DNA from: Verrucomicrobiaceae bacterium
GTDB lineage: Bacteria; Verrucomicrobiota; Verrucomicrobiia; Verrucomicrobiales; Verrucomicrobiaceae
Assembly: GCA_015075365.1 (NCBI GenBank)
Contig: JABTUN010000001.1
Location: 124,001-188,000, forward strand
Length of the DNA stretch: 64,000 bases
Direction: 5' to 3'
Part shown: piece by piece, positions 1 through 64,000 of the stretch
How the letters are laid out: each line of letters begins with the position of its first letter
How positions within the stretch are numbered: position 1 is the stretch's first letter
The notes under the pieces: generated by a model
The model's input: only the letters and a program-made list of their open reading frames with translations
The model's database searches: none
Told to the model about the DNA's origin: nothing
Made by a program: the position numbers and the translations under genes

Positions 1-2
1 TC

Positions 3-1037
3 TCATTCACCGACTGGGATCGCGGCGAGCCCAATTCCGACCAGTTTCCCTCCTATCTCGGCCTCTGGCGGCATTTCGCCGACAGCGCGCAGGTGAACTG
101 GGTGGACGGGCCATATCAGGCGAGAGGCTTTGAGTGCTGGCGCGGCTACATCATTGAATGGGAGCAGGAAAACCTGCCTCAGCCTGCCTGGAGGCCGGGC
201 CCCGGCCGTTCCACGCCCGAAAAGTCCTTTTCAACGGGGAAGATCAGCGGCACCGACAGCCCCGCCCATGCCACCCGGGAAAAGCCCTTCCGCAACTCGA
301 CGGGGATGCCATTCGTGCCTGTCACCGAAACCACCACCGGCCGCCGTGTCCTGTTCTGCATCTGGGAGACGCGCCGCAGAGACCACGGAACCATGCAGGG
401 CGCGACTCCACGTGCCGCCGCAGATTTCCAGAGTGTCCCAGGCATGCCCACCGACCTCGACCACCCCGTGGTCATGGTGGATTGGAACGACGCGCAGTTC
501 TTCTGTCACTGGCTGACGGACTATGAGCGCCACCGCGGCATCATCGGCCCGGACGATCTCTACCGCCTGCCCACCGTGGCGGAGTGGCTCATCGCCGCCG
601 GTGTGCAGCCGGGAGACGAGCGCGTCTATCCCTGGGGAAACACCTGGCCGCCGCCGGAAGGCATCGGCAACCTGGCGGACAGCTCCCTGAAGAGGCTGAC
701 GGCTGCCAATGCCACGCTGGACCTGCCCTGGGTGAAGGAAGGCATCCAGCGCGGCCGCATGGACTATCGGGACGACGGCCACGCCACCACCGCGCCCGTG
801 GGCAGCTATGCGCCCAACGCGCTGGGCCTCCACGACATGACCGGCAACGTGTGGGAGTGGTGTGAGGACCTCGCGGCACCGCACCGCCACGATCTGCCCC
901 ACAACCGGGTGCTCATGGGCGGCTCATGGCTGGACGGCATCGGCGTTCCCCTGCAGCTCAGCCACCGGGAGGAAGGCGCGCCCACCCGGCGCTACGCCTT
1001 CCGCGGCTACCGTGTGGTGCTGGAGGCCGCCCCCTGA
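3..1037 (+). CDS. C-type lectin plus SUMF1-domain protein, 5' end missing
   Basis: The frame is open from base 3, so the N-terminus lies outside the window and 344 residues are visible. The first ~55 residues look like the end of a C-type lectin domain: a GEPN motif of the mannose-type calcium site, then YLGLWR and YIIEW. After a low-complexity linker comes a SUMF1/EgtB-type domain (MPFVPV, HPVVMVDWNDAQFF, YRLPTVAEW, YPWGNTWPP, NVWEWCED, GGSW, FRGYRVV). The GGSW segment lacks the cysteines a true formylglycine-generating enzyme uses, so this is probably not a sulfatase activator. In Verrucomicrobia and Planctomycetes this C-terminal arrangement often follows a Ser/Thr kinase domain and a membrane segment; that upstream part is an inference. 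Confidence 0.8.
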   Translation, partial: SFTDWDRGEPNSDQFPSYLGLWRHFADSAQVNWVDGPYQARGFECWRGYIIEWEQENLPQPAWRPGPGRSTPEKSFSTGKISGTDSPAHATREKPFRNSTGMPFVPVTETTTGRRVLFCIWETRRRDHGTMQGATPRAAADFQSVPGMPTDLDHPVVMVDWNDAQFFCHWLTDYERHRGIIGPDDLYRLPTVAEWLIAAGVQPGDERVYPWGNTWPPPEGIGNLADSSLKRLTAANATLDLPWVKEGIQRGRMDYRDDGHATTAPVGSYAPNALGLHDMTGNVWEWCEDLAAPHRHDLPHNRVLMGGSWLDGIGVPLQLSHREEGAPTRRYAFRGYRVVLEAAP

Positions 1038-1349
1038 AAAACTTTTTTTCCCGCCCCCCTGTAATCCGTGCGCGGGGTTTCCGAAGAAGGGGAGTGAATC
1101 CGCATGACCTCCCGCCCGCCCAACGGCCGCTCCCAGGCCCCTGCCCGCCCCGCCCACGACCGCGCGGGACTGCGCAGGGCCAGGAACGGCTTTTTTGAGA
1201 AAAAGGCGCGGCCTGTGAAACAAAAGTCCCATGGAGGGGAATGGTACAAGGAGGCCATCAGGAGCGCCATTTCCACCAGCCAGCCTGTAGGGGATGTCCT
1301 CGCCCAAACGGGGGATGGCAGGCCATTTCAACCCAGGTTATCACCCGCC
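1038..1349. other. Intergenic stretch without a recognised element
   Basis: About 310 bases between the SUMF1 gene and the regulator gene. It is C-rich, with a short T run just after the SUMF1 stop and an A/T-rich patch near 1190-1225. No convincing terminator stem or promoter is visible. The frame of the downstream regulator stays open back to 1104, but the translation there is Arg/Pro-rich and looks non-coding. Confidence 0.4.
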
Positions 1350-1667
1350 ATGGACGAAAAAGACAAGCACTCCAACCCCAGCAGCCTGGACGCGGCGCGG
1401 CTGCTCTCCAGCCAGCTCGGGATCACCCTGCGCCAGGCAGAGGTGCTGCACTGGGTGGCCCAGGGGAAGACCACCGCGGAGATCTCCACCATCCTGGGAT
1501 GCTCCTTCCACACCGTGAAGAGCCATATCAAGGTGGTTTTCCAACGCCTGGGTGTGAACAACCGCGCAGGGGCCATCAGCGCGGCTTACACGATCTTTTT
1601 GACTCTCCTGCGGCAGCAACTGGCCTCCCCCGAACGAGGGATACCGAAAAAAAGCCGCACCGATTAA
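1350..1667 (+). CDS. LuxR-type helix-turn-helix transcriptional regulator
   Basis: A 105-aa protein that is almost only a GerE/LuxR DNA-binding domain: LTLRQAEVLHWVAQGKTTAE, then EISTILGCSFHTVKSHIKVV and FQRLGVNNRAGAI. No receiver or ligand domain is present. The same frame is open to an ATG at 1104, but the residues before MDEKDKH are low-complexity, so the start at 1350 is preferred. Single-domain LuxR proteins can act alone or as output partners of sensors. Targets are unknown; neighbouring surface-protein genes are candidates by position only. Confidence 0.75.
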   Translation: MDEKDKHSNPSSLDAARLLSSQLGITLRQAEVLHWVAQGKTTAEISTILGCSFHTVKSHIKVVFQRLGVNNRAGAISAAYTIFLTLLRQQLASPERGIPKKSRTD

Positions 1668-2196
1668 TCTCAGCACCGAAATTCCGGAAAAATCCGCCGC
1701 ACCGCCATGGAACACCTCTTTTCCATCCCGCCAACGCCCGCGCCGCCGCTGCCGGCCGGATGCGCCGCACGGCGCGCCGCGGGTGGCTGCCCTGCCCAGG
1801 ATGCCGCGCCGGAACGGTGGAGGGATACGCCGCTGTCATCCAGGCGCACGCCGGAATGGCGGAGGGATGCGCCGCTGTCATCCAGGCACACGCCGGAATG
1901 GTGGAGGGATGCGCCGGAATCGTCCGAAGGTGCTCATTTTGAACCAAAAGGCGTTTTTCGCCTCCTGGGGCGGCCCCGCGCCCCCCACAGGCCCCGGCCG
2001 CCCCTCCAGCTCCCACCCACTGCTTATGATACCCGTCACTTGGGACATGCCCGGCCTGAAATGGAACGACGTCAACTTACGCTGGGGCAGTCCCTCCTAC
2101 CTCATCGAGTTCCATGAGCCCGGCTGGGTTTATGACCCGGATTCCCTTTCCCAACCACCCACCGCCACCACCCAACCCAAACGGAGGACCAACAAA
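1668..2196. other. Long intergenic region with tandem repeat
   Basis: About 530 bases between the LuxR-type gene and the 228-aa protein. It contains the 42-bp tandem repeat listed separately. A frame joined to the downstream gene is open across it, but the predicted peptide (RRNGGGMRRCHPG units) looks like translated repeat rather than protein. A good ribosome binding site (GGAGG, 2183-2187) supports the downstream start at 2197. Confidence 0.5.
1808..1920. repeat. 42-bp tandem repeat, about 2.5 copies
   Basis: Units begin with GCCGGAA(C/T)GG at 1808, 1850 and 1892, with a truncated start (GCCGGAAT) at 1913. Each full unit also carries GGAGGGAT(A/G)CGCC and GCTGTCATCCAGGC. The period is a multiple of three, so it stays open in several frames. 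The GTCATCCAGGC core resembles extragenic palindromic repeats of other bacteria; that likeness is from memory and unverified. Confidence 0.8.
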
Positions 2197-2883
2197 ATGC
2201 CAAAGTCAGACTACATCAAAAAGCGCGACGAGGAATTCTCCGCGCAGCTCACGCTCTTCAAACACAACATCGGGGACTACGCCGCCACCTTTGGCCTCAG
2301 CACCGCGCAGGTCACCAGCCAGGCCAATGACGCCGCCTACTTTGCCTATGTGCTGGCCATGCAGGACATCCACATCCAGAGCGGGGAGCAGTGGACGGCG
2401 TGGAAGGACAGCATCCGCGGCGGAGGCGGCGCGGCCACCCCGCCGGCCGCGCCCACGCTGCCCGCCGCCGTCACCCCCGTGGCGCCCGGCATTGAGAGGC
2501 GCTTCCGGGACCTGGTGCGCATGATCAAGGCCCACCCGGCCTACACCGCCGCCATCGGGGAGCTGCTGGGCATCGAGGGACCGGAGACCGCGCCGCCGCC
2601 ACCGGGGGATTACCAGCCGGAGATCCGGCTGGAGCTGGTGGGCGGCCAGGTGGTGGTGCGCTGGGGCTGGCAGGGGAAGCGCGCCTTTCTCAGCGCCCTG
2701 GAGATCGAGGTGGACCGCGGCAGCGGCTTCCAGCTTCTCACCATCGACACCACGCCGGACTACACGGACACCACACCGCTGCCCGCCACCGCGCAGAAGT
2801 GGACCTACCGCGCCATCTTCCGCGATGGCGAGGGCCGCATCGGCCAGTGGAGCCCCGTGGTGAGCATCATCGTGGCCGCGTGA
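2197..2883 (+). CDS. Hypothetical protein with fibronectin-like C-terminal half
   Basis: A 228-aa protein with no signal peptide. Residues 1-70 are predicted alpha-helical (MPKSDYIKKRDEEFSAQL, then LAMQDIHIQSGEQWTAWK). A Gly/Ala/Pro linker follows, then a second helical segment around residues 95-125. The last ~90 residues look beta-rich, ending TYRAIFRDGEGRIGQWSPVV, which resembles a fibronectin type III strand pattern. The start is chosen because GGAGG lies nine bases upstream of ATG 2197. It precedes the PEP-CTERM gene by 42 bases in the same direction, so co-transcription is possible. I do not recognise a specific function. Confidence 0.7.
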   Translation: MPKSDYIKKRDEEFSAQLTLFKHNIGDYAATFGLSTAQVTSQANDAAYFAYVLAMQDIHIQSGEQWTAWKDSIRGGGGAATPPAAPTLPAAVTPVAPGIERRFRDLVRMIKAHPAYTAAIGELLGIEGPETAPPPPGDYQPEIRLELVGGQVVVRWGWQGKRAFLSALEIEVDRGSGFQLLTIDTTPDYTDTTPLPATAQKWTYRAIFRDGEGRIGQWSPVVSIIVAA

Positions 2884-2925
2884 GCGGCCTCTTTTCCCTC
2901 CATCCCCTTCCCCGCCGCCCCAATC

Positions 2926-5900
2926 ATGAAAAGGAACAAGCACACTCTCCTGGCCGCGCTCGCGCTGCTGCTCCCCGCCGCGGCGCAGGCGCAGCTCGGC
3001 ACCGCCACCGTCAACGCCAGTGGAAACTGGAACAGCGTTGGCACCTGGAGCAGCACGCCGGGCGGCTTTGCCCCGATCAACGGGCAGAACGGCCAGAACT
3101 GGAACGCCATCATCAACAACGGCAGCCGTACGGTGACGGTGAATGCCGGCACGGTGCTCGAAGGGCTGAACTTCAGCGCCGGTGTCATCAACGGGACCAG
3201 CACGCTCACCCTGAACGCCGCCAGCACTTGGAGCGGAGGTAACTTCACCGACAGCGGTATCACCCATTTCAATGGTGGTGTGGCGATCACGGCGAACGGC
3301 CAGTCGATCACCTCCCGCACGGTCAACTTGGGAGGCTCTTCCACCATCGGGGACGGCAGCATCGCCATGCATGTCGGGACGCTCGCCAACAACGGCGTTT
3401 TCAGCATCACGAACGTGACAGGGCTGACTGTTTCCCACTCGGGCTTCGGTGGCACATGGTCCAACACAGGGACGATCAACAAAGGCGGCGCGGGTGCCAC
3501 GACCCTTTCAAGCGTTAGCTTTAACAACACAAGCACCGGCATCGTGAATGTGAACGAGGGAATGATCAACGTGGCCTATCAAGGCAACGGCGCAGGTGGT
3601 GGCACGTCCACCGGCACCTTCAACATCGCTTCCGGAGCCGAATTCCGTGTCAGCGGTGCCACTTATCACATGAATGCAGGCGTTCAGGTCCACGGCAGTG
3701 GCGCATTCACCACCGCCGGAGGGACTGTGAACTTCAATGGATCGAGTATTAGCAACACGGGCAATTTTGCACTGACCGGTGGCACCATGGCAGCCACCAG
3801 CGGTGCCACACTCCAAACCAGCGGTACCATGACAATGAGTGGCGGACTGATGGACGGCCCTGGGACGGCGAGCTTCGGCGGTGCGAGCACCTGGACGGGT
3901 GGGAACTTTGGAGGCACGGGCATCACCAACTTCAATGGTGGCGTGGCGATCACGGCGAGCGGGCAGTTGATCACGTCACGCACGGTGAACCTGGGGGGCA
4001 GTTCGACGATTGGGGACGGCAGCATCGCCATGCATGTCGGGACGCTCGCCAACAACGGCGTTTTCAGCATCACGAACGTGACAGGGCTGACCGTTTCTCA
4101 CTCGGGCTTCGGTGGCACATGGTCCAACACGGGAACGATCAACAAAGGCGGCGCGGGCACCACCACCTTTTCAAGCGTGAGCTTCAACAACCCAAGCACC
4201 GGCATCGTGAATGTGAACGAAGGAATGATCAACGTGGCCTATCAAGGCAACGGCGCGGGCGGAGGCACGGCCGCCGGCACCTTCAACATCGCCTCCGGAG
4301 CCGAATTCCGCGTCAGCGGTCCGAGCTACACGATGAACGCGGGCGTGCAGGTGAACGGCGCGGGTGTTTTTAACATGACAGGCGGCACCACGACCTTCAA
4401 CGGCACCAGCACCGGCAGTACAGGGAACCTCAGCATGACGGGAGGCACGGTCGAAGTCACCAGCGGCTCGAATTTTGCCACGTCGGGTAGCTTCAATGGA
4501 ACCGGCGGAACGAGGCAAGGAACCGGCACCCTCACGTTCGGAGGGGCCAGCACATGGTCGGGCGGAAACATGGGCAATACCGCTGGCTCGTCGGGCGGGA
4601 CCACTAATTTCAATGGCGGCGTGGCCATCACCGCCAACGGTCAATACATCAACGCCAGCACGGGCATTGTGAACATGTATGGGAACTCCAGCATCGGCTC
4701 CGGGACACTGGCATTCCACGCCAGCGGGACGCTGGCAAATCACGGGACGTTCGATGTGACCACCAGCAGTGCCCTGAATTTTTCCAGCCTGGGCTTCGGC
4801 GGTGCGGTCAGCAATGATGGCACCATCAATAAATCGGGAGCGGCCACGGCCACCTTTGGAGTAATCTTCAACAACACCAGCCCCGGCATAGTGAATGTCA
4901 ATGAAGGTATCGTGGCATCCAGCGCTGGAGGCACCTCCAATGGCACCTTTGACATTGATTCCGGCACCGAGTTTCGCATCACCGGCGGCAACTACACGAT
5001 GAACGCGGGCGTGCAGGTGAACGGCGCGGGTGTTTTTAACATGGCGGGCGGCACCACGACCTTCAACGGCACCAGCACCGGCAGCACGGGAAACCTGGGC
5101 ATGACGGGAGGCACGGTGACTTTTGCCAGCGGTGCCAGTTTCACCACGTCAGGCGGGTTCCAGGGAGCCAGCGGCATGCTCAACGGTTCTGGAACATCAA
5201 CCTTCAATGGTGCGAGCACCTGGACAGGAGGCAATTTCGAGGGCGGCGTGACCAACATGACCGGCGGTGTCGCGATCACAGGCAACAACCAGGTGCTGAG
5301 GAACCATACGCTGACGATTGGCGGGACTTCCACCATCGGATCGGGATTGCTGGGGTTTTATGCCGGAGGCAAGCTCATCAACCATGGCAGCTTCAACATC
5401 AACAACGCAAGCTCCCTGGACTTTGCCGATCATGGTTTCGGAAACCATCAATTCACCAACTCCATCACAGGGGTGGTCAACAAAAGCGGTGCCGGCGCGG
5501 CGGGCTTTTCCTCCGCTTTCAGCGTGTTCTCCAACGCAGGCACGATCAACGTCAACGAGGGGTCCTTCACGACCTATGGGGGCGTCACCCAGCACAGCGG
5601 CACGACGCTGACCGGTGGCACCTGGAACGTCAGAAATGGGGCGACGCTCACCTTCAACACGGGCAGCAACCTCACCACCATCGGCACCAATGCGAGCGTG
5701 ACGCTCGACGGCGCGGCCTCGACCTTCAACCGCATCCCGGTCACGGCCTCCACGCTGACGACCAACCAAGGCAGCTTCACGCTGAAGAACGACCGGGACA
5801 TCACCACCGCGAATGCCTTCACCAACAGCGGCACGGTGAGCGTGCAGGACAGTGCCACCACCCTCAAGATCGGTGCCACGGGGAACCTGGCCTACACGCA

Positions 5901-6468
5901 GACCGGTGGCGTGACGGCCATGGTGGGCGGGGCGTTCATTGACCCGGGCGTCTTCAACCTCAACGCGGGCGAGTTGCGCGGCACCGGCACGATCGAGAGC
6001 AGCGTCATCGCCGGCGCGGGGGCGAACACCATCGCGCCAGGTCTCTCTCCCGGCGCGCTGACGATCAACGGCAGCCTCACCCTGAGCGGGACGAGCACGC
6101 TGGCGATGGAGATCGGCGGGCTGACCCAGGGCAGCCTCTATGATCACCTGGATGTGAACGGCGTGCTGACCCTGGCGGGCATGCTGGACCTGGATTTCAT
6201 CAACGACTTCCAGAACGCGGTGCAAATGACGGACGTGTTCACCATCGCCACGGCGGACAGCCCGGTGCTGGGCAGCTTTTCCAACGTGGCCAGCGGCGGC
6301 TACCTGACCACGAACCACCCGATCCAGTTCCAGGTGTGGTATGGGGCGGGCAGCATCTACGACCCCAACAGCATCGTCATCACCAACGCGCCGGAGCCCT
6401 CCCGCGCGCTGCTGGCCCTGCTGGGCCTCAGCGGCCTGCTGCTGAGCCGCCGCCGGGGACGGGACTAG
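2926..6468 (+). CDS. PEP-CTERM protein with four long beta-rich repeats
   Basis: An 1180-aa secreted protein. A signal peptide (MKRNKHTLLAALALLLPAAA, cleavage near AQA) is followed by Gly/Thr/Asn/Ser-rich repeats of about 220 residues built on NGGVAITANGQ, STIGDGSIAMHVGTLANNG, TGIVNVNEG and GVQVNGAGVFN. These are likely parallel beta-helix rungs as in autotransporter-like surface proteins. The C-terminus carries the PEP-CTERM sorting tripartite signal: PEPS, a hydrophobic helix (LLALLGLSGLLL) and SRRRGRD. Family knowledge says such proteins are processed by an exosortase and attached to the cell surface or exopolysaccharide; no exosortase gene is in the window. The repeats are also conserved at DNA level, listed separately. 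Confidence 0.85.
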   Translation: MKRNKHTLLAALALLLPAAAQAQLGTATVNASGNWNSVGTWSSTPGGFAPINGQNGQNWNAIINNGSRTVTVNAGTVLEGLNFSAGVINGTSTLTLNAASTWSGGNFTDSGITHFNGGVAITANGQSITSRTVNLGGSSTIGDGSIAMHVGTLANNGVFSITNVTGLTVSHSGFGGTWSNTGTINKGGAGATTLSSVSFNNTSTGIVNVNEGMINVAYQGNGAGGGTSTGTFNIASGAEFRVSGATYHMNAGVQVHGSGAFTTAGGTVNFNGSSISNTGNFALTGGTMAATSGATLQTSGTMTMSGGLMDGPGTASFGGASTWTGGNFGGTGITNFNGGVAITASGQLITSRTVNLGGSSTIGDGSIAMHVGTLANNGVFSITNVTGLTVSHSGFGGTWSNTGTINKGGAGTTTFSSVSFNNPSTGIVNVNEGMINVAYQGNGAGGGTAAGTFNIASGAEFRVSGPSYTMNAGVQVNGAGVFNMTGGTTTFNGTSTGSTGNLSMTGGTVEVTSGSNFATSGSFNGTGGTRQGTGTLTFGGASTWSGGNMGNTAGSSGGTTNFNGGVAITANGQYINASTGIVNMYGNSSIGSGTLAFHASGTLANHGTFDVTTSSALNFSSLGFGGAVSNDGTINKSGAATATFGVIFNNTSPGIVNVNEGIVASSAGGTSNGTFDIDSGTEFRITGGNYTMNAGVQVNGAGVFNMAGGTTTFNGTSTGSTGNLGMTGGTVTFASGASFTTSGGFQGASGMLNGSGTSTFNGASTWTGGNFEGGVTNMTGGVAITGNNQVLRNHTLTIGGTSTIGSGLLGFYAGGKLINHGSFNINNASSLDFADHGFGNHQFTNSITGVVNKSGAGAAGFSSAFSVFSNAGTINVNEGSFTTYGGVTQHSGTTLTGGTWNVRNGATLTFNTGSNLTTIGTNASVTLDGAASTFNRIPVTASTLTTNQGSFTLKNDRDITTANAFTNSGTVSVQDSATTLKIGATGNLAYTQTGGVTAMVGGAFIDPGVFNLNAGELRGTGTIESSVIAGAGANTIAPGLSPGALTINGSLTLSGTSTLAMEIGGLTQGSLYDHLDVNGVLTLAGMLDLDFINDFQNAVQMTDVFTIATADSPVLGSFSNVASGGYLTTNHPIQFQVWYGAGSIYDPNSIVITNAPEPSRALLALLGLSGLLLSRRRGRD
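3240..5200 (+). repeat. Direct repeats of 663-666 bp inside the PEP-CTERM gene
   Basis: Bases 3349-3428 are identical to 4012-4091, an offset of 663 (221 codons), and high similarity continues for some 240 bases. A second pair, starting at 4331 and 4997 (offset 666), is identical for more than 45 bases. The identical synonymous positions point to recent duplication or gene conversion rather than protein-level selection alone. Confidence 0.85.
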
Positions 6469-6673
6469 CCCGCATTACCTCCTGCTCGTGCCGTCTTCGG
6501 CGCAACTGCGGCGGATGCGGGGGCGGTGAATGTCGGGAGGGGATGAAAGTTTGGCGTCGTGCAAATCTTGGCTCGAATCGTCATAGCCACCACGCATCAC
6601 AAGAACTAAGCAGGGTGTGCCCTGCAAATGAGAGGTTGGCGGAAGAACGGCAACCGTTAGAATCGGCCTCCGC

Positions 6674-7897
6674 ATGAAGCTCCTGCGCTCCTTCTCCCCG
6701 TCGTCGTTTGTTCGCGGTGCCGCGATGATCCTGGCCGCCACCGGGCTGGCCGCCTGCAAGTATCCGCGGAACTGGCAGTCGGCGCAGCCCCAGTCCTCCG
6801 CGTACGGCGCGCCGCTGCGCGCGCTGCCGGCGGATGACAGCACGCCGCTCTACAACGCCGCGGCGTCCATGAACGTGCCGACGCATGCCACGACGCTGAA
6901 TGACGTGGCGCGCATGCTGGCGGGGATGGAGGCCAGCGGCTACGACCAGCTCTCCGGCATCCGCGGCTCCGCGGCCTGGCAGCAGCACCGGCACCGGCTG
7001 GATCTCATGTGGGCCACGCACGAGTCGCTGCACCGCGGGCCGATCCAAAGCTGGGCGGCGCGTGAGATCGGCGACCTGCGGAGGAGCAGCACGCTGTTTT
7101 ATCCCTTCAGCGGGCCGGATTTCCTGTTCGCGGACGCGTTTTTCCCGGGCGCGGAGACGTATGTGCTGTGCGGGCTGGAGGGGGCGGACCCGATGCCGCA
7201 GCTCGGCGGGCTGAGCGCGGGCGAGATCGAGAGCGGCCTGGCGCGGCTGCGCACCACGCTGTCCAGCAGCATGCAGTTCAGCTATTTCATCACGAAGGAC
7301 ATGCGCAATGACCTGAACGCGACGCGCTTCCGCGGCGTGCTGCCGGTGATGATGGTCTTCCTGGCGCGCACGGGTCATGTGATCGACTCCGTGGACACCG
7401 TGCGGCTGGACGGCGGCGGGAATGTGACGATGGCGGGCTCCTCCGGGAACACAGGGCTGATGGTGCGCTTCCACGGCGGCTGGGGCGGGCAGAAGCGGCT
7501 GTTTTACTTCCGCCAGGATTTGTCCAACGGCGGGCTGAGCGGGTCATTCCAGCGTTTTGTGCAGCGTTTTGGCCGCGTGCCGGTGTTCACGAAGAGCGCG
7601 TCATATCTGATGCACGAAAGCGGCTTTTCCCGCATCAAGGATTTCATCCTGCGGAACGCCAGCGGCATCGTCCAGGACCCCAGCGGCATCCCCTATGCGG
7701 ACTTTGGCCGCTACGGCTGGAATCTGTCCCTTTACGGGAACTACCAAGGCACGCTGGAGATCTTCACCGGCTGCCAGCAGCCGGACCTCGTGCAGGCCTA
7801 CCGCAGCGGGCGGCATCCGGTGGCGCCGCTGCCCTTTGGCATCGGTTACCTGTTCCAGGCCGCCAACACCTCCTTGATGGTGGCCCGGCTGCGCTGA
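6674..7897 (+). CDS. Predicted lipoprotein of unknown function
   Basis: A 407-aa protein with a lipoprotein signal: basic N-terminus, hydrophobic stretch (AAMILAATG) and lipobox LAAC, with the acylated Cys near residue 27. The mature part begins KYPRNWQSAQPQ and has segments such as DLMWATHESLHRGPIQSW, STLFYPFSGPDFLFADAFFP and TYVLCGLEG that read as a conserved globular domain. Similar conserved lipoproteins occur in several Gram-negative phyla, but I cannot name an activity. A 205-bp gap precedes it, and a promoter is not obvious. It is not evidently linked to rpmB downstream, which has its own putative promoter. Confidence 0.75.
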   Translation: MKLLRSFSPSSFVRGAAMILAATGLAACKYPRNWQSAQPQSSAYGAPLRALPADDSTPLYNAAASMNVPTHATTLNDVARMLAGMEASGYDQLSGIRGSAAWQQHRHRLDLMWATHESLHRGPIQSWAAREIGDLRRSSTLFYPFSGPDFLFADAFFPGAETYVLCGLEGADPMPQLGGLSAGEIESGLARLRTTLSSSMQFSYFITKDMRNDLNATRFRGVLPVMMVFLARTGHVIDSVDTVRLDGGGNVTMAGSSGNTGLMVRFHGGWGGQKRLFYFRQDLSNGGLSGSFQRFVQRFGRVPVFTKSASYLMHESGFSRIKDFILRNASGIVQDPSGIPYADFGRYGWNLSLYGNYQGTLEIFTGCQQPDLVQAYRSGRHPVAPLPFGIGYLFQAANTSLMVARLR

Positions 7898-7936
7898 CAG
7901 GAGTGCAGGCGGGGTGAAAACAACCCGGCAAAGGAT

Positions 7937-7964
7937 TTGACGGATGGGATGAGGCGGCTACCAT
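7937..7964 (+). promoter_or_regulatory. Putative sigma-70-type promoter of rpmB
   Basis: TTGACG at 7937-7942 and TACCAT at 7959-7964 with 16 bases between, about 37 bases before the rpmB start. The -35 is near consensus and the -10 matches four of six positions. Prediction only. Confidence 0.4.
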
Positions 7965-8000
7965 CGCGGCCCCTTTCCCCCACCCACCCCTTCTTTTTTT

Positions 8001-8264
8001 ATGGCTAAAGTCTGTCAAATCACCGGCGTCGGCGTCACCCGCGGCCACCACATCCACCGCAGCGGTAAAGCGAAGAAGGAGGGCGGTATCGGCCGTCACA
8101 TCACGAAGCGCGTGAAGCGCGTGATCCTGCCGAACCTGCGCTCCAAGCGCATCTGGGTACCGGAACTGGGCAAATTCGTCGAGGTGAAACTCACCGCGCG
8201 TGCGCTGAAGACTGTGAACAAGAATGGTGCCTACAAGACGCTGAAGGCAGCGGGTCTGGTCTGA
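8001..8264 (+). CDS. rpmB: 50S ribosomal protein L28
   Basis: An 87-aa protein typical of the longer L28 form: starts MAKVCQITGVGVTRGHHIHR and contains RHITKRVKRVILPNLRSKRIW, then KFVEVKLTARALKTVNK. It is a component of the large ribosomal subunit. The gene stands alone, without rpmG beside it, with a putative promoter at 7937-7964 and a strong terminator at 8290-8323, so it is probably monocistronic. Confidence 0.96.
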   Translation: MAKVCQITGVGVTRGHHIHRSGKAKKEGGIGRHITKRVKRVILPNLRSKRIWVPELGKFVEVKLTARALKTVNKNGAYKTLKAAGLV

Positions 8265-8289
8265 TCCTGACGATTTCATTTTCTCACCA

Positions 8290-8323
8290 CGGGCGGAACT
8301 GGCAGCAGTTCCGCCCGTTTTTT
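8290..8323 (+). terminator. Rho-independent terminator after rpmB
   Basis: A perfect 10-bp stem (GGGCGGAACT / AGTTCCGCCC) with a six-base loop, followed by GTTTTTT. It lies 26 bases after the rpmB stop. Confidence 0.9.
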
Positions 8324-8341
8324 GTGCGCTGGCGCGTCGGG

Positions 8342-8397
8342 TGGAGTGCTGGAGCATTGCGTGACAACACACCCATATTCCATGACTCCACCACTCC
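8342..8397. repeat. Low-complexity inverted repeat (GGAGTGCTGGAG family)
   Basis: Arms GGAGTGCTGGAG (8343-8354) and CTCCACCACTCC (8386-8397) pair with one mismatch; in between are CATTGC and CATATTCC. It lies between the convergent rpmB and ferredoxin-like genes. The same word style recurs at 22161-22230. Confidence 0.6.
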
Positions 8398-8422
8398 CGG
8401 GGCTGGGCGACCACCCGTGGAC

Positions 8423-9268
8423 TCACTGCGCAGCCAGAGCTGCGGCGGCCTTTGCCTTGGCGGCCTCGGCTTTTTTGAGGATTTCGTCGGTGCTGGGAAG
8501 GCTGGCGAGGACGTCGGCGGGGATGAAGCCGTCGCCGACGAGCTTGGTGAGGCACTTTTTGCGTTCGTCAAGGGCCTTGTCGGCGCTGCGTTCTTTGCTG
8601 AAGCGGGATTTGAAGGCGCTGCTGCGATCCTTGAGCGTGGAGTAGATGTCGCCGCCGAGCAGCGAGGAGATGTCCACTTTGATTTTCTCGCGCCTGGCCT
8701 CGTTTTCGTTCACTTCATCGCCGTTGATGGGGCCGCCCTGATACTTCGGGAACATGATGGCGACCTCCGGGCACACGCGGGAGCAGGCGGGGCAGTTGGT
8801 CTTGCAGTTGTCGTTGTTCTGGACCTGAATCTTGTTGTCCTCGCTGACACCATAAACGTCGAAGAGGCAGAAGCTGAGGCACTGCATGCAGTTCGTGCAG
8901 CGCGTGTAGTCGATGACGGGAAACCACGGCTTCCATTTGCCGGGTTCGTTCATCGGTTTGTCGCCGCGGGTCTTTTCGACGAGGGAAACGATGGCGTCGG
9001 GTTCGAGGCCGGTGATGTCGCGCGTGTCGATGGCGATCTGGCCGGTGACGTCTTCGAGGGCAGGGGCCTTGCCTTCAAAGGCACCGAGCACGAGCAGGCT
9101 GCGATCATCGTGCGGCACGGCGCTGGCTCCCTGGCCGCTGCGGGTGACGGCGTAGCCTTTGTCGAGCAGGGCCATCATGACCTTGGCGCGGGCTTCAGCC
9201 GGGAGGGCGATGCTGCCGGTGCCTTCGTAAAGGATGACGCGGAGCGGACGGTGGGTGTGCGTGATCAT
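8423..9268 (-). CDS. Ferredoxin-like 2[4Fe-4S] protein
   Basis: A 281-aa protein. The N-terminal ~100 residues (LRVILYEGTGSIALPAEARA) form a domain I do not recognise. Cysteines 124, 127, 130, 134 (CTNCMQCLSFC) and 155, 159, 162, 166 (CKTNCPACSRVCP) are arranged for two [4Fe-4S] clusters, implying electron transfer. A Lys/Ala-rich helical tail ends the protein. It is 20 bases downstream of the small cysteine-rich gene on the same strand, so the two probably form an operon. Ferredoxin subunits of this shape serve radical or redox enzymes, but no such enzyme is nearby, so the partner is unknown. Confidence 0.75.
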   Translation of the reverse strand: MITHTHRPLRVILYEGTGSIALPAEARAKVMMALLDKGYAVTRSGQGASAVPHDDRSLLVLGAFEGKAPALEDVTGQIAIDTRDITGLEPDAIVSLVEKTRGDKPMNEPGKWKPWFPVIDYTRCTNCMQCLSFCLFDVYGVSEDNKIQVQNNDNCKTNCPACSRVCPEVAIMFPKYQGGPINGDEVNENEARREKIKVDISSLLGGDIYSTLKDRSSAFKSRFSKERSADKALDERKKCLTKLVGDGFIPADVLASLPSTDEILKKAEAAKAKAAAALAAQ

Positions 9269-9273
9269 GAGAT

Positions 9274-9285
9274 GAAATGACGAAT
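9274..9285. repeat. GAAATGACGAAT repeat word
   Basis: The 12-mer GAAATGACGAAT sits in the 20-base gap between the ferredoxin-like gene and its partner. The identical 12-mer occurs at 49659-49670 between tpiA and pgk, and reverse-complement GACGAAT-type words cluster at 59605-59660. Confidence 0.45.
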
Positions 9286-9288
9286 GGG

Positions 9289-9621
9289 TCAGGAATCGGT
9301 GCGCAGGAGTGCTTCGGTGACCTCTGTGGCGGTCTGGGTGCGCATATTGAGGATTTCTGCGTTTTCGGGTAAAGGAGAGCCGGCTTGCTGGAAGAGGCCG
9401 CGGACGGCGCGGGGGTAGCAGGCGGCGATGCGGAGGCTTTGACAGCTTGCGATGGCCTGGAGGCGTGGATCGCGATGCGCGGCCATTTCGCAGAGGTCGG
9501 CGACGGTTTCAAAGCTGGCAGCGGATTCGCAGAGCTTGCCGAGAACTTCGTTTTTCACGCCCGTGGGCACGACTTGGGCGTAGGCGCAACGGCAGTAGAG
9601 AATCGTGGGGGTATCAGGCAC
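9289..9621 (-). CDS. Small cysteine-rich protein, partner of the 2[4Fe-4S] protein
   Basis: A 110-aa protein with PTILYCRCAYAQVVPTGVK near its start, then DLCEMAA, SCQSLRIAACYPRAV and ENAEILNMRT. Six cysteines and the pairing with a ferredoxin suggest a redox or Fe-S-linked role. The GTG start at 9621 is chosen because similar proteins, as I recall them, begin just before the TIxYC motif. An alternative ATG at 9690 would add 23 residues, but its first codons fall inside a dispersed repeat (9678-9696). No clear ribosome binding site is seen for either start. It leads the two-gene operon with the ferredoxin-like gene. Confidence 0.6.
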   Translation of the reverse strand: MPDTPTILYCRCAYAQVVPTGVKNEVLGKLCESAASFETVADLCEMAAHRDPRLQAIASCQSLRIAACYPRAVRGLFQQAGSPLPENAEILNMRTQTATEVTEALLRTDS

Positions 9622-9677
9622 TCGTGTTCGTGGGGTTGGGGGCGGCACGAGTTGGAACGGGCGGGGGAAGATGCAAG

Positions 9678-9696
9678 TTTCAGGTTCCAAGTTTCA
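9678..9696. repeat. Dispersed repeat TTTCAGGTTCCAAGTTTCA
   Basis: This 19-mer is identical to bases 50987-51005, where it forms one arm of a perfect palindrome. Here only one arm is present, between two divergent genes. Confidence 0.75.
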
Positions 9697-9828
9697 CGCG
9701 AAGATGCCGGACACGATCCAATCTCTGGCCAGGACTTTTTCCACAGGCTAAAGCCCAACAAACCCATCCGGCAGCGCATGCGCCGCCGCTGTTTGCCATT
9801 GGCCATTTCTCATTCATGATTCGGCGCT

Positions 9829-12800
9829 ATGAAGCGATTTCTGCTCGCCAGCATCCTGCCCCTAACCGCCCTGGCGCAGCCTGACACTGCCAACGAAGCT
9901 CAGTCCATCCCCTTTGATCGACTAGGCGCGGAGGCGGACAAGAAGGGCGCGCATGTGGCCAGTTCCATCACGCCTACCGCGACCGGCGCTCATCTGAAGG
10001 CGCTAATGCAAGACCTGGAGGCAGAGGCCACGCCCGAGGGCCTCTGGCTCACCTCCACTGCCGATGAGGACGCAGGCAAACCGAACCGCTTCCGCGTGCG
10101 GGCGATGACCGTGGGGCGCAAAGCCAGGGCGGCTGGACCCTCAGCCGCCGTTGTAGTCGGAGCCAGTGGCCCTGGTTCCCTGACCACGATATCAGCCGCC
10201 ACGGCGCTTGGAGGACCAAGCGCCCTACCTTTACAAGCTCTCGCTTTCACCGGCCTCGTTCGTGCCTCGGCGCACTCCGCCCTGTGGCTGCGCCCGGGCT
10301 TGGTGGAGGAATACCGCGTCAGCACGGATGGCGTGCGGCAGGACTTCATCGTTTTGCAGCGCCCGGCGGGGGCGGGAGATGAACTGGCCGTGAACCTGGA
10401 GATCAGCGGCGCGCGGGCGGAGGCGGAGGCTTACGGCGTGAAGTTCACCGTCACCGGCACGGGCCGGGAGCTGGCCTACAGCCGCCTGCACGTCACCGAT
10501 GCCACGGGCCGGGAACTCACCGCCCGCCTCGACGTGGTGAATCCTGACCGCCTGCGCGTGATCGTGCAGGATGCAGGCGCTGCCTATCCCGTGCGCATCG
10601 ACCCCACCTTCTCCGATGCAGACTGGGTGGCGCTCAACACCGGCATCGCTGGCGCGAACAGCTTGATGTATGCCTTGGCGGTGGATGGTAGCGGCAACCT
10701 GTATGCGGGCGGGGAGTTCACGGCCATCGGCACCGTGCGGGCCAACTACATCGCCAAATGGAACGGCAGCACTTGGAGCGTGCTCGGGTCGGGCATGAAC
10801 GCGAGCGTCCGTGCGCTGGCGGTGAGCGGGAGCGATCTCTACGCCGGGGGAACCTTCAGCACGGCGGGCGGGACCAGCGCCATCCGCATCGCGAAATGGA
10901 ACGGCAACGTCTGGAGCCCCCTCGACTCAGGGATAAGCGGCGGTTCCGTTTATGCTCTGGCGGTGAGCGGAAGCGATCTGTATGCCGGGGGAAACTTCGC
11001 CGGGGCTGGCGTGACGAGCGCGAACCGCATCGCCAAATGGAATGGCGGTGCCTGGAGCGCTCTCGGATCGGGCATGAACGGCACCGTCCAGGCGCTGGCG
11101 GTGAGCGGGGGCGATCTCTACGCCGGGGGAGCCTTCAGCACGGCGGGCGGGACGAACATCGGCTATGGCATCGCGAAATGGAACGGCAGCGCCTGGAGCG
11201 CCCTGGGCACGGGCATGAACAGCAACGTCAATGCGCTGGCGGTGAGCGGGGGCGATCTCTACGCCGGAGGCGGCTTCAGCACGGCGGGCGGGACGGGCGC
11301 GAACCGCATCGCGAAATGGGACGGCAGCGCCTGGAGCGCCCTGGGCACGGGCATGAGCGGCACCGTCAACGCGCTGGCGGTGAGCGGAGGCGATCTCTAC
11401 GCCGGGGGATTCTTCTCCATGGCGGGCGGGACCAGCGCGAACTGCATCGCGAAGTGGAATGGCAGCGCGTGGAGCGCTCTGGGTACGGGGATAAGCAGCA
11501 CCGTCCATGCGCTGGCATTGAGCGGCAGCGATGTGTACGCAGGGGGATTGTTCACCACGGCGGGCGGGACGGGTGCGAGCTACATTGCCAGATGGAATGG
11601 CAGCGCCTGGAACGCCCCCGGGCCGGGGATGAACCTCAGCGTCCTTGCCCTGGCGGTGAGCGGGAGTGATCTTTATGCCGGGGGGGACTTCACTACGGCG
11701 GACGGGGCGGCGGGTACAGGCCACATCGCGAAATGGAACGGCAGCGCGTGGAGCGCTCTCGGGTCGGGGATGAACGGCCCCGTCCATGCGCTGGCGGTGA
11801 GCGGGGGCGATCTCTACGCCGGGGGAGCCTTCACCACGGCGGGAGGGATGGGCGCGAGCTACATTGCGAAGTGGAACGGCAGCGCGTGGAGCGCCCTGGG
11901 TACGGGCCTGAACGGCACCGTCTATGCGCTGGCGGTGAGCGGGGGCGATCTCTACGCCGGGGGGGGCTTTTTCACGGCGGGCGGGACGGGCGCGAGCTTT
12001 ATCGCCAGATGGAATGGCAGCGCGTGGAACGCCCTCGGGTCGGGGATGAGCAGCACCGTCTTTGCGTTGGCGGTGAGCGGGGGCGATCTCTACGCCGGGG
12101 GGGGCTTTTTCACGGCGGGCGGGACGACGGTGAACCACATCGCGAAATGGAACGGCAGCGCGTGGAGCGCCCTCGGCTCGGGAGTGAGCGGAGGCTTCTT
12201 TTCTGGCGCCGTCACTTCGCTGGCAGTGAGCGGCAGCGATCTCTACGCCGGGGGAGGCTTTACCATGGCTGGCGGCGTGAGCGCGAACTACATTGCGAAA
12301 TGGAACGGCAGCGCGTGGAGCGCCCTCGGCTCGGGCTTAGGCGGCGCTGTCCGTGCGCTGGCGGCAGATTCGGGCGGGCATTTGTTTGTCGGTGGTGGCT
12401 TCTTGACCGCCGGCACGACCTTCACGCCCTACATCGCGCAGGCCAATATTGGCAATCTCCCTGCCATCGAATCCTGGCGGCAGACTTACTTCGGCAGCAC
12501 CAGCAACAGCGGCACTGCGGCGGACCTCTTCGACCATGACCAAGACGGGCTGGTGAACCTGCTGGAGTATGCCTTTGGACTGAATCCCACTCTCTCCACA
12601 CCCGCCATCCCCGGCCTGACGCAGGAGGGCGGCTACCTGACGATGACCATCACCAAGCAGCCCGGTGTGACCTACGAGGTGCAGACGGCGGGCACGCTCA
12701 TCCCCGCCCAGCCGGATTCCTTCAGCGCCGCGAGCACGACCGTGCTCATCAATGATGCGACGACGCTGAAAGTGCGGGACAGTGTGCTCATCGGCACGCC

Positions 12801-12843
12801 GCCTGCCCGCTTCATGCGCGTGCAGGTGACGCCGGTGCCTTGA
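9829..12843 (+). CDS. Secreted propeller-like protein with 46-residue repeats
   Basis: A 1004-aa protein with a signal peptide (MKRFLLASILPLTALA). Residues 20-260 form a beta-rich N-terminal region. From about residue 265 to 870 there are some 12-13 repeats of roughly 46 residues of the form ALAVSGGDLYAGGxFxTAGG followed by xxIAKWNGSAWSALGSGM, a pattern suggesting beta-propeller blades. The C-terminal region carries a calcium-loop segment, DHDQDGLVNLLEYAFGLNP, seen in many Verrucomicrobia exported proteins, and then a beta-sandwich-like tail. It is likely extracellular and may bind ligand or surface; no enzymatic motif is visible. The repeats are nearly identical at DNA level, so assembly or copy-number change is possible. 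Confidence 0.8.
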   Translation: MKRFLLASILPLTALAQPDTANEAQSIPFDRLGAEADKKGAHVASSITPTATGAHLKALMQDLEAEATPEGLWLTSTADEDAGKPNRFRVRAMTVGRKARAAGPSAAVVVGASGPGSLTTISAATALGGPSALPLQALAFTGLVRASAHSALWLRPGLVEEYRVSTDGVRQDFIVLQRPAGAGDELAVNLEISGARAEAEAYGVKFTVTGTGRELAYSRLHVTDATGRELTARLDVVNPDRLRVIVQDAGAAYPVRIDPTFSDADWVALNTGIAGANSLMYALAVDGSGNLYAGGEFTAIGTVRANYIAKWNGSTWSVLGSGMNASVRALAVSGSDLYAGGTFSTAGGTSAIRIAKWNGNVWSPLDSGISGGSVYALAVSGSDLYAGGNFAGAGVTSANRIAKWNGGAWSALGSGMNGTVQALAVSGGDLYAGGAFSTAGGTNIGYGIAKWNGSAWSALGTGMNSNVNALAVSGGDLYAGGGFSTAGGTGANRIAKWDGSAWSALGTGMSGTVNALAVSGGDLYAGGFFSMAGGTSANCIAKWNGSAWSALGTGISSTVHALALSGSDVYAGGLFTTAGGTGASYIARWNGSAWNAPGPGMNLSVLALAVSGSDLYAGGDFTTADGAAGTGHIAKWNGSAWSALGSGMNGPVHALAVSGGDLYAGGAFTTAGGMGASYIAKWNGSAWSALGTGLNGTVYALAVSGGDLYAGGGFFTAGGTGASFIARWNGSAWNALGSGMSSTVFALAVSGGDLYAGGGFFTAGGTTVNHIAKWNGSAWSALGSGVSGGFFSGAVTSLAVSGSDLYAGGGFTMAGGVSANYIAKWNGSAWSALGSGLGGAVRALAADSGGHLFVGGGFLTAGTTFTPYIAQANIGNLPAIESWRQTYFGSTSNSGTAADLFDHDQDGLVNLLEYAFGLNPTLSTPAIPGLTQEGGYLTMTITKQPGVTYEVQTAGTLIPAQPDSFSAASTTVLINDATTLKVRDSVLIGTPPARFMRVQVTPVP
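10780..12340 (+). repeat. Tandem array of about 138-bp coding repeats
   Basis: Units contain GCGCTGGCGGTGAGCGG, GATCTCTACGCCGGGGG and GCGAAATGGAACGGCAGC with few changes. Strong DNA-level identity creates long open frames on other frames and the other strand, which are not genes. Confidence 0.85.
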
Positions 12844-12877
12844 TGCGGCGGAGGTACAGCAAAGTCCGTGAGCCGGC

Positions 12878-14251
12878 TCACATCGTGGTCTTGCGCTCGA
12901 CGTTGAGGCCCATTTTGCGATACAGGGTGGCGATGGAGACGCCGAGCATGCTGGCGGTCTTTTCGCGGGAGCCGTTGTTGTACTTGAGGGTCTCCTGGAT
13001 GAAGACGCGTTCCTGCGCCTTGATGAAGTCGTCGAGCTTGGTGCCGATGGGCAGCTTGGTCATGCCTTCGCTGGCCGAGGGCGTGGGCACCTCGATCTGC
13101 TGGGTGACCTTGGCAGGAAGGTCGGCGGGCTTGACGCGGTCGTTCTCGGCGAAGGCGCAGGCACGCTCGATGGCGTTGCGCAGCTCGGAGACGTTGCCGG
13201 GCCAGTTGTACTTCTCGAGAAAGTCGATGGCATTGCTTTCGATGGTCTTGGGGCGGGTCTCGGTGCGCTCGGCGAGGTCTTTGAGAATATGCTCGACGAG
13301 GGGCTTGATGTCCTCGCGGCGCTCGCGAAGCGGCGGGATCTTGAGCGGGACGACGGAGAGCTTGTAGTAGAGATCCTCGCGGAATTTGCCGGATTTGACC
13401 GCCTCGTCGAGGGAGGCGGTGGAAGAGACGACGAGGCGGTAATCGATGGCCGAACTGCTGCTGCCGGACCAGCCTTTGCGGGACTGGGTGTCGTCGATGA
13501 AGCTGTTAAGCTGCGCCTGGATGCGGGCGGGGAGTTGATTCACCTCGGCGAGGTGGACCGTGCCTCCGGCGACGCGTTGGAAAATGGAATTGGGACCGAA
13601 GAGCTCGGTTTCGAGGGCGTCCTCCGGCATGGCGGCGCACTGCAGTTCCTTGTAGGGGGCTTTGCCGCGCCGGCTGGCCTCGTGGAGAACACGGGCAACC
13701 ATGTGCTTGCCGGTGCCGAACTCGCCTTCCAGCAGCACGGGGCTGTCATTGTTTGCCACGCGTCGCACGATGTCGAAAATGCGCTGGATGGCCTCGCTGT
13801 GGCCGATCAGTTTTGAAGAGGATGAGACGTGCCGGAGCACGTTGCCCGACGAGGCCACGGAAGACGGCATGGGGGTTCCGGGTGCCTGGCCATTGCGCTG
13901 GAGGGCCTGGTTGACCGTCTTGATGAGATCGCCGAGATCGAAGGGCTTCGTGAGGTAGTCAAAGGCACCCAGGCGCATGGCCTCGACAGCGGTTTCGACG
14001 CTACCATGACCCGTGACCATGATGACGGCGGTGTTCGGGAACTGGTCCCGGCACATGCTGACGAGGTCGAGGCCGTTCACATCGCCGATGCGGAGGTCCA
14101 CGATGACCAACTCGGGCTGATTCGCGCGGATGGCGGCGATGCCGTCAAGACCGGTGGTGCAACCGAAGACCTGGTGACCGGCGGCTTTGCAGAGCTTGGT
14201 CATCAGCTCGAGGATCGCGGCTTCGTCATCTATGATTACTAGCTTAGCCAT
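12878..14251 (-). CDS. NtrC-family response regulator lacking the GAFTGA loop
   Basis: A 457-aa protein with receiver (residues 1-118; D52, T80, K102), AAA+ (about 145-370) and Fis-type HTH (about 415-450; REKTASMLGVSIATLYRK) domains. The AAA+ domain is degenerate: Walker A reads GEFGTGKH, Walker B reads TVHLAEV with the usual Asp replaced by Ala, and only nine residues separate ELFG from the GG before Walker B, so about twelve residues including the GAFTGA sigma-54 contact loop are missing. The YYRL arginine is Lys (YYKL). The DNA-binding and phosphoacceptor parts look intact. It is probably not a classical sigma-54 activator; action on sigma-70 promoters or as a repressor is an inference. 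No cognate kinase adjoins it. Confidence 0.85.
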   Translation of the reverse strand: MAKLVIIDDEAAILELMTKLCKAAGHQVFGCTTGLDGIAAIRANQPELVIVDLRIGDVNGLDLVSMCRDQFPNTAVIMVTGHGSVETAVEAMRLGAFDYLTKPFDLGDLIKTVNQALQRNGQAPGTPMPSSVASSGNVLRHVSSSSKLIGHSEAIQRIFDIVRRVANNDSPVLLEGEFGTGKHMVARVLHEASRRGKAPYKELQCAAMPEDALETELFGPNSIFQRVAGGTVHLAEVNQLPARIQAQLNSFIDDTQSRKGWSGSSSSAIDYRLVVSSTASLDEAVKSGKFREDLYYKLSVVPLKIPPLRERREDIKPLVEHILKDLAERTETRPKTIESNAIDFLEKYNWPGNVSELRNAIERACAFAENDRVKPADLPAKVTQQIEVPTPSASEGMTKLPIGTKLDDFIKAQERVFIQETLKYNNGSREKTASMLGVSIATLYRKMGLNVERKTTM

Positions 14252-14281
14252 AATTGAGTGGGGGTTTGAGATTCAGGATTG

Positions 14282-14308
14282 ATTATCAAAAAAGGTTAAA
14301 TGACTCAA
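14282..14308 (-). promoter_or_regulatory. Putative promoter of the NtrC-type gene
   Basis: Read on the minus strand: TTGAGT (14308-14303), 15 bases, GATAAT (14287-14282), about 30 bases before the start codon, in an A/T-rich patch that stands out from the region. Spacing is short, so confidence is low. Confidence 0.3.
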
Positions 14309-14425
14309 AACCGGGCGTCAAACGGCATTTTCTCGTTTTTGCGAAAAACTATCCACCTCGCACCTAGCCTTCCTCATGGCACAAATCGCTCCTTCCATGC
14401 CCTCACCGCCCGCGCATCATGCGGC

Positions 14426-14587
14426 ATGCGCCTCACCAGCCGCCCCAGCTTTTACGTCATCTTTCTTCTTCTGGCCGCGATGCTCGTGCTCACGGCCTGG
14501 CTGCTGTGGAAACTGCCGGAGGCGGAGGAACTGAGCCGGGAGAAAAAGAATGCCTCGCCGGGTCCGTTTCCCATTTCCCGATCATGA
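14426..14587 (+). CDS. Small single-pass membrane protein
   Basis: A 53-aa protein: a short basic N-terminus (MRLTSRPS), one hydrophobic helix (FYVIFLLLAAMLVLTAWLLW) and an acidic/basic tail (LPEAEELSREKK). Its stop overlaps the sulfatase start in an ATGA, which suggests translational coupling and supports it as a real gene. The frame is open further upstream, but the extra residues are uninformative. Function unknown. Confidence 0.5.
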   Translation: MRLTSRPSFYVIFLLLAAMLVLTAWLLWKLPEAEELSREKKNASPGPFPISRS

Positions 14588-16089
14588 AACCACTCCTCGC
14601 CCTCTTTTTTCTCGCCGTCGCCGCCTCGGCGCGCCAGCCGAATGTGATCTTGATCCTCGCGGACGACCTCGGGCGCGGCGACCTGGGCTGCTACGGCCAG
14701 AAGCACATCCGCACGCCACATCTCGACCGCATGGCGGCAGAGGGCATGAAATTGACCAGCCACTACAGCGGCAACGCGGTCTGCGCGCCCTCGCGCTGCG
14801 TGTTGATGACCGGTTTCCATCCCGGCCATGCCTTCATCCGCGACAACCGGCAGGCGGACAATGCGAAAGACATGCCCAAGATGGGCAAACGAAAGCACGA
14901 AGGCCAGTTCCCCATCCCGGATGCCACGGTGACGATGGCGGAGGTGTTCAAGGGCGCGGGCTATGTGACGGGCGGCTTCGGCAAATGGGGCCTCGGCGGG
15001 CCGGGCAGCGCGGGAGAGCCGCTAAAGCAGGGATTTGACCGCTGGTTCGGCTACAACTGCCAGGGCGTGGCGCACAATTTCTATCCCACCTACCTCTGGG
15101 ACAATGACAAGGCCATTGACCTCAAGAATCCGCCTTTTCCATCCGCCGACAAACTCACGCCGGAGGAGGACCCGACGAAGCCCGAGAGCTACAAGCGCTT
15201 CCAGGGCACCGAATACTCCGCCGATCTGATCGCTGAGGAGGCGCTAAAATTCGCGCGCGACAACAAGGACCGGCCTTTCTTCCTCTACTGGCCCACCACG
15301 GTGCCGCACCTTGCGCTGCAAGTGCCGGATGACTCGCTGGCCGAATACGAGGGCAAGTTTGACGAGACGCCCTATCCCGGTGGAAAGGGCTACCTGCCGC
15401 ATTTCAAGCCCCGCGCGGGCTACGCGGCCATGATCACGCGCATGGACCGCGAGATCGGCAAAATGATGGCGCTCATTGCCGAACTCGGCCTGGATGACGA
15501 CACGATCTTCATCTTCATCAGCGACAACGGTTCCCTCAACGGCACGCACCAGGGCCTCGGCGGCGTGGACGCGGCGTTTTTCAACAGCAGCAGCGGTCTG
15601 CGTGATGGCAAAGGCACACTCTACGAGGGCGGCATCCGTTCACCAGGCATCGTGCGGTGGAAAGGCAAGGTGAAGGCCGGGAGCACGAGCGATGCGATCA
15701 CCGGCTTCGAGGACTGGATGCCCACCTTGCTCGACTTGTGCGGCGTGAAGGACAAAAACCCTGCTGGCATCGATGGAGCCAGTTTTGCGAACGTGCTCCT
15801 TGGCAAGGCTCAAGGCGCCCGCGAGTTTCTCTATCGTGAATTCCCTGGCTATGGCGGCCAGCAGAGTGTGCGAATGGGAAAGTGGAAATACATGCGCACC
15901 GGCCTGCTGCGCGGGAATGCCAAAAAAGCCGCGAAAACGGCCGAGGAGCTGTTTGACCTCGAAACCGACCCTGCAGAGACCAAGAACGTGCTCACGGAGC
16001 ATCCGGACGTGGTGGAAAAGATGAAGGCCATCGCCGCGCGCGAGCACGCCAACAGCGCGGATTTCAAGTTTCCCGCGCTCGACCGCTGA
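14584..16089 (+). CDS. Secreted arylsulfatase (type I, formylglycine-dependent)
   Basis: A 501-aa protein with a signal peptide (MKPLLALFFLAVAASA) followed directly by the sulfatase N-terminal signature NVILILADDLGRGDLGCYG. The active-site motif CAPSR, whose Cys is converted to formylglycine, and the second signature GGFGKWGLG are present. Metal-site Asp/Asn appear in FIFISDNGS. It hydrolyses sulfate esters, probably from sulfated polysaccharides, in the periplasm or outside the cell. It overlaps the preceding small membrane-protein gene by four bases. Maturation needs an FGE or anSME enzyme; the SUMF1-like protein at the window start lacks the catalytic cysteines, so the activator must be elsewhere. 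Confidence 0.9.
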   Translation: MKPLLALFFLAVAASARQPNVILILADDLGRGDLGCYGQKHIRTPHLDRMAAEGMKLTSHYSGNAVCAPSRCVLMTGFHPGHAFIRDNRQADNAKDMPKMGKRKHEGQFPIPDATVTMAEVFKGAGYVTGGFGKWGLGGPGSAGEPLKQGFDRWFGYNCQGVAHNFYPTYLWDNDKAIDLKNPPFPSADKLTPEEDPTKPESYKRFQGTEYSADLIAEEALKFARDNKDRPFFLYWPTTVPHLALQVPDDSLAEYEGKFDETPYPGGKGYLPHFKPRAGYAAMITRMDREIGKMMALIAELGLDDDTIFIFISDNGSLNGTHQGLGGVDAAFFNSSSGLRDGKGTLYEGGIRSPGIVRWKGKVKAGSTSDAITGFEDWMPTLLDLCGVKDKNPAGIDGASFANVLLGKAQGAREFLYREFPGYGGQQSVRMGKWKYMRTGLLRGNAKKAAKTAEELFDLETDPAETKNVLTEHPDVVEKMKAIAAREHANSADFKFPALDR

Positions 16090-16102
16090 GTAGCCTTCGC
16101 GC

Positions 16103-16459
16103 ATGAACTGGTACATCGACAACGCCGGAGCCGCCGAGGGGCCGTATGACGACGCGCGCATGACGGAACTGGCGCGGGAGCAAAAAATCGCCTCCGACAG
16201 CCTCGTCTGGCATCCGCAGCTTGATGCGTGGTCCAGCGTGGCGGCCCTCTCGCCGCCTTGGTGGGGCGCGGCGCTGCCGGAGCCGCCCTCCGCGCCCAAG
16301 GCGAAGAAAAAAGCAGCAACAGCCGAAGAATCGTCTGCCGCGCCCGCTCCGAAACGCCGCCTCGCCGCGCCCTTGGCCCCGAGCGAGGAAGCGGCAGCAC
16401 AAAAAGAGTCCGGTGGCTTTTTGAAGAAGCTCTTTGGCTTCGGCAAAAAGAAGAAATGA
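16103..16459 (+). CDS. GYF_2-domain protein
   Basis: A 118-aa protein. Residues 1-55 match the GYF_2 (DUF4339) pattern: MNWYIDNAGAAEGPYDD, then ELAREQKIASDSLVWHPQLD. The rest is Ala/Lys/Pro-rich linker ending in GGFLKKLFGFGKKKK, a basic amphipathic tail that may contact membrane. It starts 13 bases after the sulfatase stop, so it is probably co-transcribed. GYF-type domains bind Pro-rich peptides; the partner here is unknown. Confidence 0.75.
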   Translation: MNWYIDNAGAAEGPYDDARMTELAREQKIASDSLVWHPQLDAWSSVAALSPPWWGAALPEPPSAPKAKKKAATAEESSAAPAPKRRLAAPLAPSEEAAAQKESGGFLKKLFGFGKKKK

Positions 16460-16463
16460 GCGC

Positions 16464-16496
16464 AAAAAAACCGCCGGACGCGTGCGCGACCGGCGG
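16464..16496 (-). terminator. Rho-independent terminator of the pseudopilin gene
   Basis: On the minus strand, stem CCGCCGG / CCGGCGG (16496-16471) followed by seven T residues. It lies just after the pseudopilin stop and also between convergent genes. Confidence 0.8.
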
Positions 16497-16522
16497 TGTG
16501 GTGAGGTGTCAGACGCGAGGCT

Positions 16523-17332
16523 TCACTGCACAGGCAGTTCGTTTTGCAGGGGATTGAGGTTTGACTGAATCGGAGGCAGCCCCCCGGGCACCGGCAATCG
16601 CCCGGGTGTGGAGGGTGCCATGCCGTCCGTGCGGGTGTTGCCCGCGCTGAGGACCGGCATCAGGATTCCCATGGCCTGCCCCTCGCTGGCCTGGGTGAAC
16701 ATGTCCATTCCGCCAACCATCTTCGGCGGAGAGGAGAGACCGCTGCCTTCGAGATTGACCACCTCGACACCGCCGTCGAGCCGGCCGATGACGATCTGAT
16801 TGCCGGACCAGACGCGTCCGGCCTTCACCTGACCGGGGCTGCTGGCATCCCATTTCGGCGGCCATGAGGGTTGCGCCGGGTTTTCATACACCAGCGGCAT
16901 GTTGCCCGGACTGGTGTCCGTGAGGCCGGCGGTCATGGCCCAGTGGTTTTCACCCGGGGTGACCGCGCGGTCATAGGCGGGCTGGGTGCCGATGGCTCCA
17001 TCTGGATTGTAGCCGGCCGGAGCACCAAAGATCCGCTCGTCCCTGGCCACACCCTGCTGGAACAGCATGTGGAAGGTCTCGTTGGCGTTTTGGGGAACGC
17101 CGCCGGTGAGCGGGTTGGGCACCGAGTCCGGGAACCGGGTGTCGTTTCTGCCGGCGAACAGCTTCAAGGCCATGATGACCTGTCTGCAATTGTTCACCGC
17201 CTTGGTTTGATTGCCGATCTTCAGGACCTGCTGCACGGCGGCGCCCGACAAACCCGCGAGGATCGCGATGATTGTGATCACCACCAGCAGCTCGATCAGC
17301 GTGAAGCCGGCACGAGTGCGTTGTGTTTTCAT
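16523..17332 (-). CDS. Type II secretion / type IV pilin-like pseudopilin
   Basis: A 269-aa protein with the class III prepilin signal: short basic leader (MKTQRTRAG) then FTLIELLVVITIIAILAGL with Glu at position 5 of the mature form, to be cut by prepilin peptidase. The rest (NNCRQVIMALKLFAGRND, ETFHMLFQQGVARDERIF, SGNQIVIGRLDGGVEVV) resembles the large family of Verrucomicrobia/Planctomycetes pseudopilin-like proteins. It may belong to an envelope secretion filament or be a surface protein using this export route. Single gene with its own terminator. Confidence 0.85.
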   Translation of the reverse strand: MKTQRTRAGFTLIELLVVITIIAILAGLSGAAVQQVLKIGNQTKAVNNCRQVIMALKLFAGRNDTRFPDSVPNPLTGGVPQNANETFHMLFQQGVARDERIFGAPAGYNPDGAIGTQPAYDRAVTPGENHWAMTAGLTDTSPGNMPLVYENPAQPSWPPKWDASSPGQVKAGRVWSGNQIVIGRLDGGVEVVNLEGSGLSSPPKMVGGMDMFTQASEGQAMGILMPVLSAGNTRTDGMAPSTPGRLPVPGGLPPIQSNLNPLQNELPVQ

Positions 17333-17431
17333 GGTATGCGTATGGTTATGTTATCCCTATCTATGTGGAGCCGTGTCCTGGAAGGGCGCGGTTCCAGGAG
17401 GATTAGACTCCTCCCGCACACCAAGTGTCCA

Positions 17432-17462
17432 TAAAAAAACCCGGAGGCGGACCTCCGGGTTT
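17432..17462 (-). terminator. Rho-independent terminator after the small secreted protein gene
   Basis: On the minus strand, stem AACCCGGAGG / CCTCCGGGTT with a short loop, followed by a T run. It lies about 30 bases beyond the stop at 17495. Confidence 0.85.
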
Positions 17463-17494
17463 CACATTGTTGAATCGTGATGCGATGATCCGAA

Positions 17495-17743
17495 TCAGCT
17501 CTTGGCTTCGATGGACTCGACCTTGTTGTGGCCGACTTTCGCGGTCACCTGCTTGCCGACCATCTTTTCGTCCACCTTGGCGGCGGGGGTCAGCTTGTAG
17601 GTCTTGGTGCCGATGGTCACTTCTTTCTTCTCGGCGTTGAACTCTTTGAGCTTGCCGGTGACGTCTTCGGTTTTGCCGCAGCCCGCGAAAGCGGAGGCGG
17701 ACAGACCGACGACGATAGCGAGGGTGGTGAGGATGGATTTCAT
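17495..17743 (-). CDS. Small secreted protein, possible lipoprotein
   Basis: An 82-aa protein with a signal peptide (MKSILTTLAIVVGLSASAFA) followed by GCGKTEDVTGKLKEFNAEKK. The mature ~60 residues look like a small beta-barrel (VTIGTKTYKLTPAAKVDEKM, then VGKQVTAKVGHNKVESIEAK). The Cys two residues after the signal could be a lipidation site, but the lipobox is not canonical. The start is the ATG at 17743; the frame is open further upstream but without coding character. The gene has its own terminator. Function unknown. Confidence 0.75.
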   Translation of the reverse strand: MKSILTTLAIVVGLSASAFAGCGKTEDVTGKLKEFNAEKKEVTIGTKTYKLTPAAKVDEKMVGKQVTAKVGHNKVESIEAKS

Positions 17744-17908
17744 GAGTGTATGCTGGGTGTGTTTGTCCGTGGGAATGCCGGGATGGCAGGCCCGTTTGGC
17801 CGGATTGACACCAATAAAACGACCTCCCGGCCAAAAGCCTAGCTTTTTTTGTGGGGGAATTGAAAAATGACCGTTACAGCGGGGTTCTCTCCGCCACCCA
17901 CGCGCTCC

Positions 17909-18499
17909 ATGAATCGTCCCTCCCCCCGGTTTTCCGCCCTCTTCGCCCTCACCCTGCTGGCTCTTGCCTGCCAGGCCCATCCGCTTCCGGAAATCCCGGT
18001 GGACACCGATTTCGACGGCAAAGGCGGCTGCACCGTCCGTGTCGAGATCGATCCGCGCTCCTTTGAGGTCGATCCGAACTCCGCGCCCTCCCTGACCAAC
18101 GCCGATCTGGCCTTCCTCAACGCCGCGCGCCGGGACGATCTCAAGAAACAGGCCGCCGCCTACATCGCGCGCATGGTGAAGTGGGAGTTTGACCCCACCG
18201 GGGCCTTCGAGCCGCAGTTCACCTTCGAGTTCACCACGCATGCCAATGCCCCGCTGAAAAACCCGGAAGATGTCGTCGTGCTGACAGGCACCTGGGCTGG
18301 CAAAACGCCTGCCGGTGCCTCCGGCTACTCCATGTCGGCCTCCAAGGAGGGCGTGCTCGCCGTCGTGATCCATCATGTGGCACGCGGCATGCCGGTGGAG
18401 CGCTTCCAGGTGCTTTTCCCCGGCGAAAAGAGCTATGTGCTCGACCTGGGCACCTTCCTCCCGCGCACCGCCGCTCCCCCGCCAGTGGTGGCAAAGTGA
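17909..18499 (+). CDS. Secreted hypothetical protein
   Basis: A 196-aa protein with a signal peptide (RFSALFALTLLALACQAHP) and a mature part containing EIPVDTDFDGKGGCTVRVEI and DPRSFEVDPNSAPSLTNADL. The C-terminus is beta-rich (GVLAVVIHHVARGMPVERFQ, ending VLFPGEKSYVLDLGTF). ATG 17909 is preferred because the signal peptide starts there; an ATG 14 codons upstream adds a non-typical leader. It resembles periplasmic proteins found beside HupE/UreJ-type transporters, but no transporter is next to it, so this is a weak guess. Confidence 0.65.
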   Translation: MNRPSPRFSALFALTLLALACQAHPLPEIPVDTDFDGKGGCTVRVEIDPRSFEVDPNSAPSLTNADLAFLNAARRDDLKKQAAAYIARMVKWEFDPTGAFEPQFTFEFTTHANAPLKNPEDVVVLTGTWAGKTPAGASGYSMSASKEGVLAVVIHHVARGMPVERFQVLFPGEKSYVLDLGTFLPRTAAPPPVVAK

Positions 18500-18518
18500 G
18501 CACCGAGGGCGAGAGGCC

Positions 18519-20303
18519 TCATGCCTCCTGCTTCCATCGCATGAGGCGGCGGGAAAGCTCGGCCGCTGTGGCCTCCTCCGTAAGGCCGTCGATGATCGTG
18601 ATCTTTTTGCCAAAGGTCGTCTCCAGCCGCACGCGGTAAAAGACCTGGTTGCCGGAGCGCATGTTGCTGTCATGCGTGAACTGCACGATGTGGCGCGGCT
18701 CCAGCGCCTCGCGTTTGGAGTAAAACGGCCCCGCGCGGCTGTCGATGCGCAATTCGCTCCCGCTGAGATCGACACGGCGCTCATGAAGCAGCAGCCACAC
18801 CGCAAAGATGTCAATGGCGGGAGCCGAGATGCCCCAGACAATCTTGAAGAGCAGCGGCGCGTCCGTGGCCAGCATCACAACCAGCGCGGTGGTCCAGACC
18901 GCCCCGAAGAAGAGCAAAAAAACAGCCGTCGCACGATGCCGGCTCGCCGGGCAGAAAAGCGACAGCGGGCGGCCCTCGGAATCAAACTGCGCCTCGATGC
19001 CTCGTGCTTTCAACCGCGTCTCCAACTGCTCCTGGTCCATCGGCAGCGCTGTTCCGCCGGTTTTTTCCTCCTCCACCTCGTCGGGGGCGCGCTCGGCCTC
19101 GCCAAACACGGGCAGCGGCAGGGACTGCGGCTTGAGCTTTTCCGGGCCGACCTCCAGTGCCCACAGGTTCACCACGCGCTCGCCGGCCAGCCGGACCACC
19201 GGCTCCACATCCACGGAAGGAAGGCCGCGCGGGATGTCGATGCGCAGCGGAATGGAGCTGCCGTGGCCGTCCCGCCGTGCCTCGGCGGCGGAAATCGTCT
19301 GCGTGTGCTCCCACAGCACCTCGTGGCTGGTGCTGGAATGCTTGCCGCTGCCGCGTGTCACACGCCGCGTGCAGTGCGCGCGGACTGTCAGCATCGTCAA
19401 CGGGGAGGGATGGGTGCCCAGGCGGATCTCGCCAGCCAGCACACCACCGCTTTTCAGCGGCCATTCACGCGGCAAAAAGGAGACCGCGCCCAGCACCCGC
19501 CGCGCCTTCATGCGCCGCCAGCCCAGCCAGAGCGGCAGCAGCGCCAGCAGGCAGGGCAGCAGGCCCAGCAGAGCCAGCAGACCGTGGGAAATCTCTCCGC
19601 TCACCACGATCGCCGCCGCCAGCGGCCCCTGGATGAGCGCGATCCACCCCGCGGCGGCGAGCAACGGTGCCACACCGCCGCGCGTGGCAGTGATCTCATT
19701 CCCGGACCACTCCGTCTTCCATTTCCACGGTGTCTCGGGATGCCTTTTCTTCAACGCCAGCACGCGCATCGCCTCCCGCGCCATCGCCATGCCGCCAAAG
19801 GCCACCAGACCGCCCGCCATCGGGAACAGCGTGGGGAAAAGGGACATCAGCAGCATCAAGCCCCAGCGCAGCTCAGGGAACAACACCGCCTGCTCCGGAT
19901 TTTGCGGGTTCACCAGGCAGCGGAATGGCCGCCCGGCGTTTTCATAAGGTTGGAGCGTGGCATGGGCACGCTGCTGGAAGTCGCCAAAGTTGTCGCTGCC
20001 TTCCGTCAGGCCCACGCGGTCTGCGCGATAAGCACGCCCGCGGAACTCATAGCGGTACTCCGCCTTCACCTCGTAAGTCGTGCCGCCCTTGCTGCCGCGG
20101 GACCTGCTCATCTCCACTTTTTCGATCCAGCAGGGCGTCTCCTCCCACAAGCGCGCGCTCCACCAGCCTTGGATGGCAGGAAAATAGAGGAAGAAACCAA
20201 CGGCCACGCCCGCGAGGATGAACACGGAGCCGAACAACGCCGCGCAACCGCCGCCCATGCCCGCTGCCGCGCCGCCCGCCTGTGTTCGAAGATGGAGTGC
20301 CAT
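18519..20303 (-). CDS. DUF3592-domain membrane protein
   Basis: A 594-aa protein with about six predicted membrane segments: one near residues 20-45, a pair around 150-185, a pair around 225-270 and a pair around 460-510. Between the first two lies a DUF3592-like extracytoplasmic domain (CWIEKVEMSRSR, YEVKAEYRYEFRGRAY, FRCLVNPQNPEQAVL). The C-terminal cytoplasmic part is beta-rich (RVDLSGSELRIDSRAGPF, ITIIDGLTEEATAAELSRRL). The start at 20303 is preferred over one 12 codons upstream. It is divergent from the TIGR02206 gene. Function unknown. Confidence 0.7.
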   Translation of the reverse strand: MALHLRTQAGGAAAGMGGGCAALFGSVFILAGVAVGFFLYFPAIQGWWSARLWEETPCWIEKVEMSRSRGSKGGTTYEVKAEYRYEFRGRAYRADRVGLTEGSDNFGDFQQRAHATLQPYENAGRPFRCLVNPQNPEQAVLFPELRWGLMLLMSLFPTLFPMAGGLVAFGGMAMAREAMRVLALKKRHPETPWKWKTEWSGNEITATRGGVAPLLAAAGWIALIQGPLAAAIVVSGEISHGLLALLGLLPCLLALLPLWLGWRRMKARRVLGAVSFLPREWPLKSGGVLAGEIRLGTHPSPLTMLTVRAHCTRRVTRGSGKHSSTSHEVLWEHTQTISAAEARRDGHGSSIPLRIDIPRGLPSVDVEPVVRLAGERVVNLWALEVGPEKLKPQSLPLPVFGEAERAPDEVEEEKTGGTALPMDQEQLETRLKARGIEAQFDSEGRPLSLFCPASRHRATAVFLLFFGAVWTTALVVMLATDAPLLFKIVWGISAPAIDIFAVWLLLHERRVDLSGSELRIDSRAGPFYSKREALEPRHIVQFTHDSNMRSGNQVFYRVRLETTFGKKITIIDGLTEEATAAELSRRLMRWKQEA

Positions 20304-20359
20304 GAGTGAACTCTCGCACAAACTGCCTGACACCCGCAAGCGCCGCGTATCATCCGCGC

Positions 20360-21061
20360 ATGCCTCCCGCCGCGCCTTCGTTTCATCCCTGGGGACCGTC
20401 CCACCAGACCGTGCTCGTGCTTGTGGGCCTGGCGGGCGTCTTCATGCAGCTCGCCGCGCGCGGTTCCCTGCGGCTCCCCATGGAGCGCGCGCTGGGCACC
20501 TTGCTGCTCGCCATTTTTCCGGCCTCCCTGGCCGTGCATGCGTTCAACGGCACCCTCGCGGCGCAAAACGCCCTGCCGGTGCAATACTGTGACGTCGCCA
20601 CCATCGCGGGCGGCCTCGCCTTGTGGACGCGCCGTGCGTTCTGGTGCGAGGTCGTGTACTTTTTCGGTCTCGCGGGCACCTTGCAGGGCCTCATCACGCC
20701 CGCCTTGCTCTACGATTTCCCGGACCCGCGCTTCTTCATGTTTTTCCTCATCCACGGCACCGTGCCGCTGACCTCGCTCTATGTGGTCACCGGCATGGGC
20801 ATGGCCCCGCGCGCCGGTGCCGTCTGGCGGATGTACCTTTTTTCGCTCGGTTGGTATGCCGTCACAGCACTGGTCAACCTGGCGCTGGGCACCAACTACG
20901 CTTTCCAATGCGCCAAGCCGCTTCAGGCCAGCCTGTTTGACCATCTCGGGCCAGTCCCATGGCACAATCTGGGCGCCATGCTGCTGGGCGTGGTCGTCTA
21001 TGCGCTGCTTGACCTGCCCTTCGCCTTCCGCCGGAGCCGGCGCATGATGCGTGATGCGTGA
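20360..21061 (+). CDS. TIGR02206 (YwaF-like) integral membrane protein
   Basis: A 233-aa protein with about seven hydrophobic segments and the conserved HG.VPLTSLYVV pattern (FFLIHGTVPLTSLYVV), a WYAVTALVNLALGTNYAF segment and a closing LLGVVVYALLDLPFAF. These match the TIGR02206/YwaF family of conserved membrane proteins of unknown activity. Start 20360 begins at MPPAAPSFHPWG and avoids an unconvincing 18-residue upstream extension. Confidence 0.75.
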   Translation: MPPAAPSFHPWGPSHQTVLVLVGLAGVFMQLAARGSLRLPMERALGTLLLAIFPASLAVHAFNGTLAAQNALPVQYCDVATIAGGLALWTRRAFWCEVVYFFGLAGTLQGLITPALLYDFPDPRFFMFFLIHGTVPLTSLYVVTGMGMAPRAGAVWRMYLFSLGWYAVTALVNLALGTNYAFQCAKPLQASLFDHLGPVPWHNLGAMLLGVVVYALLDLPFAFRRSRRMMRDA

Positions 21062-21094
21062 GCCGGTTTCGGGCCTTCATTTCGATTTCACGTG

Positions 21095-22156
21095 TCACTC
21101 GTCACGCATTACGGGCACGGCAGGCAGCGGTGCCACGATGTTCACCGGCCAGGGCTGGAATTTCTCGATGATGCCCGGCGCCAGCTCTTTGCCGGACTCG
21201 TAGGCACGGCGGAACATCTCCAGCTTCGCGTCGATGTTATCGACGTGGTGCAGCGCGATGGCCTCCGGCGTCTTCGGCAGCACCGGGGAGCCAAATTCGA
21301 GCGCGCCGTGATGCGCGGCGATGAGGTGCAGAAGGTGCAGCCTCACCGAATCCGACGCCGGTTCGACGTGCAGCCACTCCGCGGCCTCCGGGCGCTCCAT
21401 CACATCCCGCCACAGCTTGTTCACCAGCTCCATTCCCAGCGGGATGTGCCCCAACAGCTCCGCCACCGTCGTGAGCGACTGCGCGAAGCTGTTTTCCGCG
21501 TAGCAGTTCTCCCACAGCTTCCCGCAGTCGTGAAACAACACGCCCGTGATCATCAGATCGCGATTGAGGCCGGGATAGACTCCGCATACCGCCACGGCGC
21601 AGCGCATCATCTGCGCCACATGCTCCACCAGGCCGCCACGACGCGCGTGGTGGTTCTTTTTTGCCGCCGCCGTGCGTTTCAGTCGCTCGCCATGTTTTTC
21701 GAGAAACAGCGCGCACAGCGCCTTCAGACGCGGATCGCGGATTTCGGAGCAAAACCGCGCGATGTCATCAAAATCCGCCGCTTGCTGCCGCGCGAGCTCG
21801 GAATCACCCGAAAGCAGCGTGGCACGCTCCTCCTCGCTCAACAGCCGCAGCCTCGGCTGCTTCGGCTCGATGCCGTATTTGCCCGTGTCGATCCACTGCG
21901 CCGCCAGCTCGATGAACTGCCCGCGGTCCAGCTCCGCCGCGTCCCGGAAGAGCGGGTTGTTATCAAACACACGCCACACCAGTGAATCGCCCGCGTCCGC
22001 CAGCTTCACTTCCACAAATGGCGCACCTGTGCTCGTCGTGCGCTCCGCCTTCATTTCCACCTGCACATGCAGCCGGTAGGGCTGCGGCTGCCCGCTGGCG
22101 ATGGATTTGAGCTGGGAGATCGTCAGCAGATCGGGATCGGCGGCGGAGTCGGGCAT
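21095..22156 (-). CDS. YhaM-like HD-domain 3'-5' exoribonuclease
   Basis: A 353-aa protein. Residues 10-100 form an OB-fold nucleic-acid-binding part (LTISQLKSIASGQPQPYRLH, then VWRVFDNNP). The HD phosphohydrolase domain follows: HHARRGGLVEHVAQM, LFHDCGKLWE (the HD pair) and HLIAAHHGALEFGSP. This layout matches the YhaM/CBF1 family that removes 3' ends from RNA in a metal-dependent way. The start at 22156 is chosen because it opens the conserved LTISQLK region, while upstream codons fall in a repeat (22161-22230). Confidence 0.85.
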   Translation of the reverse strand: MPDSAADPDLLTISQLKSIASGQPQPYRLHVQVEMKAERTTSTGAPFVEVKLADAGDSLVWRVFDNNPLFRDAAELDRGQFIELAAQWIDTGKYGIEPKQPRLRLLSEEERATLLSGDSELARQQAADFDDIARFCSEIRDPRLKALCALFLEKHGERLKRTAAAKKNHHARRGGLVEHVAQMMRCAVAVCGVYPGLNRDLMITGVLFHDCGKLWENCYAENSFAQSLTTVAELLGHIPLGMELVNKLWRDVMERPEAAEWLHVEPASDSVRLHLLHLIAAHHGALEFGSPVLPKTPEAIALHHVDNIDAKLEMFRRAYESGKELAPGIIEKFQPWPVNIVAPLPAVPVMRDE

Positions 22157-22160
22157 AGGG

Positions 22161-22230
22161 CTGGAGGTGAAGTGCTGGAGTATTGGCGTGGTGGAGTGAG
22201 GTACTCCACCACAAAACTCCACTACTCCAT
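22161..22230. repeat. Low-complexity inverted repeat (GGTGGAGT family)
   Basis: Inner perfect palindrome GGTGGAGT / ACTCCACC (22190-22197 and 22203-22210). Outer arms around 22171-22183 and 22213-22226 (AGTGCTGGAGTATT / ACTCCACTACT) extend the cruciform. It is the clearest copy of the family also seen at 8342-8397 and lies upstream of the exoribonuclease start. Confidence 0.75.
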
Positions 22231-22237
22231 AGCCCCG

Positions 22238-22498
22238 TCAGTAAGTGAACAGATCGCTCACCTCCCACGCGCGCTCCACCGTGCGGCCTTGCAGGCTCAC
22301 CGCGCGGTTCAGCGCCGCCGTGACGCGCTGCTGCATGTGCTTCGTCAGCCGGCGGCCCTTGCGGGCGCGCTGCACGGCCTTGTGCGTGATGGGCTCCTCG
22401 CTGGCGGTCACCAGATCGTGGTTGCCCAGCCCCAGCCCGCCCAGAATGCCTTCCAGCGGCTGCACGCCCATGTTGCGCTCGATTTCGTCCTGTCCCAT
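22238..22498 (-). CDS. Small conserved hypothetical protein
   Basis: An 86-aa protein, highly charged and helical (EIERNMGVQPLEGILGGLGL, then HKAVQRARKGRRLTKHMQQR). No signal peptide, membrane segment or Cys motif. The RARKGRR stretch could bind nucleic acid. It precedes the exoribonuclease gene on the same strand with a repeat-filled gap of about 80 bases, so joint transcription is possible. Confidence 0.6.
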   Translation of the reverse strand: MGQDEIERNMGVQPLEGILGGLGLGNHDLVTASEEPITHKAVQRARKGRRLTKHMQQRVTAALNRAVSLQGRTVERAWEVSDLFTY

Positions 22499-22507
22499 GC
22501 TCCTTCC

Positions 22508-22544
22508 CTAATTCCAAAATCTGAAATCTAAAATCCAAAATTGC
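22508..22544. repeat. A/T-rich low-complexity word cluster (AAATCTAAAATCC)
   Basis: Bases AATTCCAAAATCTGAAATC, then TAAAATCCAAAATTG, stand out from the GC-rich context between divergent genes. The style is like the other intergenic word repeats. No second arm is visible here. Confidence 0.4.
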
Positions 22545-22546
22545 CC

Positions 22547-23509
22547 ATGCGCGTCCTCCTGACCACCACCAGCTACCAAGACACCCCCGGCGATCATCAC
22601 GCGCTGCTTGAGTCCCAGGGATTTGAGATCCACCGCGAGCGCGGACCGCTGCCGGAGAGCCGCATGCTGGAGCTGGCCGGCCAGTTCGACGCCTTCCTCT
22701 GTGGCGACGACGAAATCACCCGCGCTGTGCTCGACAAATCGCTGCCGCGCCTCCGTGTGATCTCAAAATATGGCATCGGCCTCGACAAGATCGACGTGGC
22801 GGCCTGCACCGAGAAAAAACTGCCCGTGCTGTTCACGCCGGGCGTGAACCACACCACCGTCGCGGAACACACCTTCTGCCTCCTGCTCGCCCTGGTGCGT
22901 AATCTCGTCGATTCCGCCAACGCGGTGCGTGCAGGGCAGTGGAAACGTGTCACCGGCCACGAAATCTGGAACAAGACCATCGGCATCGTCGGTCTCGGCC
23001 GCATCGGCCAGGAGGTCGCGCGGCGCGCGGCGGCCTTTGGCATGAAGATTCATGCGATGGATCTGCCGCAGTATTGGCCGAAGGCATTTGCCGATGAGTT
23101 TAGCATCACCCAGCACGAAACGATCGAAACCATGCTACCGCATCTCGACGTGCTGAGCCTGCACGCCAATCTGAGCGAAAGCACACGCCATCTCGTGAAT
23201 GCGAAACGCATCGGCCTCGCGAAAAAGGGCCTGCTCGTCGTCAACACCTCGCGGGCGGAGCTCGTGCACATGCCGGACATGATCGCCGCGCTCGCAAGCG
23301 GCCAGATCGGCGGTTATGCCACCGACGTGCTCGACGAAGAACCGCCGCCGGCCGATCATCCGCTGCTGAAGCACCCCAAGGCCCTCATCACGCCCCACAT
23401 CGGCTCCCGCACCTATGAAAGCGTGCCGCGCCAGGCCATGCGCGCGACCTTGAACCTCGTGAACTACCTCAAGGGCGAAAAAGACGTGATTCAGGCAAAC
23501 AAGTGGTAA
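22547..23509 (+). CDS. D-isomer-specific 2-hydroxyacid dehydrogenase
   Basis: A 320-aa protein of the phosphoglycerate dehydrogenase-like family. The NAD-binding signature is GIVGLGRIGQEVARRAAAFG. The catalytic set is the Arg in NTSRAELV, the Glu in VLDEEPPPADHPLL and the His in ITPHIGS. The N-terminal region (KYGIGLDKIDVAACTEKKLP) is typical. It oxidises a D-2-hydroxyacid or reduces the 2-oxo acid with NAD(H); substrate unknown. There is no ACT domain, so it is shorter than standard serine-pathway SerA. ATG 22547 is preferred to a TTG two codons earlier. It ends seven bases from the convergent KdpE-like gene. Confidence 0.88.
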   Translation: MRVLLTTTSYQDTPGDHHALLESQGFEIHRERGPLPESRMLELAGQFDAFLCGDDEITRAVLDKSLPRLRVISKYGIGLDKIDVAACTEKKLPVLFTPGVNHTTVAEHTFCLLLALVRNLVDSANAVRAGQWKRVTGHEIWNKTIGIVGLGRIGQEVARRAAAFGMKIHAMDLPQYWPKAFADEFSITQHETIETMLPHLDVLSLHANLSESTRHLVNAKRIGLAKKGLLVVNTSRAELVHMPDMIAALASGQIGGYATDVLDEEPPPADHPLLKHPKALITPHIGSRTYESVPRQAMRATLNLVNYLKGEKDVIQANKW

Positions 23510-23516
23510 ACGCCGA

Positions 23517-24182
23517 TCACTCCGTCTCCAGCCGGTATCCAATGCCCGGTTCGTTAACGATGCGCACGCCGCGGTCACCGAGTTTTTTGCGGAGGTGGTT
23601 GATGTGGACGCGCAGGCCTTCGCTGGGGTCGCTGGACTGGCCGGGCCAGACTTGCTTCACGATCTGGTTTTGCGTTACGATGCGGCCCGCGTGCTCGGTG
23701 AGCACTTTGAGCAGCGCAAACTCGGTCGGGGTGAGTTTGAGCGCCTCATCGCCGATTTGGGCCTCGTGATGCAGCAGATCGACTTTGAGCGCTCCAGCGA
23801 TGATTTCGGGCGTGTGACGCGGTCCGCGCCGACGTTGGATGACATCGAGCCGCGCGAGTAGCTCCGCGCTGCCGAAAGGCTTCGTCACATAGTCATCAGC
23901 ACCGATTTCGAGCGCCTGGACCTTTGTGGCCTCTTGATCGCGCACACTCAAAATGAGCACCGGCACATCGCTCCACTCGCGCAGCCGTTTCAGCACCTCC
24001 AGGCCGCCGAGGCCCGGCAGGCCGAGATCGAGCAAGACGACATCCGGACGATGAAACGCGGCCTCTTGCAGCCCCCGCTGGCCTTCATCCGCCTCGCAGA
24101 CCTCGTAGCCGCGTGACTCCAGCAGCATCCGAAGCAGGCGGCGCATCTGCTGCTCGTCATCGATGATGAGGGCTTTGCTCAT
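23517..24182 (-). CDS. kdpE: KdpE-like OmpR-family response regulator
   Basis: A 221-aa protein with a receiver domain (phosphoacceptor D52; conserved T/S and K) and an OmpR/PhoB winged helix (LTPTEFALLKVLTEHAGRIV, then LRVHINHLRKKLG). It starts inside the last codons of the KdpD-like kinase gene (ATGA overlap), so both are translated together. The sequence reads like KdpE, the regulator of high-affinity potassium uptake. No kdpFABC genes are present; kup lies in the same gene cluster and is the probable target. Confidence 0.85.
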   Translation of the reverse strand: MSKALIIDDEQQMRRLLRMLLESRGYEVCEADEGQRGLQEAAFHRPDVVLLDLGLPGLGGLEVLKRLREWSDVPVLILSVRDQEATKVQALEIGADDYVTKPFGSAELLARLDVIQRRRGPRHTPEIIAGALKVDLLHHEAQIGDEALKLTPTEFALLKVLTEHAGRIVTQNQIVKQVWPGQSSDPSEGLRVHINHLRKKLGDRGVRIVNEPGIGYRLETE

Positions 24183-25273
24183 GGCTGGCGTGTTTTGACC
24201 GGCAGGCTGAAACGAAACTCTGCGCCGCCCTCCGGATGATTGCGCACCGAGATGTCACCTTTCATCGCCCGCATCAAGCCGCGTGAAATGGCCAGGCCGA
24301 GCCCCGTGCCGCCTGCGGGCGACCCGGGTGCGCGGGCGAATTTTTCAAACACGCGCTCCTCCATCTCCGGCGGCAGGCCGGGGCCGTGGTCGCGCACGCG
24401 GATCTCCAAGGTGTCTTCCTTGGTCAATGCGGCGTGAATCTCGATCTCACTCCCCGCCTGCGCATGCTGCGTGGCATTGTGCAGCACGTTGGCGAGCGCT
24501 TGGGAGAGCAAGCGGCTGTCGAGCTTGAGCAGCGGCAAGTTTTCCGCGCCGATGATGCGCAGCGGATGCGGCAGAAGCTCACGCTGAAGGGGCGAGGTGG
24601 CAGCGTGTATCACATCGAGGAACTCGCACCAGTCCGGCGCGGGCTTCACGGCATCAGATTCCACTCGGGTGATCTCCAAAAAGTTCTCCACGATGCGCTG
24701 AAGCCGCCGCGTGGCCGTGTCGATCTCCGCCGCGAACGGATTCGCCGTGCCGAGGCCATCCAAGGCCGTGCGGATGATCGTGATCGGCGTTTTGAGCTCA
24801 TGCGACACGCTGTCGAGCAGCGTTCGATGCAGCCTCTCGGCCTCCGCCGCGAGCTCGGCGTGATGTTTGGCCTCCTGAAGCTGCTCCTGTTCGCGATGCG
24901 TGCGCTCCAGCGCCGATTCACGCTCGCGGAGCTTCGTGATGAGATGACCCATGCTCAGTGCCACGACGAAGAACATCGCAAACATGACCATGTCCTCCGG
25001 TTTCTCGATGTGAAACGTGAATCGCGGCGGGATAAAAATGAAATTCCACACCAGCGCACTCACCACGCCCATCGCCAGCACGGGCCCTCGATTCCAACGC
25101 GTGCCCGCGAGCACGATGGCCAGCAGAAACACTAACGCGGAAAACGTGGACCCCGTGTAAGGCAGCAGCACCCAGCACAACGAGGCCAGGACAAAAAGAA
25201 TCGTCAGCCCCCAGCTAAACTGGCCGACGACGTGCACGGGCACGGTTTGTCGGGGTTTGGATGGATCGTTCAT
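24179..25273 (-). CDS. Truncated KdpD-like sensor histidine kinase
   Basis: A 364-aa protein. Residues 20-110 carry four membrane segments of the KdpD/DUF4118 module (WGLTILFVLASLCWVLLPYT through VMFAMFFVVALSMGHL). A coiled linker leads to the HisKA helix with H158 (SVSHELKTPIT), then HATPase motifs (NVLHNATQHA, RDHGPGLPPEMEERVFEKFA, GTGLGLAI). Full KdpD proteins are near 900 residues; the N-terminal KdpD and USP sensory domains are absent. The start at 25273 lies 55 bases after an 11-bp direct-repeat box (25328-25345). It is coupled to the KdpE-like gene. Confidence 0.85.
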   Translation of the reverse strand: MNDPSKPRQTVPVHVVGQFSWGLTILFVLASLCWVLLPYTGSTFSALVFLLAIVLAGTRWNRGPVLAMGVVSALVWNFIFIPPRFTFHIEKPEDMVMFAMFFVVALSMGHLITKLRERESALERTHREQEQLQEAKHHAELAAEAERLHRTLLDSVSHELKTPITIIRTALDGLGTANPFAAEIDTATRRLQRIVENFLEITRVESDAVKPAPDWCEFLDVIHAATSPLQRELLPHPLRIIGAENLPLLKLDSRLLSQALANVLHNATQHAQAGSEIEIHAALTKEDTLEIRVRDHGPGLPPEMEERVFEKFARAPGSPAGGTGLGLAISRGLMRAMKGDISVRNHPEGGAEFRFSLPVKTRQP

Positions 25274-25327
25274 GAATTTATCCTGCTTCTGATGAGGATG
25301 ACCGCCAGTAAACAAAGTGGATCTCAG

Positions 25328-25345
25328 CGTGAAGAAGCTGTGAAG
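25328..25345 (-). promoter_or_regulatory. Putative KdpE/OmpR-type binding box upstream of the KdpD-like gene
   Basis: On the plus strand GTGAAG-N5-GTGAAG (11-bp direct repeat), 55 bases before the kinase start. It matches 15 of 18 bases with the box upstream of kup (28341-28358). An 11-bp repeat is the spacing OmpR-family regulators use. Confidence 0.45.
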
Positions 25346-25352
25346 CTCGCAC

Positions 25353-26066
25353 TCACTTTCCAAGTCCCTTGAGATGCTCAGCGATGAAACCTGCAGGTGG
25401 CTGGCCTGGCGGCTGCGTCGCGATGGCGGCTGGATCGAGGATGTCACGCTTGAGATCGAGGCGATGCCCGTAGATTTCGAGCAGGGCATTCTCGGCATTG
25501 AAGCGGAATGAGTTCAATCCGCCATCATGCGGCGGGCGGAAGCTGGCTTCGCAGTTCACCAAATCCTGAAGGAACTCGGGCAGTGTCGGATGTCCGCCGC
25601 TGAGTTCACGCACACGCTGGAAGGCTCGCCGGTCTTTGGGGATGAGGCTCTCCTGACCTTCCACGCGGGAACGATGGAGTTTCGCGATGAGAATGTCCCG
25701 CAGATGAGGCACGATGATCATCAGACCATGGCGGACTTCGGTGTGGGCACGCTGGAGGTAATGCGGCGTCGGATTGAAAAGCAACGGCGGGCAAATTTGC
25801 ACTCCAAAGGCGGAGCGGATCGTGCCTGCGCGGCCCAGCCCGGCCTCGGCAGCGATTTGGCGCAGTTTTTCTCCGCCCTCCAGCACCATGATGTCCACAT
25901 CGGCGCTGGCGAAGTCTTCATCGAGGCAGAGCTGAATCGGCGCAGAGCCGAAAATGGTCAGCGGCTTATCGTAATCAGGCATCGCCTTATGCACGGCGGC
26001 AAAGAAGGAATCCAGCGCTTTGCCTGCGAGCGTGTCCCAGCGGGGCGGTGGCGGCGTCCAGTTCAT
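25353..26066 (-). CDS. Nucleotidyltransferase-fold protein
   Basis: A 237-aa protein with the nucleotidyltransferase pattern GS...D.D (FGSAPIQLCL, SADVDIMVLEGG). The rest is mixed alpha/beta, with HLRDILIAKLHRSRVEGQES and DLKRDILDPAAIA. Such DUF-type proteins are often antitoxin-, tRNA- or substrate-modifying nucleotidyltransferases; none can be assigned. The start at 26066 overlaps the upstream small gene by four bases (ATGA), indicating coupling. It separates kup from the KdpD-like kinase. Confidence 0.65.
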   Translation of the reverse strand: MNWTPPPPRWDTLAGKALDSFFAAVHKAMPDYDKPLTIFGSAPIQLCLDEDFASADVDIMVLEGGEKLRQIAAEAGLGRAGTIRSAFGVQICPPLLFNPTPHYLQRAHTEVRHGLMIIVPHLRDILIAKLHRSRVEGQESLIPKDRRAFQRVRELSGGHPTLPEFLQDLVNCEASFRPPHDGGLNSFRFNAENALLEIYGHRLDLKRDILDPAAIATQPPGQPPAGFIAEHLKGLGK

Positions 26067-26368
26067 GATTGCGCGATGGGTTGCGTCTGGTTCAGCCAGC
26101 GCATGGCCTGCATGACGAGGCGGTCCTCGACACCGGCATTTTGCGAGAGCTGCCGGGCGAGATCGCACCACTTTTTGCGCTGCCGAAGACGGCGGCTGAC
26201 AAGCACGCGAGCCACGACACGGGAGAGACGGTAGTAAGCATCGCCAGGCCCGCGTTCCGCAAATGCCACGAGCCGCTCGGCAAGCGAGGTGTCGGATGTG
26301 GCTGCGGCTTTCATGACCGCAGTGATAATGGCGGCGGGATCAGATTTCAACCTGCTGTCCGAGCTCAA
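26063..26368 (-). CDS. Small hypothetical protein in the kup cluster
   Basis: A 101-aa all-helical protein (LAERLVAFAERGPGDAYYRL, RQRKKWCDLARQLSQNAG). Its start overlaps the end of kup by 29 bases, and its stop overlaps the nucleotidyltransferase start. A second ATG 18 codons later (26314) would remove the overlap with kup. The fold and partner are unknown; with the next gene it may form a two-component module, possibly toxin-antitoxin-like, which is speculation. Confidence 0.6.
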   Translation of the reverse strand: MSSDSRLKSDPAAIITAVMKAAATSDTSLAERLVAFAERGPGDAYYRLSRVVARVLVSRRLRQRKKWCDLARQLSQNAGVEDRLVMQAMRWLNQTQPIAQS

Positions 26369-28283
26369 TCACCCGCCCAACGGGGATTTGAAAATACGTC
26401 GCAGGCTGCTGGGCGAGCTTGCTGGCGAAGGAGAAGAGGTGCTCGCGCCACTTGGCCATGCCGGGGGCTTTGCTGGGGATGATGATTTCGCGACCGAGGA
26501 AGAAGGTGGCCTTGTCGGGATCGACATCGAGGTCGTGCGCGGCGCACTGGCGCAGAAGGCGCGGGACGTTGGGCTTTTGCATGAAGCCGAAGCGACCGGT
26601 GACGCGCCAGAAGTTGTCGCCGAGCTTTTCGACCTCGACACGACGGCTCGGTGGCACCCATGGCTCGTCCTCGGTGGTCAGCGTCATGAAAATGACGCGC
26701 TGATGGATGGCCTGGTAGTGTTTCAGGCTGTGCAGCAACGCGACGGGTGTGCGTCCGCTGGTGCTGGTCATGAAGATGGCCGTGCCGGGCACTTTGATGA
26801 TCTTTCCGCTCGCGAGGCTTTGGATGAGCATCTCCTGCGAGATGGCGCTGCGTTCCATCGAGGCACGCACGAGCTTGCGACCGGTGGCCCAGGTGGTCAT
26901 GACGATGAAAATGCCTGCGCCGACGGCGAGCGGGAACCAGCCACCGTCGAAGAACTTCACGAGGTTGGCGCTGAGGAAGGCGAGCTCGATCAAACCGAAC
27001 ACGAGGCACAGCGGCAGCGTTTTGAGCACGCTCCACTTCCACAGATGCCGCGCGGCAAAGTAGAAGAGGATCGTGGTGATGAGCATGGTCATCGTCACGG
27101 CCACGCCATACGCAGCGGCGAGATTCGACGACGTGCGGAAGGCGACGACGAGCGCGAGACAGGCGAGCATGAGCACCCAGTTCACCAGCGGGATGTAGAT
27201 CTGGCCATGAGCGTGCTCGGAAGTATGTCGGATGCTCAAACGCGGCAGATAGCCAAGCTGCACAGCGCTGAGCGTGAGCGAGTAAGTGCCGGTGATGAGT
27301 GCTTGCGAGGCGATGACCGTCGCGGCGGTGGCGAGCAGCACGAGCGGCAGTGTGGCCCACGAAGGTGCCATTTGGAAAAACGGCGCGTGCGCGAGCTCCG
27401 GCTGCTTCATCAACAAAGCGCCTTGGCCGAGGTAATTGAGCGCGAGGGCCGGAAACACGAGCGAGAACCAGCCGCGGCGGATCGGTCCGGCACCAAAGTG
27501 GCTCATGTCGGCATACAATGCCTCGCCACCGGTCACAGCGAGGAATACGCTGCCAAGGATGACAAAGCCCGCGTGGCCGCCGGTGGTCAAAAAGTGCCAA
27601 CCATGCCAGGGATTGAACGCGGTGAGGATTTCCGGCCCGTGAATTAGCTGCGACACGCCGAGCACCGCGAGGCTCACGAACCACAAACCGGTGATCGGGC
27701 CAAAAAAGCGGCCCACCTTGGCCGTGCCGAGGAATTGCACCGAAAACAACACAATGAGGATGACCGCAGTGATGCCCATGATGAGCCACTGCATGCGATG
27801 ATTCCACGTTTCGGCCTCCATAGCATCCGTCGGAGCCGCGCCGAGCAATCCGCCGTCTTTGAGGCCTTCCACGGCGCTCAAAACGGAGATTGCGGGAGTG
27901 ATGATGCCATCGCCGAAGAGCAGCGCGGCACCGAAAAGTCCGAGCAGCACCGTCACGACGCGGCGCTTCATCGTTTCACTCATGCTGTGCGAGGCGAGGG
28001 CCATCAGCGAGAGCACGCCGCCCTCGCCTTTGTTGTCCGCCCGCAGGATGAAGACGAGGTATTTGACGCAGATGAGCAAAATCAGCGACCACAGCACGAG
28101 CGAGACGACGCCGAGCAAATTCGCGTGTGTGGTGGCGACGTGATGCGGGCTGTGCGGACTGAAGCACTCCTTCAGCGTGTAGATCGGCGAGGTGCCGATG
28201 TCTCCAAACACCACGCCGAGCGCCGCGATGACGAGCGTGGTGGTGGAGAGCTTGTGGAGGCCGGGTTTGTCGATGTCGTTCAT
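26340..28283 (-). CDS. kup: Kup-family potassium uptake protein
   Basis: A 647-aa protein with about twelve membrane segments and the Kup signature near the start (VIAALGVVFGDIGTSPIYTL). Other family segments are FGDGIITPAISVLSAVEGL, GSVFLAVTGGEALYADMSHF and TVIASQALITGTYSLTLSA. It imports K+ with protons across the inner membrane. The C-terminal cytoplasmic part is present and the length is normal. The start at 28283 gives the usual N-terminus (MNDIDKPGLHKLS). A candidate regulator box lies 58 bases upstream. It leads a cluster ending in the KdpDE-like pair. Confidence 0.95.
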   Translation of the reverse strand: MNDIDKPGLHKLSTTTLVIAALGVVFGDIGTSPIYTLKECFSPHSPHHVATTHANLLGVVSLVLWSLILLICVKYLVFILRADNKGEGGVLSLMALASHSMSETMKRRVVTVLLGLFGAALLFGDGIITPAISVLSAVEGLKDGGLLGAAPTDAMEAETWNHRMQWLIMGITAVILIVLFSVQFLGTAKVGRFFGPITGLWFVSLAVLGVSQLIHGPEILTAFNPWHGWHFLTTGGHAGFVILGSVFLAVTGGEALYADMSHFGAGPIRRGWFSLVFPALALNYLGQGALLMKQPELAHAPFFQMAPSWATLPLVLLATAATVIASQALITGTYSLTLSAVQLGYLPRLSIRHTSEHAHGQIYIPLVNWVLMLACLALVVAFRTSSNLAAAYGVAVTMTMLITTILFYFAARHLWKWSVLKTLPLCLVFGLIELAFLSANLVKFFDGGWFPLAVGAGIFIVMTTWATGRKLVRASMERSAISQEMLIQSLASGKIIKVPGTAIFMTSTSGRTPVALLHSLKHYQAIHQRVIFMTLTTEDEPWVPPSRRVEVEKLGDNFWRVTGRFGFMQKPNVPRLLRQCAAHDLDVDPDKATFFLGREIIIPSKAPGMAKWREHLFSFASKLAQQPATYFQIPVGRVIELGQQVEI

Positions 28284-28340
28284 GACAGACCGACCATCCA
28301 ACCACCCGCCCCTGCCGCCAGTGAATGGCCGTGCCGTGTC

Positions 28341-28358
28341 CGTTAAGAAAGTGTGAAG
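28341..28358 (-). promoter_or_regulatory. Putative KdpE/OmpR-type box upstream of kup
   Basis: Plus-strand GTTAAG-N5-GTGAAG (11-bp spacing), 58 bases before the kup start. It shares 15 of 18 bases with 25328-25345. The similar distance to the start codon strengthens the link. Confidence 0.45.
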
Positions 28359-28449
28359 GCATTCTGAGGCCTGGTCTGTGAAGTGGAAAAAGAGCTTCAA
28401 AGCCTGTTCGCGGTGTGGTAAAACACCCCCAAGCAACCGAATTGCCGCC

Positions 28450-28728
28450 ATGAAACCGATACGCACCCGCCTTTGGCACCTGTTTTCCGCGCTTCTGCTT
28501 GCAGGCGCGGCCTTCTTACATCATGCGCCTTTGCTGGCTGAAGGGCCTCCAAAAGGGCCGCCTGGCAAGGTGCCGCCGGACGAGGCGAAGGGGCGTCAGC
28601 TCGCCGAGTTCATCAAACAGGCGAAGGCGCGCGGCCTCAAAGGCCGTGAACTTGCCCGCGCCATAGCCGAGGAGCGCAAACGCCTCGGCCTGCCGCCGGA
28701 GGACGAAGACGAAAAGAACGACCGATGA
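28450..28728 (+). CDS. Small secreted protein of unknown function
   Basis: A 92-aa protein with a signal peptide (LWHLFSALLLAGAAFLHHAP, cleavage near LLA). A Gly/Pro-rich segment (EGPPKGPPGKVPPDEAK) leads to a charged amphipathic helix (RQLAEFIKQAKARGLKGREL). The start at 28450 is chosen over an upstream in-frame ATG because the signal peptide begins there. It is divergent from kup. Confidence 0.65.
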   Translation: MKPIRTRLWHLFSALLLAGAAFLHHAPLLAEGPPKGPPGKVPPDEAKGRQLAEFIKQAKARGLKGRELARAIAEERKRLGLPPEDEDEKNDR

Positions 28729-28734
28729 GCCGTG

Positions 28735-29433
28735 TCAAAGCAACCCGTGCTCGCGGAAGCTGAAGTAGGGCAGGGCGCGGGACTCGGAGGGCGTGCCGAT
28801 GATGAGGTGGTCCTGGAGCAGGATGCCCATGGTCTCGGAGGCCTCGCGCAGGCGGCGGGTGAGGCGGCGGTCGGCATCGCTCGGGGTGGGATCGCCGCTG
28901 GGGTGGTTGTGAAGGAGGATGAAGGCATGCGCGTTGTGGATGAGCGCCTTCTTGAGGATGTCACGTGGCGTCGCAGTGCACTCATTGAGACTGCCGCGGA
29001 AGATTTCCTCGGCTCGCAACAGTGTGAGCTTGGTGGTCAGCAGCACGAGGCGGACGGATTCATGGCTTAGCGCCTGCAACTCCGGGCCGATGAACTCATA
29101 CACGCTGCGTGGATGATCCAGCACGATGTCCCGTTGCGAGGTCTCACGGGCGGCGCGGCGGCCAATTTCGAAGGCAGCGGCCAGTTTCGCGGCTTTGGCG
29201 GGGCCGAGCGCCTTGATGTCCGTGAGCGCGGCGGGTTCGAGGCGGGAGAGATCGCGGATGGAGCCATATTCACGCAGCATGCGCTCGCCGATCTGGAGAG
29301 CATTTTCGCCCTTGGTGCCGGTGTTGATGAAGATGGCCATCAACTCGGCATCCGACAGCGCCTGCGGGCCGAGACGGAGCAGCCGCTCACGCGGGCGGTC
29401 GTTTTCCGGGATGTCGTGGATGCGGTGGCTCAT
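28735..29433 (-). CDS. radC: RadC-family JAMM-domain protein
   Basis: A 232-aa protein with an N-terminal UPF0758 region (RPRERLLRLGPQALSDAELM, then helix-hairpin-helix LTDIKALGPAKAAKLAAAFE). The JAMM/MPN+ zinc-metallopeptidase motif HNHPSGDPTPSDAD follows. The start MSHRIHDIPENDRPRER at 29433 is the usual one. Despite the name, RadC's role in DNA repair is unproven. It is preceded by a low-complexity inverted repeat. Confidence 0.92.
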   Translation of the reverse strand: MSHRIHDIPENDRPRERLLRLGPQALSDAELMAIFINTGTKGENALQIGERMLREYGSIRDLSRLEPAALTDIKALGPAKAAKLAAAFEIGRRAARETSQRDIVLDHPRSVYEFIGPELQALSHESVRLVLLTTKLTLLRAEEIFRGSLNECTATPRDILKKALIHNAHAFILLHNHPSGDPTPSDADRRLTRRLREASETMGILLQDHLIIGTPSESRALPYFSFREHGLL

Positions 29434-29440
29434 CGTTGTG

Positions 29441-29549
29441 CTCGTCCTCGTGCTCCTACTCGTACTCCCCCTCGATCCAGATGGCAACGCAAACGGTTAG
29501 ATGCTGCGAACCAGAAAGAATCGAGTTCGAGCAGGAGGACGAGAACGAG
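29441..29549. repeat. Low-complexity inverted repeat (CTCGTCCTCGTGCTCC family)
   Basis: Left arm from 29441 (CTCGTCCTCGTGCTCCTACT and on) pairs imperfectly with the right arm 29520-29549 (ending GGAGGACGAGAACGAG). It fills the gap between the polyprenyl synthase stop and the radC start. Confidence 0.65.
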
Positions 29550-29555
29550 TGCGAT

Positions 29556-30566
29556 TTAGTGAATCGCCCGGCACTGGTCCAGAAGGCCGTGCAGATAGCC
29601 CACGATGTCCTCCAGCGCCTGCTTGTGGGGCGTGGCGGGCAGGACGACCAGATCGGCACGGGCGCTCACGAGCATGTCTTGGGCAAATTTCACCGCCCGC
29701 TCCACCGCGCCATCGTAGTCGGCGATCCCGGCGAGGATGGACGTGTCCATCGGCTCCCCCTTGAGCAGCATGCGGCTGAGTTTTTGCTTCTGGGCCTCGG
29801 TGGCGCTTTCAAGAAGGTAAAGGATGGGCAGGGTGAGCTTCCCACGCGCCAGATCTGTGCGGAGGGTCTTGCCGACGGTTTTTTCATCGCCCACGAGGTC
29901 GAGGCAGTCGTCGTAGATCTGGTAGGCGGTGCCGAGCTTGAGGCCGTAGTCACGCAGCGAGCGCTGGGTGGGTTCCGGCTGGTTGTTGAGCCGTGCGCCG
30001 AGCTCGCTGGCGGCGGCAAAGAGCGCGGCGGTCTTCATCTCGATCATCTTCAGATAGTCGGTGACGCTGAGATTCAGGTCGAAACGGCGCTGCGTCTGCA
30101 AAATCTCGCCGGAGCAAACATCACGGGAGGCTTTGGCGATGGTGCGGCAGACGTGCGTGTCATCGAACTCGGTGGCCAGTTCCAGCGCGTAGGCGAAGAG
30201 ACTGTCTCCGAGCAGCACGCTGAGGCTGCTGCCCCACTTGGCGACCGCGGTGGGCATGCCGCGGCGGATGTCCGCGCCATCCATGATGTCATCATGCACG
30301 AGGGAAGCGATGTGGACGAGCTCCAGAATGACCGAGAGACGCGTGTGGCCCTCGTGGGTGCCGCCGGTGGCACCGCCGGAGAGCACGGCCAGCGCGGGGC
30401 GGATGCGCTTGCCAGAGGTTTTGCAAACGTAGCTCACATAGCCCTCGACGCCGGGATCAAAGGCGCGCGCCTGCTCAAGAATGGCCGCCTCCACGCGCTC
30501 CAGATCCGCCCGCACGAGATGGAACGGGAAAACGGGGTTGCTGGCGCTGGTGGCAATGGCGGGCAT
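29556..30566 (-). CDS. Polyprenyl diphosphate synthase (IspB-type)
   Basis: A 336-aa trans-isoprenyl diphosphate synthase. The first Asp-rich motif is LVHDDIMD and the second is YDDCLDLVGDEK; GKRIRPALAVLSGGATGG, the GDSLFAYALE region and KTAALFAAASELGA also match. It chains isopentenyl units to form a long-chain prenyl diphosphate for quinone side chains. The residue before the first Asp motif gives no firm product length. It lies between radC and the amidase, all on the minus strand, but repeat elements separate them. Confidence 0.9.
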   Translation of the reverse strand: MPAIATSASNPVFPFHLVRADLERVEAAILEQARAFDPGVEGYVSYVCKTSGKRIRPALAVLSGGATGGTHEGHTRLSVILELVHIASLVHDDIMDGADIRRGMPTAVAKWGSSLSVLLGDSLFAYALELATEFDDTHVCRTIAKASRDVCSGEILQTQRRFDLNLSVTDYLKMIEMKTAALFAAASELGARLNNQPEPTQRSLRDYGLKLGTAYQIYDDCLDLVGDEKTVGKTLRTDLARGKLTLPILYLLESATEAQKQKLSRMLLKGEPMDTSILAGIADYDGAVERAVKFAQDMLVSARADLVVLPATPHKQALEDIVGYLHGLLDQCRAIH

Positions 30567-30588
30567 GTGGCTGTGGTTCCTTCCACCA

Positions 30589-30617
30589 CGGCGGGGGCTT
30601 AGTCAAATGCCCCGCCG
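30589..30617. repeat. Hairpin between amidase and prenyl synthase genes
   Basis: An 8-bp stem CGGCGGGG / CCCCGCCG. Without a T run on either strand it is not a normal rho-independent terminator. It may stabilise or attenuate the transcript. Confidence 0.35.
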
Positions 30618-30664
30618 GACCTCATCATGCCGCGATTTTCAAAAGATGTGAAAGCTGGCCGCGC

Positions 30665-31291
30665 TCACCGCACCCGTGAGGCCAGAATACCGGCCACGAT
30701 GGCATTGGCGATGGCCTGGCGATGGCTGGTGAGCGAACACAGCCACGAATTCGTGCGGTTCGTGAGGTAACCACATTCGACGAGCACGGCAGGCGCCTTC
30801 GTGTCCCGCAGGACGACGAGCCGTTTGCGCTGCACGAGCTTCCGGCAGCCGAGCTTCACCGAACGGTCAAAAGCCATGTCGAGCCTTCTGGCGATCGCCA
30901 GCCCCTTCGGCCCGTAATAATGCATCTCCGCGCCGTTTTTGCCAAAGTCCCTGCCGTCGGCGTTGAAGTGAATGCTCACAAAAATCGAGGACGGCACCTT
31001 GTTGGCGAGGCGCGCGCGCTGGTCGAGCTCCACAAAGGTGTCTGTGCGGCGTGTCATGACGGTCTTGATGCCCTTGGCCCGCAGGCCGGTCTCGACGCGT
31101 TTCGCCACGTCGAGGGCAAGGTGTTTCTCCACGCGGTGATACCAGATCGTGCCTGGATCCTTGCCGCCGTGCCCGGCGTCGATGACGACGGTGCTGAAGC
31201 GGAACTGCGCGTGAAGCGAAGCAGGGGCCGTGAACGCCATCGCGAGCGCCACCAGGGCGAAAAACAGGCGATGGGAGCACGCGTCCGTCAT
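30665..31291 (-). CDS. N-acetylmuramoyl-L-alanine amidase (Amidase_3)
   Basis: A 208-aa protein with a signal peptide (LFFALVALAMAFTAPASLHA). The catalytic domain is of the zinc Amidase_3 type: VVIDAGHGGKDPGT (first His), EKHLALDVAKRVETGL (Glu), FVSIHFNADGRDFGKNGAEM (second His) and VLVECGYLTN. It cleaves the bond between MurNAc and the stem peptide in the periplasm. The start at 31291 overlaps the LysM gene stop in ATGA, so the pair is translationally coupled. No binding domain is present in the enzyme itself. Confidence 0.88.
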   Translation of the reverse strand: MTDACSHRLFFALVALAMAFTAPASLHAQFRFSTVVIDAGHGGKDPGTIWYHRVEKHLALDVAKRVETGLRAKGIKTVMTRRTDTFVELDQRARLANKVPSSIFVSIHFNADGRDFGKNGAEMHYYGPKGLAIARRLDMAFDRSVKLGCRKLVQRKRLVVLRDTKAPAVLVECGYLTNRTNSWLCSLTSHRQAIANAIVAGILASRVR

Positions 31292-31782
31292 TTGGGGATT
31301 TTGAGTGTCTTGCCTGCGCGAATGAGGTCGGACTTCAGACCGTTCGCAGCCTTGAGCTTGGCGACGGTGGTGCCGTTGCGCGCGGCGATGGTCGAGAGCG
31401 AGTCGCCCGGCTTGATCGTGTAGGATCCGCCCTTGGAAGACTTGCTCTTGGATTTGCTGGAGGTGGATTTTTTCTTCGCAGGTGGCTTGTAGTCCCGGTG
31501 CGGAGTGGGCTCGCCGCCGTGGGAGCTGCGCCACGAGCGATAGTCGGCCTCGGGGGCGCTGCCGCCGGAGACCCACGAGGTCTTGTAATCGCCGTTTTCG
31601 TCAAAGGGATACTCGTTCTTCGCCATGGAGTGCGGCGGGGTCTCTTTGGAGCCGTGCAGGTTGATCACCGGCAGGTTCTTGGGCAGTCCCTTGATCGTCG
31701 GACCTGTGCAGGAGGGCAAAAAGGCGGCGAGAACGGCGCAAGGGAGCAGCGTGGTCAGCCAAAGGGTGGAATTCATGCGCAT
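31288..31782 (-). CDS. LysM-domain lipoprotein
   Basis: A 164-aa protein. A lipoprotein signal (LLPCAVLAAFLPSC) gives an acylated Cys near residue 25, then a Gly/Pro/Ser-rich region, a Lys/Ser linker and a C-terminal LysM domain (SYTIKPGDSLSTIAARNGTT, then VAKLKAANGLKSDLIRAGKT). LysM binds peptidoglycan glycans. Coupled to the downstream amidase, it may anchor or deliver the enzyme to the wall. An internal ATG two codons in is an alternative start. Confidence 0.82.
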   Translation of the reverse strand: MRMNSTLWLTTLLPCAVLAAFLPSCTGPTIKGLPKNLPVINLHGSKETPPHSMAKNEYPFDENGDYKTSWVSGGSAPEADYRSWRSSHGGEPTPHRDYKPPAKKKSTSSKSKSKSSKGGSYTIKPGDSLSTIAARNGTTVAKLKAANGLKSDLIRAGKTLKIPK

Positions 31783-31813
31783 GTCAAAAAGAGTCGCTCA
31801 GCCGGCCTGCGGA

Positions 31814-32248
31814 TCAATCAGCGGATTCGCGTTTCATCTCCGGTGTGTGGAACCGGCTGACAACCTTTTTCACCCTCGGCACGCCCTGAGCGTCCTTGGT
31901 GAAGAGCACCGCGCGCTCGTGGTAGTACTTCGCATCGCCCTGCGGCAGGGAGTACTCCCAGCGCAGGCCGCCCTGGCCCTCATATGGCACGCCCACCAAC
32001 GTGAACACCTGGCGGCCGTCGAGGCCGGGCTTGATGCGATGAAACTTGTCCTCGGTGAACTTCACCGCATAACGGGTGTCCGTGGAGCCAAAGTGCATGA
32101 GCGCCGTCATCGATTCCGAGAAGCCGTAGCCCCAGTTCACCATTGAGTAAACGCCCATGATCAGCGGGATCGCCACGATGGCGGCAGGCGTGAAGTAGTA
32201 CCAGTTGCGTTGGAAGAAGGATTTTTGAGCGGGTTGCATGCACGTCAT
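31814..32248 (-). CDS. Small membrane-anchored hypothetical protein
   Basis: A 144-aa protein (or 141 if the ATG at 32239 is used). One hydrophobic segment lies near the N-terminus (WYYFTPAAIVAIPLIMGVYS). The remainder is soluble, probably periplasmic, beta-rich with RYAVKFTEDKFHRIKPGLDG, RQVFTLVGVPYEGQGG and KYYHERAVLFTKDAQGVPRV. It is 31 bases upstream of the LysM gene on the same strand. Function unknown. Confidence 0.65.
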   Translation of the reverse strand: MTCMQPAQKSFFQRNWYYFTPAAIVAIPLIMGVYSMVNWGYGFSESMTALMHFGSTDTRYAVKFTEDKFHRIKPGLDGRQVFTLVGVPYEGQGGLRWEYSLPQGDAKYYHERAVLFTKDAQGVPRVKKVVSRFHTPEMKRESAD

Positions 32249-32393
32249 GCTGCTTGAAACGGGCGGCGGTGGCAAGGGCAAAGCTCGACCGTGCTGATGG
32301 CGGGCCGGGCTCATCTTGCCGTCCTTCGCAGTTGCGCACGCAGGGGGCATCCTCCATGTCTGGCACCCCCGAAACTCCAAATCCGCCCACGCC

Positions 32394-33713
32394 ATGCCCG
32401 CCTCCCCCTCGCCCCGCGTCATTCAAGTCGGCCTCGCCGGCCTCGGAAACGTCGGCGCGGGCGTTTATAAGAACCTGGAGAAAAACCGCGCGCTGATCAC
32501 CCAGCGCACCGGGGCGGACATCCGCGTGGCAAAGATCGCCGTGCGCGACCTGAAGCGGAAACGCGATGTGGAGGTGCCGGAGGCGCTTTTGACGACAAAC
32601 TGGCAGGATCTGGTGAATGACGCCTCCATCCCGGTGATCGTGGAATTGATCGGCGGCACCACCACGGCCTACGACATGGTCTGCGCGGCCCTGAAGGCCA
32701 AAAAGATCGTCGTGACCGGCAACAAGGCCCTCCTCGCCGAGCGCGGCCAGGAGCTCTTCGCCCTCGCCGAGCAGTGCGGTGTGCCGATTTACTTCGAGGC
32801 AGCCGTCGCGGGCGGCATCCCGATCATTCAGGTACTGCAGGAAGGCCTCGTCGGAAATCACATCCGCTCCATTCACGGCATCATCAATGGCACGTGCAAT
32901 TACATCCTCACGCGCATGAGCCAGGCCGGCCTGAGCTACGCGGATGCGCTGCAAGAGGCCCAGGACAAAGGTTTTGCCGAGGCGGACCCCTATCTCGATG
33001 TCAGCGGCTGGGACGCGGCGCACAAGGCGATCATCCTCGCGTCCTTGAGCTACGGTTTCTGGATTCCGCCGGACAAAATCTGCGTCGAAGGCGTGGATCG
33101 CGTCAGCATCACCGATTTCAAATTCGCCGAGCGCCTTGGTTACACGATCAAGCTCCTCTCCGTCATCCGCGCGGATGAAAACGGCCTCGTCGAGGTGCGC
33201 ACGCAGCCCACACTGGTGCCGCTGAGCCATGTTTTGGCCAGCGTGAGCGGCAGCTTCAACGCCGTGCTCGTGAATGGCGACATCGTGGGCGAAACGCTCT
33301 TTTACGGTCGCGGCGCAGGCCAGGACCCGACGAGCAGCAGCGTCATCAGCGATCTTTGTGAAGCCGCGGCCGTGCTCATGCACGGTGCGCGTCACAGTGG
33401 ATTCGTGCCGCACGGCCTCTACGGCAAGTCGAAGCCGGTGGATGACACCGTTTCACATCACTACCTGCGCCTCACCGTTGATGACGTGCCCGGCGTGCTC
33501 GCGCAAGTCGCCACCGAACTCGGCCAGCGCGGCATCGGCATCTCCAGCGTGCTCCAGCCCGAGGATCTCGAATCCACCACCGGCGAAACCTCGCTCGTCC
33601 TCATGGTCCACGACGCCCGCGTCGGCGACATGAAACAAGCGCTCAATGCCCTGCGCAGCCTGAAATGCGTGCGCGGCGAGCCGACTTGGATGCGTGTGGA
33701 GACGCTGCAGTAA
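32394..33713 (+). CDS. hom: Homoserine dehydrogenase
   Basis: A 439-aa protein. The NAD(P)-binding Rossmann domain begins VGLAGLGNVGAGVY, followed by VVTGNKALLAERG and AAVAGGIPII. The catalytic part contains GIINGTCNYILT and the substrate Lys in DAAHKAIILA. A C-terminal ACT domain (HHYLRLTVDDVPGVLAQVAT) allows allosteric feedback. It reduces aspartate semialdehyde to homoserine for threonine and methionine. The start at 32394 gives MPASPSPRVIQVGLAGLG. Confidence 0.95.
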   Translation: MPASPSPRVIQVGLAGLGNVGAGVYKNLEKNRALITQRTGADIRVAKIAVRDLKRKRDVEVPEALLTTNWQDLVNDASIPVIVELIGGTTTAYDMVCAALKAKKIVVTGNKALLAERGQELFALAEQCGVPIYFEAAVAGGIPIIQVLQEGLVGNHIRSIHGIINGTCNYILTRMSQAGLSYADALQEAQDKGFAEADPYLDVSGWDAAHKAIILASLSYGFWIPPDKICVEGVDRVSITDFKFAERLGYTIKLLSVIRADENGLVEVRTQPTLVPLSHVLASVSGSFNAVLVNGDIVGETLFYGRGAGQDPTSSSVISDLCEAAAVLMHGARHSGFVPHGLYGKSKPVDDTVSHHYLRLTVDDVPGVLAQVATELGQRGIGISSVLQPEDLESTTGETSLVLMVHDARVGDMKQALNALRSLKCVRGEPTWMRVETLQ

Positions 33714-33716
33714 TCG

Positions 33717-34274
33717 TCAGACCCGCAAGCAAGCCCGGAAGCCGCGCACGCCGTAGTAGGACTGCGCGCCGTTGTGGCCGATGAAGATGCGGTTGTAGCG
33801 CCGCTCGCCATAAAGAGCGCCGCCGAGCTGGCGGATGGCATCCGGCGATTTGAGCCAACTGGAGGTCTTCCGGTCGAATTCGCCGAGTTTTTGAAGCGCG
33901 AGGTATTCCTGCTCGGTGAGCAGCTCCACGCCCATCGCTTCCGCCATGTCCATGGCGTTGTCCTTGGGTTTGTGCTCCTTGCGAGATTCGAGGCCCGCGC
34001 GGTCATAGCACACGCTCACGCGGCCTTTGGGTGTCTCCGGCGAGCAGTCATAAATAAGCACGTCGCCGGTCTTTCTGTCCAAACCCACGACGTCCGGTTC
34101 ACCGCCGGTTTCCTCCATGATCTGGAGGGAAGACAGCTTCTTCGGGCTGGCCCTGAGCCGCTCTTCTACTTTGAACCATTCAATGCCGCGATGACGGGCC
34201 TTGTTGGCCTCAAAGCGGGCTTTGAGCGTCACCAGAAGCTCGTCGTGTAATTTGGAAGATGAGACGCGTGGCAT
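33717..34274 (-). CDS. DUF4256 protein
   Basis: A 185-aa protein with the DUF4256 pattern: RHRGIEWFKVEERLRASPKK, EETGGEPDVVGLD, IYDCSPETPKGRVSVCYDR and RRYNRIFIGHNGAQSYYGVR. No signal or membrane segment. Its activity is unknown. It ends only three bases from the hom stop (convergent). Confidence 0.8.
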   Translation of the reverse strand: MPRVSSSKLHDELLVTLKARFEANKARHRGIEWFKVEERLRASPKKLSSLQIMEETGGEPDVVGLDRKTGDVLIYDCSPETPKGRVSVCYDRAGLESRKEHKPKDNAMDMAEAMGVELLTEQEYLALQKLGEFDRKTSSWLKSPDAIRQLGGALYGERRYNRIFIGHNGAQSYYGVRGFRACLRV

Positions 34275-34278
34275 GCGG

Positions 34279-34377
34279 TGGAGGGCCGGGTTGGATTCCG
34301 GCCCAAGGTTTGGAGGTTGAGCGAACGATGGTCAATCGCGCTGTTTCAAAGGCGCGGGAATGCAATCCCGCCCTCCA
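34279..34377. repeat. Intergenic inverted-repeat element with 8-bp ends
   Basis: The ends TGGAGGGC and GCCCTCCA are perfect inverted repeats. Inside are two hairpins: GCCGG-N8-CCGGC (left) and GCGGGA-N6-TCCCGC (right, 34354-34371). The ~99-bp structure resembles a paired REP or miniature inverted-repeat element. It lies between two minus-strand genes, and no second copy was noticed in the window. Confidence 0.6.
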
Positions 34378-34379
34378 GT

Positions 34380-35678
34380 TCAGATTTGAGGCAGCTTCCA
34401 GTCGCCACGGAAGGGGCGTGCTTCGAGCATCTTCGCGGCCTCGGCATCATCGGTGATGGTTTCGGCGGCAGGGTCCCACTTCAGCGGGCGTTTGGCCTTC
34501 ACAGCGATGGCGGCGAGCTGGCAAAGCGTGTCGCTGCGCACGGCGGTTTCGACATCGCAGATGGCTTGGGAGCCTGCTTGGATGGAGTCGATGAAATTGG
34601 CGGTGTGCTCGATGCTGGTGGGCAGTTTGATGGGCATCGTGCCTTCCTTGTTGGCGGAATCACGCAGGATGGCGGTGTCGCTGGCCTCAATGGTGCCGCG
34701 TTTGACATGCACCCAGCCGTTTTCGCCGATGAACCGGATTCCGTGGGCGATGTCGTCGCGCTTTTCATTCACAAAGATGATCGGCGCAGCCTTGGCATAT
34801 TCAAAACGCATGCGCCAGCCGAGCACGTTGTCGCAGGTGCCGTTCGCGGGCCATTCAGCGGCCTCGTAGCTGACGCTTACAGGGCCGGTGTCGTCGGTTC
34901 CATTGCCCCACTGCGCGATGTCGAGGTGATGGATGCCCCAGCACGAAAGCATGCCGAGGGAGAAATTGCTGATGTTCTCGTGGAAGTGGCGCTTGGTCTT
35001 TTCGACGTTGTAAGGCGTGAACGGCGCAGGCCCGACCCAGCGCTCCCAGTCCATGCTTTCCGGCACAGGCTGATCCGGGAAAAGCGGCGAGGTGATGCCG
35101 CCAGGCACGGCGACCTGGATTTCCTTCAGTTTGCCCAAACGGCCGTTGCGGGCGAGCTCGCAGGCCCAGCGGAATTTGAGGTCGCTGCGCTGCTGCGTGC
35201 CGAACTGGAAAACGGCGCCTGTTTTCCGCACCGCGGCGCGGACATGCTTTGCCTCGGCCACGGACATGCCCATCGGCTTCTCGTGGTAGATGTGCTTCTT
35301 GTTCAACACCGCGTCGGTGGACGGGATGCTGTGCCAGTGCACCGGCAGCGCCATCAGCACAGCGTCGATCGACGCGTCGCGGTTCAGCTCGCGGAAGTCG
35401 CTCAGCACTTTCACGTCGTCACTGTCGTAGGATTGCTTGATGTGCCACTTCGCCGTCTTGATGCGCTCCTGGTTCACATCGCACAGCGCGGTGACGCGCA
35501 CGCTTGGATTCGTCAAAAACGCCCGCATGTCATGCGTGCCCTGCGCCCCGCAGCCGATGACGCCAAGCGTGACCTTGTTCGACGGTGCGGTCTCGGAGCG
35601 CAGCACGCTGGCAGGCACAAAGTGCGGCGCGATGCCCGTGGCGAGCACGGATTGAAGGAAGGAGCGGCGGCTGTTCAT
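34380..35678 (-). CDS. Tat-exported Gfo/Idh/MocA-family oxidoreductase
   Basis: A 432-aa protein with a Tat signal (MNSRRSFLQSVLATGIAP). The NAD(P)-binding Rossmann fold begins VTLGVIGCGAQGTHDM, followed by the family motif KKHIYHEKPMGMSVAEAKHV. The C-terminal domain includes LSCWGIHHLDIAQWGNG with catalytic-type His/Asp. Verrucomicrobia and Planctomycetes encode many such exported oxidoreductases, thought to act on sugars and sugar derivatives in the periplasm; the substrate is unknown. Confidence 0.9.
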   Translation of the reverse strand: MNSRRSFLQSVLATGIAPHFVPASVLRSETAPSNKVTLGVIGCGAQGTHDMRAFLTNPSVRVTALCDVNQERIKTAKWHIKQSYDSDDVKVLSDFRELNRDASIDAVLMALPVHWHSIPSTDAVLNKKHIYHEKPMGMSVAEAKHVRAAVRKTGAVFQFGTQQRSDLKFRWACELARNGRLGKLKEIQVAVPGGITSPLFPDQPVPESMDWERWVGPAPFTPYNVEKTKRHFHENISNFSLGMLSCWGIHHLDIAQWGNGTDDTGPVSVSYEAAEWPANGTCDNVLGWRMRFEYAKAAPIIFVNEKRDDIAHGIRFIGENGWVHVKRGTIEASDTAILRDSANKEGTMPIKLPTSIEHTANFIDSIQAGSQAICDVETAVRSDTLCQLAAIAVKAKRPLKWDPAAETITDDAEAAKMLEARPFRGDWKLPQI

Positions 35679-35687
35679 GGACGGGGA

Positions 35688-36956
35688 TCAAACGACCACC
35701 TGGGGTTCCAGCATGCGAATTTTTGCCTTGGCGGCTTCCAAACTAGAAACCTCCCCCGTGCTGACCAGCCAGTGCGCCGCGATGAGAGCGGAGCGCTGCA
35801 AGCCGAGCTGGCAGTGCAGAAAGACGCGACGTCCCGCATCGTGTTGCTCACGCATGAGGTTCAGAGCGGCGCGGATGTGCTCCGGTTGAAGCGGCACGAG
35901 GTCGAGCAGCGGCAGGTTGTGGTAATGTGCGTGCTCGCGGAAGGCCACGGGCGCGTTCGACTCGGCGGTGAGGTCGATCACGGCGAGATCACCGCCTTGG
36001 GTGAGTTCGGCGGCTTCGCGCTTGGTGACCTTGCGGCTGAAAAAGACACCGGGAGTGACTTCGTGCCATCCTGGGCATCGCTTGAGCCATTTCTTCTGAA
36101 TCTGAGCCGTGGCGATGAGCACGGGCAGCAGGCACCATTCAGCGGAGGGTGAGAGTGTGCCGTTTTCCTTGCCCAGCAGGCGCGAGAGGCCGGTGGAGTA
36201 GGCGAGCGCCATGATGCCGCAGGCCACGGCGGGCCAGACGAAGATCACCGAGACAAAACTGAGCGCCGCGCATGCCGCCGCGCCGAGGCCGTAGCGCTTC
36301 GCGTATTTCGCGGAGGGATTGCGCGTGCCCAGTTGGCGTGGATCGGGGATCAGCGCCGCGATGGCCCAGCCCATGACGAAACCGGCCGCCACATCGACGA
36401 GGTGATGCTGCCACACGAGCAATGTCGAGAGACCGATGAGGATGAACCACACCTTGGTGGCCGTGCGCAACCAGCCGGTGAGATGCGCGCCGTAAAACAC
36501 CCACACGATCGAGCGCAGGCTGATGTGCAGGGAGGGCGCGAGGTTGTAGGGCTGGTCGTTGAAGTAGAGCGCGTGAAACAGCGGCGCGGTCCAGCCGCTC
36601 GGCTCGGGTCGCGGCAGACCGAGCTTGAGCGGGAAGAGCAGGAAAAAAAGCCCGCTGCCCACCGTGACGGCGATGAGGCGCTTCGTGAGCAGATTCAGCT
36701 CCACCTTGCTGCCGCAGAGGAAGAACGCGCCGCAGAAAAACAGGTCGAGCGACCAATACGGCACGACGAGTTCCTTCACGAAAGGGATGTGGCGCTCCCA
36801 TTCAAACATCAGCGTCGGCACATCACCGCGTGTGGCGGTGAACTGGTTGCAGCCGCTGTAAACGATCACAAACGTCGCTCCCGCGAGCGCGAGCCGCCAG
36901 ATCGCTGGCCAGAGCAGACCGGGTTCGCGTTTATGAGAGAGAGAAGAGGCAGGCAT
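35688..36956 (-). CDS. YnbD-like PAP2 plus dual-specificity phosphatase fusion
   Basis: A 422-aa protein. Residues ~15-270 hold about seven membrane segments with PAP2 motifs: PRPEPSGW, NLAPSLHISL and WQHHLVDVAAGFVMG. The C-terminal ~150 residues form a cytoplasmic dual-specificity phosphatase with the P-loop HCQLGLQRSAL (CX5R) after NLPLLDL. The same fusion is E. coli YnbD. Both parts hydrolyse phosphate esters, probably of lipid or isoprenoid and polyol substrates. The next gene cluster on this strand includes a YnbC homologue, though an ATPase gene sits between. ynbA and ynbB equivalents are not in the window. Confidence 0.82.
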   Translation of the reverse strand: MPASSLSHKREPGLLWPAIWRLALAGATFVIVYSGCNQFTATRGDVPTLMFEWERHIPFVKELVVPYWSLDLFFCGAFFLCGSKVELNLLTKRLIAVTVGSGLFFLLFPLKLGLPRPEPSGWTAPLFHALYFNDQPYNLAPSLHISLRSIVWVFYGAHLTGWLRTATKVWFILIGLSTLLVWQHHLVDVAAGFVMGWAIAALIPDPRQLGTRNPSAKYAKRYGLGAAACAALSFVSVIFVWPAVACGIMALAYSTGLSRLLGKENGTLSPSAEWCLLPVLIATAQIQKKWLKRCPGWHEVTPGVFFSRKVTKREAAELTQGGDLAVIDLTAESNAPVAFREHAHYHNLPLLDLVPLQPEHIRAALNLMREQHDAGRRVFLHCQLGLQRSALIAAHWLVSTGEVSSLEAAKAKIRMLEPQVVV

Positions 36957-36960
36957 GGGG

Positions 36961-38412
36961 CTATTTCGTCGTCAGCAGTTTCTCCGCAGGCACGAGGAAG
37001 TCGAAGTCGTCGCGCCCGTCGATCTCGGGATCGAGTTCGCCGCAGTAGATGAGGCCGGTGCGGATGGACTGGCCTTTCGGCAGCTTCAGACGTCGCACTT
37101 TTTCACGCACCTCATCGACGATGCTGAGGGCGATGCGCTTGCGGAATTTGATCTCGAAGACGTAGAGGCTGCGTCGCGTGCGGATGAGCAGGTCGATCTG
37201 GCAGCCCTGGCGGCGCAGCGTCTGCTTTTGCATGTAGGGCCCGGCGTTGAGCACGAGTTTCCGGTCGAGGCCAATGCGGGCGAGCAGCAGGCCGAGGTTG
37301 GCATGCACGAGGTTTTCGAACTGGAGGCCCATGATCGTGTCCCAGGCGTCCAGGGACTCCAGCGCGGTGTTTTTCAGCAGTCCCTTCGTGATGCGGGTCT
37401 TCACGGGATCGACATACTTGAGGTAAAAGCGCAGGTAGTTGTCGGAAAGGCGAAAGCGGGCATCACGCGGCCTGCTGCGGCCCGTTTCCGCTTCGAAGGG
37501 GATGTCGCGGGCGATGAAGCCCGCCTGCTCCAGTTCGGTGAGTGCGGCGCTGAGGCTGCCGCCGCGGGCGCGGTCGAGTTCGGCGCTGATCTGGTCCACG
37601 CTGCGTGATCCGGACACCAGCGTGCGCACGATCTCGCGATACGTCTCCGCCTTCCGCGTGAAGATGTCGTGGAAGATGCTGTCGAACTCGCTGAAGAGCA
37701 TCCCGGAGGCATTGAAGCACAAGTCGGCGATGTTTTGCTCCGCCGTGCGGGCGGGATTGATCTCCTCCAGGTAGCGCGGCACACCGCCAGTGACGGAGAG
37801 CAGGCGCAGCTTTTCCGCCGCGCTGATGCGCTCGCCGCGTTTGCCCCAAAACTGCACGCATTCCGGCAGCGCCAGGGGCCCCAGCCGGAACTGCCACGAG
37901 CAGCGGCCGACGAATCCGGTGTTGTTGAGGATGTTTTGCTCGATCCACGATGAAACGCTGCCGCAGAGCACGACGACGAGGCGCTGGCGCTTGGAGAAAT
38001 GCGCGTCCCAGGCGTTTTTCAGATGTCCGGCGAAGTCCGCATCTCCCGCGGCCATCCACGAAATCTCATCGAGCAACAAGACGACCGTTCCGCGGGCCGG
38101 AAGCATGCTGGCGAGGAGCTGGAAGGCGGTGGGCCAGCCATCGAGCGGAACTTTGGGGGCCTTCGTTTGCTTCGCGAGCTGATCCGCAAACGCATCGAGC
38201 TGCACCTGACGCGTCATGTCTTCTCGCGGAGGCAGCCCCATGAAGCTGATGAAGTGATCCGCCTCCTGCGCACACTCGGCCAGAAAACGGCTCTTTCCGA
38301 TGCGCCGCCGCCCCTGGCAGGTGACGAGCGAGGCGGTCTTCTTTTGCAGAAGCCGCTGGAATTCCTCACGCTCCTCCCCGCGTCCGATGTAGCCGTCTGA
38401 GATGGTGCTCAT
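36961..38412 (-). CDS. AAA ATPase with C-terminal nuclease-like domain (DUF234-type)
   Basis: A 483-aa protein. Residues ~10-220 are an archaeal-type AAA ATPase: Walker A GRRRIGKSRF, Walker B VVLLLDEISWM and the sensor region VVLCGSVSSWIEQNIL. A winged helix follows (around 290-340), then a C-terminal domain with the PD-(D/E)XK-like pattern QIDLLIRTRRSLYVFEIKF (Asp, then ExK). The start at 38412 (MSTISDGYIGRGEEREEF) is the usual one, but the frame is open further upstream through the in-frame palindromic array 38411-38571. These ATPases are scattered among bacteria and archaea and their roles are unclear. The gene splits the YnbC/YnbD pair and looks inserted. Confidence 0.8.
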   Translation of the reverse strand: MSTISDGYIGRGEEREEFQRLLQKKTASLVTCQGRRRIGKSRFLAECAQEADHFISFMGLPPREDMTRQVQLDAFADQLAKQTKAPKVPLDGWPTAFQLLASMLPARGTVVLLLDEISWMAAGDADFAGHLKNAWDAHFSKRQRLVVVLCGSVSSWIEQNILNNTGFVGRCSWQFRLGPLALPECVQFWGKRGERISAAEKLRLLSVTGGVPRYLEEINPARTAEQNIADLCFNASGMLFSEFDSIFHDIFTRKAETYREIVRTLVSGSRSVDQISAELDRARGGSLSAALTELEQAGFIARDIPFEAETGRSRPRDARFRLSDNYLRFYLKYVDPVKTRITKGLLKNTALESLDAWDTIMGLQFENLVHANLGLLLARIGLDRKLVLNAGPYMQKQTLRRQGCQIDLLIRTRRSLYVFEIKFRKRIALSIVDEVREKVRRLKLPKGQSIRTGLIYCGELDPEIDGRDDFDFLVPAEKLLTTK

Positions 38413-38571
38413 GTCGATTTCGTGCCTGAAAGTGGCGGCCAATGTCTGGCACCAAATCGACATGATGTCAATTTCGTGCCTGGAATTCTCAGAAAAGTTT
38501 AGGCACCAAATCGACATGGTGTCGTTTTCGTGCCAGCCGGAAGTGCATCTTTTCGGGCACGAAAATGACCG
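38411..38571. repeat. Three tandem 54-bp palindromic repeats at the ATPase start
   Basis: Arms at 38411-38426/38448-38463, 38465-38480/38502-38517 and 38519-38534/38556-38571 pair closely (for example ATGTCGATTTCGTGCC with GGCACCAAATCGACAT). Loop centres of about 21 bases differ between units. Spacing is exactly 54 (18 codons). The ATPase start codon is formed at the edge of the first unit, and both strands stay open through the array, giving peptide repeats (MSIWC on minus, MSISC on plus, each ending RHxID). Confidence 0.88.
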
Positions 38572-38586
38572 GGTTCACGGTTTGCC

Positions 38587-40314
38587 TCAAAGCGCGGGCT
38601 TGCGGGCGATGCTGACGGTGAAAATGCCGAAGTCGTCGATCCACTGCTTCTCTTTCTTGAAACCGGCCTGCTCGACGAGCGCGTCCATCTCGCCCTGCGG
38701 GCGGCGGCGCATGACCCAGTATTGGCCGTCGCGGTTCGTCAGCGTGCGGGCGATCATTTCGACCTGCGGATGCCAGGGCTGGCCGGTGTAGATGAGCCAG
38801 CCGCCGGGATTCACCGCGCTGAAGAGGCCGCGCAGCGAGCGCTGGAGGCGTTCATTGTCGGGAAAAAGTTCATACAGGCCGGAAACGACGCCGATGGACG
38901 GCTTCGGCTCCACGCTGGCGAGCGATGACTCGTCGAAGGCATCGCCTCGCACATGCGTAATGCGATCCGTGAGTCCCATCTGCTGCGCCGTGGCGCGGCC
39001 GGTGGCCAGCGCGGACTCGCTCCAGTCGCGGCACAGAATTTTCAAATCAGGCTCGTCGAGCACATCGAGCAGGTAACGTCCCGCGCCGCCGGCGATGTCC
39101 ATGAGCTGAAGCGGCATGCCGGACTCGCGGATTTGCTTCAAAGCCCAGCGCAGCGCCTGATTCATGCACGCGCGGCGCTGGCGGATGCCGCGCCAGCCGA
39201 TGGCGTTGATGTAAAAGTAGTCGATGACCTTGCCGAGCAGCAGATTGCCTCGCGCTTTGTTTTCATAGACGTAGTCGAGCGACTCACCGGAGTCGAAACC
39301 GGTCGCGTGGCCGATGCGGATGCCCTGGCTGAGCCTTCCGAGCGTGCCGAGGCTGGCGCGTTGCAGGATGAACGAGAGTCCTTTGAGCGACGGCGAGGGC
39401 AGAGGCTTCTTCAGGTCGGCAAATTCCGCGTTTGTGGCCGGATGGCTCAAATCGGCCTCCAGTCGAGGCGGTGTGAAATTCGCGAGGCAGCGCTCCGCGA
39501 AGCGTTTGATGGCTCCGCAGACCTCGTCGCGGCACAAATCGTGAAAAATGGCATGGCGTGCGCCTTTGAGCGTGAGATGCGTTTTTTGCTCGCAGCCGTA
39601 GTTGGTGTAGAGCGCGTCGATGGCGTGCTTTTTGACGACTTTGTCCGCGCCGGCCGAAAAGAGCAGCAGCGGACGGTCCATGACCTCGGCGTCGCTGATG
39701 ACGCGTTGCGCGGAGTCGAAGAGATCGACGAGAATCTTCGCGGAGATGTCTTTGGAGATCGTTTTGTCCGCGTCGTAGGCCGCGGCGGCGCTCAGATCAC
39801 GCGTGAGCCAGCTTCCGCGCACGTAGCTCTTGATGGTGGCGTCTGCTTTGAGCTTCTGCATCGCCCGGATGCTCGTGAGAGCGCCGGGGACGATCAAATT
39901 CACCTCCAGCGCCGGCGTGGCGAGCACGAGACCGGCGATGCGCGGCGCGAAATCATGCACCCACGTCGCCGCGATGACCGCGCCGACACTGTGCGCCACC
40001 ACCACGGTGCGCTCCGGCACGAGGCCGTGCGTTTTTTGCAGGTGATGGAAAAACGTGTCGAGGTCCCGCACATACTCCATGAAGCCCGCTGCATGGCCGC
40101 GTCGCCCGGGCGACTGGCCATGGCCGCGGGCTTCCCACGCATAGATCGCCGTGTCCGGCATGGCGAGCGAGGGCACGACGGTGTCCCAGCGGTCCGCGTG
40201 CTCGTGACCGCGATGCAGCAGCACGAGCGCCTTGGAGGCCCCCTGCACGTTCCACGTTTTGTAATGCAGCGCGAGACCGTCGTCGGTGGTGAATTGGAGG
40301 CGTTCGGAGTTCAT
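38587..40314 (-). CDS. YnbC-like bifunctional alpha/beta hydrolase and methyltransferase
   Basis: A 575-aa fusion. Residues ~1-290 are an alpha/beta hydrolase (LVLLHRGHEHADRWDTV, nucleophile elbow VVAHSVGAV, ARHAIFHD catalytic His). The C-terminal ~270 residues are a SAM-dependent methyltransferase (motif I LMDIAGGAGRYLLD, then WSESALATGRATAQQM). The same architecture is E. coli YnbC, found with YnbA, B and D. Lipid or phospholipid-like substrates are likely but unproven. The start at 40314 gives MNSERLQFTTDDG. Its 3' end is followed by the palindromic array and the ATPase gene. Confidence 0.85.
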   Translation of the reverse strand: MNSERLQFTTDDGLALHYKTWNVQGASKALVLLHRGHEHADRWDTVVPSLAMPDTAIYAWEARGHGQSPGRRGHAAGFMEYVRDLDTFFHHLQKTHGLVPERTVVVAHSVGAVIAATWVHDFAPRIAGLVLATPALEVNLIVPGALTSIRAMQKLKADATIKSYVRGSWLTRDLSAAAAYDADKTISKDISAKILVDLFDSAQRVISDAEVMDRPLLLFSAGADKVVKKHAIDALYTNYGCEQKTHLTLKGARHAIFHDLCRDEVCGAIKRFAERCLANFTPPRLEADLSHPATNAEFADLKKPLPSPSLKGLSFILQRASLGTLGRLSQGIRIGHATGFDSGESLDYVYENKARGNLLLGKVIDYFYINAIGWRGIRQRRACMNQALRWALKQIRESGMPLQLMDIAGGAGRYLLDVLDEPDLKILCRDWSESALATGRATAQQMGLTDRITHVRGDAFDESSLASVEPKPSIGVVSGLYELFPDNERLQRSLRGLFSAVNPGGWLIYTGQPWHPQVEMIARTLTNRDGQYWVMRRRPQGEMDALVEQAGFKKEKQWIDDFGIFTVSIARKPAL

Positions 40315-40510
40315 GATGGCGGATGCTACGCGGATCGCGTGCGCCTTGCCAGATGGTTTTAAACATGCCTGCATCGAGAGAACCGATGGCGCAGTGTGCG
40401 TCCACTCGGAGATTGACGTCTGTATGGTGACTTATAGCTTCCCCACGACGCCCGCCATCGTCGGATTCAAGACTGCCGGGTCGCAGTTTAAATGCGACAC
40501 GCTTATCATC

Positions 40511-41029
40511 ATGAAACGAGTTTTTTTTCTACTCCTCCTCAACCTCCTTGCCGTCAAGGCGCAGGCAGATTTGTCCACGCATGCGTTTTTCAAGCACTTC
40601 ATCGGCACCTGGAAGGCCGCGGGGGAATTGAAGGGGCAGGATGGCAACAAGATCACCATCACCGAGGAATGGACGGGCAAGGTGGACGGGGAGAACAGCT
40701 TCCTCATCGAGGGCACGCGCACGATGAACAGTGACACGCAGCCTTTTAAATGGACGATCACGCATAACGCAGGCACGGACCTGTTCGAGGCCGTCCTGAC
40801 CGGCGCGGAGGCTTCGCAGACGATTCGTTTTGAAGGCAACGTCTCCGAAGTGAACATGTCCTTGGAACTCAAGGCCGTCACAGGCGCCGGAGACAGCGCC
40901 ATCACCGTGACCGACACACTTCAGGGTGAGGCGAAGGATGTCATCGAGAGCAAGGTGACCTTCACCGGAGAGGCAGGCCAGACGACGCTGGAAGGAACGA
41001 TCAAACACGAGAAGCAAAAAGCGCCCTGA
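40511..41029 (+). CDS. Secreted protein, DUF1579-like beta-barrel
   Basis: A 172-aa protein with a signal peptide (VFFLLLLNLLAVKAQA). The mature part starts FFKHFIGTWKAAGELKG, and the beta-barrel-like sequence ITEEWTGKVDGENSFLIEGT resembles the DUF1579 group of small ligand-binding proteins. Start 40511 is chosen by the signal peptide, since the upstream frame is not coding-like. It sits three bases before the glycan operon and may be its first gene. Confidence 0.65.
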   Translation: MKRVFFLLLLNLLAVKAQADLSTHAFFKHFIGTWKAAGELKGQDGNKITITEEWTGKVDGENSFLIEGTRTMNSDTQPFKWTITHNAGTDLFEAVLTGAEASQTIRFEGNVSEVNMSLELKAVTGAGDSAITVTDTLQGEAKDVIESKVTFTGEAGQTTLEGTIKHEKQKAP

Positions 41030-41032
41030 TGC

Positions 41033-42436
41033 ATGAAATCACGTCTGGAGCGGCTCCTGGAGCTCGATTTGCCACGCGAATGGCACCTGACAGCCGCCCT
41101 GCTGGCAGCATGGACCTGCGTGACCGCGTTTTCGATGCTCATCTGCGGCACCGGTTTCATCCACCCCGAGTCCTGCGCCTTCCTCCCGCATTACCTGTCC
41201 GACAGACCGCTGCTGGAGAAGCTTTACGATGCGCGGGTGACTGAACTGGGGCTCTACGCGGCGCGGGAACTGGCGCTGCTGTTTGACTGGATCGACTGCC
41301 AGTTCATCGGCTGGAGCGTGGCGCAGGGCAGGCCGCACTTTTTCTCGATCTGCCATCACGGATGGATGCTGCTGGCGGGGCTGCTGCTGGCGAGGGTTTG
41401 CCGTGCGCTGGGCTCGCGGCGTGTTGAGGCGCTGGGATGGACGCTGCTGCTGTGGACGGGGCCCTCGGCCATGCTGCACACATCTTATTTTCGCAACGCG
41501 AAGCCGGCACTGCTATGCTGCGCCCTGGCCTGCCTGCTGGTGTGGCTGGGATCACGAGAAAAAGCCGCTTCCTGGCTGAGGACGTTGTTGTTTGGCCTGC
41601 TGGCGCTCTTGATGCCGTTTTGCGACAAGCAAGGGCTGGTGTTTCTGGCCGGCGCGGTCTTGTTTTTGGGCTTGTTCCGGCAGTGGCGGCTGCTGGGAGC
41701 CGCTTTGGCAGCCTTTGGCATCGCATACATGTATCAAGGATGGATCGGGCCGGCGCTGGTGCGGCACTTCAACGGCTATGAGCTGGATTTGAGCTACGCC
41801 TCGCTCGGCGGCACGCTGCGGAGCGCGCTCGCGAATCCGGCGCAGAGCATCCAATCGCTGCTGGTGACGCCTTTGATGGCGCTGGACTCGTATCGCTTCG
41901 TTTTGGGCGCGATGCCGGTGGGAATCGCGCTGGCGAGCGTCGTGATCGTTGTTTCGGCGCAGCGGAATCGCAGGGCATCAGCGCTGTTGTGGCTGTGGGC
42001 GCTGGGAAGCTGGTTTCTGATGCAGTTGGTTTCGCCATGGCTGTTTTCGACCGAGCACCGCCGTTTTTACTACCCGCTGGCCTTTGGCGCGGTCTGGCTG
42101 CCGTGGGTCGTGACGGCGGTGAACCAGGCCGCGTGGCGGCGGTGGCTGCCGGTTCTCATCGCCATCGCGCTGGTGAGCAATGTGTTCGCGCTGCAGGATC
42201 ATCGCAGCTTGATGCGGAACGGCTATTTTGAGCGCTGGTTCCGCCATGCGGAGCGCTGGACAATGCTGGTGCGGCCGGAGAACATCCGCGCGCAAGGCAT
42301 CACCCCGGTGGAGGCACGCGAGCTGCTGCCCAAGTCCCAGGCACCGGTGCTGCCGGAGGTTTATCCACCGCCCATCCGCGAGGACCGGCTGTTCCTGTTC
42401 TTCTTGAGCCGTCTGGAGGCGGCTCCCAAGCCATGA
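41033..42436 (+). CDS. Polytopic membrane protein, glycosyltransferase-like
   Basis: A 467-aa protein with about ten membrane segments (LTAALLAAWTCVTAFSMLIC, WTLLLWTGPSAMLHTSYFRN and others) and a soluble C-terminal tail. The pattern of acidic and aromatic loops between helices (FDWIDCQFIGWSVAQGRPHF) is like membrane glycan-transfer or mannosyltransferase-type proteins, but I cannot place it in a family. It leads a run of seven overlapping genes. Confidence 0.65.
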   Translation: MKSRLERLLELDLPREWHLTAALLAAWTCVTAFSMLICGTGFIHPESCAFLPHYLSDRPLLEKLYDARVTELGLYAARELALLFDWIDCQFIGWSVAQGRPHFFSICHHGWMLLAGLLLARVCRALGSRRVEALGWTLLLWTGPSAMLHTSYFRNAKPALLCCALACLLVWLGSREKAASWLRTLLFGLLALLMPFCDKQGLVFLAGAVLFLGLFRQWRLLGAALAAFGIAYMYQGWIGPALVRHFNGYELDLSYASLGGTLRSALANPAQSIQSLLVTPLMALDSYRFVLGAMPVGIALASVVIVVSAQRNRRASALLWLWALGSWFLMQLVSPWLFSTEHRRFYYPLAFGAVWLPWVVTAVNQAAWRRWLPVLIAIALVSNVFALQDHRSLMRNGYFERWFRHAERWTMLVRPENIRAQGITPVEARELLPKSQAPVLPEVYPPPIREDRLFLFFLSRLEAAPKP

Positions 42437-43185
42437 GCCTGCATGACTGGGGACCACGCTCCGCGTTGATCGGCTCCACGGGTTTTGTGGGCGGGAACCT
42501 GCTGCGCCAGGGCCGTTTCGACCGGCAGTTTCATCGCACAGACATCGAGACGATGCGCGGCGGGGACTTTGGCGTCGTGGTGTGCGCGGGGGTGAGCGCG
42601 GTGAAGTGGCGGGCGAACCAGCAACCGGAGGAGGACTGGCGTGGCATCGAACCGCTGCTCGACGTGCTGCGCACGATCCGCGCGGAGCGCATGGTGCTGA
42701 TCTCGACCGTGGATGTCTTCGCCGATCCGAACGGTGTCACCGAGGACACGCCTCCTTCGCTGGAAAATCACGCGTATGGCAGGCACAGGCGGCAGGTGGA
42801 GGAGTTTGTGCGTAAGACCTTCCTGGTTCATCACATCGCGCGTCTGCCGGGCCTGTTTGGACCGGGATTGAAGAAGAATGTCATCTACGACCTGCTGCAC
42901 GGGAACTGCCTGGAGGCGATCCAGCCGCGCAGCGCGTATCAATACTACCCGCTGGCGTTTCTGACCGCCGATCTGCTCAAGATGATCGGGCAGGGACTCG
43001 ACACGCTGCACTTTGCCACGGAGCCGCTTGAGACAAGCGTGCTGCACGCGTGCATCGCCCCGAATCGGGTGATCGGGGAGAAGGCAGGACCGGTGGTGAG
43101 ATATGACATGCGCACGAAGCACGGCGGCTATCTCCACGATGCCGAGACAGTGCTGCAGGAGTTGGATGCTTTTGTGAAATCATGA
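42433..43185 (+). CDS. NAD(P)-dependent epimerase/dehydratase-like protein
   Basis: A 250-aa Rossmann-fold protein with GSTGFVGGNLL (dinucleotide-binding glycine motif) and VLISTVDVFADP. The expected active-site YxxxK of short-chain dehydrogenases reads YGRHR, with Arg in place of Lys, so catalysis may be altered. It overlaps the membrane protein gene and the next gene by four bases each. A sugar-modifying step is likely. Confidence 0.68.
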   Translation: MSLHDWGPRSALIGSTGFVGGNLLRQGRFDRQFHRTDIETMRGGDFGVVVCAGVSAVKWRANQQPEEDWRGIEPLLDVLRTIRAERMVLISTVDVFADPNGVTEDTPPSLENHAYGRHRRQVEEFVRKTFLVHHIARLPGLFGPGLKKNVIYDLLHGNCLEAIQPRSAYQYYPLAFLTADLLKMIGQGLDTLHFATEPLETSVLHACIAPNRVIGEKAGPVVRYDMRTKHGGYLHDAETVLQELDAFVKS

Positions 43186-43946
43186 AATCCGCCGTTTCCA
43201 ACATCGCATGGGACGTGGACGAGGATGCCGCAGCCCTGGCAAGACTCGAAACGGCCGCCATCGAAGCCGCGCCGACGCGGTGGTGGCCGGATCTCATGAA
43301 GGTGACGCGCGAAGAGGCGCTGGCCCGGGCTGACAAGGTTTGCGGCTTTCAGGCGCTGCTGTTTGGCAGGCCGGAGTTGCAGGTCTTCGGACCGGATCAG
43401 GGGCGCGCCTGCCTTGATTATCTGGCCAGGGTTTGTGATGTGGCCTCGTGGTGCGGCGCCAGGACGCTGGTGTTTGGATCGCCGAGGAACCGGATTCGCG
43501 GAACGCATGACCGCCAGCAAGGAACGGCCTTTTTCCGCGAGCTGGGAAACATCGCGGCGGAGCGCGGCGTGGTGATCTGTGTGGAGGCAAACCCGGCGGT
43601 GTATGGCGGCGATTATCTGCTCACTTCGAGGGAGGTGGCGGAGCTGGTGGCAGAGGTGGACTCGCCCGGCGTGCGGATGAATCTCGACACTGGCGAGCTG
43701 ACAACGAACGGTGGCGATGTGGCTGCCATTCTGCGCGAGGTGATGCCTCTGGTGACGCATGTGCATGTGAGCGAGCCCTTCCTGGCTCCGCTGAATCCGG
43801 CGAATCCGGTGCATGAGGCGACGGCGGAGGCGCTGAGAGGCTACCAGGGTTTTGTCTCGCTCGAAATGAAGGCACCGGAGGGAGGTCTGCCGGTCGTGGA
43901 GCAGTGTTGGAAGGAGATGCTGCGAATCTATTTTCCCGAACCATGA
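43182..43946 (+). CDS. TIM-barrel sugar phosphate isomerase/epimerase-like protein
   Basis: A 254-aa protein of the AP-endonuclease-2-like superfamily. Metal-site-type residues appear in VICVEANPAVYGGDYLLT, NLDTGEL, THVHVSEPF and the final VSLEMKAPEGG. It may isomerise or epimerise a sugar or sugar acid. It is coupled at both ends by ATGA overlaps. Confidence 0.72.
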   Translation: MKSAVSNIAWDVDEDAAALARLETAAIEAAPTRWWPDLMKVTREEALARADKVCGFQALLFGRPELQVFGPDQGRACLDYLARVCDVASWCGARTLVFGSPRNRIRGTHDRQQGTAFFRELGNIAAERGVVICVEANPAVYGGDYLLTSREVAELVAEVDSPGVRMNLDTGELTTNGGDVAAILREVMPLVTHVHVSEPFLAPLNPANPVHEATAEALRGYQGFVSLEMKAPEGGLPVVEQCWKEMLRIYFPEP

Positions 43947-45016
43947 GCGCAGTGACAACATGCGGGACGCTGGTCATCGGCGGCGGCTTTTACGGCTGCG
44001 CCATCGCGCTGGCGCTGGCGGAGCGCGGAAAAGACGTGCTGGTGATCGAAAAAGAGGTGGACCTGCTCACGCGGGCCTCGTTTCGCAACCAGGCGCGGGT
44101 GCATGGTGGCTACCACTATCCGCGCAGCGTGCTGACAGCGATGCGGTCCCGCGTCAACCTGCCGCGCTGGGTGGAAGACTACCGCGCATGCGTGGTGGAC
44201 GAGTTTGAGCAGTGCTACGCGATCGCGCGGCGGTTCTCGAAGGTGTCCGCGGCACAATTCGCACGCTTCATGGATCATGTGGGTGCTCCGCTGACGCCCG
44301 CTCCCGCGCGGCTGCGGCGCCTTTTCAATGACATCCTGGTGGAGGATGCCTTTCTCGTCCGGGAACACGCCTTCGACGCGGCGAAGCTGCGCGAGATGAT
44401 GCGTGCACGGCTCGATAAGGCGCGTGTTCCTGTGAAAACAGGAGTGGAGGCGCTCCGCATCGGTGAAAACCTGCTTGTGGAGACAAACGAGGGGCCGGTC
44501 CAGGCGAGCGAGGTGTTTTTGTGCGCCTACAGCGGCGTCAACACGATCCTGGAAGCGTCCGGCCTGCCGCACATCCGGCTGAAGCATGAGCTGGCGGAAC
44601 TGGCGCTCATCGAGATGCCGGAGGAACTGCGCCAGCTCGGCGTGACGGTCATGTGCGGCCCGTTTTTCTCCTTCATGCCATTCCCGGCGCGTGGATGCCA
44701 TTCGCTGAGCCACGTGCGCTACACACCACATGCCTCGTGGCAGGATGCGGCGCCGGCGGATGTGCTTCGGACGCCACGCGTGTCAAATTTCCCTCTGATG
44801 CTGGCGGACGCCCGGCGGTTTGTCCCCGCGCTGGCGCGGAGCAGGCAGCTTGATTCCCTGTGGGAGATCAAGACGGTGCTGCCGGCCAGCGAAACCGACG
44901 ACAGCCGGCCGATCCTGTTCCAGCGGCATTGGGGACGGCCCAACCTGCACTGCGTGCTGGGGGCGAAGATCGACAACATTTTTGATGTCTTGACCGAGTG
45001 CGCCGCGCTTGGCTGA
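43943..45016 (+). CDS. FAD-dependent oxidoreductase (DAO-type)
   Basis: A 357-aa protein with the FAD-binding VIGGGFYGCAIALALAERG motif near the N-terminus, then VLVIEKEVDLLTRASFRNQA and VHGGYHYPRS. The C-terminal substrate domain lacks familiar markers. It probably oxidises an amino or hydroxy group of the pathway sugar. ATG 43943 overlaps the stop of the TIM-barrel gene. Confidence 0.75.
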   Translation: MSAVTTCGTLVIGGGFYGCAIALALAERGKDVLVIEKEVDLLTRASFRNQARVHGGYHYPRSVLTAMRSRVNLPRWVEDYRACVVDEFEQCYAIARRFSKVSAAQFARFMDHVGAPLTPAPARLRRLFNDILVEDAFLVREHAFDAAKLREMMRARLDKARVPVKTGVEALRIGENLLVETNEGPVQASEVFLCAYSGVNTILEASGLPHIRLKHELAELALIEMPEELRQLGVTVMCGPFFSFMPFPARGCHSLSHVRYTPHASWQDAAPADVLRTPRVSNFPLMLADARRFVPALARSRQLDSLWEIKTVLPASETDDSRPILFQRHWGRPNLHCVLGAKIDNIFDVLTECAALG

Positions 45017-45025
45017 TTGGCGACC

Positions 45026-46012
45026 ATGAACCGCGCCGATCTGCTCATCTCCGTCCTCATGCCGCTGCGCGGGGATGCGCGCATCGTCCGCGAGGTGGTG
45101 AAAGAGACCTCGGGAGTGCTTCAGGACCAGTTCACGCATCATGAGATCGTGCTGGTGGTGGACGGGATGGACACGGAGACGCTGCGGGAGGCTTCCGCGG
45201 TACTGAAAGAGGTTCCGTGCGTGAGGATCATCCAGCTCACGCGCGATTTTGGCCGGGAGACGGCGGCGCTGGCAGGCCTGGAGACAGCCATCGGCGATTA
45301 CGTGGTGATCTTGACCCCGGAGACCGATCCTCCGGCGCTGATCCCCGGCATGGTGGCCTCGTGTCGTGAGGAAGGCGGCATGGTGAACGGGGTGGACGCG
45401 CGCGGATCGCGCAACGGGCCGGTGATGAGCCTGCTCAAAGGCCTGTTTCACCGCGGCATGCGGCGGTTCTTGAAGGTGGAGCTGCTGCCGAACGCCACGG
45501 AGTTCCGTGTGCTGAGCCGCCGGATGGTGAACGCGATCACGCAATACCGCGAAAGCCACCGGCAGCTCCGGCTTCTGGCATCGACAGTGGGCTACCAGCG
45601 GCGCGGCTTTTCCTACACGCCGCTGTCCCGCACAGGGCGTGACATGCGGAAGGGTGTGATGGAGGAGCTGCAGGACGCGCTGGACATGATCGTGGCGCAC
45701 AGCCGGCAGCCGCTGCGGTTTGTCTCGCTGCTGGGATGGTTCGCTGGTTTTTTGAACGTGCTCTATGTGCTCTACGCGGCGCTCATCTACCTCTTCAAGG
45801 ACGACGTGGCCCCCGGCTGGACGACGCTGTCCGTGCAGCACGGCGTGATGTTTTTCTTCGTCTTCACACTGCTTTCGATCCTGAGCGAATATGTGGGCCG
45901 CATCCTGGAGGAGTCACGCGGCAGGCCGCTCTACCTGGTGGCGGACGAGCAGAACAGCGAGGTGCTGAATCCCGCGCCGGAGAAGCCAAATGTCGTCCAC
46001 GAATCGCCATGA
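45026..46012 (+). CDS. Membrane glycosyltransferase, family 2 (GtrB/DPM1-like), degenerate motifs
   Basis: A 328-aa protein with a GT-A domain (VLMPLRGDARIVREV, VLVVDGMDTETL) and two C-terminal membrane segments (FAGFLNVLYVLYAALIYLF and FFFVFTLLSILSEYVG), like GtrB/ArnC/DPM1 enzymes that load a sugar onto undecaprenyl or dolichyl phosphate. The usual DAD-QDPP metal motif reads TPETDPP, losing the first acidic pair, and the VDDGS motif reads VDGMD. It may be inactive or use a different mechanism. The ATG at 45026 is preferred to a TTG three codons earlier. Confidence 0.78.
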   Translation: MNRADLLISVLMPLRGDARIVREVVKETSGVLQDQFTHHEIVLVVDGMDTETLREASAVLKEVPCVRIIQLTRDFGRETAALAGLETAIGDYVVILTPETDPPALIPGMVASCREEGGMVNGVDARGSRNGPVMSLLKGLFHRGMRRFLKVELLPNATEFRVLSRRMVNAITQYRESHRQLRLLASTVGYQRRGFSYTPLSRTGRDMRKGVMEELQDALDMIVAHSRQPLRFVSLLGWFAGFLNVLYVLYAALIYLFKDDVAPGWTTLSVQHGVMFFFVFTLLSILSEYVGRILEESRGRPLYLVADEQNSEVLNPAPEKPNVVHESP

Positions 46013-46800
46013 CGCGGGCTGACTGGCAGGTGCCGCCGATGGAGAAGGCGGAGTTTTTTTCAAAGAGGCACCGGCATGCGCTGTGTGTCTTCATGATCAA
46101 CGAGGGCGCGCGCATCCAGTCGCAACTGCGCAAAATGGCACCACTGGCGGAGCATGCGGACATCATCCTGGCAGACGGAGGCAGCACGGACGGATCGCTG
46201 CCGGAGGATCTGCTGCGCGGGCAAGGGGTGCGCGCGCTTTTGACCAAACGCGGACCTGGAAAACTCGGCGCGCAGATGCGCATGGCCCTGGCCTTCGCGA
46301 TGGTGGAGGGCTATGAGGGCGTGGTGTGCGTGGATGGCAATGACAAGGACGACACGAGCGCGGTTCCCGCCTTTGTGGCGGCGCTGGAGGCGGGTGCCGA
46401 TCATGTGCAGGGCTCGCGCTACGTTTCTGGCGGGCGTGGCATCCACACGCCGTTCTTGCGGCATTGGGGCGTAAGGCTCCTGCATGCTCCGCTCCTGTCT
46501 CTGACCGCCGGAGCCTGGTTTACTGACACGACGAACGGATTCCGCGCCTACAGCCGGCGGCTGCTGCTGGACGAAAGAGTGCGGCCGTTCCGTGATATGT
46601 TTTCGGGTTACGAACTGCACTACTACCTGGCATTGCGGGCCGCGCGCCTGGGCTTCAAGCTGCGGGAACTGCCGGTGACGCGCGCCTATCCGGCACATGG
46701 TGCTGTGCCGACCAAAATCACCGGCTGGCGCGGCCATCTGGGCGTGCTACAGGCACTGGTCCGCGTCTGCCGCGGCCACTACGACCCACCAACCTCATGA
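46009..46800 (+). CDS. Glycosyltransferase family 2
   Basis: A 263-aa GT-A protein: ADIILADGGSTDGSLPED, then the nucleotide/metal region VVCVDGNDKDDTS and TDTTNGFRAYSRRLL typical of DPM-like transferases. No membrane segment is obvious. It is coupled to the preceding transferase and the following methyltransferase by ATGA overlaps. Confidence 0.8.
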   Translation: MTRADWQVPPMEKAEFFSKRHRHALCVFMINEGARIQSQLRKMAPLAEHADIILADGGSTDGSLPEDLLRGQGVRALLTKRGPGKLGAQMRMALAFAMVEGYEGVVCVDGNDKDDTSAVPAFVAALEAGADHVQGSRYVSGGRGIHTPFLRHWGVRLLHAPLLSLTAGAWFTDTTNGFRAYSRRLLLDERVRPFRDMFSGYELHYYLALRAARLGFKLRELPVTRAYPAHGAVPTKITGWRGHLGVLQALVRVCRGHYDPPTS

Positions 46801-47378
46801 ACATCACGAACTGGGACCAGGCTTATCAGGAAAACTTCACCCCGTGGGACAAGGGGCAGCCTTCACCGCCGCTGGTGGAGTGGCTGGAGCGGAATGAACT
46901 GGCCGGGCGTGTCCTGGTGCCTGGTTGCGGCGTGGGGCATGATGTGGCGTTCCTGGTTTCACGAGGCATCGACGCCCACGGACTCGATATTGCTCCAACG
47001 GCAATCGAACGTGCCAAGGCGCGCTATCCTGAGCTGGCGGAGCGGTTTTTTCTCGGGGACCTGTTTGAGCTTCAAGGGCAGTATGATGCCGTGGTGGAGC
47101 ACACGTGCCTGTGCGCCTTGCCGCCTGAATGGCGTGAGAAGTATCGTGATGCGGTGGCGGCACTGCTAAAGCCGGGAGGACGGCTGATCGGCGTGTTTTT
47201 CATCAATCCGGAGATGGACCCGGGCGAGACAGGGCCGCCATTTGGCATCTCCGAGTCAGAACTGCGCGGATTGATGGCACCTCGGTTCGAGATGGTCGAG
47301 ACTTACACACCGGCGGCGGCCTATCCAGGCCGGGAGGGCCGCGAGATGACAGGCGTGCTTCGGAAGATCACTTCTTGA
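46797..47378 (+). CDS. SAM-dependent methyltransferase (TPMT-like)
   Basis: A 193-aa protein: WDQAYQENFTPWDKGQPSP, motif I VLVPGCGVGHDVAFL, LDIAPTAIERAKARYP, and VEHTCLCALPPEWREKYRDA. The pattern is the thiopurine S-methyltransferase-like family. As the last gene of the operon it may methylate the sugar or lipid product. Its 3' end overlaps the convergent ceramidase-like gene by 11 bases. Confidence 0.82.
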   Translation: MNITNWDQAYQENFTPWDKGQPSPPLVEWLERNELAGRVLVPGCGVGHDVAFLVSRGIDAHGLDIAPTAIERAKARYPELAERFFLGDLFELQGQYDAVVEHTCLCALPPEWREKYRDAVAALLKPGGRLIGVFFINPEMDPGETGPPFGISESELRGLMAPRFEMVETYTPAAAYPGREGREMTGVLRKITS

Positions 47379-48777
47379 CGTTATCCCCCAGCGGCGCGGG
47401 CGCGTTTTGCATGCGGCGGGAGATGAACTCGTCGGGCACGAGGTCACGAACGGCCCTGGCAACAATCTCTTCGATGCCAGAGGCAAAGCGGGCGGGGCGT
47501 CCGTAATAGATCATGGAACGGTCAGCCTCGTAACCGCCCTCCTCCCAAACGCGCTGGGAGGGGATGTAGCAGGGCACGTCATTGGTGTAGCTGTTCACCC
47601 AGGTGCGGGCGGGATCGAATTCGCGCTTGAAGCGCAGGCTGTAATCCACCACGACCTCCCCGGGCAGATTGATGGTGAGCAGGTCGCTGCCGTAATGCCA
47701 GACCTGCACCTGGTAAGGCAGTGCGTCCGGAATCTTTTCACCGCGCTTGAGCATGTCGAGATGCTTCCGCGCATGGTAAGCCACATGCTTGTTCGTGCCG
47801 GCGGCCCGCGCCTCCCATTCCTTCGGGGCCGGCAACCGGTCGAAGGGCAGTGTGACCTCCTTCACGGCGCACTCGAGAGGGCCGGAGAGCGGAGACATGG
47901 GGGAATTGATCACCCGCACGACTTCCCTGGCCAGGGCAGTTCCATGTTGCGAGGCACGACCGACTTCGTTTCGCGGATAAGGATTCTGGTCCGCGCCGCA
48001 ACCGATCGCCACCAGGCACACGCTGCCTGGAAATCGCATCGCCATCTCTTCATGCGCCCGGCCGGCCCAGTCACCATGCACCTCGTTGAAATTGAGCGTG
48101 GTGCAGTGGCAGGCGTAGCTGACATGGGTCGCGATGAGCTTGGAGCCATCCGCTCTCTTCACACGCAGCACGGGCACGGCACGATCCACCGGGCCGCTGA
48201 AATTAGGCGCATTTTGAATGCCTGTTTCAGTCTTGAGACGGCGGTTGAGGCCGAAATAGGCCTTTCCTGAGCCCCAGTCGAGCCTGGCAGGCTGCATTTT
48301 TGCCCAGGCGCTGGAAACGACAGCGACAATCTTGAGGGTGAGTTCCTCCGTGTAGCGATCCACCCGTTCCTGCTGATCCGCCGGCAAGTCTTCGCCAAAC
48401 AGAAACGGCAGCACGCCTTTGAGCATGGGAGCGCAGTGCGTGTGCGTGGAATGCAGCGCGAAACGCTCATCAGCGACAGCCTTGCCGGCGGCAGTGAGGC
48501 GTTTCAGAACCTCCGCGCGCATCCATGAAGGCACGCCACAGTTGTCCACGGTGACGATGACCGCCGGAGCGTCCTGATCCCATTGAAGGACCAGGGCGTT
48601 GGCATGGATGCGCTGGGCAACCTTGGTCGCCTCCGTGGTGCGGTTGCCATAGCCGCTGAGGCGCACTGGATGACCGGGAGAAATGTCGATGTCCGCCGCG
48701 CCAGCCTGCCATCCGGCGGGTGCTGCAGTGGAAACGACAGTCAGGCAACAGAAAAACGGGAGGAGAATTCTGAGCAT
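47368..48777 (-). CDS. Secreted neutral/alkaline ceramidase-like hydrolase
   Basis: A 469-aa protein with a signal peptide (MLRILLPFFCCLTVVSTAAP). It has the neutral ceramidase N-terminal pattern: WQAGAADIDISPGHPVRLSG, LHSTHTHCAPML (zinc-binding-type), SYACHCTTLNFNEVHGDWAG and CLVAIGCGADQNPYP. Such proteins are common in Verrucomicrobia and Planctomycetes; the true substrate may be a lipid amide or another ester or amide. An in-frame ATG four codons upstream is an alternative. Confidence 0.85.
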   Translation of the reverse strand: MLRILLPFFCCLTVVSTAAPAGWQAGAADIDISPGHPVRLSGYGNRTTEATKVAQRIHANALVLQWDQDAPAVIVTVDNCGVPSWMRAEVLKRLTAAGKAVADERFALHSTHTHCAPMLKGVLPFLFGEDLPADQQERVDRYTEELTLKIVAVVSSAWAKMQPARLDWGSGKAYFGLNRRLKTETGIQNAPNFSGPVDRAVPVLRVKRADGSKLIATHVSYACHCTTLNFNEVHGDWAGRAHEEMAMRFPGSVCLVAIGCGADQNPYPRNEVGRASQHGTALAREVVRVINSPMSPLSGPLECAVKEVTLPFDRLPAPKEWEARAAGTNKHVAYHARKHLDMLKRGEKIPDALPYQVQVWHYGSDLLTINLPGEVVVDYSLRFKREFDPARTWVNSYTNDVPCYIPSQRVWEEGGYEADRSMIYYGRPARFASGIEEIVARAVRDLVPDEFISRRMQNAPAPLGDNVKK

Positions 48778-48851
48778 GAAATAAATCATGCGCAGATTAG
48801 GCCACGACTGGCAAGAGGTGATTTTTAAGCACCCACCTGTAGCGCCAAGTC

Positions 48852-49652
48852 CTACGCGTTGGCGTTGGTCCAGTCGATGGCGGCGCGGCAGATCTCCCAG
48901 AAGGAACCATGCTCCAGCGAGGCGCCGCCGACGAGCGCGCCGTCCACGTCGGGCATGGCGATGAGTTCGGCCATGTTGTTCGGCTTCACGCTGCCGCCGT
49001 ATTGGATGCGGATTTTCACGGCCACATCAGCGCCAAACATGTCGCCGAGCACCTTGCGGCAGAAGGCGTGGGCGTCCTGCGCCTGCTGCGAGGTGGCGGT
49101 GCGGCCGGTGCCGATGGCCCAGACGGGCTCGTAGGCGATCACGACATCGGTGATGCGGCGCGGGCCGACTTCGGCCAAGGATTCGCGGAGCTGGCTTTCG
49201 AGCACCTGCTCGATCTTGCCGCCATCGCGCTCTTCGAGCGTCTCGCCGATGCAAAGGATCGGGTGAAGGCGGGCTTCGAGGGCGGCGAGGACCTTCGCAT
49301 TCACGATGGCATTCGTTTCGCCGTAAAGGCTGCGGCGCTCGCTGTGGCCGAGGATGACGTGCTTGCAGCCGCATTCCTTGATCATGCGGGCGCTGATCTC
49401 ACCGGTGAAGGCTCCAGCAGGCTGGGCGCTCATGTTTTGCGCGGCGAGCTCGACGCTCTGCTCGCGGGCGTTTTGCAGCGCGGTCATCGAACGCTCGAGG
49501 CTCACGAAGGGCGGCGCGATGACAATTTGAATGGGGCACTTGTCCGGCACGAGGCGGGCGAAGGAGCGGAGAAAGTCATCGGACTCCTGCGGAGTCATGT
49601 GCATTTTCCAATTGGCGGCGATGATGGGCTTGCGGAAGTGAGCGATGGGCAT
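48852..49652 (-). CDS. tpiA: Triosephosphate isomerase
   Basis: A 266-aa TIM barrel with PIIAANWKMHMT (Lys), VILGHSERRSLYGE (His) and the catalytic signature AYEPVWAIGTGRTAT, plus VKIRIQYGGSVKPNNM. It interconverts dihydroxyacetone phosphate and glyceraldehyde 3-phosphate. It lies 38 bases downstream of pgk on the same strand. Confidence 0.97.
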   Translation of the reverse strand: MPIAHFRKPIIAANWKMHMTPQESDDFLRSFARLVPDKCPIQIVIAPPFVSLERSMTALQNAREQSVELAAQNMSAQPAGAFTGEISARMIKECGCKHVILGHSERRSLYGETNAIVNAKVLAALEARLHPILCIGETLEERDGGKIEQVLESQLRESLAEVGPRRITDVVIAYEPVWAIGTGRTATSQQAQDAHAFCRKVLGDMFGADVAVKIRIQYGGSVKPNNMAELIAMPDVDGALVGGASLEHGSFWEICRAAIDWTNANA

Positions 49653-49658
49653 GGTTTT

Positions 49659-49692
49659 GAAATGACGAATTTAGAATGACGAAGGACGAATT
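49659..49692. repeat. GACGAATT-type low-complexity words between tpiA and pgk
   Basis: Contains GAAATGACGAATTTAGAATG followed by ACGAAGGACGAATTA. The 12-mer GAAATGACGAAT recurs at 9274-9285. Confidence 0.5.
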
Positions 49693-50905
49693 ACTTGTCT
49701 TTGAGGCAAGCAACGCCGGGGAGGATTTTGCCTTCGAGGAGTTCGAGGCTCGCGCCGCCGCCGGTGGAGATGAAGGTCATCTTGTCGCCGAGCTTGGCTT
49801 TCTTGACGGCCTTCACGCTGTCGCCGCCGCCGATGATGTTCTTCGCGCTGGAATTGGCCGCCATGGCCTCGGCGATGTCGAAGGTGCCCTTGGAGGCCTC
49901 TTTGATCTCGAACACGCCCATCGGGCCGTTCCAGATGACAGTCTTCGCCTTGGAAATTTCTTCGCTGAAGAGCTTCACGGACTCAGGGCCGATATCGACG
50001 CCTTCCCAGCCATCCGGGATGCTTTCGTTCACGCCGGTGAACTTCGTCGCGCCGAGCTTCTTCGCGTCGAAATCGAACGCGTCGGTGATCATGGCATCGA
50101 CCGGGATGAGGATCTTCACGCCGCGCTCCTTGGCTTTGTCGAGAGCCGCCTGCGCGATGGGTTCCCACTCGGGTTTGTAGAGGCTTTTGCCGATGGAGAT
50201 GCCCTGCACGATCTTGCGGAAGGTGTAGGCCATGCCGCCGCCGATGATGATCGTGTTCGCCTTTTCGAGCAGGCGATTGATGACGCCGATTTTGTCGCTG
50301 ACCTTCGCACCGCCGAGGATGACCACGAACGGACGATCCGGCGTTTCGAGCTCGTCATTCAGCCAGGTGAGCTCTTTTTCCATCAGCAGACCGGAAACGG
50401 CCGGGAGATAATCCGCTATGCCCGCCGTGGAGCTGTGCGCACGATGCGCGGAACCAAACGCGTCATTCACAAAGATCTCCGCGAGGTCCGCCATGCCCTT
50501 CGCGAGCGTGGCGTCGTTCTTTTCCTCACCAGCGTGGAAACGGGTGTTTTCGAGCAACAGCACGTCGCCATTGCCGAGCGCGAGCGCTTTGGCCTTCGCC
50601 TCGTCACCGACGCAATCGCTCGCAAAGGCCACCGGCTTGCCGATCAGGGCGCTGAGCGCCGGAGCGACGGGAGCAAGGGACTGCTTCGGATCACGCTGAC
50701 CTTTCGGACGGCCCAGATGGCTGGCCAAAATGATGCGGGCACCCTTTTCGATCAGGAACTTGATCGTCGGCAGCGTCTCCTGGATGCGCGTGGCATCCGT
50801 GATGACCATCTGGCCGTCTTTTTCCTCCAGCGGCACATTGAAGTCCACGCGCACAAAGACGCGTTTTCCGGCAAGGTCGAGGTCACGAATGGTCTGCTTG
50901 GGCAT
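49691..50905 (-). CDS. pgk: Phosphoglycerate kinase
   Basis: A 404-aa protein with RVFVRVDFNVPLEEKDGQMV at the N-terminus, ASHLGRPKGQRDP, LENTRFHAGEEKN, VVILGGAKVSDKIGVINRLL and the C-terminal nucleotide site VWNGPMGVFE and STGGGASLELLEG. It makes ATP from 1,3-bisphosphoglycerate. It is the first gene of the pgk-tpiA pair; gap is not in the window. Confidence 0.97.
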   Translation of the reverse strand: MPKQTIRDLDLAGKRVFVRVDFNVPLEEKDGQMVITDATRIQETLPTIKFLIEKGARIILASHLGRPKGQRDPKQSLAPVAPALSALIGKPVAFASDCVGDEAKAKALALGNGDVLLLENTRFHAGEEKNDATLAKGMADLAEIFVNDAFGSAHRAHSSTAGIADYLPAVSGLLMEKELTWLNDELETPDRPFVVILGGAKVSDKIGVINRLLEKANTIIIGGGMAYTFRKIVQGISIGKSLYKPEWEPIAQAALDKAKERGVKILIPVDAMITDAFDFDAKKLGATKFTGVNESIPDGWEGVDIGPESVKLFSEEISKAKTVIWNGPMGVFEIKEASKGTFDIAEAMAANSSAKNIIGGGDSVKAVKKAKLGDKMTFISTGGGASLELLEGKILPGVACLKDK

Positions 50906-50986
50906 GTTTTTGGGGGGATGGGGGCGCTATCCATCGCAAGTTTCGCGCCATGCGCAAGGCCACATTCGGAGCCTCCGGGGGAGGCG

Positions 50987-51052
50987 TTTCAGGTTCCAAG
51001 TTTCAAGTTCCAAGACTCTCCACAGCGCCATCTTGAAACTTGGAACCTGAAA
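50987..51052. repeat. Perfect 21-bp inverted repeat (TTTCAGGTTCCAAG family)
   Basis: Left arm 50987-51007 and right arm 51032-51052 are perfect reverse complements, separated by 24 bases. The left arm contains a 19-mer identical to 9678-9696. It lies in the gap upstream of pgk. Confidence 0.9.
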
Positions 51053-51134
51053 CATGAAACACCACACCACGCAGCGTGCATCCGGGTGATTTTTCGCTGG
51101 CAGCGGGTTGGAAACAGGCTATCTGCCCGCCGCC

Positions 51135-51218
51135 ATGTCTATGCTTGCTGGAATGATCCTTGCGGTCGTGCTTCTTTCCCTCGGTGTCATCGTCTTCACC
51201 TATCTGGTGAAGGGTTGA
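51135..51218 (+). CDS. Possible 27-aa single-pass membrane protein
   Basis: A short frame encoding MSMLAGMILAVVLLSLGVIV plus FTYLVKG: one hydrophobic helix and a basic C-terminus. It lies between thiG and pgk, both on the other strand. No clear ribosome binding site is seen. It fits the class of tiny membrane proteins but could be chance. Confidence 0.35.
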   Translation: MSMLAGMILAVVLLSLGVIVFTYLVKG

Positions 51219-51235
51219 TGCCGCGAGGCCGCGTC

Positions 51236-52018
51236 TCATTGGTACAAGAACGTCGTCAACGGACTCGTGGCGGAGGCTGATTCCGTGCGCTCGCCCAGGC
51301 CGATTTCAAATGCGGCGCGTCCGGCCTCGACAGCAGCCTGAAACGCCCGCGCCATGCGCACGGGATCGGAGGCCACCGCGATGGCCGTGTTCACCAGCAC
51401 GGCGTCGGCTCCCATCTCAAAGGCCTCCGCGGCATGGCTGGGCGCGCCGATGCCGGCATCGACCACGACCGGGACCGTGGCCTGGTTGAGAATGATCTCG
51501 ATCTGCCTGCGGGTGGTGATGCCCTGATGCGATCCGATGGGCGATCCCAGCGGCATGACGGTGACGGTGCCGGCGTCCTGCAGCCGCCGTGCGAGCACCG
51601 GGTCGGCATTGATGTAGGGCAGCACTTTGAAGCCCTCTTTGACGAGGATTTCGGCCGCCTTCAGCGTCTCGATGGGATCTGGCAGCAGGTAGCGAGGATC
51701 GGGGTGGATCTCGAGCTTCACCCAGTCCGGCAGGCCGGCTGCCACGGCCAGCCGCGCGAGGCGCACGGCTTCCTCCGCGTTCATGGCACCGCTGGTGTTG
51801 GGCAGCAGCAGCACCTCCTTCGGGATGAAGTCGAGGATGTTGGCGTAGGGATCGCCTTTCCCGGTCAGATCCGCCCGGCGCAGCGCCACGGTGACGATTT
51901 CCGTGCCTGAGGCCGCGATGGCGTCCCGCATGAGTTCTCCACTGGCGAATTTTCCCGTGCCAAGCATGAGGCGGGATTGAAACGTGCGGCCGGCGATGGT
52001 GAGGGGCTGGTTGGGCAT
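51236..52018 (-). CDS. thiG: Thiazole synthase
   Basis: A 260-aa TIM-barrel protein with [20 protein letters not shown] (Schiff-base-type and phosphate-binding region), [20 protein letters not shown] and [20 protein letters not shown], then [12 protein letters not shown]. It forms the thiazole moiety of thiamin from DXP, dehydroglycine and ThiS thiocarboxylate. No thiS, thiF or thiH gene adjoins it and no TPP riboswitch is seen upstream. Confidence 0.93.
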
Positions 52019-52179
52019 GAAAAAGGGACGGTCTGTAGTTTGTGGCGCGAAACACGGCCCCCATCAAGTCCACGCTGAAGCCGATGTCGCCGACAGCGGC
52101 CTGTTCCCGATGTTTCGGCCTCGCTAAATCCGTGTCTCACGCCACGTTTGCCTCCCCTGCCCCCCAAAAACCTGACTTT

Positions 52180-54882
52180 ATGACGATGAATCCCCTCTTC
52201 GTTCTCCCCATGCTCGCCCTCGCGGCCGCCGCGGCGTCTCCGCGCGGCCAGGAACAGTATGAAAAGCGCGTGCTGCCGCTCCTGGAGAAATACTGCTATG
52301 ACTGCCACAGCGATGGCGTGACGAAGGGCGACTTCGCGCTGGACGAGTTCAAAGACTACACCTCCCTGCTGGCCGACAAGGTCACCTGGGACCATGTGCG
52401 CCAGCAGATCGCCACGCATGTGATGCCGCCGGAGAAGAAGGACAAGCCCTCCCTGACCGAGCGCGACGAGATGCTGGCCTGGATCGATGACGCGGTGTTT
52501 TGGTTCGACCCCTCAAAGCCCGATCCCGGCCACGCCACCTGGCGGCGGCTGAACCGCACCGAGTACAACAACACCGTGCGCGACCTCCTGCTGGTGGACA
52601 TGCGCCCGGCCAGCCAGTTCCCGCCGGACGACACCGGCTACGGCTATGACAACATTGGCGACGTGCTTTCGCTCTCGCCCATGCTGATGGAAAAGTACCT
52701 GCGCGCCGCGAAGGCCATCGTGGAGAAGGCCTTTGACACCACCACGCCCGAGCGTGTGGATCTGGAGCTGGGCGCGCGCAAATTCTGGGATCAAAAGGGC
52801 GGCACGACCGAGGCGGAGGGCGTGCGCTGGTTTCACGGCGAGGCGGAGGCAGCCACGAAATTCACCGCGCCCGCCGCCGGCACCTACATCCTCAAGATCC
52901 GCGTCTCTGCCACGCAGGCAGGCCCGGATGTGGCCCGCATGGCGCTGGCCATCGACGGCAAGGAGGCCGGGCAGTTTGATGTCACGGCGCGTTTTCGCGG
53001 GGAAAAAGGGCCGTGGCAGACGATCCGGCATGAGGCCGCCCTCAACGGCGGCGAGCACAAGATCAGCGTCCGTTTCCTGAACGACTTTTACGACGGCGAA
53101 AACCCCGATCCCGAAAGGCGGGACCGCAATCTGGCGCTCGACAACATCCAAGTGGAGGGCCCCTTTGGCCTGCTGCCGCCACGCGGCACACGGCTGGTGC
53201 AGTGGCTGCTGGATGGCAGACCGGCCGGCCTGCCCGAGATGAAGCTCAGCGGCGAGGACTTCGAGCACGGCGAAGGCGAGGGCAGCCGCGACACCGGCGC
53301 GATTTACCTGGCCACCAGCGGCTATGTGCGGCACCGCGTCGAGATCGACAAAGCAGGCAGATACCGCCTCACGATCAAGGCCGGCGCGCAGCAGGCGGGC
53401 ACCGAGCCGGCGAAGTTCGATGTGCGTGTGGCCGGCAAAAATGCGGGCTCTTTCTCCGTCACGGCGAAAAACCAGGCCCCGCAGTGGTTCAACGCCGAGG
53501 CGGACCTCCCCGCGGGCAAACACGAGCTGCAGGTCTGGTTCCTGAACGACTTTTACGACGAGAAGACCCGCCAGGACCGCAATTTCTGGCTGCACCAGCT
53601 CTCCATCACCGGCCCGGTGGACCAGCCGGGCGGCGTGGCGTCCGCCGAGGTGCCGCAGCTCGTCGAAAAACTCGGCACACGGCTGTTCCGCCGCCCGATG
53701 ACGGACGAGGAGAAGACAAAATGGAACGGCATCGCCGCCCTGGCTCTCCAGGAAGGCGCGCAGCCGATGGAGGCGATGGGCTATGTGCTCCAGGGCATGC
53801 TGGTGTCCCCGTCCTTCCTGTTTCGCATGCCGCCAAAGCCCGCGGGCGAAGCGAGGGAAGGCAGCGCGCTGATCGACGAGTATTCACTGGCCTCCCGCCT
53901 CTCTTACTTCCTCTGGGCCGCGCCTCCGGACGAAAAACTGCTGCAACTGGCCGCCAGGAACGAGCTGCGCAAAAACCTCCCCGGCGAGATCAAACGCATG
54001 CTGGCCGACTGGAGGGCGCAAAGCCTGGCGGAGGACTTCGCGGGCCAGTGGTTGCAGCTTCGCGACATCGAGATCGCGGAGGTGGACACGCGGCAGTTCC
54101 CGGAGTTCAAGGGCGGCATTGCTTATGCGATGAAGAAGGAGTCACAGGCCTTCTTTAATCATATCCTGACGGAAAACCGCCCGGTGATCGAATTCCTCAG
54201 CGCGGACTACACCTTCCTCGACTCCAAGCTGGCGCGCTACTACGGGATTGACGGCGTGAAGGGGGACAAATTCCAGAAAGTGTCCCTCAGCGGCACACCG
54301 CGCGGCGGGATCCTCACCCATGGCAGCATTTTGACGCTGACGTCCAACCCCACGCGCACTTCCCCGGTGAAACGCGGCAAGTATCTGCTGGAAAACATCC
54401 TGGGCACGCCGCCGCCGCCCGCGCCCGGCGGGGTGCCGCCGCTGGATGAGCGCAAGGCGCGCTTCAGCCGCCTCACGCTGCGCCAGCAGTTCGCCGAGCA
54501 CCGCGACAACGCGTCCTGCGCCGGCTGCCACGCCTTCCTCGACCCCATGGGCTTCGCCTTTGAGAACTACGACGCCATCGGCCGCTGGCGCACGGAGGAC
54601 AAGAAGCAGCCCATCGACGCCAGCGGCAGCCTCGTGCGCGGGCAGACGTTCAAGGACCTCGCCGGGCTGCGCGCCATCCTCGTGCGCGACATGAGCGGGC
54701 AATTTGCCAAAAACCTCGTCGAAAACCTCATGACCTACGCACTGGGCCGCGGCCTGGAATACAGTGACAAACCCTCCGTGCAGGCGGTGCTGAAGCAGTC
54801 AGAGGCGGCGGGGCATCGGTTCCAGGACATGATCCTCGCGGTGTGCCAGAGCGTTCCCTTCCAGCGGGTGCGCGTGCCGTGA
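52180..54882 (+). CDS. DUF1587/1592/1588/1585 secreted cytochrome c-type protein
   Basis: A 900-aa protein with a signal peptide (MTMNPLFVLPMLALAAAAAS). A Planctomycete-type cytochrome c motif at C39-x-x-C42-H43 (CYDCHSD) is followed by DUF1587 (RRLNRTEYNNTVRDLLL), two related beta-sandwich modules (~residues 225-330 and ~385-480; each with WFLNDFYD- or RFLNDFYD-type segments), DUF1595/1592 (SLASRLSYFLWAAPPDEKLL), DUF1588 (THGSILTLTSNPTRTSPVKR) and DUF1585. A second heme motif CAGCHAFLDPMGF lies near residue 778. Such proteins are usually followed by a DUF1552 gene, which is absent here. Their reaction is unknown. Confidence 0.88.
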   Translation: MTMNPLFVLPMLALAAAAASPRGQEQYEKRVLPLLEKYCYDCHSDGVTKGDFALDEFKDYTSLLADKVTWDHVRQQIATHVMPPEKKDKPSLTERDEMLAWIDDAVFWFDPSKPDPGHATWRRLNRTEYNNTVRDLLLVDMRPASQFPPDDTGYGYDNIGDVLSLSPMLMEKYLRAAKAIVEKAFDTTTPERVDLELGARKFWDQKGGTTEAEGVRWFHGEAEAATKFTAPAAGTYILKIRVSATQAGPDVARMALAIDGKEAGQFDVTARFRGEKGPWQTIRHEAALNGGEHKISVRFLNDFYDGENPDPERRDRNLALDNIQVEGPFGLLPPRGTRLVQWLLDGRPAGLPEMKLSGEDFEHGEGEGSRDTGAIYLATSGYVRHRVEIDKAGRYRLTIKAGAQQAGTEPAKFDVRVAGKNAGSFSVTAKNQAPQWFNAEADLPAGKHELQVWFLNDFYDEKTRQDRNFWLHQLSITGPVDQPGGVASAEVPQLVEKLGTRLFRRPMTDEEKTKWNGIAALALQEGAQPMEAMGYVLQGMLVSPSFLFRMPPKPAGEAREGSALIDEYSLASRLSYFLWAAPPDEKLLQLAARNELRKNLPGEIKRMLADWRAQSLAEDFAGQWLQLRDIEIAEVDTRQFPEFKGGIAYAMKKESQAFFNHILTENRPVIEFLSADYTFLDSKLARYYGIDGVKGDKFQKVSLSGTPRGGILTHGSILTLTSNPTRTSPVKRGKYLLENILGTPPPPAPGGVPPLDERKARFSRLTLRQQFAEHRDNASCAGCHAFLDPMGFAFENYDAIGRWRTEDKKQPIDASGSLVRGQTFKDLAGLRAILVRDMSGQFAKNLVENLMTYALGRGLEYSDKPSVQAVLKQSEAAGHRFQDMILAVCQSVPFQRVRVP

Positions 54883-54954
54883 CCCGGCGGTCAAATCGGA
54901 AACCTTGAACTTTCCGCTGCCATCCCGCCAGTTTTCTGCTCTTTTGTCCCTTCA

Positions 54955-55431
54955 ATGTCTCTCAAGATCTCGATCATCACCAGTTCCCAGGAGGGCGCGG
55001 ACAGGGCCGCGCTGGACTGGGCTCTCACCAACAGCATCCCGCACGGCGGCTGGCGTCCGCAGCGCATGGAGGGAGAGGAGGCGCTGGATCCAAAGTACTG
55101 CCTCAAAGAAGGCTCCACGCAGGACATCCTGGAGAGCGTGGAATGCAATGTGCGTGATTCCGACGCGACGGTGGTCTTTACCGTGGGTCCGAAGGCAGCC
55201 GGTCCGGCTCAAAAGGCTTCCACCTTTGCCAAAAAGCAGAAAAAGCCCGTGCTGCATGTGCATCGCGGCGTTTTGGGCGCCTCGGAGCGCGTCGTCGAGT
55301 TCCTGGACAAGCATTACATCCGCCGCCTGCACGTCACCGGCAGCACCGAAACGGCGGAACCGGGCGTGGGCAACTGGGTGGCGATGACGCTGGACCGAGT
55401 GAAGTCCACCTTTGACCGCCGCCCGGACTGA
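54955..55431 (+). CDS. Putative molybdenum-carrier-fold protein
   Basis: A 158-aa protein resembling the putative molybdenum carrier family: [53 protein letters not shown] and KKPVLHV. The usual SGGQTGAD reads TSSQEGAD. The family has a Rossmann-like fold and may bind a cofactor or nucleotide; the function is unproven. It starts nine bases upstream of dtd. Confidence 0.72.
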
Positions 55432-55439
55432 ACTGCGCC

Positions 55440-55892
55440 ATGCGTCTCGTGATCCAGCGCGTCACGGAAGCCTCCGTCACGGTCGAAAACACCATCACGG
55501 GCAGCATCGGCCGCGGATTGATGATCCTGTGCGGCATCGAGCACGATGACGGGACGGACGACGCGGCCTGGCTGGCGCAAAAGGTCGTCCAGATGCGCAT
55601 TTTCAGCGATGCGGAGGGCAAGATGAACCTCAGCGTCAAAGACGCGGGCGGCGGTCTGCTGGTCGTCAGCCAGTTCACCCTGCACGCGAGCACGAAAAAG
55701 GGAAACCGGCCCAGCTTCATCCGCGCCGCGCGCCCGGAGCAGGCGATTCCCCTTTATGAGCACTTTTTGGCGCTGCTGGAGGCGGAGACCGGCGCGCCGG
55801 TGGCGCGCGGCATCTTTGGCGCGGACATGCAGGTGGCCCTGGTCAACGACGGCCCGGTGACGATCTGCATCGACTCACGAGCGCGCGAGTGA
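55440..55892 (+). CDS. dtd: D-aminoacyl-tRNA deacylase
   Basis: A 150-aa DTD-fold protein with [16 protein letters not shown] at the start, the SQFTL motif ([10 protein letters not shown]) and the NDGPVT motif near the C-terminus, which together form the active site. It removes D-amino acids from mischarged tRNA. It is only nine bases after the preceding gene. Confidence 0.95.
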
Positions 55893-55938
55893 TGGAACAG
55901 TTGCGCGGAGGGCGGGCCTGCGATTGGATGGCGGCCCG

Positions 55939-57480
55939 ATGACCGACGAACCCGCGCGCGCTTCCACTCCTCACCGGCGGCTGGCCGGGCTGCGGCCCGA
56001 TGCGCTGATGGCGCGGGCTTTGGAGACGCCGGAGAGCGGTCCGGTGACCGTGGGCGGCGTGGAGGTGGGCGCCTTCATCGGTCGCGGCGGCATGGGCGCG
56101 GTGTACCTGGGCCGGCAGGTCAGCCTGGACCGCGATGTGGCGGTGAAGGTGCTGGCGGGCGAACTGGCGGACGATCCGCTCTTCCTGGAGCGGCTGGAGC
56201 GCGAGGCGCGCGTGATGGCGCGGCTGCGGCATCCGAACATCGTGGCCGTGCATGACTTCCAGCGCACCGGCGATGGCGCGGCCATCGTGATGGAGCTCGT
56301 GGAAGGCGGCAGCCTGCGCGAAAAACTCCGCCATCACCCGCAGGGGCTGCCGCTGGACGAGGCGCTACGCATGTTGCGGCAGATCGCCGCCGGACTGGAG
56401 GCCGCTCACGCCGCCGGCGTCATTCATCGCGACATGAAGCCGGAAAATGTGCTGATCGGCGGCGACGGCATGGCGCGCGTGACCGATTTCGGCCTCGCGC
56501 TGCCGCTGATGGAGAACAGCCCGCGCCTGACGCGGACCGGCACCGCCGCCGGCACGGTCGAATACATGGCCCCGGAGCAGTTTCGCGGCGGGGAGATGGA
56601 CGCGCGGCTGGACCAGTTTGCTCTCGGCGTGATCGCCTACGAACTGCTCACCGGGCGCACGCCGCGCGGCAGTTTTGACGCGCCGCATCAAGTGCGCGCG
56701 GATATACCGCCACACGTCAGCGCGGCGGTGATGCGCGCCCTGCGGCCGGAGCCGGTGGAGCGTTTCGCCAGCGTGGCAGACTTCATCCTGGCCCTGCATG
56801 CGCCAGCGCCGCGCACGCCCGGTGTCCGGCCGTGGCTGCTGGTCTGCGCCGTGCTGCTGGCGGCGGGATGGCTGCTGTGGCCCAAGACGGATCAGACTCC
56901 CGGGCCGCAACCCGGCCCCTGGCGTGACGCCATCGCCGGAACGCGCATTTATGAGGACGTCCTCGGCGGTGACTGGAAGAACGAGGACGGCGTGCTGACC
57001 TCCAACGAGCAAATCTGCATCGTGAAGCTGGAGGAGACGCTGCCGGAGTATTACGATGTGCGCATGCGCTTCACGCGGCTGGGCGGCATGGACTCCGTGG
57101 CGCTGTTTTTCACCGCGAACACCACCGTGGGCTGCTGCGACCTCGACGCCTGGCGGGAGGGGCTGGCGGGCGTGCAGAACATCGGCGGCGAGTCGCTGCT
57201 CAACGGTTACGGCTTCCGCTTCCCTCTGGAGAACGGCCGTGCTTATGAGATGCTCGTGGAGGTGCGGCCCGGCGAGGTGCGCGTGAGCGTGGACGGCGAG
57301 TTCAAAAAAGCCTTCAACATTGAGGGAAAGTATCTGCACCCGCCCGTGGAATGGGAATGGAACCCCATCGAACGGCCCGCCGCGCTCGCCATCGGCTCGT
57401 ACATGAGCCCCACACGGTTTGAGAAGGTCGAGTGGCGCTCCCAGGACCACGCCATCAAAGGAATGGCGGCGGCGAAATGA
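55939..57480 (+). CDS. Membrane Ser/Thr protein kinase with LamG-like C-terminal domain
   Basis: A 513-aa protein. The Hanks-type kinase has the glycine loop GAFIGRGGMGAVYLG, VAVKVL (Lys), HRDMKPENVLI (catalytic), DFGLALP and GTVEYMAPEQFRG. A single membrane helix (RPWLLVCAVLLAAGWLLWP) follows, then an extracytoplasmic beta-sandwich-like domain (YYDVRMRFTRLGGMDSVALF, EMLVEVRPGEVRVSVDGEF) resembling LamG or 3-keto-disaccharide-hydrolase folds. This arrangement suggests an external ligand sensor. ATG 55939 is preferred over an upstream TTG. Confidence 0.9.
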   Translation: MTDEPARASTPHRRLAGLRPDALMARALETPESGPVTVGGVEVGAFIGRGGMGAVYLGRQVSLDRDVAVKVLAGELADDPLFLERLEREARVMARLRHPNIVAVHDFQRTGDGAAIVMELVEGGSLREKLRHHPQGLPLDEALRMLRQIAAGLEAAHAAGVIHRDMKPENVLIGGDGMARVTDFGLALPLMENSPRLTRTGTAAGTVEYMAPEQFRGGEMDARLDQFALGVIAYELLTGRTPRGSFDAPHQVRADIPPHVSAAVMRALRPEPVERFASVADFILALHAPAPRTPGVRPWLLVCAVLLAAGWLLWPKTDQTPGPQPGPWRDAIAGTRIYEDVLGGDWKNEDGVLTSNEQICIVKLEETLPEYYDVRMRFTRLGGMDSVALFFTANTTVGCCDLDAWREGLAGVQNIGGESLLNGYGFRFPLENGRAYEMLVEVRPGEVRVSVDGEFKKAFNIEGKYLHPPVEWEWNPIERPAALAIGSYMSPTRFEKVEWRSQDHAIKGMAAAK

Positions 57481-57483
57481 GGC

Positions 57484-58362
57484 TCACTCCGCGTTCTGCA
57501 CCTGCTCGCGGATTTTTTCGAGCTCGGACTTCGCCGTGACCACATCGTGGGCGATGCCGGCGCTGTTGCACTTCGATCCCATCGTGTTGAACTCGCGGAA
57601 AAACTCCTGCAGCAGGAAATCAAGGCTGCGCCCGGCCGGTTCCTTCGCGGCGAGGTAGGCGCGGAACTGCTTCACGTGGCTGGCCGCGCGCGTCAGCTCC
57701 TCGGAGATGTCCGTGCGGTCGGCGAAAAGCGCGATCTCCTTCACGAGGCGCTCGTCATCCAGCGGCAGCGGCAGTCCGGCGTCCTCCAGGCGCTGGCGCA
57801 GCAGTTTGCGCTGCTGCTCCGGCACTGTGGCGGCTTTTTCACGGATCGAGGCCAGGAGAGACTCGATCACCGCCAGCCGCGTCTCGATATCGGCACGCAG
57901 ATTCGCGCCCTCGGCCTCGCGCATGCTGTTGAGCTGCCGCAGCGCGCCTGCCAGCGCCTCCTCGATCACCGGCCAGGCGTCCTCCGCGCTCGTCTCCGTC
58001 TGCGCCAGGGACACGACACCGGGCAGGCGGGCCAGTTCGTTCAGCGAAATCTCCGCCGGGATGCCCAGCTTCAACGCCAGCGCGTGGAGCGAGTGATAAT
58101 ACTGCTGCGCCAGCGCGGAATCGACCTTCACCGCGTCCGCGCCGCCCTCCATCACCGCCTGGGAACGCACGATCACATTCACGCGTCCCCGGGAAACGAC
58201 CGCGGCCACCTGGGAGCGCACCGCGCCCTCCAGATCCGCCAGCTCGCGCGGCAGATTCACCGCCACTTCCAGCTGTTTGCGGTTCACGCTGCCACACTCC
58301 ACCTGCCAGACGACGCCTTCACGACGCGCCTCGCCCCGGCCAAATCCTGTCATGCTTCTCAT
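57484..58362 (-). CDS. YicC/YloC-family endoribonuclease-like protein
   Basis: A 292-aa protein with the N-terminal signature MTGFGRGE, SVNRKQLEVAVNLPREL, and the C-terminal DUF1732 region EELTRAASHVKQFRAYLAAK, LDFLLQEFFREFNTMGSK and KSELEKIREQVQN. The family acts on RNA. The start at 58362 begins MRSMTGFG, and the frame before it lacks coding features. It is divergent from parB. Confidence 0.92.
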   Translation of the reverse strand: MRSMTGFGRGEARREGVVWQVECGSVNRKQLEVAVNLPRELADLEGAVRSQVAAVVSRGRVNVIVRSQAVMEGGADAVKVDSALAQQYYHSLHALALKLGIPAEISLNELARLPGVVSLAQTETSAEDAWPVIEEALAGALRQLNSMREAEGANLRADIETRLAVIESLLASIREKAATVPEQQRKLLRQRLEDAGLPLPLDDERLVKEIALFADRTDISEELTRAASHVKQFRAYLAAKEPAGRSLDFLLQEFFREFNTMGSKCNSAGIAHDVVTAKSELEKIREQVQNAE

Positions 58363-58477
58363 GAAGGGCAGGTAGAGCGGGAAAAGAGGCCGGGCAACAA
58401 CCTCCGCGCATGTTTCACCCGCATTCCCCGAGATTCCGGTTTGCATCACCATCCCGCCTTTCTAGGCTCGCGCGCTT

Positions 58478-59380
58478 ATGGCAAAACCCGCACTTGGAAA
58501 AGGACTTGGCGCACTCATCTCCGGCCCCGCCGCCGTGACAGGAGTGGCGCGTCCGCCTGTGCTGGCCCAGCCCGCGCCGGGAGATGTCGTTCAGCGCGTT
58601 TCGCTCGATCAGATCGTCCCCAGCCCGCTGCAGCCGCGCAAAGAGTTCCAGCCGGAGCAGCTCGCCGAGCTGATGGACTCCATCCGCGAGCACGGCATCA
58701 TCCAGCCGCTCATCGTGCGCCGGGTAAACGGCAAGCTGGAGTTGATCGCCGGTGAGCGCCGCTTCCGCGCCTCGCGTGAGCTTGGGCTCAAGGAAGTCCC
58801 CGTCATCACCCGCGACGCCAGCGACAAGGACGTGCTGGAGATGGCCCTCATCGAGAACCTCCAGCGTGAGGGGCTCAACCCCATCGAGGAGGCGCAGGCC
58901 TACGCGCGGCTGTCTCGTGACTTCAACATGCGGCAGGAGGACATCGCGCAACGGGTGGGCAAGAACCGCGCCACCATTGCGAACGCCATCCGCCTGCTCG
59001 ACCTGCCGCCGCCTGTGCAGGACATGCTCTCCAGCGGCCTCATCACCACCGGGCATGCGAAAGTGATCCTGGGCCTGAAAAAAGACGCGGACCAGACGCA
59101 TGTGGCGCAGGAGATCGTGCAAAAGGGCCTCACCGTCCGCGCCACGGAAAAGGCCGTGAACACGATCCTCCACCCGCCGCCGCCGAAAAAGCCGGTGGCC
59201 GCGGAGGGCGAGTTCGCCCGCGCCATCGAATCCGTGGAGCAAAAGCTCATCGAGCGCCTGTCCACGAACGTGGCCATCCACCACGGCGAGAAAAAGGGCC
59301 GCATCGAGATCGACTACTACGGCAACGACGACCTGAACCGGCTCCTGGCGCTGCTGGGGGTCGAGGAAGAGGCGTTCTGA
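58478..59380 (+). CDS. parB: ParB-family chromosome partitioning protein
   Basis: A 300-aa protein: N-terminal box MAKPALGKGLGALIS, CTP/DNA-binding core LDQIVPSPLQPRKEFQPEQL, GERRFRASREL, EMALIENLQREGLNPIEEA, then helix-turn-helix RVGKNRATIANAIRLLDLP and SSGLITTGHAKVILGL. It binds parS sites and spreads to organise chromosome segregation. A parA gene is not next to it. No clear parS was found in the window. Confidence 0.94.
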   Translation: MAKPALGKGLGALISGPAAVTGVARPPVLAQPAPGDVVQRVSLDQIVPSPLQPRKEFQPEQLAELMDSIREHGIIQPLIVRRVNGKLELIAGERRFRASRELGLKEVPVITRDASDKDVLEMALIENLQREGLNPIEEAQAYARLSRDFNMRQEDIAQRVGKNRATIANAIRLLDLPPPVQDMLSSGLITTGHAKVILGLKKDADQTHVAQEIVQKGLTVRATEKAVNTILHPPPPKKPVAAEGEFARAIESVEQKLIERLSTNVAIHHGEKKGRIEIDYYGNDDLNRLLALLGVEEEAF

Positions 59381-59432
59381 GGTGCGAATGCCGGCTCCGC
59401 GGCTGCCAAAGCTTCCTGTCCGCAGATTCCTT

Positions 59433-59529
59433 GACGATTGCCGATCGACCGATTGTTGATTGAAGAGGTGGTCCTTGCAGAACACGGCCCATCCCTCGAA
59501 AATCAACAATCGAATGTTCCTCAATCGTC
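59433..59529. repeat. Low-complexity inverted repeat (GACGATTG / CGATTGTTGATT)
   Basis: Left arm 59433-59461 and right arm 59501-59529: the outer 8 and inner 12 bases pair perfectly and the middle nine mostly do not, 23 of 29 in all. It lies between parB and the lipoprotein gene. Confidence 0.75.
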
Positions 59530-60065
59530 AATCCACACCGCTTGCGCCAGCTTTCTGCGCGCCATTCACCGACGAAACGCGCCTTCCATCCGCGAGCCAT
59601 CAGCTTCGTCATTCGTCATGCAGGCTTCTTTCGTCATTCCTCATTCTGATTTCGTCATTGCTTGCCTCCTGCGCTCCCGAGGCTGCCAAACCACATCCAC
59701 AAGAGCCTGAAGTCCGCTCCTTTCTCGAACGCTACTTCTCCACCTGGTCCGCGAAGGACATGGACGGCTATGGCGCTTGTTTCCATGAGCAGGCCCGGGT
59801 GACCTTTGTGCAAAACGGCGCGCCGCAGACGCAGGGGCTCACCGATTTCCTCCACGGGCAGAAAATGAGCCACGCCACCGCGCAGACACCCATGACCGAG
59901 GTGCCCACCAGCATGCGCATCCTCATGGACGACCGCACCGCGCAGGCGGGCGTGCGCTGGAAGCTCACCCAGGGCAGCCGCGTCGTCACCGGCACGGACT
60001 GCTTCACGCTGATCAAGACGAAGGACGGCTGGAAGATCATGAGCCTGGTCTTTTACAATGACTGA
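59514..60065 (+). CDS. NTF2/SnoaL-like lipoprotein
   Basis: A 183-aa protein: a long N-terminal region, then a hydrophobic h-region (RLLSSFLILISSLLASC) with lipobox LASC and Cys 53 as first mature residue. The mature part is NTF2-like (VRSFLERYFSTWSAKDMDGY, ACFHEQARVTFVQNGAPQTQ, WKLTQGSRVVTGTDCFTLIK). The hydrophobic stretch is coded by a GACGAAT-type repeat read in reverse (59605-59660). The first in-frame ATG after the inverted repeat is 59514, but it gives an unusually long signal region, so the start is uncertain. Confidence 0.6.
   Translation: MFLNRQSTPLAPAFCAPFTDETRLPSASHQLRHSSCRLLSSFLILISSLLASCAPEAAKPHPQEPEVRSFLERYFSTWSAKDMDGYGACFHEQARVTFVQNGAPQTQGLTDFLHGQKMSHATAQTPMTEVPTSMRILMDDRTAQAGVRWKLTQGSRVVTGTDCFTLIKTKDGWKIMSLVFYND
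59605..59660. repeat. TTCGTCATTC word repeats
   Basis: TTCGTCATTCGTCATG, then TTTCGTCATTCCTCATTC and TTTCGTCATTG: at least four TCGTCATT-type words. They are the reverse-complement form of the GACGAAT family at 49659-49692 and lie within the coding frame of the lipoprotein. Confidence 0.6.
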
Positions 60066-60141
60066 GGCCGGGCCTGGAGCCCCGGAGCCCAAAAAAATGG
60101 CTGCAATAAACTCGGCGGGAATGCATCATAGGCTCACCGCC

Positions 60142-60570
60142 ATGAAAAAGCTCATCACACTCCTCCTCGCCGCCGTCACCGTCACCGCGCTCGCCGCGGA
60201 TTTTCCGAAAGGCAGCCCCAAGTTCAAGAGCAGCGCCATCTCCGCGATGAATGCCGCCAAGAAAGAGGGCAAGCCGGTCATCCTGGTCTTCTCCGCCGTC
60301 TGGTGCCCTCCCTGCCAGACCATGAAGAAGGAGGTCTATCCCAGCGCCGCCGTGAAGGAGTACCATGACAAGTTCATCTGGGCTTATCTGGACACGGACG
60401 ACCAGAGCAACCGCCGTGCGGCGGAAAAAGCCGGTGTCAGCGGCATCCCGCACATCCAGTTCCTCGATTCCGCCGGTAACGAGGTCCACAAGCAGGTGGG
60501 CAGCAGTTCTCCCGAGGCTTTTGCGAATACGCTGAAGAGCGTGCTCGCCAAGGCCGGCCCGAAGAGCTGA
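60142..60570 (+). CDS. Secreted thioredoxin-fold protein
   Basis: A 142-aa protein with a signal peptide (MKKLITLLLAAVTVTALAA) and a thioredoxin domain holding the active-site WCPPC (VFSAVWCPPCQTMKKEV) and cis-Pro region GVSGIPHIQFLDS. It likely acts as a periplasmic thiol reductase or oxidase. The start at 60142 is chosen by the signal peptide. It ends before a strong terminator. Confidence 0.88.
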   Translation: MKKLITLLLAAVTVTALAADFPKGSPKFKSSAISAMNAAKKEGKPVILVFSAVWCPPCQTMKKEVYPSAAVKEYHDKFIWAYLDTDDQSNRRAAEKAGVSGIPHIQFLDSAGNEVHKQVGSSSPEAFANTLKSVLAKAGPKS

Positions 60571-60593
60571 GCACTCGTCCAATCTCAAACCAC

Positions 60594-60626
60594 AAAAGGC
60601 AGGGGCACGACGCTCCTGCCTTTTTT
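60594..60626 (+). terminator. Rho-independent terminator after the thioredoxin gene
   Basis: Stem AAAGGCAGG / CCTGCCTTT followed by six T residues, 24 bases after the stop. Confidence 0.85.
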
Positions 60627-60690
60627 GCTGCCGTGCTGTCTCAAAAACCGGGTGGCGCGCCGGTCATCACCGGGCTAATCAAGCCGGCTC

Positions 60691-62250
60691 ATGAGCACGA
60701 CCAAGCCCCCCGCCAGCATACCCGCCGAACCCGCGCGCTCCACACGCGCCACGCGCCTGTTTCTCGGCCTCGTCTGCTTCCTGGCGGGAGCGGCGATCAT
60801 GGTGATCGAAATCAGCGCGTTCCGGCTGCTGGCGCCGTATTTTGGCAACACCGTCTTCACCTCCACCGCGCTCATCGGTGTCATCCTGGTGGCGTTCAGC
60901 GTCGGCGGCTACCTCGGCGGCTGGCTGGCGGACCGGAAGATGGCGCTCGATTTGATCGGCTGGCTGCTCGCGGGCGCGGCCGTGCTGACGCTCTTCATTC
61001 CAGCCCTGCACGCGGCCTTCAGCCTGCGTTTGAGCGGCGGCGGTGTGATCAGCGGCCCGGTGATGATCTCGCTCATCCTTTTCGCGGTGCCCGGCGTGCT
61101 GCTGGGAGCCGTTTCGCCGGCCTCGGTGCGCTTTTACAGCCTGGCTGACAAGGACAGCCACATTGGCGCCTCGGCGGGCACGATCAGCATGCTCGGATCG
61201 CTGGGCAGCTTTGTCGGCACGTTCTTCTCCGGCTTTTATCTCCTGCCAAGCTTCGGTGTGAAGAGCATTTTCATCGCCGCGGGCATGGTTTTGCTGATGC
61301 TGGGCGCCGCCGCCTTTGTGATGGCGCGGAACTCGCTCAAGCAGCAGGCGCCCATCCTGCTCAGCGGCCTTGTGGCGGGCTTCTTCGGCTGGAAGGCGGA
61401 GCCGCAGGCCATGAAGGACGTGATCTACGAGCACGAGAGCGTGTACCACCACATCCGCGTGCTGGAGTTCGGTGTGAAGCCCTACCGGCAGCGCGTGCTG
61501 ATGCTCGACTCCACGCAGGAGGGCGGCATGAACGCCGACACGGGCGAGTTGATGCTGCCGTATCAGGAATACTGGAAGCTAGCCCTGCTGCGCGAGAAGG
61601 AGAAGGTGGAAAGCGCCCTCTTCATCGGCGCGGGCGCGTTTGGCATGCCGGAGAATGTCTCGCGCGACTTTCCTGAAGCGGAGGTCGATGTCGTCGAAAT
61701 CGACCCGCAGGTCATCGAGGTGGGCCGGAGGTTCTTCCGGCTGGACGAGCATCCGCGTGTGAAGGCGCACGCGTCGGACGCGCGGCGCTTTTTCCACGGC
61801 TCCGGGCAGAAGAAGTGGGATCTCATTTTTGGGGATGCCTACAACGGCAAGCACGCCATCCCCGCGCACCTGGCCACGCAGGAGTTTTTCCAGCAGGTGG
61901 CCGACCACCTCACGCCGGAGGGCGTTTACATCATGAACATGATCGCCAGCGTCAACGGCCGGAAATCGGAGCTCACCGCCGGCATGATCACGACCTTGCG
62001 AAATGTCTTCCCGCACATCGAGGTCTTCGGCGTCGGCGGACGGCCCGACGAGACACAAAACGTCATCTTGCTGTGCAGCCGCCAGGAGATGAAATCACGC
62101 CTCACGGACCGCTACTTTGCGCCGGGGTCCTGGCAGCAGCGGCTCACCCACCGCCGCGTGCCGCCCGGCCAGCTACCGCGCCCGGGCATCGCCTTCACCG
62201 ACGACCTTAATCCAGTGGACGCGATCATCGCCAGGGGGTTGCTGGAATAG
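60691..62250 (+). CDS. Membrane protein with spermidine-synthase-like domain
   Basis: A 519-aa protein. The N-terminal ~230 residues hold about seven membrane segments (LFLGLVCFLAGAAIMVIEIS and onward). The C-terminal part is spermidine-synthase-like: ALFIGAGAFGMPENVSRDFP, VDVVEIDPQVIEVGRRFF, WDLIFGDAYNGKHAIPAHLA. Such fusions are widespread and usually have unknown aminopropyl- or methyl-transfer substrates. It is probably not a cytosolic SpeE. Confidence 0.85.
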   Translation: MSTTKPPASIPAEPARSTRATRLFLGLVCFLAGAAIMVIEISAFRLLAPYFGNTVFTSTALIGVILVAFSVGGYLGGWLADRKMALDLIGWLLAGAAVLTLFIPALHAAFSLRLSGGGVISGPVMISLILFAVPGVLLGAVSPASVRFYSLADKDSHIGASAGTISMLGSLGSFVGTFFSGFYLLPSFGVKSIFIAAGMVLLMLGAAAFVMARNSLKQQAPILLSGLVAGFFGWKAEPQAMKDVIYEHESVYHHIRVLEFGVKPYRQRVLMLDSTQEGGMNADTGELMLPYQEYWKLALLREKEKVESALFIGAGAFGMPENVSRDFPEAEVDVVEIDPQVIEVGRRFFRLDEHPRVKAHASDARRFFHGSGQKKWDLIFGDAYNGKHAIPAHLATQEFFQQVADHLTPEGVYIMNMIASVNGRKSELTAGMITTLRNVFPHIEVFGVGGRPDETQNVILLCSRQEMKSRLTDRYFAPGSWQQRLTHRRVPPGQLPRPGIAFTDDLNPVDAIIARGLLE

Positions 62251-62258
62251 CTGGATGA

Positions 62259-62639
62259 TTACCCGAGGTGCGTCGTGTAGGCAGCCGCGGTCATGAGCTT
62301 CTCAAACTCCGCCGCGTTCGACGGCTTGATCTTGAAGATGTGCCCGGCGGCGTAGGGATCGGTGTTGATGAGGCCGGGCTCGCTTTGCAACGCCTCGTTC
62401 ACCGCCACGATCTCGCCACTGACCGGCGCGTAGATGTCGCTGGCGGCCTTCACGGACTCGATCACGCACACCTGCTGGCCAGCGGTCACAACGGAGCCGA
62501 TCTTCGGCAGATCGACGAACACGACATCCGTCAGTTCCGCCTGTGCGTGATCGGTGATGCCCACTGGCGCGGGATCCTGCGTCGGATCAATCCATTCATG
62601 GGAGTCACGATAGCGGAGATGGTCTGGAATGTTGCTCAT
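62259..62639 (-). CDS. gcvH: Glycine cleavage system H protein
   Basis: A 126-aa protein: [11 protein letters not shown] at the start, [18 protein letters not shown] with the lipoylated K64, and [19 protein letters not shown]. It shuttles the methylamine group on lipoate between P, T and L proteins. No gcvT or gcvP gene adjoins it. It ends eight bases from the convergent spermidine-synthase-like gene. Confidence 0.94.
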
Positions 62640-62805
62640 GGCACGGATGTTTTAGACCGGCCGGAAAACGTTTCCAGCGCGCATTGTGGCAAAAAACATG
62701 TCCGCCGCCCGGGTCACGGAGACAGCTGAAAGCGCGGGGTATCCGGCGTCCTTGTCCTTGTTTCGTTGTTCCCGCTCCGCATGATCCCATCACCGAGTTT
62801 TGTCC

Positions 62806-63909
62806 ATGCCACCTTCGCTCCATGATCTGACCTTTGACCAAGTCACCCGCCTGCTGACGGAGGAGGGGCTGCGCCCGGCGCACGCGAAAACGCTTTGGAA
62901 CACGCTGCAATACCGCTCCATGACCGATCCGCTGGCCCGCCCTGACCTGGCCCCGCCGCTGCGCCGCTGGCTGGAGCAGGCGCTGTCCGGCGGGGCGTGG
63001 ACGCTCGACACGCCTGCGGTCACCTCCGATGTCCCCAGCAGCGACGGCCTGACGAGGAAAGCGCTGCTCAAGCTGACTGACGCGCAGGAAATCGAGACCG
63101 TGATCATGGGCTACGAGGGGCGGCATACCGCGTGCATCAGCACACAGGCAGGCTGCGCGATGGGCTGCGTGTTTTGCGCGACAGGGCAGATGGGCTTCGT
63201 GCGCCATCTGAGGCCCGGCGAGATCGTGGCACAGGTGCATCACGCACGCCGCGTGCTGGCGGACGAGGGGAAACATCTGCGCAATCTTGTCTTCATGGGA
63301 ATGGGGGAGCCGCTGCACAACTACGACGCGGTGATGACCGCGCTCGACATCATCACGCACACCAGCGGCATCAATATCGGCCCCTCGAAGGTCAGCATCT
63401 CCACCGTGGGGGTCGTGCCGGGCATCCGCCGCCTGGCGGAGGAAGGCCGCCCCTACAATCTGGCCGTCTCCCTGCACGCGGCGAGCGACGAAGAACGCGG
63501 TGCCATCGTTCCAGCGAACGCCAAATGGCCTCTGGCGGAGCTGCTGGACGCGTGCCGGGAGTACAACGCCCGCACCGGCAGACGCATCTTCTTCGCCTGG
63601 ACGCTGATCGCCGGTGTGAATGACTCACCGGAACATGCCCGGCGAGTGGCGGCGCTGCTGCACGGACTGGACGCGCATGTGAATCTGATCCCGCTGAACC
63701 GCACACCGGGTTATGCAGGGGAGGAAAGCGCGGATGAGGCGGCGGACGAGTTTCACCGCATTTTGCAAAGCGCCGGCTTTCCCTGCACGATCCGTCAGCG
63801 CCGCGGGATTGACGTGGCCGCGGGCTGCGGCCAGCTACGGGCTGAAAAGCAGCGTTCGCGCGCAGGAAGGACCGCCGCGGGCGCATCTTCCGCGCTGCTT
63901 CCGGCGTAG
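62806..63909 (+). CDS. rlmN: 23S rRNA / tRNA adenine-C2 methyltransferase (radical SAM)
   Basis: A 367-aa protein with the radical-SAM cluster motif CAMGCVFCATGQMGF (CxxxCxxC), KHLRNLVFMGMGEPLHNYDA, LAVSLHAASDEERGAIVPAN and a C-terminal active-site Cys (GIDVAAGCGQL). It methylates C2 of A2503 in 23S rRNA and A37 in tRNA. The ATG at 62806 is preferred to a TTG two codons earlier. The tail is Ala/Arg-rich. Confidence 0.93.
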   Translation: MPPSLHDLTFDQVTRLLTEEGLRPAHAKTLWNTLQYRSMTDPLARPDLAPPLRRWLEQALSGGAWTLDTPAVTSDVPSSDGLTRKALLKLTDAQEIETVIMGYEGRHTACISTQAGCAMGCVFCATGQMGFVRHLRPGEIVAQVHHARRVLADEGKHLRNLVFMGMGEPLHNYDAVMTALDIITHTSGINIGPSKVSISTVGVVPGIRRLAEEGRPYNLAVSLHAASDEERGAIVPANAKWPLAELLDACREYNARTGRRIFFAWTLIAGVNDSPEHARRVAALLHGLDAHVNLIPLNRTPGYAGEESADEAADEFHRILQSAGFPCTIRQRRGIDVAAGCGQLRAEKQRSRAGRTAAGASSALLPA

Positions 63910-63951
63910 AGTATCCTGTCTTTTGAATTTTCGAGCCTCCAACAGCCCCGC

Positions 63952-64000
63952 ATGACCTTCCTCCGTCCCCGATTCTCCATCATGATCTGGTGGCTCGCCC
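63952..64000 (+). CDS. Partial CDS cut by the window end
   Basis: An ATG at 63952 opens MTFLRPRFSIMIWWLA and runs to the end of the window. A basic N-terminus plus an aromatic hydrophobic run suggests a membrane or secreted protein. Too little is present to identify it. Confidence 0.35.
   Translation, partial: MTFLRPRFSIMIWWLA

Follow-up and report, generated by a model that had tools for sequence, protein, structure and literature searches.

The three palindromic repeats at 38411-38571 and the ATPase gene that they adjoin form, as judged by sequence comparison, one horizontally mobile unit that is gained and lost together and has sharp common edges. We favour, with moderate confidence, a reading in which the palindromes are the putative cognate site of the encoded protein, lie over a likely promoter and, in some lineages, mark the ends of the unit. 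Coordinates below refer to the window, that is, the whole 64,000-nucleotide stretch of DNA that was analysed.

35688..36956, minus strand: YnbD-like gene (PAP2 plus dual-specificity phosphatase), right flank of the insertion
36917..36929, minus strand: right copy of a 13-bp direct repeat, CGCGAACCCGGTC, native ynbD sequence
36961..38412, minus strand: 483-aa AAA+ ATPase with winged helix and C-terminal PD-(D/E)XK domain (Pfam ATPase_2; PADLOC PDC-S27)
38411..38463, minus strand: palindromic unit 3 (gene-proximal), with 16-bp arms and a 21-nt centre; the ATPase start codon is partly made by the edge of this unit
38465..38517, minus strand: palindromic unit 2 (middle)
38466..38471, minus strand: TTGACA, -35-like, in the 3' arm of unit 2
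38519..38571, minus strand: palindromic unit 1 (distal), the most degenerate; the mobile unit ends on the left at the outer edge of this palindrome
38567..38579, minus strand: left copy of the 13-bp direct repeat, CGTGAACCCGGTC, at the array edge; possible target-site duplication
38587..40374, minus strand: YnbC-like gene (alpha/beta hydrolase plus methyltransferase), left flank of the insertion

The array consists of three 53-bp palindromes with one spacer base each, hence an exact 54-bp period. This spacing is as the first-pass annotation had described it; the 16-bp arms, called "near-perfect" in the same description, are not perfect, 13-15 of the 16 positions being paired. When the whole window was scanned for three palindromes at a 54-bp period, position 38411 scored highest with 42 of its 48 arm pairs formed; the best place outside the array region reached 27. 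The arm ATGTCGATTTCGTGCC, with at most three mismatches, was matched five times in the window, always inside the array (0.66 matches expected). Arm position 11 (38421 and its equivalents) is mismatched in 24 of 38 units, often as G-G or C-C, and pairing bases at this position also occur in some units. The ATG of the ATPase (38412-38410, minus strand) takes its AT from the edge of the proximal unit, and the earlier proposal that the unit edge builds the start codon was therefore borne out. So was the naming of the two flanking genes, whose domain content (hydrolase and methyltransferase on one side, PAP2 and dual-specificity phosphatase on the other) agrees with YnbC-like and YnbD-like proteins.

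The array had also been described as running in frame with the ATPase and giving 18-residue peptide repeats. The frame is indeed open in the window genome, and 54 bp make 18 codons, as would be expected if the array encoded a repeat peptide at the N-terminus of the ATPase. The frame is, however, lost among the relatives: at seven homologous loci (L014, L018, L019, L020, L032, L033 and L034) the array either contains a stop or is shifted out of the ATPase frame, and L019 has a unit that is short of one base. The open frame in the window is thus best taken as a coincidence; we rejected the coding repeat as a candidate and give it a negligible probability.

Homologues of the ATPase with 57-93% protein identity were found in a minority of same-genus genomes, Prosthecobacter and Brevifollis included. 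All 18 same-genus homologues inspected carry two to three 54-bp units directly 5' of the start codon. A covariance model built from one unit and run over 48 genomes of the genus gave matches in 14, with at most three array sites per genome. Each of these sites lies beside the ATPase gene or a decayed copy of it, bar one at a contig end, and we found no solo arrays of the window arm type in the 48 genomes beyond the decayed copies; many of these genomes are draft assemblies, in which an array may be hidden where a contig breaks in the repeat. The recurrence of the arm beside homologues of this ATPase, which had been proposed as a check, was thus observed, at remnants and once at a contig end as well. 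Homologues lacking the array, or arrays at random sites, had been named as evidence against a fused unit, and the outcome favours the fused unit.

We compared the insertion site of the window with that of its relatives. Seven host relatives lack both gene and array, and in these ynbC and ynbD are directly joined by an ATGA overlap; one of them carries a ynbC 98% identical to that of the host. When seven elements were aligned, the common sequence began at base 1 of the distal unit and ended with the stop codon, with mostly unalignable flanks (two of the seven occupy one common site). Thus, like an insertion sequence, the element is a discrete unit that a given site has or lacks, in the window some 1.6 kb long and made of the palindrome triplet and one gene. 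Since every close homologue has the array and the empty relatives have neither part, array and ORF are one mobile unit, and the claim that they arrived together holds. The 13-bp direct repeat at the window insertion matches at 12 of 13 positions between the left and right copies; no comparable repeat was seen at the other insertion sites. At another site, the full unit is present in some species, and others, the host genome among them, hold only fragments, made of about 1.5 units and the last 30-65 codons of the ATPase.

Two decayed copies (L012 1440-2731 and L041 400-1698) occupy the same site in two species with a similar layout, about 1.5 palindromic units being followed further on by the last 65 ATPase codons. 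In the L012 copy, an unrelated 284-aa gene on the opposite strand lies between the units and these codons. The Brevifollis element (L020 1374-1480) has two further palindromic units right behind the stop codon.

Within the array, the pattern of conservation points to control at the DNA level. Two subclades differ in their arm ends, GCC/GGC or GCT/AGC, with pairing preserved, and 44 cells changed on both sides of the arms, against 27.4 in shuffles (none of 500 shuffles reached this count). The proximal unit is the best conserved across homologues (p 0.006-0.01) and the outermost the least. All 18 same-genus arrays inspected have the motif TTGAC, mostly as the hexamer TTGACA, within the 3' arm of their penultimate unit; there it weakens an arm pair which the proximal unit retains. 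A sigma-70 promoter scan found no -10 box by consensus. Even so, because TTGAC is conserved and the proximal unit best conserved, a promoter inside the array is suggested, and with it control exerted on DNA. The alternative would be an RNA role, in which three hairpins of the 5' leader control translation or provide an RNA partner of the kind formed by the repeats of type III toxin-antitoxin systems. The tandem repeats do lie immediately 5' of the start codon with a hairpin edge at the ATG, the hairpin loops of the sister subfamily L039 (see below) keep a constant orientation relative to the ORF, and mismatched arm pairs on the sense strand are more often G-T than A-C (93 vs 63, weak counts), which is a hint of an RNA role. 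If TTGAC is a -35 box, however, the transcript would begin within unit 3 and so contain no complete hairpin; moreover, there is no Rfam match, and the protein is of the AAA+/PD-(D/E)XK kind, not a ToxN-type RNase as type III systems would demand. We consider an RNA role unlikely.

The protein belongs to the Pfam family ATPase_2 (36.7 bits, cut-off 33.2) and matches PADLOC PDC-S27 with an E of 4e-81; NCBIfam gave no match. Its Walker A and Walker B residues are invariant in the homologues, and the nuclease signature, D followed by E-x-K, is present, D407 and E420 being invariant and K422 nearly so among 27 homologues. The predicted structure (pLDDT 91.5) is closest to two archaeal ATPase_2 structures, PAB2304 (2qen, Z 21.6) and SSO1545 (2fna, Z 20.4), followed by NB-ARC and Orc1/Cdc6 proteins. 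The likeness to these two chains, each about 350 residues long, lies in the fold of the AAA+ and winged-helix region (Z 20-22): they cover residues 4-333 of the model and leave the C-terminal nuclease domain unmatched. That domain in turn resembles the nucleases EndoMS, Can2, Cdn1 and McrC (Z 8-10). Sequence profiles also matched TnsC (E 3e-9) and Card1. The encoded protein is probably an ATP-driven one that cuts DNA.

PDC-S27 has the same protein family and domain order, an ATPase fused to a PD-(D/E)XK nuclease, and is a candidate single-gene phage defence; the window ATPase is likewise a candidate. An archaeal survey put archaeal PDC-S27 systems at 3503 and bacterial ones at 4562, and most PDC candidates await experimental validation (PMC12988326). 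By term search, the same paper makes no mention of palindromes (PMC12988326), and the two papers found that contain both DUF234 and palindromes deal with unrelated subjects, going by title and abstract. An AAA+ winged-helix gene beside repeats that are diverse within a genome is also met in the haloarchaeal orc1/cdc6 genes with their origin recognition boxes, as outlined in PMC3528665. This arrangement, together with the likeness of the fold to Orc1/Cdc6, would fit an array that acts as a replicator or origin-like site for an initiator encoded alongside. Unlike the initiators, the window protein has a nuclease domain attached and its closest folds are ATPase_2 and NB-ARC; the window copy sits within an operon-like gene row, and we saw no sign of a replication function. 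An origin-like site is therefore very improbable.

Beyond the genus, different ATPase lineages carry different palindromes, as shown by the loci compared. The arm GGCACCAAATCAAC of the homologue on a Desulfosarcina plasmid (48% identity) matches Prosthecobacter arms without a difference over 14 bases, and a Chlamydiae homologue (43% identity) has related arms. A different palindrome, TTTGGCGGAAT, accompanies the Emticicia and Butyrivibrio homologues, ACCGCGG repeats accompany that of Wolbachia phage WO, and a haloarchaeal homologue has AAATCACGATT. The Wolbachia phage palindrome was not found in any other phage record. At the Chlamydiae locus L051 (3432-3981), two related arrays lie about 400 bp apart 5' of one gene.

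A strong upstream palindrome was present in 68% of 62 dereplicated homologues and 19% of 57 control ORFs, and upstream direct repeats of 40-75 bp in 39% and 0%, respectively, the control ORFs having been chosen mechanically and being imperfect controls for a family-wide survey. With annotated genes as the control, the small sample gave a borderline difference (8/13 vs 10/31, p 0.07). On these sequence data, we regard the rule that a palindrome lies beside the gene as firm for the near family and as likely for the whole family. At the equivalent position, relatives of the gene have private palindromes, often of another sequence, so that a gene and its palindrome move as a pair. Over 40 loci, arm sequence correlated only weakly with protein similarity (rho 0.10, p 0.07), which argues for fast palindrome turnover; arm matches scoring at least 8 made up 2% of the pairs below 30% identity and 50% of those above 60%. 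Palindrome size and loop length vary widely across lineages.

One 3.9-Mb Verrucomicrobiota genome (G198) contains eleven paralogues of the ATPase (L194-L204). Most of the copies read show a private palindrome and two have no clear one; two copies could not be placed automatically. Among the copies read in this genome and in G141, the best pair reached 62% identity. Viral contigs gave no matches when searched with the window protein alone and 20 loci when searched with the family profile. One 85.7-kb viral contig has two different homologues (L140 and L142) with different palindromes, one of them bracketed by hairpins. A copy on a Rhodothermus plasmid (L085) lies downstream of the type III-A CRISPR gene csm5.

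In the sister subfamily L039, palindromes lie at both ends of the gene. The hairpin GATTTTCTTCCTATAACG...CGTTATAGGAAGAAAATC abuts both the start and the stop codon, and in five genomes the distance between its two directly repeated copies is exactly 1452 bp. The order hairpin-ORF-hairpin was also found in G010, and the same bracketing in a separate lineage, that of L142. We compared full, solo and empty sites by BLAST. At one orthologous site, hairpin-ORF-hairpin is present in G067, G066, G015 and G026, G011 has a solo hairpin, and G031 and G028 are empty. At a second site, G010 and G057 have the element and G065 and G021 lack it, and a solo hairpin occupies a third place in G005. Some insertion edges of this type could not be placed to the base, the flanks having diverged. 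At the first of these sites, G068 (L218) has a solo hairpin with arms TTTTCAGCCTAT in place of TTTTCTTCCTAT, as if the palindrome specificity had been switched without the gene. These states show that the unit is gained or lost as a whole.

It could be argued that the chief role of the palindromes is to form the ends of a transposable element of a new kind, whose AAA+/nuclease protein recognises its hairpins and moves the unit, with the solo hairpins as excision scars or miniature derivatives. The directly oriented hairpins of the L039 type, of G010 and of L142, the full, solo and empty versions of one site with a second empty site, the profile match to the transposon ATPase TnsC and the two additional downstream units in Brevifollis all speak for it. 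Nevertheless, the full, solo and empty states fall short of proving transposition, because direct repeats that undergo ordinary recombination would likewise leave one hairpin behind. In addition, the window clade has no palindrome at its right end and its outermost unit is the least conserved, target duplication is inconsistent, no near-identical copies within a genome were found among the G198 and G141 copies read, and the Pfam matches of the ATPase include no transposase domain. A transposon in this sense is therefore doubtful.

Known systems with a single gene and its own palindromes differ in the protein. In a classical insertion sequence there is a recognisable transposase, absent here, where only a profile match to the TnsC-like ATPase is seen. 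The IS200/IS605 elements likewise have same-strand hairpins flanking a single ORF, and solo forms, as does L039; unlike them, the window system has no Y1 transposase (Pfam gives ATPase_2 and no Y1 HUH match), and in the window clade hairpins stand at one end only. RAYT genes also lie beside their own class of palindrome. RAYT is a Y1 (HUH) transposase, however, and REPs usually number more than 100 copies per genome, according to PMC2817692, whereas the window system is AAA+/nuclease, with palindromes almost only beside the gene and at most three array sites per genome. The array is no CRISPR array either: it has three units with variable arms, and there is no cas gene among the window neighbours examined. 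We entertain tentatively a new class of mobile elements without a conventional transposase, in which the AAA+/PD-(D/E)XK protein would recognise only its private hairpins, placed before its gene or on both sides of it, move or maintain the unit and exclude others of the same specificity. Such exclusion between units of the same specificity would explain why a genome may hold many paralogues with different hairpins.

Given the winged helix, the lineage-specific arms and the likely promoter in the array, it is simplest to suppose that the protein binds, and regulates itself through, its own palindromes. The encoded protein would recognise this putative site probably through its winged helix. With TTGAC in the middle unit, the array would cover the likely promoter, and its first job would probably be control by the protein of its own expression. 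Such control may restrain a dangerous predicted nuclease until the need arises, possibly on phage attack. In the sister lineages, where like hairpins stand at both gene ends and are able to remain alone, they may mark the ends of a moving unit. Among the three functions offered by the first-pass annotation, protein-binding operators fit best, recombination ends are plausible in the sister subfamily, and RNA hairpins are weak. Promoter control does not account for the hairpins that follow the gene or for those that stand alone, and the wide variation of palindrome size and loop is odd for a simple dimer operator.

A cognate site beside the gene would give PDC-S27-type proteins a concrete target. 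Paralogues with private sites in one genome would be a natural set of orthogonal protein-DNA pairs and, if it is true that hairpins mark the ends of the unit, the gene would move without a known transposase.
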